Shown piece after piece: positions 1 to 39,006 of a stretch of DNA of 39,006 nucleotides. The notes under the pieces are model-generated. The model searched no databases. It saw only the letters and a program-made list of their open reading frames with translations, and had not been told where the DNA came from. The DNA lies in NCBI GenBank assembly GCA_029862925.1, contig JAOTWJ010000015.1, positions 1 to 39,006 of the forward strand. The letters are read 5' to 3'. The stretch comes from Gemmatimonadota bacterium (GTDB lineage Bacteria; Gemmatimonadota; Gemmatimonadetes; Gemmatimonadales; GWC2-71-9). Every line of letters begins with the position of its first letter. The stretch's first letter is position 1. A program made the position numbers and the translations under genes.

Positions 1-991
1 CCGCCGCGCGGCGGATGGACGAGCGCATCAGGGGGGCGATCGCGAGCGCCTTGTCCGCCCGTTCGCCCGTGAGCGTTCCGTTCTGGGCCAGCCGCTCCGC
101 CGCCTCGCCCGCCATGAGGGTCGGCACCAGGTACGTGCCGTGCTCGCGCATGAGCCGAATCGCGTCGTCGTCGAGGATCGACCCGTGTTCGATGGAGCTG
201 ACGCCGGCGACCACCGCCGCCTTGATGCCGGCGGTGCCGTGCGCATGGGCCGCCACCCGCCGCTCCATGAGGTGCGCCACCTCGACCGCCGCCCCGAGCT
301 CGTCCGCCATGTACTGCTGGACCCCCACCGAATCGCCTTCCGACAGCACGCCCCCGGTTGCGCAGATCTTGATCAGATCGGCGCCGTGCTTCACCTGATA
401 GCGGATCGCGGCGCGAATCGCGTCCGGCCCGTCGGCGATGCCCCGGCCGACTCCCGGTTCGGCGCCGAAGACGCCCGGCACGTACCCGTTGGTGAAATCG
501 CAGTGCCCGCCGGTGATGCCGAGCGGATGCGCCGCCACCTGCATGCGGGGTCCCGGCACGTCACCGCGCGTGATGGCGTCCCGCAGCGCCACGTCGGCGA
601 ACCCGCCCGCCCCGACGTTGCGCACGGTCGTGAACCCGGCCTCGAGTGTGCGTCGCGCATGCCGCACACCGCGGAGGGCCGCGTCGGCCGGGGTCTCCCG
701 GGCCAACGCGTTATCCCAGCCCGGCTCGCCCAGGACGTGGCCCAGCAGGTGCACGTGCGCATCCACGAACCCCGGTAACACGGTCAGCCGGGAGAGGTCG
801 ATCTCCCGCGCGCCCGCCGGCACGGCGACGTCGGACCCGACGGCCGTGATCCGGCCGCCTTCGATCAGGATCACGACGTTCCGCCGCGGGCCCGCGCCGG
901 TGCCGTCGAGCAGGCGGCCGGCCCGGACGGCCACGACCTGGGCGGGGAGGGTTGGGGGAACGGCGGCAAGCAGGGCGGCAACGAGCACCAT
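1..991 (-). CDS. Amidohydrolase family protein (imidazolonepropionase-like), 3' end cut by window edge
   Basis: Reverse-strand translation from ATG at 991 (GTG at 1000 also possible) reads MVLVAALLAAVPPTLPAQVVAVRAGRLLDGTGAGPRRNVVILIEGGRITAVGSDV...LTVLPGFVDAHVHLLGH...; signal peptide, DAHVH metal motif, later AAHAHGTAGIKAAVVAGVSSIEHG. Not in the ORF track because it runs off the window. Confidence 0.9.
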   Translation of the reverse strand, partial: MVLVAALLAAVPPTLPAQVVAVRAGRLLDGTGAGPRRNVVILIEGGRITAVGSDVAVPAGAREIDLSRLTVLPGFVDAHVHLLGHVLGEPGWDNALARETPADAALRGVRHARRTLEAGFTTVRNVGAGGFADVALRDAITRGDVPGPRMQVAAHPLGITGGHCDFTNGYVPGVFGAEPGVGRGIADGPDAIRAAIRYQVKHGADLIKICATGGVLSEGDSVGVQQYMADELGAAVEVAHLMERRVAAHAHGTAGIKAAVVAGVSSIEHGSILDDDAIRLMREHGTYLVPTLMAGEAAERLAQNGTLTGERADKALAIAPLMRSSIRRAA

Positions 992-1064
992 GCGTCGCAC
1001 GGTGACCTCCGGCGAGGAAGGTGTTGGCGGTGGGGTCGGGCGCCCGGCGCCCGACAGCCGCAGG

Positions 1065-2105
1065 CTATTTCAGCAGGGACGCGAGTTTGGTCGCCAGCCC
1101 AGGATCGTCCGCCGTCTGCAGCAGGGCGCGTCCAAACTCCAGCGCCGTGCCGAAGCGATCGTCCGGCTCCGCGGCCATCGATCGCATGAGCGTCGCTTCG
1201 AGAGGAGCGGGGAAATCGGGCTGGTACTGTCGCAGGGTGGCCGGCTTGCCGCGCAGCCGCGCGATCATCATCTCCTGCGCGCTGCGGCCGGCGAAGGGCA
1301 GCTTCCCGGTGAACATCTCGAACGCCACGACCCCGAGCGCGTAGATGTCGCTGCGGGCATCGAGCTCTTTCCCGCGAATCTGTTCCGGGCTCATGAACTC
1401 CGGCGTACCGAGGATGATGCCCGTCGCCGTGAGCTTGGCCATCGAGGGGTCCGCCCGGTTCTCTTTCGCGAGGCCGAAGTCCATGACGACCGCCTTGTCG
1501 GTGCCGTCACCGGCCGGCACCAGCATCACGTTTTCCGGCTTCAGATCGCGATGGATGATGTGCATCTGGTGGGCGTGCTGGAGCCCGGAGCAGATCTGCA
1601 CCAGCCACTCGACGCCCATCCCCACCGCCATGGGGCCGACCTTGGCTTCGCGGTCGGAGAGCAGCTCCCCCCGCAGGTAGGGCATCACCAGGTAGATGAG
1701 GCCGTCCTCGGTCTCCCCCAACCGCATGATCTTGCAGACGTGGGGGTGCTCCAACCGCATGGCCAGCCCCGCCTCCCGCCGCAGTCGCTGCACGGAACTC
1801 TGGTCGGCTGACAGCTTGGGCGAGAGGATCTTGATCGCCACGGTCGCGCCGCGCGTCAGGTCCTTGGCCTCGTACACGTAGGACATGCCACCTTCGCCGA
1901 GGCGCCGCAGGACCTCGTAGCGATTGTCGATCCGCTGACTGGAGAGCGTGAAGCGATCCGGCGCCGGCGGTTTGTAGGCCTTGCGGACCGTGGTGCCGGA
2001 GGTCCCGGCGACCGCCACGTCCACCAACGGGCTGCCGTCCTTCGGACAGAAGCGGGCATCTCCGCTGAAGACCGATCCGCACTTCGTGCAGCGGCGCTGG
2101 CTCAT
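1065..2105 (-). CDS. Serine/threonine protein kinase with N-terminal zinc ribbon
   Basis: MSQRRCTKCGSVFSGDARFCPKDGSPL (two CxxC-type pairs), then kinase motifs GEGGMSYVYEA, VAIKIL, HRDLKPENVML, DFGLAKE, GTPEFMSPEQ. ATG at 2105 overlaps the upstream stop. Confidence 0.93.
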   Translation of the reverse strand: MSQRRCTKCGSVFSGDARFCPKDGSPLVDVAVAGTSGTTVRKAYKPPAPDRFTLSSQRIDNRYEVLRRLGEGGMSYVYEAKDLTRGATVAIKILSPKLSADQSSVQRLRREAGLAMRLEHPHVCKIMRLGETEDGLIYLVMPYLRGELLSDREAKVGPMAVGMGVEWLVQICSGLQHAHQMHIIHRDLKPENVMLVPAGDGTDKAVVMDFGLAKENRADPSMAKLTATGIILGTPEFMSPEQIRGKELDARSDIYALGVVAFEMFTGKLPFAGRSAQEMMIARLRGKPATLRQYQPDFPAPLEATLMRSMAAEPDDRFGTALEFGRALLQTADDPGLATKLASLLK

Positions 2106-3586
2106 GTCTTCACCTGATTGCGTCCGGCGTTCTTGGCCGAGTACATCGCCACGTCGGCCCTGGCGATCAGTCCCTCCACCGTGTCCACGCCCGACTCCGG
2201 CATCGCGGACACGCCGATCGAGGCCGTAACGTACAACGGATCGCCCGACTCCGCGAAGTCGTGCTCGGCAAGGCGCACCCGCAGGCGCTCGGCGAACACG
2301 ACCGCCCCATCGAAGGTCGTCTCGGGCAGACCGAGCACGAACTCGTCGCCCCCGTACCGTCCCACGATGTCCACCGCACGCGCTTCCTTGCGGAGCAGCT
2401 CGCCGACCCCCCGGAGGACCGTGTCGCCGGCGGCGTGTCCCCGCCCGTCGTTCACGTCCTTGAAGTTGTCGAGATCGACCAGCAGCACCGCCAGCGTCTG
2501 CCCGTAGCGCTTGACGCGCTCCAGCTCGCTCTCCATGCGCTCGAACAAGCCGCGCCGGTTGGCGCAGCCGGTGAGCGCGTCCGTCTGGGCCAGCTCCAAA
2601 TAGCGCTCGCGGTCCGTAATCGCCGACTCGAGGTCGTACGCCCGGTCGATGGCGGTCACGGCGGCACCGATGACCGTGCTGGCAAACTCGACGTCCTCGG
2701 GCGAGAGCGGTTTGTCCTCCTGGGTGGCCCGCAGGAAGAAGACGCCGCGCTGTTCCTTCCGCAGCGAGAAGGGCAGGGCGATGGCCGACCGGGTGACGAC
2801 CTGGATCCCCTCCGCCACCCACTCCTTGCGGACCTGGTCGTACAGCGGATCGGTGGTGACATCCTGCACGAGCACCGCCTGTCCACGATCGAGCGCGCGG
2901 CGGATCTCGGGGTACTTCCGCAGCTCGATCTGCAGATTGCGCAGGTGGGGGTTCTCGAAGGCCGCCACGACCAGGCCGAACCGGTCGCCCGCATGGGCGA
3001 GCACCATCGAGCAGCGGGCGAGTCCCAGGACGCGGGCCACGCGGCGGGCCAGGACGTGGTAGATGTCGTCGGGCTTGAGCGTGTCCGTGATTTCGTGGAG
3101 GATGTCGAGCATCTCGGCCCGGACCCGGGCTTCGGCGGTGCTCGCCCGGGCTTCCTCGGCGAGCCGCCGGGCGTCGGCTCGGGCGTCGCGCAGCGTCCGG
3201 CTCTGGCGCAAGCGGGCATCCACCCGGGCGACCAGTTCGCGAACCCGGAACGGCTTGGCGATGAAGTCGTCCGCGCCGAGCCCCAGAGCCTGCGCGGTCG
3301 CCTCCTCCGGCGGCATCGACGAGATCATCAGAACCGGGAGCGACTCCCACGCGGGATCGGAGCGGATCGTCTCGAGCAGTTGGAGCCCGTCCACCTTGGG
3401 CATCATGATGTCGAGCAGGAGCAGATCCGGCTGTTCGGCCCGCAGGACGTCGATCAGCCCCTCGCCGCCCTCGACCGGCACGACGTGATGGCCCCGGTCC
3501 CGGAGGATGTAGAGGATGGTCTTGAGCAGGGTCGGGTCGTCGTCCGCGACGACGATCGTGGTGCGCTCGGCTGCCGGGGACGTCAC
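2102..3586 (-). CDS. Response regulator - GAF-like - GGDEF diguanylate cyclase
   Basis: N-terminal receiver (VVADDDPTLLKTIL...LLLLDIMMPKVDG...FIAKPF), central GAF-like region, C-terminal GGDEF domain (DALTGCANRRGLFERM, RYGGDEFVLGLPET). GTG start overlapping upstream stop (GTGA). Confidence 0.93.
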   Translation of the reverse strand: MTSPAAERTTIVVADDDPTLLKTILYILRDRGHHVVPVEGGEGLIDVLRAEQPDLLLLDIMMPKVDGLQLLETIRSDPAWESLPVLMISSMPPEEATAQALGLGADDFIAKPFRVRELVARVDARLRQSRTLRDARADARRLAEEARASTAEARVRAEMLDILHEITDTLKPDDIYHVLARRVARVLGLARCSMVLAHAGDRFGLVVAAFENPHLRNLQIELRKYPEIRRALDRGQAVLVQDVTTDPLYDQVRKEWVAEGIQVVTRSAIALPFSLRKEQRGVFFLRATQEDKPLSPEDVEFASTVIGAAVTAIDRAYDLESAITDRERYLELAQTDALTGCANRRGLFERMESELERVKRYGQTLAVLLVDLDNFKDVNDGRGHAAGDTVLRGVGELLRKEARAVDIVGRYGGDEFVLGLPETTFDGAVVFAERLRVRLAEHDFAESGDPLYVTASIGVSAMPESGVDTVEGLIARADVAMYSAKNAGRNQVKT

Positions 3587-4569
3587 CCGCTCGTCCTTGC
3601 GGCGAGGGCCTCGACCGCTGCCGGATCGACGTTCCCGCCGCTCACGACGAGCACCGTCGGGCCCGTGGGCCGGAACGCGCCGGCGCGGAGCGCCGCCGTG
3701 GTCGCGGCGCCGGACGGCTCGACGAGGAGCCCCATCGCCCGGTGCAACCAGACCGTCGCGTCGGCAATGGCCGCATCGGTCACGGTCACCGCGTCCACGC
3801 GGTATCGCACGTGCGCGAACGTCAGGCTGCCCACGGCCACCGGGAGGAGGCCATCGGCGATGCTGTGCGTCCGATCGAGTCGCACGACGCGGCCCGTCCG
3901 GAGCGCGGCGTGCAACGCGGCGGCGCCGTCGGGCTCGACGGCCGTGACCCGGGTCGCCGGACGGAGCGCCGCGAGCGCCGTCGTGATGCCGGCGATCAGC
4001 CCGCCGCCGCCCACCGGCACGGCGACGTGCGCCACGTCCGGCAGGTCCTCGACGATCTCGAGCCCCACCGTGCCCTGCCCCGCGATCACGTCGGGGTGAT
4101 CGAACGGAGGGACGACCTGCAGTCCCTCACGCGCAATCAGCTCCTCGGCTTTCGCCCGACGGTCTTCCGATGTGGTGCCGGCGAACACGACTTCGCCACC
4201 CCACTTCTTCACGCCCGCCACCTTCGTGGGTGGCGCCGTCTCCGGCATCACGATCACGGCCCGCAGTCCGAGGCGGCGGGCGGCGTAGGCCACCGCCTGG
4301 CCGTGGTTGCCGCTGGAGTAGGTGATGACCCCGCGCCGGCGCGCGGCCGCGGGCAACCGGCGGACGGCCGTCCACGCCCCCCGCAGCTTAAAGGCCCCGG
4401 TGGGCTGGCGGTTCTCGAGCTTGAGGAAGACCGGGACGCCTGCCGCCTGGCGCAGGGCATCGACGGGAAGGAGCGGGGTTCGTTCGGCAACCCCGACGAG
4501 GCCGGCGGCGGCCTCGCGAATCGCCTCAAGCGTCACGAGGCCGCCCACGGCCGTGGTTCCGGACGTCAC
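3583..4569 (-). CDS. PLP-dependent threonine/serine dehydratase family protein
   Basis: PTGAFKLRGA (PLP Lys motif), SSGNHGQAVAYAA, PVGGGGLIAGI glycine loop; full-length about 328 aa. Confidence 0.92.
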   Translation of the reverse strand: MTSGTTAVGGLVTLEAIREAAAGLVGVAERTPLLPVDALRQAAGVPVFLKLENRQPTGAFKLRGAWTAVRRLPAAARRRGVITYSSGNHGQAVAYAARRLGLRAVIVMPETAPPTKVAGVKKWGGEVVFAGTTSEDRRAKAEELIAREGLQVVPPFDHPDVIAGQGTVGLEIVEDLPDVAHVAVPVGGGGLIAGITTALAALRPATRVTAVEPDGAAALHAALRTGRVVRLDRTHSIADGLLPVAVGSLTFAHVRYRVDAVTVTDAAIADATVWLHRAMGLLVEPSGAATTAALRAGAFRPTGPTVLVVSGGNVDPAAVEALAARTSG

Positions 4570-4604
4570 AGTGCCGCGAATCTACCGGCTGGACGGCACG
4601 GCCG

Positions 4605-7118
<2,514 letters not shown>

Positions 7119-7138
7119 GGACGTCCCTCGGAATACGG

Positions 7139-7163
7139 AAAAAAGGGGGCCGGCGGACCCCCT
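7139..7163 (-). terminator. Terminator-like hairpin in the gyrA 5' leader
   Basis: Minus strand AGGGGG-TCCGCCGG-CCCCCT followed by a T run (TTTTTT including the last stem T and beyond), about 20 nt upstream of ATG 7118. Confidence 0.55.
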
Positions 7164-7177
7164 AACGGAGCCTATCA

Positions 7178-7206
7178 AACATAGCCGGAACCCGGCCCGT
7201 TTTCAA
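7178..7206 (-). promoter_or_regulatory. Candidate sigma70-type promoter for gyrA
   Basis: On minus strand TTGAAA (7201-7206), 17-nt spacer, TATGTT (7178-7183), about 60 nt upstream of the gyrA ATG. Confidence 0.55.
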
Positions 7207-7239
7207 TGGGCGAAGGAATGCGTAAGTCCTTGTGCGAAT

Positions 7240-7248
7240 TGGTATTAT
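7240..7248 (+). promoter_or_regulatory. Possible extended -10 element for the divergent lipoprotein gene
   Basis: TGGTATTAT at 7240-7248 in an AT-richer patch; no convincing -35. Confidence 0.3.
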
Positions 7249-7370
7249 GCCGCAGCTGGGCGGGGGGGCCTCGGCGCCCGGGGAACCCGGGCCGTCCGCG
7301 GGCCGCCGGCCTCCTTGCGCGCGCCGCGCGCGGGCTGCACCCTGCGCACTCCCTCTGCGCGGAGTCCGTC

Positions 7371-7811
7371 ATGCGCCTCCACCCCCTGGTCGTCCTGCCG
7401 CTGCTCCTCGGAGCCTGCGCGCCGCGAGCCCCAGAGCCGGCGGCCGACCCGACCCCGGAGATTCGGGCGTTGCTCGCGGCTTCCGCGCGCGCCTGGAACG
7501 CGGGCGACCTGGACGGCTTCCTGGTCACCTATGCGCGGGACTCCGCGACGACGTTCCTCACGAGCGGCGGCCTGACGCACGGATACGACGCGATTCGTGC
7601 CCGCTACGCGGCGCGCTTCGAGCCGGGCGCGACGCGCGATTCCCTGCGCTTTGCGGATCTCCGCGTCCGGGCGCTCGGCCCCACCCACGCGCTCGTGACC
7701 GCCCGCTACGTGCTGCGTCGAGGCAATTCCGTCACGGCCGAGGGTCCGTTCACGGTGGTGCTCGAACGGCGCGCGGAAGGGTGGCGCATGATTCACGATC
7801 ACACGTCGTGA
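7371..7811 (+). CDS. SnoaL/DUF4440-like (NTF2-fold) putative lipoprotein
   Basis: MRLHPLVVLPLLLGACAPRAPE (lipobox LLGAC), then IRALLAASARAWNAGDLDGFLVTYARD...GYDAIRARYAARF...FTVVLERRAEGWRMIHDHTS, typical NTF2-like pattern. Confidence 0.85.
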   Translation: MRLHPLVVLPLLLGACAPRAPEPAADPTPEIRALLAASARAWNAGDLDGFLVTYARDSATTFLTSGGLTHGYDAIRARYAARFEPGATRDSLRFADLRVRALGPTHALVTARYVLRRGNSVTAEGPFTVVLERRAEGWRMIHDHTS

Positions 7812-7877
7812 ACGCGGCGGAGGAGGGAACGACGGCACGGTAGACACCCCAGTCCGCCGCTCGGGCTTCTCGGCCCG

Positions 7878-8402
7878 TCACCGCCGGGCAGCGGGAGGCG
7901 CCACGCGTACCCGGAGACCGACTCTGGCGCTGGCGGGCCACGGCACCGGTACCCAGCGCTCGTGCGAGGCGATGAGACCAATCGCCGTCCCCAGCGCCAC
8001 TGGGGGGAGCCCGATGATGAGGCCCACCTTGGCGAACTCATCCGCCTCGCACAGCGTGTCCGGGTCGCTGCAGAACGCTGCCAAGAACAGCCCGGTGGCC
8101 GCACCGCCGACGATGGCCCCGATGATCGCCCCGCGGGCCACGTGCGAGCGCCGACCGAGGCTCACCTCCAATCGGCGCACGCCCACGCGCAGGGCTATGG
8201 CGGGATCAGCGCCGGCGCGCGAAGCGAGCCACAGGGTGTCACCCGTCACCCGGGCGAGCGTCCCCACGAGGCGCGGTGCCTGGTCGTCCGTGCGGGTGAT
8301 CCGGACCCGGGCTCCGGGCGCCATCTGGGGTCGTTCCTGCGCCATCAGCCCCGCTGAGACAAGCGCGAGGGGCACGGCAGCGGCGAGCACCCGTGGAACC
8401 AT
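7878..8402 (-). CDS. Hypothetical exported protein with glycine-zipper segment
   Basis: From MVPRVLAAAVPLALVSAGLMAQERPQMAPGARVRITR...; ARGAIIGAIVGGAATGLFLAAF glycine-rich hydrophobic segment. Begins 1 nt after the RND stop (TAG-C-ATG). Confidence 0.75.
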   Translation of the reverse strand: MVPRVLAAAVPLALVSAGLMAQERPQMAPGARVRITRTDDQAPRLVGTLARVTGDTLWLASRAGADPAIALRVGVRRLEVSLGRRSHVARGAIIGAIVGGAATGLFLAAFCSDPDTLCEADEFAKVGLIIGLPPVALGTAIGLIASHERWVPVPWPASARVGLRVRVAPPAARR

Positions 8403-8403
8403 G

Positions 8404-11400
8404 CTACCCGCCCGTCGGCGCGAGCCCGTGCGGCGCGACTTCGCTGGCACCCTGCTTCGCGGCGACGACCCCGCCTTCCGCTCTCCGCTTCTCCGGCCCG
8501 CGCTCGAGCAGCATGTACAGCGTCGGGGTCACGGTCAGCACGAACAGCGTCGAACTCGCGAGTCCGCCGATCAGCGCCAGGCCCAGAGCGTTCCAGATGT
8601 TCGCATCCGCCGATTCGCTGAACAGCACGAGCGGCAGCAGCCCGAAGATGGTGGTGAAGCTCGTCATCAGGATGGGACGCACTCGCTCGAGCGTGCCGCG
8701 AACCACCGCATCGCGCAGTGCGAGTCCGTACGTCCGCCGCAGCAGGTTCACGTGATCGACGAGGAGAATGGCGTTGTTGACCACGATGCCGCCCATCATG
8801 ATCACGCCGATATACGCCTCCCGCGTGAAGCTCGCCTCCATGAAGTAGAAGATCAGGAACACGCCGACGAGCGCCATCGGGACCGTGAGCAGCACACAGA
8901 AGGGCTGGCGCACCGACTCGAACAGCGCGGCCGTGACCATGAAGATCAGAATGAGGGAGACGGCCAGCACCTCGTAGATCTGTTTCTGCTCGTCGCTCGA
9001 CCAGCGCCACTCCTGCTCGCCCTCGATGGTATAGCCCTCGGGGAGTCGGGTGTTGGCGATGACGGCGTCGCGTACGCGGTCGCCCAACTTGGTCGGGCCA
9101 CGGAACTCGTAGCTCACGTAGCGCTGGTACTGCTGGTTCTCGCGCTCGATCCGGTTCAGCACCTCGCGTTCGCCCACCGCCGCCACGTCGCCCAGGCGCA
9201 CGCCCTGGCCCGTCGGGGTCTGGAGCAGGATCTCCGGCAACTCGAGCACGTCCACCTGCTCGTTGTCGGCGAGCTTGACGTCGAACCGCAGCTCGTCGCC
9301 GGCGACGCGGATGAAGCCCCGGCGCACGGTCCCCTGGACGGCCGCGGCCACCTGATAGACGACATCCTGCGCGGTGAGTCCGTGCAGGCCGAGCCGCTCG
9401 CGGTCCAGTGACAGCACGAACTCGCTCGCCTTGTCGCGCGTGTACCACCCGCCCGCCGAGTTGATGTCCACGTCCCGAATGCGGGAGAACCGCCGCAACC
9501 GTCGGCCGAGATCGTCGGCGATCTGCCGCACCGTTTCGTAGTTGTAGCCCAGCACCTTGATGGAGTAGTTGGGTGGGGTCGAGCCGCCGCCGTAGAACGA
9601 CGGACCGTAGCCGAACACGCGCACCTCCGCCCCGCCAAACTGATAGCTGTACGCCAGCATCTGTTCCTTGATGGCGGCAGGCACCTGCGTCTGTTCGAGC
9701 GAGTCGGGGAACGTGACCGTGATGTTCGCGAACTGGGGCAGCACGCGCGTGGTGAATCGCTCGATTTCCGGCATCTCCCGGAGTTTGGCTTCGAAGAAGC
9801 GGGCGAGCTCGTCGGTCCGATCCAGCTCCTCGCCGCGCGGCAGTTGAATCCGGATGTTGATGAACGTCTGCTGTCCCCACCAGGCACGCCACAGCACCCC
9901 GCGGGTGACATACTTGTCGAACACGCGATAGGACCCGCCCAGACACGCGAGGGCGATGACGATCGCAAGCCACGGCCACCGGAGGGTGAAGCCGAGCAAG
10001 CCGGCGTAGACGCGGACGTAGAGGGGGGAGTCGGGAGGGCGGAGCGGGTCCGCCGGCCCGCCGGATGGCGTGCCGTCTGCGCCGCCGACCTCGCCCCGGG
10101 ACCGCGCTTCGCTCCCTGCTCCCCCGAGGATCTTCGCCGCCAGCGCCGGAATGAACGTGAACGCCACGAACAGACTGGCCACCAGGCTCATCCCGACCAC
10201 GATCGCGAGCGGAATGTAGTAATCCCGCAGCTCTCCCTGGAGGTAAACGAACGGGACGAACACGATCACCGTCGTGAGGGTCGCGGCCAGGATGGCGAGC
10301 ATCACCTCCTTGGCCCCGCGCTCGGCGGCCACCGCGGCCGTCGCCCGTTCCTCGGCCGTCCCGCGCCTCCCCTTCCGGTAGATGTTCTCCAGCACGACGA
10401 TGGCGTTGTCCACGATCAGCCCGAAGCCCATGGCGAGCCCCATGAGCGTGAGCACGTTCAGGCTGAGGCCGCCGAAGTAGATCAGGTTGAGCGCGATCAG
10501 GATGGAAAACGCGATCGTCGCGAACACGATGCCCGCCGACCGGAACGACCGCAGGAACACGAGCAGCACCACGAAAACGACGACCGCGGCGATCAGCGCG
10601 CGGATCCGGAGGTCCGTGAGTGCCGTGCGGATCGCGTCGCTCTCGTCATCGTCGAGGAGCAGGCGGACGCCCGGCGGATGGAGGGTCTCGAGCTGGTCGA
10701 GGCGCAGCTTCACGCGGTCTGCCACCGCGACCGTGTTGACGCCGGTCTCCTTGTGGATCTGGAAGGCGACCGCCGGCTGCCCGTCGATCCGGTAAAGGCT
10801 ACGCGGCTCTTCATACGTGTCGTGGACGGTGGCCACGTCGCTCACCCGCACCAGCCGGCCGCGATCGGTGAGCAGCGCGGTGCGCCGGATCTCATCCGGA
10901 GACTCGGTGCGCTGGCGGATCGCGAGCGTGCGCTGCACCCCGTCCAGCTCCACGACCCCGGCTTCCGCCACGGTTTCCAGCTCGAGGATCCGCTGCCACA
11001 CGACCTGCGGAGAGAGGCCGAGGGCCCGGGTCTTCGTGTCGTCGAGCACGATCTCGAGCACCCGGTCGCGCCCCCCGTAGACTTCCACGCCGGCCACTCC
11101 ATCGAGCTGCAATAGCTCGGGCAGGAGCTGGTCGTCGACGTGCACGCGGAGGGCCTCGAGCGTGTATGGGCCGGTGAGCGTGTAGCGCAGGAAGGGGCGG
11201 GACTGCTCGCGGAACTCCTCGGGCACGTACGGCTCGATGCGCGGCCCGAGCACGCCTTCCGGCAGCTCGTCTTCGACGGCGGCCAGCCGCTCCGAAAGCT
11301 CGAGGCGCGCGAAGTCCATGTCCGTACCGCGGGCGAACTTCACGGTGACCTGCGCGCGCGCCTGCCCGTACTGCTCGCTCGAGATGGACGAGATTTCCTC

Positions 11401-11625
11401 GACGCCGTGCACCTGCTGCACCGCCGCCTCGAGCGGCGCGGTGACGAACGCCTCCATGGCTTCGGGCGAGGCGCGGCTCCAATCGGCGCCTACCGAAAGC
11501 TGGGGCAACTCCGTGTCGGGCAGGAGCTCGATCGGGATGTTGCGCCAGGCCGCAATCCCCAGCAGCGCCACGCCGAGGTAGACCATCGAGACGGCAACCG
11601 GGCGGCGGATGGAGAGGCGGATCAT
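8404..11625 (-). CDS. RND family efflux transporter permease (second of two in operon)
   Basis: MIRLSIRRPVAVSMVYLGVALLGIAAWRNIPIELLPDTELPQLSVGADW..., GFGLIVDNAIVVLENIYRKG, second-half GVIMMGGIVVNNAILLVDHVN, FGLLPLVLF. ATG at 11625 overlaps upstream stop. Confidence 0.95.
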   Translation of the reverse strand: MIRLSIRRPVAVSMVYLGVALLGIAAWRNIPIELLPDTELPQLSVGADWSRASPEAMEAFVTAPLEAAVQQVHGVEEISSISSEQYGQARAQVTVKFARGTDMDFARLELSERLAAVEDELPEGVLGPRIEPYVPEEFREQSRPFLRYTLTGPYTLEALRVHVDDQLLPELLQLDGVAGVEVYGGRDRVLEIVLDDTKTRALGLSPQVVWQRILELETVAEAGVVELDGVQRTLAIRQRTESPDEIRRTALLTDRGRLVRVSDVATVHDTYEEPRSLYRIDGQPAVAFQIHKETGVNTVAVADRVKLRLDQLETLHPPGVRLLLDDDESDAIRTALTDLRIRALIAAVVVFVVLLVFLRSFRSAGIVFATIAFSILIALNLIYFGGLSLNVLTLMGLAMGFGLIVDNAIVVLENIYRKGRRGTAEERATAAVAAERGAKEVMLAILAATLTTVIVFVPFVYLQGELRDYYIPLAIVVGMSLVASLFVAFTFIPALAAKILGGAGSEARSRGEVGGADGTPSGGPADPLRPPDSPLYVRVYAGLLGFTLRWPWLAIVIALACLGGSYRVFDKYVTRGVLWRAWWGQQTFINIRIQLPRGEELDRTDELARFFEAKLREMPEIERFTTRVLPQFANITVTFPDSLEQTQVPAAIKEQMLAYSYQFGGAEVRVFGYGPSFYGGGSTPPNYSIKVLGYNYETVRQIADDLGRRLRRFSRIRDVDINSAGGWYTRDKASEFVLSLDRERLGLHGLTAQDVVYQVAAAVQGTVRRGFIRVAGDELRFDVKLADNEQVDVLELPEILLQTPTGQGVRLGDVAAVGEREVLNRIERENQQYQRYVSYEFRGPTKLGDRVRDAVIANTRLPEGYTIEGEQEWRWSSDEQKQIYEVLAVSLILIFMVTAALFESVRQPFCVLLTVPMALVGVFLIFYFMEASFTREAYIGVIMMGGIVVNNAILLVDHVNLLRRTYGLALRDAVVRGTLERVRPILMTSFTTIFGLLPLVLFSESADANIWNALGLALIGGLASSTLFVLTVTPTLYMLLERGPEKRRAEGGVVAAKQGASEVAPHGLAPTGG

Positions 11626-12833
11626 CCCCGCTCCCGTTCCAGTCGATACATCCGCACGTATTGCACGCCCAGTTCGTCCTCCCACGTCCCCAACACGTAG
11701 TCGCGGCCGATTTCGAGCACGCGGACCGAGGGCGGCGTCTCGACGGTGCCCCGCAGCAGGCCGTCCGGCGCGAAGACCGCCCACCGGCGAACGGAATCCG
11801 ACGGCGTGAACGTATCCAGCACCCAGAGGTTGCCGTCCGGATCCGTCTGCAGCTCGGCAAAAGCCGGCAGCGTCGACGGAATCGGCATCTCCCGGAACAT
11901 CCGCTCCTGACGTCGCCGCCAGTTCTCGTCGGCGTCCTCGAGTCGGTCCGCCTTGACCCGTTCCACGTCGTCCGGTGTCACCGCCCGCGCCGGGCGGGTC
12001 GCGCGGACGATCATGGCGAGCACACCCGTCGAGTCGCGCCGCTCGATCTCGTACCGATCGGTCGCACCCACCCAGAAGCCGGTCCGCGTCACCGCGGACA
12101 GCGTCGTCCGCCCGAAGGGCAGGCTGGAGGCCCAAACCGAACTGCGATCGCCCTGCACGTAGTACTCCCACGACGGCCAGCGGCCGATGCTGTCGAGCAG
12201 ACGCCCGTCCGGGCCGAACCGGAGGAACGGCGCGGTGTCGCGCACGACGCCCGACATCTCTCCAGGACCGAAGACGAAGCCGCGCGTGGCGAGGACCGTG
12301 CCGCTGCCGAATACACCAAGCACGTTGGGGAGCCCGCCGGCGAACTCGATCGCCACCGAGCGCACGAATCCCCGGTCCGGCGCGAACACCGAGAGGCGCC
12401 GGAGATTCCAGTCGTAGGTGACGAGCGTGTCGCCCGCCACGACGCGCACCAGGCTCAGCCCCTCGAACTCCCCCGGTCCACCGCCCTTGCGACCCAGGCT
12501 CGACAGGTGCCGACCGTCGGGCGCGAAGAGCCGCAGTTCCTGCGTGCCGCCGTTGGCCACCACGATTCGGCCGTCCGTGAGCCGCGTGACGCTCTGGAGA
12601 CGGTCGAACTGATACGCCTCGTCGCCCTCGAGGGCCCCGATGGCCAGGAGCGGCGTGGCGGCCACCCTCCAGGCCACGACCGGCGGAGCCCAGCTCGCGT
12701 ACTCGACGATCCGCACGCCGGCCGAGTCCCGGATGGCAGCGGCGGGGGCGGCAGGCCGGTCGCCACAGGCGGCGACGACGGCGACCGTCGCCAGGAGCGG
12801 TGGGAGACGACGGCGCGCGGGGCGGCGCCTCAT
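11622..12833 (-). CDS. 6-bladed beta-propeller (NHL-like) lipoprotein
   Basis: MRRRPARRRLPPLLATVAVVAACGDRP (lipobox VAAC), DSAGVRIVEYAS, LGRKGGGPGEFEGL, repeated short beta motifs. ATG at 12833 overlaps upstream RND stop; its own stop overlaps the next RND start. Confidence 0.85.
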   Translation of the reverse strand: MRRRPARRRLPPLLATVAVVAACGDRPAAPAAAIRDSAGVRIVEYASWAPPVVAWRVAATPLLAIGALEGDEAYQFDRLQSVTRLTDGRIVVANGGTQELRLFAPDGRHLSSLGRKGGGPGEFEGLSLVRVVAGDTLVTYDWNLRRLSVFAPDRGFVRSVAIEFAGGLPNVLGVFGSGTVLATRGFVFGPGEMSGVVRDTAPFLRFGPDGRLLDSIGRWPSWEYYVQGDRSSVWASSLPFGRTTLSAVTRTGFWVGATDRYEIERRDSTGVLAMIVRATRPARAVTPDDVERVKADRLEDADENWRRRQERMFREMPIPSTLPAFAELQTDPDGNLWVLDTFTPSDSVRRWAVFAPDGLLRGTVETPPSVRVLEIGRDYVLGTWEDELGVQYVRMYRLERERG

Positions 12834-15800
12834 GATTCCCCCGCGGGTTCGAGCTTGCCCAGGCCCAACGTCGCGCGCCACTTGCCGCGGACGTCCTCGA
12901 TCACGGCATACGCCACCGGGACCACAATCAGCGTGAGTGCGGTGGAACTCAGCAGGCCGCCGATTACGGCGAGCGCGAGCGGGGCACGCAGATCCGCGCC
13001 GCGCCCGATGCCCAGCGCCATGGGCAACAGGCCGAGCACGGTCGTGACGGTCGTCATGACGATCGGCCGTAACCGCAGCCGGCCGGCTTCGAGGATCGCC
13101 GCCTTGAGTGCCAGCCCCTGCCCCCGGAACTGGTTGATGAAGTCCACCTTGATGATGGCGTCGTTCACGACGATGCCCACGAGGATGACCACCCCGATCA
13201 GGCTCATCGTGCTGAGGCCCGCGCGCCCGAGAAACAGGGCGAGTGACGCGCCGACGGTGGCGAGCGGGACGGCCAACAGGATAGTGAACGGATGCACGAA
13301 CGACTCGAACTGCGCCGCCAGGATCATGTACACCAGCAGCATGGCGAGTCCGAGGGCGAACGCGAGATCGCGGAAACTCCGCGCGCGTTCTTCGTTCGCG
13401 CCACCGATCTCGTAGCGCACGCCGCGCGGCGGCGGCAGCTCGGCGAGGACGGCGCGCGCGTCCCCGACCGCTTCGTCGAGTCCGCCGCGGGCGACATCGG
13501 CGAAAATCTCGACGACCCGTCCCTGATCGCGGCGTCGGACCTCCGCCGGCCCGAGCTGCTCCTGGGTCTCGATCAGCTCCCGCAGCGGGATCCCATTGAT
13601 CTGGAGGGTCCGCAGCGTCTCCAGTGAGCGGCGCTCGGCTTCGGGCAGCCGGACGACCACCGGGACCTTCTCGTCGAAATCCACGTACTCCGTCGCCATG
13701 GCCCCGCGCATGTACTGTTCGACGGTGCGGGCAATGAGGCGCGGCTCGATCCCGTACGCCGCCGCGCGGTCACGCGCGATCTGCACCCGAATCTCCGGTT
13801 GCCCCTCCTCCGAGCGCAGGCGCACGTTCGCGAGCCGGTCGGCCCGCCCCAATCGCTGCTCGGCTCGGCGCGCGTAGGCCCAGAGCTGATCCAGATCGTC
13901 GCCGCGGATCCGGATCGAGAGATCCGCGTCCGCACCGCCCAACAGCCGGCCGAGCGCCGTGGCCGTGCCCGTTTCCACGGCGACGGCATCGGGCGGAAAG
14001 GCGGCGAGTTGTGGGCGCAGCCGGCTGACCGCATCGGCGGTGGACGCGCCTCCCCGCAACCGCACTTCCACGCGCGCCGTGTTCAGTCCGCTTTCCTCTT
14101 CCTCGACCCCGGCCACCGCTCCCTGCCGACCCACGCGGGTGAACACGGCCACCACAGCGTCATCGCCGCGCACCATCTCCTCGATGCGCACGGCGGCGCG
14201 CGTGGTTTCCTCGAGCGGCGTGCCCCGCGGCAGCTCGAGGGCGACGGCAAACTCTCCCTGGTCCACGTCCGGCAGCACGTCACGCTGGAGGCTGGCGCCG
14301 AGCCCCAGGCCCAGCACGAACAGGGCACCGGCCACGGACAGCACCCTCCCCCGATGGGCGAGCGCGCCCTCGAGGATGCGGTGGTACCAGTCGGCGAAGC
14401 GCGCGAAGCGGCGGTCGAAGGCGCGGAACGTCGGGCCGAACAGCCGCGCGATGGCCCGGCCCGCCCCGCCGGCCACGGCACCACCCGCACGCCGCACGAT
14501 CCCCGCTCGACCCGCGGGGGCCACGCCCCATCGGGCCGCCATGGTCGGCAGCAGAGTGATGGCCACCACGAGGCTCGCGAGCAGGGCGAACGCCACGGCG
14601 AACGACAGGTCGCCGAACAGCTCGCCGGCCACCCCGCGCACGTAGACGATGGGACCGAACACGGCGATGGTCGTTAGGGTCGAGGCCGTGATCGCGCCCT
14701 GCACCTCTTCGGCACCACGGGCGGCGGCCTCGAGCGGCGTGGCCCCGAGCTCCCGATGCCGAAACACGTTTTCGAGCACGACGATCGAGTTGTCCACCAG
14801 CATGCCGACGCCGAGCGCGAGCCCGCCGAGACTCATGATGTTGAGGGACACGTCGGCCACATCGAGCAGGGCAAATGTCGTGACCACCGAGATGGGGATC
14901 GCGAGCGCGATGGCGACCGGATAGCGCGCGTCGTGCAGGAACAGGAACAACACCAGGAACGCGAGCACGCCACCCAGCACGAGGGCCTGGACCACATTGC
15001 TGATGGCATCGCTGATGAATCCCGCCTGCGCAGTGGCCACCTCGATGCGCGTTTCGGGGTACTGCGCACGCAGCTGGTCGAGTACCCGCTCGACCTCCTC
15101 GGAGACCCTCACCGTGTTGGCGCCCGCGTCCTTGAACAGCAGCAACCCCACCGACTCGTGCGCGTTGTACCGGGCCAGCGACTCACGCTCCTTGAAGCCG
15201 TCGTCGATCGCCGCGACATCGCGCAGCAGCACGAGGTCGCTCCCGGCCCCGCCCGCGCGCCGGCCGACCGGGACGTTACCGATCTCCTCGACGGCCTGGA
15301 ATTCGCCGAGGGTGCGGAGTGCATAGCGGTAGCGTCCCCGTCGGATGGTGCCGCCCGGAGCGCTCTGGTTGGCGGCATCGAGCGCGCGGGCGACGTCGTC
15401 CACCGTGAGTCCGTAGGTCTCGAGCAGCCGCGCGTCCACCTCGACGTGGATCTCGCGCTCCAGTCCGCCGGCGAGCGCCGCCTCCGCAATGCCGTCGATC
15501 TGCTCGAGCCGTCGTTTGAACACCGATTCGCTCAGGTCCTTGAGAGCCGCGAGATCGCCGCCGGCTCCCGAGACGGACACGGCCATGATCGGATCCGCAT
15601 CGGGATCAGTGCGCAGTACGACCGGCCGGGTCGCCAGCTCGGGCAACTCGTCGCGGATGTTGTCGAGTTGCTCGCGCACGTTCAGGACCGCGAAGTCCAT
15701 GTCCGTGCCCCAGGCGAACCGGAGGGTCACGAGCGAGACCCCTTCGCGCGACACGCTCTCGACCCGCTCCACCCCGGTGACTCGCCCGGCCGCGCGCTCG

Positions 15801-16000
15801 ATGCGTTCCGAGACAAAGCGCTCGACCTCGGTGGGGCCGACGTCGGGGTAGCGGGTGTACACGACCAACCGCGGATACGCGATCGAGGGCAGCAGGTCGA
15901 TGGGGAGACGCACGAACGAGATGCCCCCGATGAACACGACGGCGGCCACGAGCATCGCCACCGCGACCGGCCGCCCCACGGAGAGGCGCGGGATGGACAT
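12830..16000 (-). CDS. RND family efflux transporter permease (first of two in operon)
   Basis: MSIPRLSVGRPVAVAMLVAAVVFIGGISFVRLPIDLLPSIAYPRLVVYTRYPDVGPTEVERFV..., GVGMLVDNSIVVLENVFRHRE, second-half GVVILVGIVVNDAIIKVDFINQ. Confidence 0.95.
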   Translation of the reverse strand: MSIPRLSVGRPVAVAMLVAAVVFIGGISFVRLPIDLLPSIAYPRLVVYTRYPDVGPTEVERFVSERIERAAGRVTGVERVESVSREGVSLVTLRFAWGTDMDFAVLNVREQLDNIRDELPELATRPVVLRTDPDADPIMAVSVSGAGGDLAALKDLSESVFKRRLEQIDGIAEAALAGGLEREIHVEVDARLLETYGLTVDDVARALDAANQSAPGGTIRRGRYRYALRTLGEFQAVEEIGNVPVGRRAGGAGSDLVLLRDVAAIDDGFKERESLARYNAHESVGLLLFKDAGANTVRVSEEVERVLDQLRAQYPETRIEVATAQAGFISDAISNVVQALVLGGVLAFLVLFLFLHDARYPVAIALAIPISVVTTFALLDVADVSLNIMSLGGLALGVGMLVDNSIVVLENVFRHRELGATPLEAAARGAEEVQGAITASTLTTIAVFGPIVYVRGVAGELFGDLSFAVAFALLASLVVAITLLPTMAARWGVAPAGRAGIVRRAGGAVAGGAGRAIARLFGPTFRAFDRRFARFADWYHRILEGALAHRGRVLSVAGALFVLGLGLGASLQRDVLPDVDQGEFAVALELPRGTPLEETTRAAVRIEEMVRGDDAVVAVFTRVGRQGAVAGVEEEESGLNTARVEVRLRGGASTADAVSRLRPQLAAFPPDAVAVETGTATALGRLLGGADADLSIRIRGDDLDQLWAYARRAEQRLGRADRLANVRLRSEEGQPEIRVQIARDRAAAYGIEPRLIARTVEQYMRGAMATEYVDFDEKVPVVVRLPEAERRSLETLRTLQINGIPLRELIETQEQLGPAEVRRRDQGRVVEIFADVARGGLDEAVGDARAVLAELPPPRGVRYEIGGANEERARSFRDLAFALGLAMLLVYMILAAQFESFVHPFTILLAVPLATVGASLALFLGRAGLSTMSLIGVVILVGIVVNDAIIKVDFINQFRGQGLALKAAILEAGRLRLRPIVMTTVTTVLGLLPMALGIGRGADLRAPLALAVIGGLLSSTALTLIVVPVAYAVIEDVRGKWRATLGLGKLEPAGES

Positions 16001-16030
16001 TTACGCCCGGCCCCCCGTCTTCCCCGCCCG

Positions 16031-16091
16031 GCGGTTGGGCGGTTGGGCGGTTAGGCGATCTGGCAGGGCCGCCGCACGAGCCGCCCAACCG
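16031..16091. repeat. Short CCCAACCG-type tandem octamers with a distal inverted copy
   Basis: gcggttgg gcggttgg gcggttag at about 16031-16054 and inverted ccgcccaaccg at 16081-16091, between the tolC-like stop and RND start. Confidence 0.6.
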
Positions 16092-16110
16092 TCTGAGTGC
16101 TCAACCGCTC

Positions 16111-17469
16111 TCATCGCCCCACCTCCCGCCCAAGGCGCTCCTCGAGCGTCACCGTCGCCGCGATGAAGCTGTAGCGGGCGTTGATCAGTTGCCGCTCCTC
16201 TTGGGCCGCGCGGTCGATGAGGAGTTGGAGATTCGCGAACGTAATGGCGCCGATCGCGTAGCGCTCCCGGGCGAGTTCCAGCCGCTGGTTGCTCAGATCG
16301 GAGGCCCGTTCGGCGAGCGCCAGGGCGCGGCGTGCGTTCTGCACGTCGATCAGGGCGGCCCGGACTTCCCGCTCCACCTGCAGGCGCCCGGCGCGCAGCG
16401 ACTCTTCCGCATTGCGAGCGTCGGCGCCCGCCTGCGCAATTCGCGCCGAGGTCCGGAAGCCGGTGAACAGCGGGTAGCTGAGGCTCAGATTGAAACTGAA
16501 GGTGCGGTTCTTGGGCGCGAAGTCGAACAGCGCCTCGTAGCTCGCGAGATTCGTCGACCGGTTGTAGCCGGCGCCGATCTGGATCGTGGGCCACCGCCCG
16601 CCGCGGGCGGCGGCGGCACGCAGGTGCGCCGCGTCGGCGGCCGCGTCGAGCTGCCGCAGACGCGGGTGCGCCGCGAGCGCACTGACGACCAGTGAATCCG
16701 CGTGCAGCACCGACGGGTCCCACACGGGCGGCAAGTCGCCCTCCACCTCGAACGCGATGGGCTCCGTGATGCCGAGGTACTCCCGCAGCAGCAATACGGA
16801 CTTGGCGGCGTCGCCCCCCGCCCGCTCGAGCTGCAGCTCCGCGGTCGCGATGTCGGCGTCCGCGCCCAGCATGTCCTCCTGGGTGGCGCTGGCCACCCGA
16901 AACAACCGCTGTGTGTTGTCGCGTTGCTCCCGCGCGGACGCGAGCAGCCGTTCCTCCAGCGCAATCAGCTGACGGGACCGGAGCGCGTCGTAGAACCGCC
17001 GCGTGGTCTCCGCATCCAACCGATCGCGGGTCGACCATCGCACCGCCTCCGCCGCCGTCCGACTGGCCCGCGCCGCCCGGAGCGAGCTCAGGTTGTTGAA
17101 CCCGTCGAACAGCGTCAGGGTGGCCGAGAGACTCTGGTTCGAGCTGCTGCCCTTGAAATCGATGGCCTGTGGCAGCTCGACCGGTCTGCCGAAGTCGTCC
17201 TGACCCGTTACCGTCCGGGAATCCGACCCGAAGAACGACATGTTGGCCGACACGGTCGGCAGAAACGCCCCCCACCCCGCCCGTACCTGCGCCCCTTGGG
17301 CGCGGGCCGAGTTGACGGCCTGGCGATACTCGGGGTTCCGCTCCCGGGCGATGGCGATGGCGTCCTCGAGCGTGAGCCGGGCCGGCACCGGCGGGGGCGC
17401 GGGCTCCTGTGCGACGGCGGACGGCGCGCCCAACAGCGTCAGGATCAGGGCCGCGGTGCCTGGCTTCAT
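16111..17469 (-). CDS. TolC family outer-membrane protein
   Basis: Signal peptide; LTLEDAIAIARERNPEYRQAVNSARAQGAQVRAGWGAFLPTVSAN; SFNLSLSYPLFTGFRTSARIAQA; RYAIGAITFANLQLLIDRAAQEERQLINARYSFIAATVTLEERLG. Confidence 0.94.
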   Translation of the reverse strand: MKPGTAALILTLLGAPSAVAQEPAPPPVPARLTLEDAIAIARERNPEYRQAVNSARAQGAQVRAGWGAFLPTVSANMSFFGSDSRTVTGQDDFGRPVELPQAIDFKGSSSNQSLSATLTLFDGFNNLSSLRAARASRTAAEAVRWSTRDRLDAETTRRFYDALRSRQLIALEERLLASAREQRDNTQRLFRVASATQEDMLGADADIATAELQLERAGGDAAKSVLLLREYLGITEPIAFEVEGDLPPVWDPSVLHADSLVVSALAAHPRLRQLDAAADAAHLRAAAARGGRWPTIQIGAGYNRSTNLASYEALFDFAPKNRTFSFNLSLSYPLFTGFRTSARIAQAGADARNAEESLRAGRLQVEREVRAALIDVQNARRALALAERASDLSNQRLELARERYAIGAITFANLQLLIDRAAQEERQLINARYSFIAATVTLEERLGREVGR

Positions 17470-18629
17470 TGCGGCCTCCCGCCGGCGGCACGGACGTCTT
17501 CCACCAGCCGAATCCTAGCATCGTGTATCAGCGTGTAGTGCCCGTCGATGAGCACCACCTCGCCCGGCCGCACCATCTCGGTCTCGGCACTCGGCACGAG
17601 TTCCACCAGCGAATCGTTCGCAAGGCCGGTCGTGACGTACCGCCACTTGGCAAGGCCGATCTGCCCCTCGCCCTCGAAGACGAACAGCATCGAGCGGCGG
17701 TCGCGTTCCAGCACCGCACTGCGCGGGACGAGCGTCCGGTCGGCGAACTTACGCGCCTCGAGAGACACGCGTGCGTACATCCCGGGGAGGATGCGGCCCT
17801 CCTGATTCGGGATGTTCACCGTCACCTTTGCCGTCCGCGTCTCCCGCTCGATCATCGGATTGACGGTCTCGATTTGGCCGACGAACCGCTCCCCGGGAAA
17901 CGCCGCGAAGGTGACCACCGCGCGCCGGCCCTGGGCGAGCAGCCCCACCTCGCTCTCGAGCACCTGTACCTCGATGCGGATCGGGTGCAGGTCCACGACG
18001 GTCGCCAGGTCGTCGCCCACGCGCACCGTCTGGCCGGGCACCACCCGCACCGAGGCGACCCGTCCCGTAAAGGGCGCCGTGACCCGCGTGCGCCGGAGCC
18101 GCAGTTCCGCCTCCTGGACGGAGACTTGGGCTTCGTCGAGCCCGCTCTTGGCGCGCGCGACCCGCTCCCGCTCGGCGCGCACCGCCGGATCCTCAATGCG
18201 GTCATCGAACAACGTGAGCTCGCGGAACGAGGCCTGGGCTCGCGCGAGATTCGCGTGCGCCCGCGCCAGCCCCAGGGCATACTCCGCCGTGTCCACCAGC
18301 AGCAGGAGATCGCGCTCGCGCACGAAGCTGTTGTCGCGCACGCGGACCTCAGTCACCCGACCCTCCACCTGGGCCAGGAGCTTGGCCTCGCGGCGGGCCG
18401 CGGCCTGTGCGGCGGCGGAAACCGAGAGGACGAGCGTGTCGCGGACCACGACCGCGCCCTCGACGGGAATCGCGATGTCGGTGGAAAACGCCTCGGCGGC
18501 CGATGTGGCGGGACGGTCGTCGGCTTGCGCGGAGTCACCGCCGGCGGCGTCGCCGCCGCGGAACCGCGAGCACCCGCTCAGGACGACCGCGGCCGCGAGG
18601 GTGACACCAAGACTGCGGGAACGGATCAT
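17466..18629 (-). CDS. RND efflux periplasmic adaptor (HlyD/MFP family) lipoprotein
   Basis: MIRSRSLGVTLAAAVVLSGCSRF (lipobox LSGC), lipoyl-like VEGRVTEVRVRDNSFVRERDLLLLVD, coiled-coil, TAPFTGRVASVRVVPGQTVRVGDDLATVVDL. Stop overlaps TolC start. Confidence 0.93.
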   Translation of the reverse strand: MIRSRSLGVTLAAAVVLSGCSRFRGGDAAGGDSAQADDRPATSAAEAFSTDIAIPVEGAVVVRDTLVLSVSAAAQAAARREAKLLAQVEGRVTEVRVRDNSFVRERDLLLLVDTAEYALGLARAHANLARAQASFRELTLFDDRIEDPAVRAERERVARAKSGLDEAQVSVQEAELRLRRTRVTAPFTGRVASVRVVPGQTVRVGDDLATVVDLHPIRIEVQVLESEVGLLAQGRRAVVTFAAFPGERFVGQIETVNPMIERETRTAKVTVNIPNQEGRILPGMYARVSLEARKFADRTLVPRSAVLERDRRSMLFVFEGEGQIGLAKWRYVTTGLANDSLVELVPSAETEMVRPGEVVLIDGHYTLIHDARIRLVEDVRAAGGRPQ

Positions 18630-18703
18630 GGGCACGTGGGGGTTCGGAGGCTCGCCGGCCTCGCGGGTGGCGGACATCGCTCGTGAACGGAAGATGCCCG
18701 GGT

Positions 18704-18726
18704 GTCGGCCGTCTGTCACGGCCGAC
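18704..18726. promoter_or_regulatory. Perfect 9-5-9 inverted repeat upstream of the efflux operon
   Basis: GTCGGCCGT ctgtc ACGGCCGAC; no T-tract on either side. Confidence 0.6.
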
Positions 18727-18791
18727 GCCTACCGGTCGTTGGATGCGCACAGGGAGAATTGCGTTGCAAGGGTGGGGTCGAACGGACCCGG

Positions 18792-19874
18792 TCACTCCGG
18801 GATCAGCTTGAAGATCCGGACGTCGTCCGATGAGTGGCGGAAGAACAGCCCATTCCGAATCACGCCCCCGAATCCACCATAGCGCTGGTCGGCTTCCGCG
18901 GGCCACTTGATCGCCTGCGCGCGGTTGGTGCGCGGATCCACTAGGAGCCCGATGGCCCCGACGTTGGGAAAGAGGAGAAACAGCCGGCCGTCGTCGGTGA
19001 CAGACAGGTCCGTGATCCCGGGGCGAGCCCGACGCGTATCCCCTCCAAAATCCCCGAGGACGAGTGCATCCTGCTCGATCAGTCCGTCCAGGATGCGCTG
19101 CGGCAAGCGCCGGACGGCGACACGCTGCCCGGTCGGACTATACTCCACCAGAGACCCGAGCATCTCGTCGTACACATGAACGGCACCCGTACCCGCCACA
19201 ACGAACTGGACATCGCCATGGATGATCGGGCGAAACATCGCACGGAACTCCTCCGGGTATAGATCCCACGGTCGCTCGGCGAAGGGACGCCACGGGCCGG
19301 CGGTATCGCCCCTCAGGAAGTAGTTACGGTCGTCGTAGGAGCAAACGAAGAGGCTGCCGTCCGGCCCCCACTGCACTTCCGTGAAGCCGTGCGGCACGGC
19401 GAGTGACCGCACGAATGCCCCATCCGACCGGAAGATGGATACGCGGGCGTTCGTGCCCTCACTGACGGCATACAGATCCTGCCACACTGCCAAGGACATG
19501 GCCCCGCGCAACTCGCCGGGCCCGGCACCCTCGCGTCCGAAGTATGCCTCCGGCCGGAACTGCTCGTCGAGACGCACGATCCGGTCGTTCCCGTTCTCGA
19601 GTACGAGCATGCGATCTCCGTCGAACACGAGGTCCGCCGCCCTGGCAAAGCCGAACTCGTCATTCTCGGAAGAGATGGGGGCCGCCGGCACCGATTCCTG
19701 AACGACGAGGGCGACGCGTTCGAGGGCAATGGGGATCGCGCCCTCGACGTGTGGTTCCCCACGGCTGCACGCCGGGACGCCCGCCGGCATCAGCGCCACC
19801 AGCACCGGAAGCAGACGGAAGACCGATTGTCGCGCTCGCATCCATGCCTGCATAGGGCTGTTCCTCTTCATCAT
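18792..19874 (-). CDS. 6-bladed beta-propeller lipoprotein
   Basis: Hydrophobic leader with VPAC; YFGREGAGPGELRGAM, repeated V.GD..LVLENGNDRIVRLDEQF, RVSIFRSDGAFVRSL. Start may be the internal ATG at 19853 (MQAWMRARQ), which has SD-like AGAGGA. Confidence 0.82.
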   Translation of the reverse strand: MMKRNSPMQAWMRARQSVFRLLPVLVALMPAGVPACSRGEPHVEGAIPIALERVALVVQESVPAAPISSENDEFGFARAADLVFDGDRMLVLENGNDRIVRLDEQFRPEAYFGREGAGPGELRGAMSLAVWQDLYAVSEGTNARVSIFRSDGAFVRSLAVPHGFTEVQWGPDGSLFVCSYDDRNYFLRGDTAGPWRPFAERPWDLYPEEFRAMFRPIIHGDVQFVVAGTGAVHVYDEMLGSLVEYSPTGQRVAVRRLPQRILDGLIEQDALVLGDFGGDTRRARPGITDLSVTDDGRLFLLFPNVGAIGLLVDPRTNRAQAIKWPAEADQRYGGFGGVIRNGLFFRHSSDDVRIFKLIPE

Positions 19875-19904
19875 GGGGCCCGGCCACGAATTCGACCGGG
19901 CCCC
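19875..19904 (-). promoter_or_regulatory. Intercistronic hairpin between small secreted protein gene and propeller gene
   Basis: Perfect 9-bp stem GGGGCCCGG (19875-19883) / CCGGGCCCC (19896-19904), 12-nt loop; no T run after it on the minus strand. Confidence 0.6.
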
Positions 19905-19920
19905 GTCGAGACGCTCCGGC

Positions 19921-20247
19921 TCACAGCTTCAGCACCTCACCGGTGCGGCAGTCCACCCTCACCATCTTGTCCGTGTTCTGATTCACGTACACGCCCACGT
20001 GGTACTGCTCGCTGATGGTCATCTCGGTCGAGCCCGACCCAATACAATCCCCCCCGGCGGTGATCGTGATCGTGCTGGTCTGCGTCACGAGGGATTGCGA
20101 CTGCAGCTCGTACGGATCCCCGGTCTGCCCGCCGACTGCGCTCTGCGGGCAATCGCTCGGCTCCGCCCACAAGACCCCGCCGCTCAACCCGAGCAGCGCC
20201 ACGGACAGGATCCCCGCCCGCACCAGGGTCGCAAGTCGCTTCAACAT
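19921..20247 (-). CDS. Small secreted Cys-containing protein (about 108 aa) of unknown function
   Basis: MLKRLATLVRAGILSVALLGLSGGVLWAEPSDCPQSAVGGQTGDPYELQSQSLVTQTSTITITAGGDCIGSGSTEMTISEQYHVGVYVNQNTDKMVRVDCRTGEVLKL; clear signal peptide, three Cys after the predicted cleavage, SD-like GGAGAT before ATG 20247. Confidence 0.75.
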   Translation of the reverse strand: MLKRLATLVRAGILSVALLGLSGGVLWAEPSDCPQSAVGGQTGDPYELQSQSLVTQTSTITITAGGDCIGSGSTEMTISEQYHVGVYVNQNTDKMVRVDCRTGEVLKL

Positions 20248-20260
20248 GAGTGTATCTCCA

Positions 20261-20276
20261 CGCGCCGCGCGGCGCG
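20261..20276. repeat. Perfect 16-bp palindrome
   Basis: CGCGCCGCGCGGCGCG, just upstream of the RBS of the small secreted protein gene. Confidence 0.6.
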
Positions 20277-20311
20277 ATTGATGAGGAACCCCCGGGGCTG
20301 CCGGACGTCCT

Positions 20312-20327
20312 GGCGCCCCGGGGCGCC
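20312..20327. repeat. Perfect 16-bp palindrome
   Basis: GGCGCCCCGGGGCGCC in the divergent intergenic region 20248-20526. Confidence 0.6.
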
Positions 20328-20526
20328 GCACTAATGCACGCGATCCGGGCGCCAGACGTGGCCGAACCCACGCAGCCCGAACCATTTTGTCCCGGCCACG
20401 GCAGTCCTGCAACGCTCCGACCGCCTCGGGCATCTCACCAACCGAGGACCCAGGCGGGCGCCGGTCCGGGTCGGCGGGTTGGCGTTTCCCAGTTCACCAG
20501 TCACGTTTCACTTCGTCCCCAACCCC

Positions 20527-21666
20527 ATGCGACCCATGACTCGTTTGCCGCTTCTCGCTCTCGCCGCGACGCTGCTGGTCGCCCCCGCGCTCCACGCGCA
20601 GGCCATGCGTCCCACACCGCTCGGCACACCGGACGCCACCTTCGCCGAGCCCGTGACGGCGCCCATCGGGTTCCGGGTGCTCGCCGACGGCCGCGTGCTC
20701 CTCGCCGACAACATCGAGGGCACCGTCGCGGTGCTCGACTTTCGAACCGGTGCCATGACGCCCGTGGGTCGTCAGGGTGACGGCCCCGGCGAGTACGGCA
20801 TGCCCGGCCCGCTGTTCGGCGCCGCGGGCGACACCACGTACATGCTCGACATGGGGAACCGCCGGCTGCTCGTCATCACGCCCGACGGGCGCATCGCCGA
20901 CAACACGATTCCGCTCCGCAGTACGTCCGGATGGCCGATCCTGCCGCGGGGCGTGGACGCGGCGGGCCGCATTTACTTCGATCTCGCGGGCATCGTGATG
21001 CCCGGGCTGAACGAAGTCGCCGCCGCGGGTCGCGCCCCGCTGCTGCGCTGGGACCGGTCCGCGGATCGCATGGACACGGTGGCCTTCGTGCAGTTTCCTC
21101 CGCTGCCCCCGGCGGGCCCGGGCGAGATGCGCATCAGCATCGGTGGGGGCGCCTACCAACCGACGGACCAGTGGGCGGTCACGGCCGACGGCCGCGTCGG
21201 GCTCGCCCGAGCGACCGGCTATCGGGTCGAATGGCACGGCGGGGCGAGCCCGGTGGTCGGCCCGGAGGTGCGCTACGAGCCCGTGAAGATCGGCACGGCT
21301 GAAAAGAACGCGTGGGCCGATCTGATGGCGGCGCGCGGCATGGCTGTCGAGATCGAGAACGGCCGGCGCCGCACGCGTCGCCTTCCCCGTCCGGACATCG
21401 ACCGGATGGAGTGGCCCGAGGTGATGCCGCCGTTCTCCGGCCCGCGGGCGGTGCTTGCTGCACCGCAGGGCGAGCTGTGGGTGCTGCGCAGCCGGCCGGC
21501 CAACACGCGGGCCCGCGTCTACGACGTGTTCGACGGCCGGGGTCGCCTGGTTCGGCAGGTCAGTCTCGAGGGCGACCGCGCGGTGCTCGCGTTCGGGCCC
21601 GGTGCGGTGTACGTGGCCCGGACTGACGAGGACGATCTCGTGTGGCTGGAGCGGTACAAGATGTGA
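20527..21666 (+). CDS. Secreted 6-bladed beta-propeller protein
   Basis: MRPMTRLPLLALAATLLVAPALHAQA signal peptide; PVGRQGDGPGEYGMPG, DTTYMLDMGNRRLLVITPDGRI, VYDVFDGRGRLVRQVSL. Confidence 0.85.
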   Translation: MRPMTRLPLLALAATLLVAPALHAQAMRPTPLGTPDATFAEPVTAPIGFRVLADGRVLLADNIEGTVAVLDFRTGAMTPVGRQGDGPGEYGMPGPLFGAAGDTTYMLDMGNRRLLVITPDGRIADNTIPLRSTSGWPILPRGVDAAGRIYFDLAGIVMPGLNEVAAAGRAPLLRWDRSADRMDTVAFVQFPPLPPAGPGEMRISIGGGAYQPTDQWAVTADGRVGLARATGYRVEWHGGASPVVGPEVRYEPVKIGTAEKNAWADLMAARGMAVEIENGRRRTRRLPRPDIDRMEWPEVMPPFSGPRAVLAAPQGELWVLRSRPANTRARVYDVFDGRGRLVRQVSLEGDRAVLAFGPGAVYVARTDEDDLVWLERYKM

Positions 21667-21702
21667 GCGGGGGGAGCGCGGCTCTCTTCGACGCGACGTC
21701 AG

Positions 21703-21732
21703 GCGCCGATAGGCGAGTGCGCGTGTCGGCGC
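21703..21732 (+). terminator. Candidate terminator hairpin downstream of the plus-strand propeller gene
   Basis: GCGCCGA (21703-21709) / TCGGCGC (21726-21732), followed by tccctctcgatctgtaacctttt. Confidence 0.4.
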
Positions 21733-21807
21733 TCCCTCTCGATCTGTAACCTTTTGGGACCGACACGCGTCTAATCCTGCAAGATCGAGACGCGCGAGGA
21801 TGGGACG

Positions 21808-22020
21808 ATGGTGATGACGGCAACTGCGCATGCGGGCCGCTGGCCGCTGGCGGTCCTCGCGGCGCGCGCCGTCAGTCCCGACCGGCGGCGCTCCCCACGC
21901 AACGACTTCGTTCTCCTCGACCGGCATGGCCGGCCGCTCGGTACGGTGAGCAGCGCGCGTGCGCTGCGCTTCGGGCCGGCGTCGCCGACGCTGTATCTGG
22001 CGCGGGAATGGGGATGGTGA
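21808..22020 (+). pseudogene. Probable C-terminal remnant of a beta-propeller gene
   Basis: 70-aa ORF ending NDFVLLDRHGRPLGTVSSARALRFGPASPTLYLAREWGW resembles the tail of the 20527-21666 protein (VYDVFDGRGRLVRQVSLEGDRAVLAFGPGAVYVAR); no signal peptide or other blades. Confidence 0.4.
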
Positions 22021-22029
22021 GACGCCGGA

Positions 22030-22071
22030 ACGCCCAGAGGCATAGCGGTGTGCATCTCGGCGTCTGGGCGT
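22030..22071. terminator. Bidirectional terminator-like inverted repeat
   Basis: ACGCCCAGA (22030-22038) / TCTGGGCGT (22063-22071), between convergent reading frames. Confidence 0.45.
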
Positions 22072-22092
22072 CCTCCCGTGCGCCCCGCCCGC

Positions 22093-23889
22093 CTAGAACC
22101 TCCAGCCGCCCCCGACCGTAAGGTACCCGTACCGATAATCGCCGACATCGGACGCGAACAGCGCCATGCCGAGCGTCGAGTAGCCGCCGGCAATGGCGAA
22201 GTATCGACCGGGCGCGACGGTGAGCTGCAGCTCCCCGCGCACGCGCGCCACAGCCGACACGTTGCCGTCGCTCCCGACCTGCTGGAGGCCGGGAGCCGCT
22301 TCCAGTACCGGCGTCAGCCAGCGGATCTCGCGCTCCCAGCGGAGCGGCACCTCCAGCACCGCGTACAGGTCCGGATCGAAGTACCCGTCCGACAGGTCCT
22401 TGGAGAATCCAAACACCCGCACGGCGGCGCCCACGTTCCATGCCCGGCGAAACCGGCGGGAGACGCCGGCGGCGCCGGCCACGCGCGTGTTTGCCTCCGT
22501 ACCGTCGAAACGCGCGGCGGAAACCGCCCCCGTGAGCGTCCATCCGCCGGCGGGCGCCGCCCGCACATCCAGGGCGCCCTGCCGCACCGTGACGCCGGTG
22601 CGCACGAGCTGCGCCGTCGCATCCAGCGGTTCACCGGTCACGCTGACGGTCGCGACCACGGGTTCCCGCGCGGGGGTCGCGAGGCGCGCCGCGAACCGGA
22701 CGTGCGTCTCGGCCCCGGGAACGTCGGACCCGCTCGCGCCCGCGCCAGCCGTGAGCGTCCATCCCGGCTCGACCAGCAGCGCCAGTTCGAGCATGCCGCC
22801 GTGCGCCTCCTGCGTGAACCCGGTCGCGCCCCGCTGTTCCAGCCACCGCCAGTAGCCGTGCACGCGCAGATCGAGGCGGGGCGCGGCACGCCAGCTCGCG
22901 CGGGCCGCCAGCGTCCCGATCCCGTTATCGTCCGAGTCCGATTCATACGTGAAGGACGCCCCGGTGCGGGGGCGAAAGGCCACGTCCGTCCAACGCCACT
23001 GGGTGCGGACGTCTGGGTCGTTGGGCGCCAGGCGGCGCGCCCGCGCCAGCACCGCACGCGACGCGGCGTCGCGCCCCTGCCAGCGCAGCGTCTGGCCGAG
23101 TCCGACGAGCGCCGGCACGTTGCCGGAATCCAGGGCCAGGACACGCCGCCAAGTCACTTCGGCCGCCTTGAGCCGTCCCCTCCAGCTGCGCGTCCGCGCC
23201 AGACCAGCCCATGCGTCGAGATCCGTCGAGTCCGCGGCGAGCAGGCCGCCGTACACGACGGCCGACGAATCCAGCCGGCCCGCCCACCCGAGCACCTGGC
23301 CCAGGGCACGGCGCGTGGCGAGATCCGTGGGGTCGCTCCGGACGAGGCTGTCGTACAGCGCAATCGACTCCTCGAGCCGCGCGGCCCACGAGAGTATCTG
23401 CGCCCGCGAGCTTTGGATGGAGCGGTTTTCCGGCAGGATCTCGCCGAGCCGCTCGTAGGTCGCAACGGCGGATCGATACTCGCCAGCCCAGCCGAGGAAC
23501 TGGGCGCGGGCCTCCAGTGCGGGCAGATAGTCCGGCGCCGCGGCCAGCAGGGTGTCCAGGGCGCGCACGGCGTCGGCCGTGTGGCCCTGCCAGGCCCGGA
23601 CGCGCGCGCGGTCCACCACGGCCTCGCGATTGGCCGGCGCGAGCCGCAGCAGGCGATCGAACAGTGCCAAGCTTTGGTCGTAGCGACCGGCCCACGCGGC
23701 GATGAGCCCGAGACGGTGCAGCGCGCGCACGTCACTGGAGTCTTCGGCCAGTCGCGCGCTGTAGAGTCGCCAGGCCGTCTCGACGTCGCCCGCATCCCAG
23801 GCGCGGTTCGCGTCCTCTTGGGCCCGCAGGGCCGGCGGCGCGAACGGGAGGAGTGCCAGCAGGACGATGGTCCGGAGGCGCGACCTCAT
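22093..23889 (-). CDS. TPR protein with C-terminal outer-membrane beta-barrel (YaiO/PgaA-like architecture)
   Basis: Signal peptide; at least seven about 34-aa TPR units with a Trp signature (AAWAGRYDQSLALFDRLL, RAWQGHTADAVRALDTLL, LGWAGEYRSAVATYERL, LSWAARLEESIALYDSL, LGWAGRLDSSAVVYGGLL); barrel-like alternating C-terminus ending VGGGWRF. Confidence 0.82.
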   Translation of the reverse strand: MRSRLRTIVLLALLPFAPPALRAQEDANRAWDAGDVETAWRLYSARLAEDSSDVRALHRLGLIAAWAGRYDQSLALFDRLLRLAPANREAVVDRARVRAWQGHTADAVRALDTLLAAAPDYLPALEARAQFLGWAGEYRSAVATYERLGEILPENRSIQSSRAQILSWAARLEESIALYDSLVRSDPTDLATRRALGQVLGWAGRLDSSAVVYGGLLAADSTDLDAWAGLARTRSWRGRLKAAEVTWRRVLALDSGNVPALVGLGQTLRWQGRDAASRAVLARARRLAPNDPDVRTQWRWTDVAFRPRTGASFTYESDSDDNGIGTLAARASWRAAPRLDLRVHGYWRWLEQRGATGFTQEAHGGMLELALLVEPGWTLTAGAGASGSDVPGAETHVRFAARLATPAREPVVATVSVTGEPLDATAQLVRTGVTVRQGALDVRAAPAGGWTLTGAVSAARFDGTEANTRVAGAAGVSRRFRRAWNVGAAVRVFGFSKDLSDGYFDPDLYAVLEVPLRWEREIRWLTPVLEAAPGLQQVGSDGNVSAVARVRGELQLTVAPGRYFAIAGGYSTLGMALFASDVGDYRYGYLTVGGGWRF

Positions 23890-26513
23890 CGGCTGATCTC
23901 ACCCGGAGGGTCGCCCAACTCCGCCCAGGTGTCGCGGATCGCCTCGTAGAGCGGCCGGCGGCGCGCGCGCCAGACCGGTTCCTCCCACGTCGGCCAGGAG
24001 AAGAGTGCGACGGGGGCCCCGGTGGCGGGCCAGGAGACCCAGCGACCGTCGGGCCGCTGCACGGCGCCGACGATCCGGATCCCCGGGATCCTGCTCAGCG
24101 CCACGTCGCCCTCGCGACGCGTGGGTTCGGCATCGCCCAGGGCGTGCCGACTGCTGGGGTCCGTCACGTTGAGCAGCATCCACGGTATCCGCACTTCGAT
24201 CACCGCACCCGCGCGCTCCCAGTCGTCATCCGGCCGCACGCCCGCCCGCAGCATGCCGCGCTCATAGCCAAAGCCGGCGTACTCCGTGCCATCCCGTCCA
24301 AACCGCGACCGGTTGGTGACCACCCGAAGCCGCTCGTACCGGCCGTCGGCGTTGGCGCGTGGTGTCACGGGCCGCGGTGCGTGCTGTTCCCACCGGCCGT
24401 GAAACAGGCCGGGGGGTGGCGTGGCGATCGACGGCACGACGAGGGGGCGCGCCACCACGGGGCTCACTGGCGTGACGGGCGTCGCCGCGTACGGGGGATC
24501 CACGAGCAGTCGCACGGTATCGCCTCGGATGGCGAGCACGAACTCGAGCCCCACTGGCACCGGCGGCGCCGACGGGTGCGGCCAACGGCGGTCGCCGCGC
24601 GCCGAGTCCACGACATCGAACCCGACATACAGCTCGGTGACGCGGCCCCGCGGCTCGATCGACAGCCACAGGTCCGCCGCATCGGCCGCGGCGCGCAGCG
24701 TGCCCACCGGTCCGGTGTAGAGCGGAGGGACCCGCGCCCAACCCGTCCGACGCTGCTCGACCGTGGCCCCCGGCACCGGCGGGACCGGCTCCATGGCCAC
24801 CACACCGTACATCTGCTCCGGATCGAGACGATTGAGCCACAGCCGGTTGCGGTCATGCGGAAGCTCGTACTCGCTCACGAGCCAGTTCCCCTTGAACCAC
24901 TCGTCGATCCACGCGAACAGGATCCCGCCTGCCATCTCCGCTTCCGCGATCTCCCGCGTGAGCCGCACACCGATGGCGGCCATGTCGGCCTCATCATGCC
25001 CTCCGTGATGCCAGCCCTGCGGGTGCACGTGTGAGATACCGCGGCTCGTGGGAATGCCGTACTCGGCGATCAGGACCGGGACCCCGCGGTGATGGGCCTT
25101 GAGATCACGCAGATACCCGAAGTAGCTCGACGGCCCGAGCGACGACTCGGCGCGCCCGTACTCGGGATCGAGCACCAGGAAGTCCGGATAGTAGGGATAG
25201 ACGTGGAATGCGGCGAACACGCCGGCGGGAAACGCGGGTGTCGGACGCAGCAGTGTCACGTCGAGCGCGACCACGTCGTTGTCGTACTCTCGGGTGGCGG
25301 CCGCGTCCGTCTCGCCGACCCCGGTGCGGAACGCCAGTTCCTCGGCCCCCGTGGCCTCGGTCGGGTGGACCATCGGGTCGAGCGTGGGCCAATTGGTGTA
25401 GCCCACCGGTCGCTGCGTGCGGTACGTCTCCGTTTCGTACGCGACCATGGCGTCGATCGCCCGCCCGAGCCACGCGTCCATCGGCGTTCCGCCCGCCACG
25501 CGCACGTACTGGCCCGTCCACACCGTGTCGGCGGGTCGCAACCGGTTGAACCCGGCCACGGAAAACGGTTCCCACTCGCGCCCGACCAGATAGGCGGCGA
25601 TCCAAGGCGACACGTCCGCTGTGTACGCACCCGCCGCGTGCCCGGGCCGCGCCGCGATGTCCGCGCGCCCGTGCACGAGGTCCACCACCCGCCGCACCTC
25701 CGCGAGGAACTCGGCTTCCCACACGTCGTCTCGATAGTCGTCGTCGGGTGGCAGCTCTGCCCACACCCCATGTACCACGTGCAGCGGACGTGCGGGATGG
25801 GCCGTGTTGTGCGCCAGGAGGGCTTGGTAAAACCTCGGCGGGTGAATGGTATACACGCGAACCACGTTCGCGCCCATCGCGGCCATCTCCGCGATCCAGG
25901 CGGCGTACGTAGTCGAGTCGGGAAACTCCGACGGGAACCGCCCCGGCAGGGCGGCACCCAGGTTGACACCCTTCAAGTAGAAGGGCGCCCACCCGGCGGC
26001 CGTACGCCGCTCAAACCGGTCGCCCGCCGCGCGTACGTGATAGACCAGCGTGTCGGGCAGGATCAGCGGCGGCCGTGTCGTCACCGGCGGCTCCGCCGCC
26101 AGACGCGCGAGGAGTTGTAGCGCGGTCGCGTTGTCCGGATCGAGCCGCCGGACCCGTCCCATCGCGTCGCGGGCGGCAGACGGATCGCCGCGCCGCCACG
26201 CCACCAGCCCCCGCCCAACGAGCGCGTCGACCAAGAGCGAATCGGCGGCCAACGCCGTGTCGAACCGTGCCGCGGCGGCCTGGAGCCGGCCGGCGCGCAG
26301 GGCGGTGTAGCCCAGCCCGACGGTCGCCGCGATGTCGCCGGGGCACACGCGGAGCGCACGCGTGAACGCCGAGTCCGCGGCGGGAATCGCGCCGGCACGA
26401 TACCGTGTCCACGCCGAATCGAGCAGCGCCGTGGCGGGACAGGGCATCTGCCCGGCAAGCTGGGGCGCCGATCCCACGAGGAGCCCGGCGAGCAGGAGCG
26501 CGGGTGGGCGCAC
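23886..26513 (-). CDS. Secreted TPR - glycoside-hydrolase-like (clan GH-A type TIM barrel) - C-terminal beta-sandwich protein
   Basis: GTG start; signal peptide; N-terminal TPRs; WAPFYLKGVNLGAALPGRFPSEF...AAMGANVVRVYTIHPPRFYQALL, candidate acid/base in YLVGREWEPF and nucleophile in PVLIAEYGIPTS; C-terminal domain resembling CBM9/DOMON-like sandwiches (LWLSIEPRGRVTELYVGFDVVDS). Confidence 0.7.
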   Translation of the reverse strand: MRPPALLLAGLLVGSAPQLAGQMPCPATALLDSAWTRYRAGAIPAADSAFTRALRVCPGDIAATVGLGYTALRAGRLQAAAARFDTALAADSLLVDALVGRGLVAWRRGDPSAARDAMGRVRRLDPDNATALQLLARLAAEPPVTTRPPLILPDTLVYHVRAAGDRFERRTAAGWAPFYLKGVNLGAALPGRFPSEFPDSTTYAAWIAEMAAMGANVVRVYTIHPPRFYQALLAHNTAHPARPLHVVHGVWAELPPDDDYRDDVWEAEFLAEVRRVVDLVHGRADIAARPGHAAGAYTADVSPWIAAYLVGREWEPFSVAGFNRLRPADTVWTGQYVRVAGGTPMDAWLGRAIDAMVAYETETYRTQRPVGYTNWPTLDPMVHPTEATGAEELAFRTGVGETDAAATREYDNDVVALDVTLLRPTPAFPAGVFAAFHVYPYYPDFLVLDPEYGRAESSLGPSSYFGYLRDLKAHHRGVPVLIAEYGIPTSRGISHVHPQGWHHGGHDEADMAAIGVRLTREIAEAEMAGGILFAWIDEWFKGNWLVSEYELPHDRNRLWLNRLDPEQMYGVVAMEPVPPVPGATVEQRRTGWARVPPLYTGPVGTLRAAADAADLWLSIEPRGRVTELYVGFDVVDSARGDRRWPHPSAPPVPVGLEFVLAIRGDTVRLLVDPPYAATPVTPVSPVVARPLVVPSIATPPPGLFHGRWEQHAPRPVTPRANADGRYERLRVVTNRSRFGRDGTEYAGFGYERGMLRAGVRPDDDWERAGAVIEVRIPWMLLNVTDPSSRHALGDAEPTRREGDVALSRIPGIRIVGAVQRPDGRWVSWPATGAPVALFSWPTWEEPVWRARRRPLYEAIRDTWAELGDPPGEISR

Positions 26514-26515
26514 GG

Positions 26516-27571
26516 TCAGGCCGGGACCTCGACCACCAGCTTGCCGAGCTGATCACCCTCGGCCATGCGGCGAAAGGCCTCGGGCGCCCGCGCGAACGGA
26601 AAGACCGTGTCGATCACGGGCCGCAGGTGTCCCTGCCCGAGCAGGTGCACGATCTCGCGGTACTCGTCGGCGGTCCCCATCGTCGAGCCGAGAATGTCCC
26701 ATTGAAACCAGAACAGCCGCCGGAGATCGACGGTGACCTTCGGCCCGGTGGTCGCGCCACACGTGACGAGCCGCCCTCCGCGGCCGAGCATGCGGAGCGA
26801 CTGCTCCCAGGTGGCTGCACCGACGTTCTCGACGATGACGTCCACACCCCGTTGGTCAGTGAGGCGTCGCACTTCCTTGGCGACGTCCACCTGCGTGTGG
26901 TTGAGCGTGACGTTCGCTCCCAACTCGCGCGCTTTCGCCAGTTTGGCGTCGCTCGACGACGTGACGATGGTGTGGGCGCCCAGCAGGGTCGCGATCTGGA
27001 GCGCCGTGCTCGAGACGCCGCCGCCGACCCCCCAGATCAAGACCGTCTCCCCCGGCCGCAGGCGCGCGCGGGTTACCAGCATCCGCCAGGCCGTGATCGT
27101 CACCAGCGAGAATGCCGCCGCCTCCGGCCACGTGATGGCCGGCAGCGGCGCCGGCGGGGTCGGCACCGGGTAGACGTTCGGCTCCGGCACCACGATGAAC
27201 TCGGCCAGCGTTCCGGGCAGGTGCTCGCCGAGCAGCTTGTACTCGACACAGAGCGAGTGCTGGCCGGCGAGGCAGTGCTCGCAGCGGTAGCACGAAATCC
27301 CCGGGTTGAACAGCACCGCGTCGCCCGGGCGCACGCGGGTCACCCCCTCCCCGACGGCGTCCACGACTCCGGCCCCGTCGCCGCCCAGAATGTGGGGGAA
27401 CGTGAGCTCGAGTCCCGGCAGGCCGCGCACGGTCCACAGGTCGAGATGGTTGAGCGCGGCGGCGCGGAGCCGCACACGCACGTCCCCCGGACGGCGGACG
27501 ACTGGGGCGGGCACATCGGCGATCGCGACCTGCGATAGCTCACCGTGTCCACGGAGGACGACTGCTTGCAT
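26516..27571 (-). CDS. Zinc-type alcohol dehydrogenase / MDR family oxidoreductase
   Basis: MQAVVLRGHGELSQVAIADVPAP...FPHILGGDGAGVVDAVG, structural Cys set SCYRCEHCLAGQHSLC, VLIWGVGGGVSSTALQIATLLGA. Confidence 0.93.
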   Translation of the reverse strand: MQAVVLRGHGELSQVAIADVPAPVVRRPGDVRVRLRAAALNHLDLWTVRGLPGLELTFPHILGGDGAGVVDAVGEGVTRVRPGDAVLFNPGISCYRCEHCLAGQHSLCVEYKLLGEHLPGTLAEFIVVPEPNVYPVPTPPAPLPAITWPEAAAFSLVTITAWRMLVTRARLRPGETVLIWGVGGGVSSTALQIATLLGAHTIVTSSSDAKLAKARELGANVTLNHTQVDVAKEVRRLTDQRGVDVIVENVGAATWEQSLRMLGRGGRLVTCGATTGPKVTVDLRRLFWFQWDILGSTMGTADEYREIVHLLGQGHLRPVIDTVFPFARAPEAFRRMAEGDQLGKLVVEVPA

Positions 27572-27596
27572 GCTCCTCGCGACGCTTCGGCGGTCG

Positions 27597-29792
27597 TTAG
27601 CGGGTGAGGGGAGGTCGGTAGGCGGGGCTGGCCTGCTGCTCGCCCGGCTGGCGCGGGAGGTCCATGGGCTCGCCCCCGAGCGGCAAGAGCACGAGACGGC
27701 GCTGCTGCCCCGTGTCGTCGAGCGTGCTGACCTCGAGCACGAGGCGGTTGCCCGCGGGGGCAATGGTGTAGTCGGTCACGGCGAGGGACGGTGGCGAGAT
27801 CGGGGTGATCGAGCCGCCGGTGGGAAGCCGGACCACGACCGGCTGGATGCGGCGGCCGTCGACCCGTTCCTGAATGAACGCCAGGTCGCCGTCGGAAAAC
27901 CACGCGGCGCGGCTCTCCTTGAGCGGCGAGCGGTACGCCGGCTGCTGGTTCCCGCCGTCGGCATCCATCACGTAGATCTCGTAGTTCCCGTCCCGCGTGG
28001 ACGTGAACGCGATGCGCTGCCCGTCGGGCGAGACCGCCGGCTCGAAGTTGGCGGCGTCACCACTGGTGAGCGCGCGCGCGGCCGACCCGTCGGCGTTCAC
28101 ACTCCAGATCTGGGCGCGACCGCCCGTCGCCTGCACCACGTAGACGAGGCGCCGACCGTCCGGCGTCCAGCGCGGCGTGAGCTCGCTGGCCGGGGTGGTG
28201 GTGAGGCGGCGCGGACTCTCGCCGTCTGCGTCGGCGACGTACAACTCGAAGTTGCCGTCCCGGTCCGACACGTAGGCGAGGTGCGCGCCGTCGGGCGCAA
28301 ACGCGCCCATCGTCTCGTTCGACGACTCGCGCGTGACCTGGGTGACGCGCCCGAGCGCGTCCGGATCGAGCGTGAACAGATCGAACGAGCCGCTGCGGGT
28401 GGACGTGAACAGGACGGGCCCCTGCACGAAGACGACGCTGGAGTCGACGCGCCCCCACTGAGTGGACGCAACGATTGTCACCCGGCCCACACCGACGGCG
28501 GTCACGGTCCCGCCGCCGGTGACGGTCGCGACGTTGGCATCGAGCGTGGTCCAGGTGAGGTCGGCCGCCCGCGCGATCGGTCGCCCCTGTTCGTCGGTGA
28601 AGCGCGCCGCGAGCGCGAGCGTATCGCCCACTCCGAGGCCGGCACGGTGGGGCTCGACCAGCAGCCCCCCGGCGATGACGTCGATGGTCCACGTGACCTC
28701 GAGCCCGGGACCCGCCGCGCGCGCGACCAGGCTGGTCCGGCCCAACGTGCGGCCCGACAGCCTGCCGCTGGCCGTATCGAACGCCGCCACCGTGCTGTCC
28801 GCCACCTGCCAGATGATGGGCGCGTCGGGCACCGGCGTCCCGTCCGCCGCGAGGGAGCGCGCCGTCACGCGAATGGTCCCCTGCAGTGGTACGGCAACCG
28901 CGCCCCGTGAGTAGGGCGGCGTGACTTCCAGCTCGGCGACCGGCCGGTGCACGGCAACGGCGAGCTCGCGCCGCTGCCCATACCCTTCGGCGATGATCGT
29001 GGTGCGGCCGGCGGTCACGCCGCGGGCGACGCCCAACGGCGTCACGGTCACGATGCGCTCGTCGAAGGAGCGCCAGTTGAGCGCGGCATTATTGAGCGGC
29101 CGGTTGCCCTGGCTCGGCACCACGACGGCGACCGACGTTTCCACGCCGGGAGACAACGCGAGAATCGGGGCCGCGAACCCGAACGGGACGCTCGCCACGG
29201 TCACCGTGGCCGTGCGTTGGAGCCCGGTCGTGGCGCGCGCCTGGAGCACTGCCTGGCCTTCGCTGAGGCCCGTCACGATACCGCCGTCACTCACCGTCGC
29301 CACCGACGGGTTGAGCGACGTCCAGCGCACGGCGGCGGGCATGGCCGGCGTGCCGGAATCGGTGAGGAACGAGGCCGTGAGTTGCCGATTCTCGCCGTGC
29401 AGCAATTGGACGTTGGTCGGCTCGATGACCAGCACCGCCGCGGGACCGGAGCCGCGCTGCACGCGGATGGCCATCGACTCGCTGCGCCCACCGACGGTGA
29501 CCCGCACCTGGGCCACGCCCTCACCCACGCCGACGAGCGTGGCGAGGTCGCTCTGCACCGGATCCACCTCGACACGAACCACGTTCGGGTCGGTGCTCAC
29601 CCAGCGGAACTCGATATCGCCGACGATGGTCGTGCCGCGGGGATCGGTGGCCGTGGCGTACACGGCCTGCCGTGTGCCGATGCCGAGCGTTGCCGCCTCC
29701 GCGGACAGTTGGACGGTCGCCACCTGCTGGGCGGGCAGATTCCCAGCCGCGCCGGCGACGCAAAAGGCGAGAATGAAGGCGCGGCAGCGCAT
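27597..29792 (-). CDS. Secreted BIG2 (bacterial Ig-like) repeat protein fused to TolB/PD40-type beta-propeller
   Basis: Signal peptide; repeated W.S.....V.TV...G...G...G...V.A units (VRWTSLNPSVATVSDGGIVTGLSEGQAVLQA; LTWTTLDANVATVTGGGTVTAVGVGRVTIVA); then TSTRSGSFDLFTLD, YVSDRDGNFELYVADADG, FTSTRDGNYEIYVMDADG. Confidence 0.9.
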   Translation of the reverse strand: MRCRAFILAFCVAGAAGNLPAQQVATVQLSAEAATLGIGTRQAVYATATDPRGTTIVGDIEFRWVSTDPNVVRVEVDPVQSDLATLVGVGEGVAQVRVTVGGRSESMAIRVQRGSGPAAVLVIEPTNVQLLHGENRQLTASFLTDSGTPAMPAAVRWTSLNPSVATVSDGGIVTGLSEGQAVLQARATTGLQRTATVTVASVPFGFAAPILALSPGVETSVAVVVPSQGNRPLNNAALNWRSFDERIVTVTPLGVARGVTAGRTTIIAEGYGQRRELAVAVHRPVAELEVTPPYSRGAVAVPLQGTIRVTARSLAADGTPVPDAPIIWQVADSTVAAFDTASGRLSGRTLGRTSLVARAAGPGLEVTWTIDVIAGGLLVEPHRAGLGVGDTLALAARFTDEQGRPIARAADLTWTTLDANVATVTGGGTVTAVGVGRVTIVASTQWGRVDSSVVFVQGPVLFTSTRSGSFDLFTLDPDALGRVTQVTRESSNETMGAFAPDGAHLAYVSDRDGNFELYVADADGESPRRLTTTPASELTPRWTPDGRRLVYVVQATGGRAQIWSVNADGSAARALTSGDAANFEPAVSPDGQRIAFTSTRDGNYEIYVMDADGGNQQPAYRSPLKESRAAWFSDGDLAFIQERVDGRRIQPVVVRLPTGGSITPISPPSLAVTDYTIAPAGNRLVLEVSTLDDTGQQRRLVLLPLGGEPMDLPRQPGEQQASPAYRPPLTR

Positions 29793-29851
29793 CGATACTC
29801 CGGTCCGGAGAAAACCCCGTAAGTGCAAACCAGACTAGAAGATACGAGGCC

Positions 29852-29881
29852 AAGCTAGCGTGCGGACAGGCCGCGTGTCAA
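29852..29881 (-). promoter_or_regulatory. Candidate promoter for the BIG2/ADH/GH/TPR-barrel operon
   Basis: Minus-strand TTGACA (29876-29881), 18-nt spacer, TAGCTT (29852-29857), about 60 nt upstream of ATG 29792. Confidence 0.45.
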
Positions 29882-29991
29882 GCCGGGGCGTCACCAATTC
29901 GGATGGGTGTGCTCCTCGTGCGCCCTTGCGGATGCTCGCCGCAGCGGCGCAGTATTCGCTTCCTCACACTCACGCTTCGGAGGGAAGGGAC

Positions 29992-30318
29992 ATGTCCACA
30001 AGCGATCTCAGCCTGTCGGGGATCGGCGGCCCGGGAATGTGGGATCCGATGCCGATTCCGCCGCCCGTGAAGCCCGAACCGTCCGAGCCGCCGATCTGGT
30101 CCGAGACGCCGCCGGCTCCGGCGCCCTCGACGCCGCCAGCGCGCAAACCGACTCCGGCGCCCGCGGCCAAAATGCCGGCGAAGCGGGCATCCAAGCCCAA
30201 GCCCAAGGCCAAGAAGAAGGCCACCAAGAAGCCCGTGAAGAAGGCGGCCGCACGTCGCCCCGTGAAGAAGGCCGCGGCCAAGCGCAAGCCGGTCAAGAAG
30301 GCGGCACGGCGGCGCTGA
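29992..30318 (+). CDS. Histone H1-like Lys/Ala/Pro-rich basic protein
   Basis: MSTSDLSLSGIGGPGMWDPMPIPPPVKPEPSEPPIWSETPP...KKATKKPVKKAAARRPVKKAAAKRKPVKKAARRR; strong SD ggagggaaggga just upstream. Confidence 0.8.
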   Translation: MSTSDLSLSGIGGPGMWDPMPIPPPVKPEPSEPPIWSETPPAPAPSTPPARKPTPAPAAKMPAKRASKPKPKAKKKATKKPVKKAAARRPVKKAAAKRKPVKKAARRR

Positions 30319-30351
30319 GAGGTAGCCGCTCGCGCGGTGCGAGGTTATCGT

Positions 30352-30386
30352 GGGGGGCGGTCGCCGATGCGGCCGCCCCCCTTGTT
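30352..30386 (+). terminator. Rho-independent-type terminator after the histone-like gene
   Basis: GGGGGGCGG (30352-30360) / CCGCCCCCC (30373-30381), then ttgtt. Confidence 0.55.
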
Positions 30387-30414
30387 CCGAACCTCCCGTT
30401 CCCCGAGACACGAC

Positions 30415-31773
30415 ATGCATGGGCGCATCCGTTCCTTCCTGGTGCTGACCTGTTTCGCCGCCGCGCTGCCGGGCTGCCGCGCGGGGGCAACCGGAACGAC
30501 GGCGTACGTCGGCGCGACCGTGTTCGATGGGACGGGCACCCCCGTGACGCGCGACGCCGTCCTGCTCGTGAGCGACGGCCGCATCGAGGCCGTGGGTCCC
30601 CGGGCGGACGTGCGTGTGCCGCGGGGCACCGAGACCGTGGATGTGACGGGTCGCTGGATCATCCCGGGCCTGATCGATGCGCACGTGCACGCCGAGCGCT
30701 GGACGCTGCGCCCCTACCTGAGCTACGGAGTGACCAGCGTCCGGGACATGGGGGGGCTCCAGGACAGCGTCATCTTCCTGCGGGACGACGTGGCCAGCGG
30801 GACGATGGACGGCCCGCGACTCTACATCTCTGGGGCGATGATCGACGGCGCCCCGCCGACGTGGAATGGTGCGACGGCCGTGCGCACCGCCACGGACGCG
30901 CGCCGCGCCGTGGGCAATCGCGTCCTGATCGACGCGGCCCAGATCAAGATCTACACCAAGATCGACCGCCGGCTGCTCGAGCCGGTGTTGGATGAGGCCA
31001 AGGCGCTGGCGACACCGGTCGCGGCGCACCTGGGCAAGGTGGACGCCCTCACCGCCGCGCGGTTGGGCGTCCGGTCGCTGGAACACATGAGCGGCGTGGT
31101 TACCTCGGCCCTCGGCAATCCGGCTCCGATCATCGCCGCCCACACGGAGTTCTTCCCCGGCTGGAATCTCGAGGAGCGCTCGTGGGCACGGCCGGATTCG
31201 GCGGCGCTCGACCGCACGGCCCGGGCGCTCGCCCAGGCCGGCGTGGCGATCGTCCCCACGCTCGTCCTGCACGAGGCCTGGGGACATCTCGACGACCCGG
31301 CGTACGAGACGTCTCTGGACCTCACGGGCGTGCCCGCGGCCGTTCGCAGGGGCTGGAACGTGCCCAACTTGATCGTTCGGGCCGGCCTCCGGCCCGCCGA
31401 TTTCGCGGCGTTTCGGCAGTCCCGCCCCAACCAGGATCTCTTCGTGCGGCTGTTCCGGCGCGCCGGTGGACTGGTGGCGGCGGGCAGCGACAGTCCCAAT
31501 CAACTCATCCCACCCGGCGCGTCCCTGCACCGAGAATTGCGGCTCCTCGTCGCCGCGGACTTGACGACCGAGCAGGCGCTGCTCGCCGCGACCCGCGACG
31601 CCGCGCGCCTGTTGGGCGCCGATTCGATCGGCGTGCTTCGGCCCGGCGCGGTCGCCGACTTCCTGGTGCTCACCCGGGACCCATTGCAGGACATCGCCAA
31701 CCTGAGCGCGATCGAGGCGGTCGTCGCCGCCGGGTACCGCTACGACCCCGCCGACCTGCGGCGCGCGCCATGA
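30415..31773 (+). CDS. Amidohydrolase family lipoprotein
   Basis: Lipobox AALPGC; GATVFDGTGTPVTRDAVLLVSDGRIEAVGP, IIPGLIDAHVHAE, VRSLEHMSG, AAGSDSPN, typical C-terminal GVLRPGAVADFLVLTRDPL. Confidence 0.93.
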   Translation: MHGRIRSFLVLTCFAAALPGCRAGATGTTAYVGATVFDGTGTPVTRDAVLLVSDGRIEAVGPRADVRVPRGTETVDVTGRWIIPGLIDAHVHAERWTLRPYLSYGVTSVRDMGGLQDSVIFLRDDVASGTMDGPRLYISGAMIDGAPPTWNGATAVRTATDARRAVGNRVLIDAAQIKIYTKIDRRLLEPVLDEAKALATPVAAHLGKVDALTAARLGVRSLEHMSGVVTSALGNPAPIIAAHTEFFPGWNLEERSWARPDSAALDRTARALAQAGVAIVPTLVLHEAWGHLDDPAYETSLDLTGVPAAVRRGWNVPNLIVRAGLRPADFAAFRQSRPNQDLFVRLFRRAGGLVAAGSDSPNQLIPPGASLHRELRLLVAADLTTEQALLAATRDAARLLGADSIGVLRPGAVADFLVLTRDPLQDIANLSAIEAVVAAGYRYDPADLRRAP

Positions 31774-33479
31774 CGCGCGCCATGACACGAGCCGGGCTCG
31801 CCCTCGCGCTGCTGGTCACCGCCTGCGCACCGCCGGCCGACGGGCCGCCGTACGACGTGCTGCTCACCGGGGGAGCCATCGTCGACGGGACCGGGAACCC
31901 GCGCTACCGGGGGGACGTCGCGCTGGCGGGGGACCGCATCGTCGCCATCGGCCAGGTCCCACCGGGCGACGCCCGGCGGGTGATCGACGTGACCGGGCTG
32001 GTCGTCGCGCCCGGATTCATCGACATGCTCGGGTGGTCGGAGGTGCGGCTCCTCGCCGACGGGCGCGCCCTGAGCAAGGTGACGCAGGGCATCACCACCG
32101 AAGTGACCGGCGAGGGCATCTCGGTGGGCCCGCAGACCGACGCGACCTTTGCGGAGGACTCGGCCTACCGCGCCTCGATCGGGGTGACCGCAACGTGGCG
32201 CGACATCGCGGCGTACTTCGCCGAGCTGGAGCGCCGCGGCACGGCGATCAACCTGGCCACCTTCGTCGGCGCGACACAGGTCCGCAAGGTCGTGCTCGGC
32301 AACGCCGACCGTGCGCCGACCGCCGCGGAGCTGGCGCGGATGACGGCCTTGGTGGATACGGCCATGCGCGAGGGCGCCGTGGGCCTGTCCACGTCGCTGG
32401 TCTACGCCCCCGCGTTCTACGCCACGACCGGGGAGTTGATCGCCCTCGCCCGCGCCGCGGCCGCGCGGGGCGGGGTCTACGCCACCCACTTGCGCGACGA
32501 GGGGGCGCGCATCGACGAGGCACTCGACGAAGCGTTTCGAATCGGCACCGAGGCGCGCATCCCGGTCGAGCTCTGGCACCTCAAGCGCGCCGGCCGTGCC
32601 AACTGGGGCGACATGGCGCGCGTGCTCGCGAAGATCGATTCCGCGCGTGCCGCCGGCCTCGACGTCGCCGCCAACGTCTACCCGTATCCCGCGTCGGCAA
32701 CCTCACTCGACGCCAGCATCCCCCAGTGGGCACACGCCGGCGGCACGGATTCCCTGCTGGCCCGCCTGGGAGACCCAGTGCAGCGCGCGCGCATCCGACG
32801 GGACATGGAGAACCCGCCCGACGGCGCCGAGAGCTTCTTCCGCGGCGCGGGCGGGGCGAGCGGCGTGTTGGTGGCGAGCGTCCTCGCCGACTCGCTCAAG
32901 TACCTCGAAGGCAAGACCTTGGCCGAGATCGCGGCGCAGTGGCGCCGCGATCCGATCGACGCCCTGTTCGACCTCGTGCGCAAGGACCGGTCCGAAACGG
33001 GCGCCATCTACTTCAGCATGAGCGAGGACGACGTCCGCACCGCGGCGGTGCACTGGTGGGTCTCGTTTTGCACCGACTACGGGGCCGTCGCGCCCGACGG
33101 CCCGTTGTCGCGCAGCGGCGTCCACCCCCGCGTCTACGGCAGCTTCCCGCGGGTGCTCGCCCGCTACGTGCGCGACGAGCGGCGGCTCGCGCTCGAGCAG
33201 GCCGTGCGCAAGATGACCTCGCTTCCGGCACAGCGCGTCGGGCTCACCGACCGGGGCCTGCTCCGCACGGGTTTCGCGGCCGACGTGGTCGTCTTCGATC
33301 CGCGGACGATCATCGATCGCGCGACGTTCGAGCGCCCACACCAGCTCGCGGAGGGAGTACGCTGGGTGATCGTGAACGGCGTCGTCGTCTTCGACGACGG
33401 AGCGATGACCGACGCTCGCCCAGGGCGCGGACTGCGCGGACCCGGCTGGACCGGGCGCCAGGAGAGGAACCGGTCGTGA
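31770..33479 (+). CDS. D-aminoacylase-like amidohydrolase (noncanonical metal site)
   Basis: MTRAMTRAGLALALLVTACAPP (lipobox VTAC); DVLLTGGAIVDGTGNPRYRGDVALAGDRIVAIG, VAPGFIDMLGWSE, SKVTQGITTEVTGEGIS, YATHLRDEG, VELWHLKRAG, SMSEDDVRTA. ATG overlaps upstream TGA. Confidence 0.88.
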   Translation: MTRAMTRAGLALALLVTACAPPADGPPYDVLLTGGAIVDGTGNPRYRGDVALAGDRIVAIGQVPPGDARRVIDVTGLVVAPGFIDMLGWSEVRLLADGRALSKVTQGITTEVTGEGISVGPQTDATFAEDSAYRASIGVTATWRDIAAYFAELERRGTAINLATFVGATQVRKVVLGNADRAPTAAELARMTALVDTAMREGAVGLSTSLVYAPAFYATTGELIALARAAAARGGVYATHLRDEGARIDEALDEAFRIGTEARIPVELWHLKRAGRANWGDMARVLAKIDSARAAGLDVAANVYPYPASATSLDASIPQWAHAGGTDSLLARLGDPVQRARIRRDMENPPDGAESFFRGAGGASGVLVASVLADSLKYLEGKTLAEIAAQWRRDPIDALFDLVRKDRSETGAIYFSMSEDDVRTAAVHWWVSFCTDYGAVAPDGPLSRSGVHPRVYGSFPRVLARYVRDERRLALEQAVRKMTSLPAQRVGLTDRGLLRTGFAADVVVFDPRTIIDRATFERPHQLAEGVRWVIVNGVVVFDDGAMTDARPGRGLRGPGWTGRQERNRS

Positions 33480-34327
33480 GCCTGCGGTCGCCACTCCACT
33501 TCAAGGAGCAGCTCGACGAAGCAGCGGCGTTCTTCCGCGACCGCCGGACCCTGCAGGGTGTCCTCGCCCGACGCCTGCTCAACGCGCACGCCCCGGGCGA
33601 CCCCGAGCTCACCGATCACCTGATCCGCGAGCGGCGGCGACAAAGCGGCATGGACGGCAGCATCGGCGGTTCCCTCGTGCTCACCGCCCGTGCCGTCTGG
33701 GAGATGATGGACCTCGGCGCGAACCCCGACGACGCCGGCATCGTACGCCTCACGGGGTTCTTGCTGACCCGCCAGAACCAGCCCGGTCGCTGGAGTGACG
33801 ACGGCAGCGCAGGGGACGGCTTCTTTTCGCCCGGCCCCCGGTCCCGCGCGATCGCACCCCTGCTGTTCCCGTCCGGGACGGTGTTCGAGGACGAGGACGA
33901 CGCCCGCTTCGTGGCCAGCTGTCTCGCGCTCCGGGCCGTGTTGCGGGCAGGGCACGAAGATCGTGCCCCCGTCAAGACGCATCTGGACCGGCTGCTCGCG
34001 CTCAAGACCATCGACCCGCATCTGGCGTTCGTCGTCGTGGGAGCCCTCGGCACGGGCCCCCCGTCCTACCAGGCGCGGATCGCGCCCCTCATTGAGGCGA
34101 CCGCAAAGCATCAGCGGGAGGACGGCACCTGGCCCGGCGTGACGGTGTTCCACGCCGTGGATCTGCTGCTCAGCGTGCCGAGCGCGGCGGCGCGGGCGCT
34201 CGTACGGCAGGCGGCCCCGTACATCGCCGGGCTCCAAACCCCGTCCGGCGCCTTCGACCCCACCGAGAGCGAGGCGATCGCGCTGATCGCGTTGCGGGCG
34301 TTGGATACGTCGCGGACGCTCGCCTAG
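33476..34327 (+). CDS. Squalene-cyclase/prenyltransferase-like alpha-toroid repeat protein
   Basis: GTG start overlapping upstream TGA; QW-like repeats RQNQPGRWSDDGSAGDGF, AKHQREDGTWPGVTVFHAVDLLL, AGLQTPSGAFDPTESEAIALIALRAL. Confidence 0.65.
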   Translation: MSLRSPLHFKEQLDEAAAFFRDRRTLQGVLARRLLNAHAPGDPELTDHLIRERRRQSGMDGSIGGSLVLTARAVWEMMDLGANPDDAGIVRLTGFLLTRQNQPGRWSDDGSAGDGFFSPGPRSRAIAPLLFPSGTVFEDEDDARFVASCLALRAVLRAGHEDRAPVKTHLDRLLALKTIDPHLAFVVVGALGTGPPSYQARIAPLIEATAKHQREDGTWPGVTVFHAVDLLLSVPSAAARALVRQAAPYIAGLQTPSGAFDPTESEAIALIALRALDTSRTLA

Positions 34328-34337
34328 GACTTCCTGC

Positions 34338-35764
34338 TCAGGCCAGGGCGCTCTCGAGCCCCGAATCGGCGGCGAACATGCAGGACGAGCGCGTGGCTTC
34401 CACCATTTCGTGGACGAAGTCGAGGTCCGGCCCGCGGCGCAGCCCCATGATGTCCATGTCGGACTGCGGCGCCTGCCGCACGCACGCGCGGAACTCACCG
34501 ACCATCACCCGGGTCGTGGCGCCGTTGTCGATGCGGCACAGGTCGCGCAACTCCTCGATGTGAACACGCGCCCCGGCCTCCTCCTCCTGGCGCGGCACGA
34601 CCGTGATCAGGTTCAACTCGGCGCGCCAAGCCTTGGCCAGCCGGATCGCCGTGAGGAGCGTCAGGTTCAGGTTGTTCGCCCGCAGGTAATCCGCCATCGG
34701 CGTCGTGACGTTGCGCGGCGCGATCCAGACATTGACGACCTTCGCCATGCCGAGACCCGCCTTTTCGTGCATGGCCAGGAGCAACACGCCGACATCCAGG
34801 CGACTCGCTTCCCGGATCACTTCCCCGAACTCCTCCCGACGGGCCGGATCGCGTGGGAAGTTGAGGAGCAGGATGTTGGGCCGGAAGAACGCGCTCCCCA
34901 GCGCCTGCAGCCCCGTCAGCGTCCCGGGAACGAACCCTGCCGTATCCACGATGGAACTCGTGGCCATCACGCCGTTCTTCTGAAAGGAGGCGCACAGACG
35001 CTGAAACCGCGGCACGAGCTCGGCCACGGTGTCGCGAGTCGCGAGCCCGAGGAACTTGATGGTTCCCTCCGGGCCGCAGACATCCACCAGGAGACTGAAC
35101 TCTCCGCGGATCGTCGCCGGATCTTCGACCGGCATCAGGAGGCTGGGCTTCCACGCCCGTCGAGCCGACATGTCGAGCTCGATGACCTTCCCCGCGGCCC
35201 ACTCGGCAAAGGCCACGAAGATGCCGCTGCGCACGGTCCCCGCGCGCGGGATCGTCCCCTGCCAGACGATCCAGAGGTAGATGCCCGTGACGACCCCCAC
35301 CGCGACGAGGCTGAACGTCGCGTTCACGATGAACATCGCGAAGAGACAGCCGGTGGCGCCGAGCAGGGGCACCAGTCGCGGGAGCCGGAGCGTGGGCCGG
35401 AAGCTCATCAGACCCAGGCTCTCCTCGGCCAACAGGACCACGTTGATCACCATGTAGGCGATCAGGAAGATCATCGTGATCAGCGGCGCGATCAGATTGA
35501 GATCGCGCATCAACAGCCCGGTGAGCACCACCCCACCCGTCAGGAGCATCGCATTTCGCGGCTCGCCGCGCCGCGTGCGCGCCAGCCATTCGCCGTGAGG
35601 GATGATCTTGTCCCGCGCGAGGGCGGCGAGGATACGCGGCGCCCGACCAGAGACGTCAGCGCCGACGAGAACGTGGCGCCGAGCAGCACGGCCAGTACGC
35701 CGGGTCCCCACAGGGACTTGTCCAGCATGATGGTGTAGTTCGAGACCAGGTCGAGCCCGCTGCC
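34338..35764 (-). pseudogene. SLC12-like (cation-chloride cotransporter / amino-acid permease superfamily) gene, 5'-truncated and frameshifted
   Basis: Two frames carry one protein: NYTIMLDKSLWGPGVLAVLLGATFSSALTSLVG then, in another frame, RILAALARDKIIPHGEWLARTRRGEPRNAMLLTGG...VESALA-type C-terminus. Break at the C run 35642-35644. No transmembrane N-terminal half upstream. Confidence 0.8.
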
Positions 35765-35842
35765 CGGAACCTCCGGCTGCCTGCCGGTTACGTAGGGGCG
35801 ATCCCCGTTCCTCCGCGACCCGCCGGACCTGGAGCCCCTCGC

Positions 35843-36787
35843 ATGCGCACCGCGCCGCTCGTCGCGCGCCCTCTCCCGACCGGCGCCCGGATCGCCGTCC
35901 TCCTCGGCACGGCCGTCGCACTCTCGACGGGCTCATCGGAGTCCGTCGCGCAGACGCGCGACGCACGGCCCCCCACCGCGCTCATCGTGACCGCCCATCC
36001 CGACGACGACGCCGCCTTTTCAGGCGCCGTCTATCAGATCACGCACCAACTGCGGGGTGCCGTCGATCTCGCTCTCGTCACCGACGGTAGCGGGGGGTTC
36101 CGGTACGCGACGCTCGCCGAGCCGATGTATGGTCTCGAGCTGACCAACGAAACCGTGGCCCGGCAGTACCTGCCCGCGATCCGCAAGCGGGAGCTGATGG
36201 CGGGTGGCGCGATCGTCGGGATCCGGAACTACTTTTTCTTGGATCAGTTGGATCACGGGTACGCGCTCGACGCCGACACAGTGCTGCACGCCGTCTGGGA
36301 CACGGCGTTCGTACGGCGGCGGCTCGTGGACATCCTCACCCGCGGCGAGTACGACGTCGTGTTCGGCCTGCTCCCCTTCCCCGAGACGCACGCCCACCAC
36401 AAGGCCGCCACGATCATGGCGCTGTACGCGGCTTCGTCGCTGCCGGCGGACAGGCGGCCCGCGGTGCTGGGCGGCTTCCCGTGCGCGTTCGACGGCCGCA
36501 CGCTCACATTCGAAGGACTCCCCGGCTATCCCGTCACCACGGTGACCGGCGGCCGGCCCCTGACCCGCTTCGACCGAACGCAGCCGCTCGGCTACAACGG
36601 GCGGCTCGACTTCCGCATCATCGCCAACTGGGTGATCGCCGAGCACAAGTCGCAGGGGACGATGCAGCTGCTGATGAACCGGGGCGACGTGGAGTGCTAC
36701 TGGTACTTCGATGCGAACGGCCCGGCCGGCCGCGACCGCATCACCGACCTGTTCGAGCGATTGCGGGTGCCGCCGGCCGGCCAGTGA
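35843..36787 (+). CDS. Secreted PIG-L (LmbE-like) family deacetylase
   Basis: Signal peptide; TALIVTAHPDDDAAFSGAVYQ (AHPDD motif), VTDGSGG, PETHAHHKAATIMAL. Confidence 0.9.
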   Translation: MRTAPLVARPLPTGARIAVLLGTAVALSTGSSESVAQTRDARPPTALIVTAHPDDDAAFSGAVYQITHQLRGAVDLALVTDGSGGFRYATLAEPMYGLELTNETVARQYLPAIRKRELMAGGAIVGIRNYFFLDQLDHGYALDADTVLHAVWDTAFVRRRLVDILTRGEYDVVFGLLPFPETHAHHKAATIMALYAASSLPADRRPAVLGGFPCAFDGRTLTFEGLPGYPVTTVTGGRPLTRFDRTQPLGYNGRLDFRIIANWVIAEHKSQGTMQLLMNRGDVECYWYFDANGPAGRDRITDLFERLRVPPAGQ

Positions 36788-36860
36788 CCTCCGGGCGCTG
36801 CCCCGGGTATGCTCGATAGTCGAGTAAACCGCCACCGCGACCCAAGCGAGGGTATCCCCC

Positions 36861-37292
36861 ATGAAAACGGCAGCAGTCCTTTGGCCACTGCTGATCTTCG
36901 GCGCCTGCCAGCAGCCCGCGGTTGGTCCCGACACCCAACAGGTTTCGGGGGAAACCGTCGTCCTGGCGCCCGGCCAGGAGGTACGCGTCGGGGGCCTGCT
37001 TCACGTCTGGTTCGGCGAGGTTCTGAGCGACTCGCGCTGTCCCACCGACGTGGTCTGCGTCTGGGCCGGGAACGCGGAGGTGCAGATCGGCCTCGCCCTC
37101 GGCACGGGCCCTACGCACCCATTCAGGCTCAACACCACGCTCCAGCCCGCCAGCGCGGATTTCGGGGGCTATCGCGTCACGCTGGTCGCCCTCACGCCCG
37201 CACCCGTATCCACCAGACTCATCGATCCGGCCGAGTACCGCGCCCATCTCAAAGTGGAGACGATCCCCGACCCGTCCAGCGATCCGACCTGA
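36861..37292 (+). CDS. Small putative lipoprotein of unknown function
   Basis: MKTAAVLWPLLIFGACQQP (lipobox FGAC); conserved-looking DSRCPTDVVCVWAGNAEVQIGLAL. Confidence 0.75.
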   Translation: MKTAAVLWPLLIFGACQQPAVGPDTQQVSGETVVLAPGQEVRVGGLLHVWFGEVLSDSRCPTDVVCVWAGNAEVQIGLALGTGPTHPFRLNTTLQPASADFGGYRVTLVALTPAPVSTRLIDPAEYRAHLKVETIPDPSSDPT

Positions 37293-37308
37293 ACCGCGCC
37301 CGGTTCAG
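37289..37308. terminator. Bidirectional inverted repeat containing both convergent stop codons
   Basis: CTGAACC (37289-37295) gcgccc GGTTCAG (37302-37308). Confidence 0.6.
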
Positions 37309-38486
37309 CCCTCGCCGTGAAAGCGCGCGGCTTCCGTGCCGCGCGACAGCCGGACTTCGGGCCGCCAGCGGAACTTGTGTGCGAGCGGATGCTCGCGGCC
37401 TTCCACCGTATCGGCGATCAGCCGTCCCAACACCGGCGCGAACTTGAACCCGTGCCCGCTGCCCCCGCTCGCAACCGTGAGCCCCTCGCGTGACGGATCG
37501 CGCGCGATCCAGAAATCCTCGTCCTGCGTGTCCGCATAGAGGCAGAGCCGGCGGTACACTACCTCGGCGCCGGCCAGCGTGGGGATGGTTTCGTCCAGCA
37601 GGGCGCGGATGCGGGCCTCCTGCGCCGGCGTGACGAGGCGTGGCGCGTCGGGATCGATGGCCGCCCCCGCGTCGTGCAGCGCGACCTTGACCACACCGTC
37701 CCGGTTGCGCGGGAAGCCGTAGAGGCCGGTCCGGGCCACATCGGCCGTGAACACCGGAAACCGCTCGGGCGCGAAGCGGTCGGGGTCGCGTGGCGCGAAA
37801 TGCAGCACCGGGTGCCCTGTCGCGCGGATCTCGTGGGTAAGTCCGAGCAGTGAGCCCGCCCACGCACCGGTGGCGAGCACCACGCGGTCGGCCCGGACGG
37901 CGCCCGCGGCGGTGAGCACCCCAATCACGCGCCCGTTTTCCTCGAGGAGCCCGGTCATGCGACCGGTGCGGACGGTCACCCCGTCTTGCGCGGCCCGCCG
38001 CACCAGCCACGCGACCACCTTCCCGCTCTCGGCGTAGCCACCGACACGGTGGAAGAACCCGTCCACGTACCTCCCCGTACTCCACGCCGGGAACCGGCAG
38101 GTTAGCGTGTCAGCGCTGAGCCGTTCGGGCCGATGGCCCCGCCGTCTCAGGGTCTCCCAACTCTCGTATTCGAACGTGCCCGGCGTCATCGAGGCACGAC
38201 AGACCATCAGCACGCCGGTTTCGTGATAGAGGTTCTCCTCACCGGCGGCGCTCCACTCGCGGGCCCAGCGGCGCCAGCCCTCGAATGCGTCCTCCATCAG
38301 CGCGGTGTACGCCTCGTCCCGGCCGTACTCCATCCGCAGCACCTTGCTGATGTCGGTGCTCGCGGCCAGCGGATGCGGCACCGGGCCGGCATCGAGCAGG
38401 ACGACCATGTGGCCCCGGTGGCGCAGCTCGAGGGCCGCCGCCGCGCCGAACACGCCGGCACCGACGACGAGCGTCGTACCGCTCAT
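37305..38486 (-). CDS. FAD-dependent oxidoreductase, monomeric sarcosine oxidase/MTOX-like
   Basis: MSGTTLVVGAGVFGAAAALELRHRGHMVVLLDAG (FAD-binding), YRRLCLYADTQDEDFWIARDP, ASGGSGHGFKFAPVLGRLIAD. Confidence 0.88.
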   Translation of the reverse strand: MSGTTLVVGAGVFGAAAALELRHRGHMVVLLDAGPVPHPLAASTDISKVLRMEYGRDEAYTALMEDAFEGWRRWAREWSAAGEENLYHETGVLMVCRASMTPGTFEYESWETLRRRGHRPERLSADTLTCRFPAWSTGRYVDGFFHRVGGYAESGKVVAWLVRRAAQDGVTVRTGRMTGLLEENGRVIGVLTAAGAVRADRVVLATGAWAGSLLGLTHEIRATGHPVLHFAPRDPDRFAPERFPVFTADVARTGLYGFPRNRDGVVKVALHDAGAAIDPDAPRLVTPAQEARIRALLDETIPTLAGAEVVYRRLCLYADTQDEDFWIARDPSREGLTVASGGSGHGFKFAPVLGRLIADTVEGREHPLAHKFRWRPEVRLSRGTEAARFHGEG

Positions 38487-39006
38487 CGTGGGATCGGAAC
38501 GAACGCGACGACCCGTGCCGGTCCCCCGGAGCCACCGGCGATCTTGAGCGGCAGCGCCGCCACCACGGCGCCCGTGACGGGAAGGCGATCGAGGTTGGTG
38601 AGGTTCTCGAGACCTGGCACGCCGGCCGCGGCGGCGATGCGGTGGACCACGAAATCCGTGGAGGGCCCGTAGTCGATGGACGCGACGTCGGCCCCGATGG
38701 CCGCCACGCGCCGCTCCTCCACGAGCAGGCGCGCCGCGTCCGCGCCGAAGCTCGGGAAATGGAGATTGGACGCGTCGCCCGGCCGGTCGTCGCCCAGGTA
38801 CCGCTTGGCGTCCGGCCAGCGCGCGCTCCAGCCGGTGCGGAGCAGCACGATGCTTCCCGCCGCGATCGGACCATGGGCCCGCTCGAACGCCTCCACGTCG
38901 CCCGTGGTGAGCCGGTAGTCGGGGTCGGCGGCGGCTCGGGCCGCGACGTCAATCACCACGGCCGGCGCAATCAGGCGCTCGAGGGGGAGGCGGTCGGCGG
39001 TGAGCC
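38483..39006 (-). CDS. Cyclase family protein (kynurenine formamidase-like), 5' end beyond window
   Basis: Reverse translation from window edge LTADRLPLERLIAPAVVIDVAARAAADPDYRLTTGDVEAFERAHGPIAAGSIVLLRTGWSARW...FPSFGADAARLLVEERRVAAIGADVASIDYG...LPLKIAGGSGGPARVVAFVP. Confidence 0.88.
   Translation of the reverse strand, partial: LTADRLPLERLIAPAVVIDVAARAAADPDYRLTTGDVEAFERAHGPIAAGSIVLLRTGWSARWPDAKRYLGDDRPGDASNLHFPSFGADAARLLVEERRVAAIGADVASIDYGPSTDFVVHRIAAAAGVPGLENLTNLDRLPVTGAVVAALPLKIAGGSGGPARVVAFVPIPR

Follow-up and report, generated by a model that had tools for sequence, protein, structure and literature searches.

The locus described here raises the question of whether a small secreted cysteine protein and the beta-propeller lipoprotein encoded directly after it work together. 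Both genes lie in a stretch of 39,006 nucleotides from a Gemmatimonadota genome (the window; genome G000), and an earlier note on this DNA had proposed that they form an independent version of an arrangement known from Bacteroidota, with the small protein as ligand or substrate of the propeller. In Bacteroidota, NVEALA peptides (PF14055) adjoin six-bladed propellers of the BF3164/TolB-like or DUF5128 type. We know of no established function for small exported peptides beside propeller lipoproteins. The relevant features of the window are:

18792..20247, minus strand: two-gene unit between a third propeller gene (prop3) and an RND adaptor gene; in relatives the same junction occurs without the pair
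19921..20247, minus strand: gene of the small secreted protein, 108 aa, with a type I signal peptide and mature Cys 33, 68 and 100
19875..19920, minus strand: intercistronic hairpin between the small gene and the propeller gene, 12 pairs, loop of 6
18792..19853, minus strand: six-bladed NHL-type beta-propeller lipoprotein; the ORF is open from 19874, the most likely start is 19853
8404..18719, minus strand: RND efflux genes (adaptor, outer-membrane factor, two RND pumps), with a propeller at 11622-12833 between the pumps
20536..21666, plus strand: prop3, the third propeller, divergent from the pair; a distant paralogue outside the pair

The two genes, their products and the intervening hairpin

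As the earlier note described, a 108-aa secreted protein with three mature cysteines is followed by a propeller lipoprotein on the same strand, both genes being located on the minus strand. The GC content of the small gene by codon position (0.58/0.47/0.90) has the pattern of a coding frame. Pfam and NCBIfam yielded no match that names the 108-aa protein, and matches of small proteins to PepSY (E 0.26) and PA2794-like_C (E 0.015) were dropped as below the cut-off; the small-family profile described below now fills a protein family left blank by the annotation libraries. The diverged family to which it belongs carries C-x2-Y-I-S-G-G ... V-G-x-Y-x-M-x-D-G ... R-C-D as its pattern. Across 28 aligned members Cys33 never varies and Cys100 hardly does. 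The third residue, Cys68, is confined to the proteins of the window and of G020; all three cysteines are thus present in the window protein, as claimed before, but only Cys33 and Cys100 are conserved in the wider family. The AlphaFold model of the small protein, based on 28 sequences (pLDDT 77 overall, about 90 for the greater part of the mature protein), predicts a long beta-hairpin with short flanking strands, for which Foldseek returned no PDB fold match at E ≤ 0.001.

For the second gene, the ATG at 19853 is preceded by the Shine-Dalgarno-like AAGAGGAA and gives a better lipoprotein signal than a start at 19874, with VPAC as lipobox. The lipobox cysteine (Cys29) is nearly invariant among the aligned propellers and the invariant columns correspond to the NHL motif G-x-G-P-G-E; conserved active-site residues were not found in this alignment. 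The AlphaFold model (pLDDT 87, pTM 0.85) has its best Foldseek matches among NHL six-bladed propellers, while propeller enzymes (virginiamycin B lyase, peptidyl-alpha-hydroxyglycine lyase) and BtuG of Bacteroides (8ptf, 8blw) are returned as well. In Pfam the window propeller does not match PF17170 (DUF5128), whose cut-off of 22.9 bits is reached by its orthologues in G020 (23.9) and G163 (22.9), the window propeller representing a divergent subfamily. The BF3164/TolB_like family PF15869 gave no match for the window propeller and 10.7 bits for the orthologue in G006, compared to a cut-off of 29.2.

The hairpin noted earlier between the two genes is real: its 9-bp stem (GGGGCCCGG/CCGGGCCCC) grows to 12 pairs on folding, with −32.9 kcal/mol and z −2.4, and no U run follows it. 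G020 (z −4.3) and G420 (z −3.5) have strong stem-loops in the corresponding position and G006 has a weaker one (z −1.9); these and the window hairpin are unrelated in sequence. G075, Palauibacter and the other loci tested show no hairpin stability beyond chance, so that the hairpin is not a general property of the pair. We infer that the intergenic stem-loop sets unequal expression of the two genes, which in one lineage would probably result in more small protein than propeller.

Linkage and inheritance of the pair

A contig scan with the window small protein alone retrieved no relatives and a plasmid search was empty. One clear single-sequence homologue is present in G020, a member of another genus, whose small protein matches at 39% and whose adjoining orthologous propeller, in the same gene order, at 44%. 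The family was found by a propeller search of 395 Gemmatimonadota genomes and subsequent reading upstream, and a profile was built from the small proteins located there. Applied to the same 395 genomes without regard to gene position, this profile retrieved 29 strong copies (E ≤ 1e-10), so that homologues of the small protein do exist. Twenty of these are directly followed by a close propeller on the same strand, eight are second copies that come directly after that propeller, and one lies at the end of a contig, the close propeller of its genome beginning another contig. A close propeller is encoded in 29 genomes, including all 20 that have the small protein. Since the profile was built largely from propeller-adjacent copies, new members are the test that counts. 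Such members are most of the second copies, additional copies in G054, the copy in G056 and, most tellingly, that of G420: its small gene, not used for the model, was picked up by the profile and has a propeller directly downstream. A scan with a tighter alignment of the small family found 12 loci, several of them in Candidatus Palauibacter. Weak single-protein matches in G091, G364, G186 and G355 received no support from the family profile and were discarded.

The linkage anticipated by the earlier note is thus borne out, the association of the small gene with a six-bladed propeller being conserved across several Gemmatimonadota families. Among control genes of the same loci, 5 of 214 are preceded by an ORF for a small secreted Cys protein; four of these five are the family's own second copies, and after their removal the background rate is about 1 in 210. 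The corresponding count for propellers is 20 of 45, in which a few ORFs are doubtful and which, as the propellers were not drawn randomly, is not a frequency. Propellers of the same clade without a recognisable small gene occur in G058, G070, G153, G193, one of G017, and G181. The eight second copies mostly have no full propeller of their own directly downstream, and in some Palauibacter loci a second small copy follows the propeller. In G042 (L066, G042:C26, 4295-5049, minus strand) a fragment of a propeller also comes after the second small copy, which looks like a duplicate of the complete unit in the course of decay.

The members from the window and G020 are distant from the remaining family. 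When both were excluded from the profile and the signal was removed, the rest-only profile scored G020 at E 1e-4 and the window protein at 2e-4, compared to 0.06 for the best of 1,000 shuffled decoys; hhalign of these two against the rest of the family gave a probability of 92%. Because of these scores, and because gene order and the two conserved cysteines agree as well, we take both proteins as members of the family.

In the window's own family the small gene was recovered in 2 of 102 genomes, namely G000 and G020, a count in which absences are soft since the genome search scores few candidates per genome. Matches to the window propeller below E 1e-70 in the phylum sample come from the same two genomes. 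The RND adaptor is kept at ≥58% identity over most of its length in 14 genomes, and 12 pair-less relatives were read upstream of it. The gap between prop3 and the adaptor measures 1,907 bp in the window, where it holds the pair, versus 196-506 bp in seven of the 12 pair-less relatives, which include the same-genus G422 and have neither pair gene between prop3 and the adaptor. As both genes are jointly missing at the same junction, the pair behaves as a two-gene unit. Mapped on the propeller tree, the presence of the small gene requires at least six changes compared to a shuffled mean of 10; it is clustered, yet has been lost or become unrecognisable several times. Among the Palauibacter small genes dN is smaller than dS in 42 of 45 pairs, with dN/dS of 0.56 for the mature part and 0.40 for the signal, and these copies are thus under purifying selection. 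Together with the codon-position GC, this establishes the coding conservation on which the earlier proposal depended. Distances between the small proteins parallel those between the propellers (Mantel r 0.94, 17 pairs), an agreement to be expected even from co-inheritance alone.

The RND genes are kept beside the pair in G020 only, without a propeller between the pumps, and are absent beside it in the other lineages. In Palauibacter the pair adjoins an ORF that we read as gyrB-like, so that the pumps probably do not belong to the module and the efflux genes are just a neighbour. A role tied to the RND pumps was set aside, given that they accompany the pair in two genomes only and that the same pump genes occur without it.

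Role of the small protein

Like the NVEALA pairs of Bacteroidota, the Gemmatimonadota loci place the gene of a small exported protein beside that of a six-bladed propeller lipoprotein, with multiple copies per genome. Unlike NVEALA, the window family has only two to three cysteines, two of them conserved around the predicted long beta-hairpin, and it belongs to another phylum. PF14055 has no match at E ≤ 1 in the window small protein or in any of 12 family members, and it detects nothing in any of 21 relatives, although a Bacteroides control was positive; the NVEALA motif is present in the leader region of none of the 28 aligned members. The best reading of these comparisons is that the pair is an independent version of the arrangement of exported small protein and propeller lipoprotein. 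Of the earlier proposal, the conserved linkage in another phylum and the apparent independence hold up, while the role as ligand or substrate is a putative one. A second, apparently unrelated small-protein family in another phylum argues that selection keeps the pairing itself. BtuG, a surface lipoprotein, is likewise an outer-membrane propeller lipoprotein; no gene for a TonB-dependent transporter was detected next to the pair, in which it differs from BtuG. To our knowledge, no small exported partner belongs to BtuG.

We conclude that the small protein and the propeller very probably work together. With a probability of about 0.55, the small protein would be the dedicated partner of the propeller in a conserved Gemmatimonadota envelope module, and it probably serves the propeller as a ligand or substrate within the cell envelope. 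In such a module, the small gene would give rise to a Sec-exported protein of about 60-110 mature residues, in which Cys33 and Cys100 probably form one disulfide that closes the predicted long, length-variable beta-hairpin. The second gene would supply a six-bladed NHL-type propeller that is membrane-anchored by lipid on its N-terminal cysteine. The small protein would then be exported, folded and disulfide-bonded in the periplasm and subsequently be bound or acted on by the anchored propeller, as a putative ligand, subunit or substrate. Given the two-gene unit, the predicted domain with its long hairpin and the natural absence of both genes from a relative in the same genus, the question of propeller binding is directly testable.

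The strength of this reading depends on how well the same data are explained otherwise. Propellers are common, six being found in the window genome, and adjacency might thus arise by coincidence; this is highly improbable, as the adjacency is kept across families against a control rate of about 1 in 210, and the neighbourhood survey refutes it. A possible, though less probable, explanation than dedicated partnership is that the two proteins take part in one envelope process and are simply co-expressed, without touching each other. Gene order would account for the linkage without binding, and some propellers of the clade have no small gene. Against this, the linkage survives very different contexts, RND pumps being the neighbours in two genomes and the gyrB-like ORF in Palauibacter, and gain or loss affects both genes jointly.

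Two further alternatives appear unlikely. The patchy distribution, the second copies, the fast divergence and the glycine-rich beta-hairpin of variable length would suit a secreted antagonistic peptide with the propeller lipoprotein as immunity or self-protection protein, but a toxin signature was not found, second copies occur without their own propeller and the small gene is under purifying selection. Immunity proteins, as far as we know, are not usually NHL propellers. We are similarly sceptical of the propeller as an enzyme or processing factor with the small protein as its substrate, in the manner of the methylamine and quinohemoprotein amine dehydrogenases, in which a small Cys-rich crosslinked subunit works with a propeller subunit. 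The general plan of a small exported protein and a propeller is shared, Foldseek also finds propeller enzymes, and unrelated Cys peptide-propeller loci of the phylum carry a CxxC protein next to them. The differences are that the mature window protein contains no Trp, so that a TTQ or CTQ cofactor cannot form, that only two cysteines are conserved and that the propeller is of the NHL six-bladed type. Moreover, neither maturation genes nor a CxxC gene were seen beside the window pair, and its propeller family lacks detectable conserved active-site residues. Dedicated partnership thus remains our preferred reading.

Other cysteine peptide-propeller loci in Gemmatimonadota

Further loci of related layout were observed in the phylum. 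In the window genome itself, L168 (G000:C278, 5877-7869, minus strand) encodes, in this order, a 71-aa six-Cys exported peptide, a propeller lipoprotein and a small membrane protein with a CPSC motif; the peptide is unrelated to the window small family and lies just upstream of the propeller, which scores 34 bits with PF17170. Three CKC peptides, likewise unrelated to the window small family, were found near a propeller in the relative G121. At L169 (G121:C74, 4286-9089), exported CKC peptides of 73 aa occur in tandem close to a secreted propeller, and a CGFC protein and a CxxCxxCC protein are encoded next; L170 (G121:C294, 4575-7278) has two further CKC peptides near another propeller. In L097 (G293:C10, 3913-5444, minus strand) a longer 8-Cys relative of the window family with a CPPYISGGPNNP motif lies 19 bp upstream of a diverged propeller. 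None of the Cys proteins from G000:C278, G121 and G293 matches PF14055.

As individual loci, from which no frequency can be derived, the cases in G000:C278, G121 and G293 support the idea of a recurring design. It is conceivable, although we hold it only tentatively, that several unrelated exported Cys proteins in the phylum each have a dedicated propeller lipoprotein receptor, and that this phylum-wide class of envelope systems, of which the window family would be one of at least three, arose independently of NVEALA as part of a design general among bacteria, by which signals are passed or peptides captured at the outer membrane. Another longer 8-Cys relative with the CPPYISGGPNNP motif is encoded at L096 (G042:C45, 4947-5450, plus strand).
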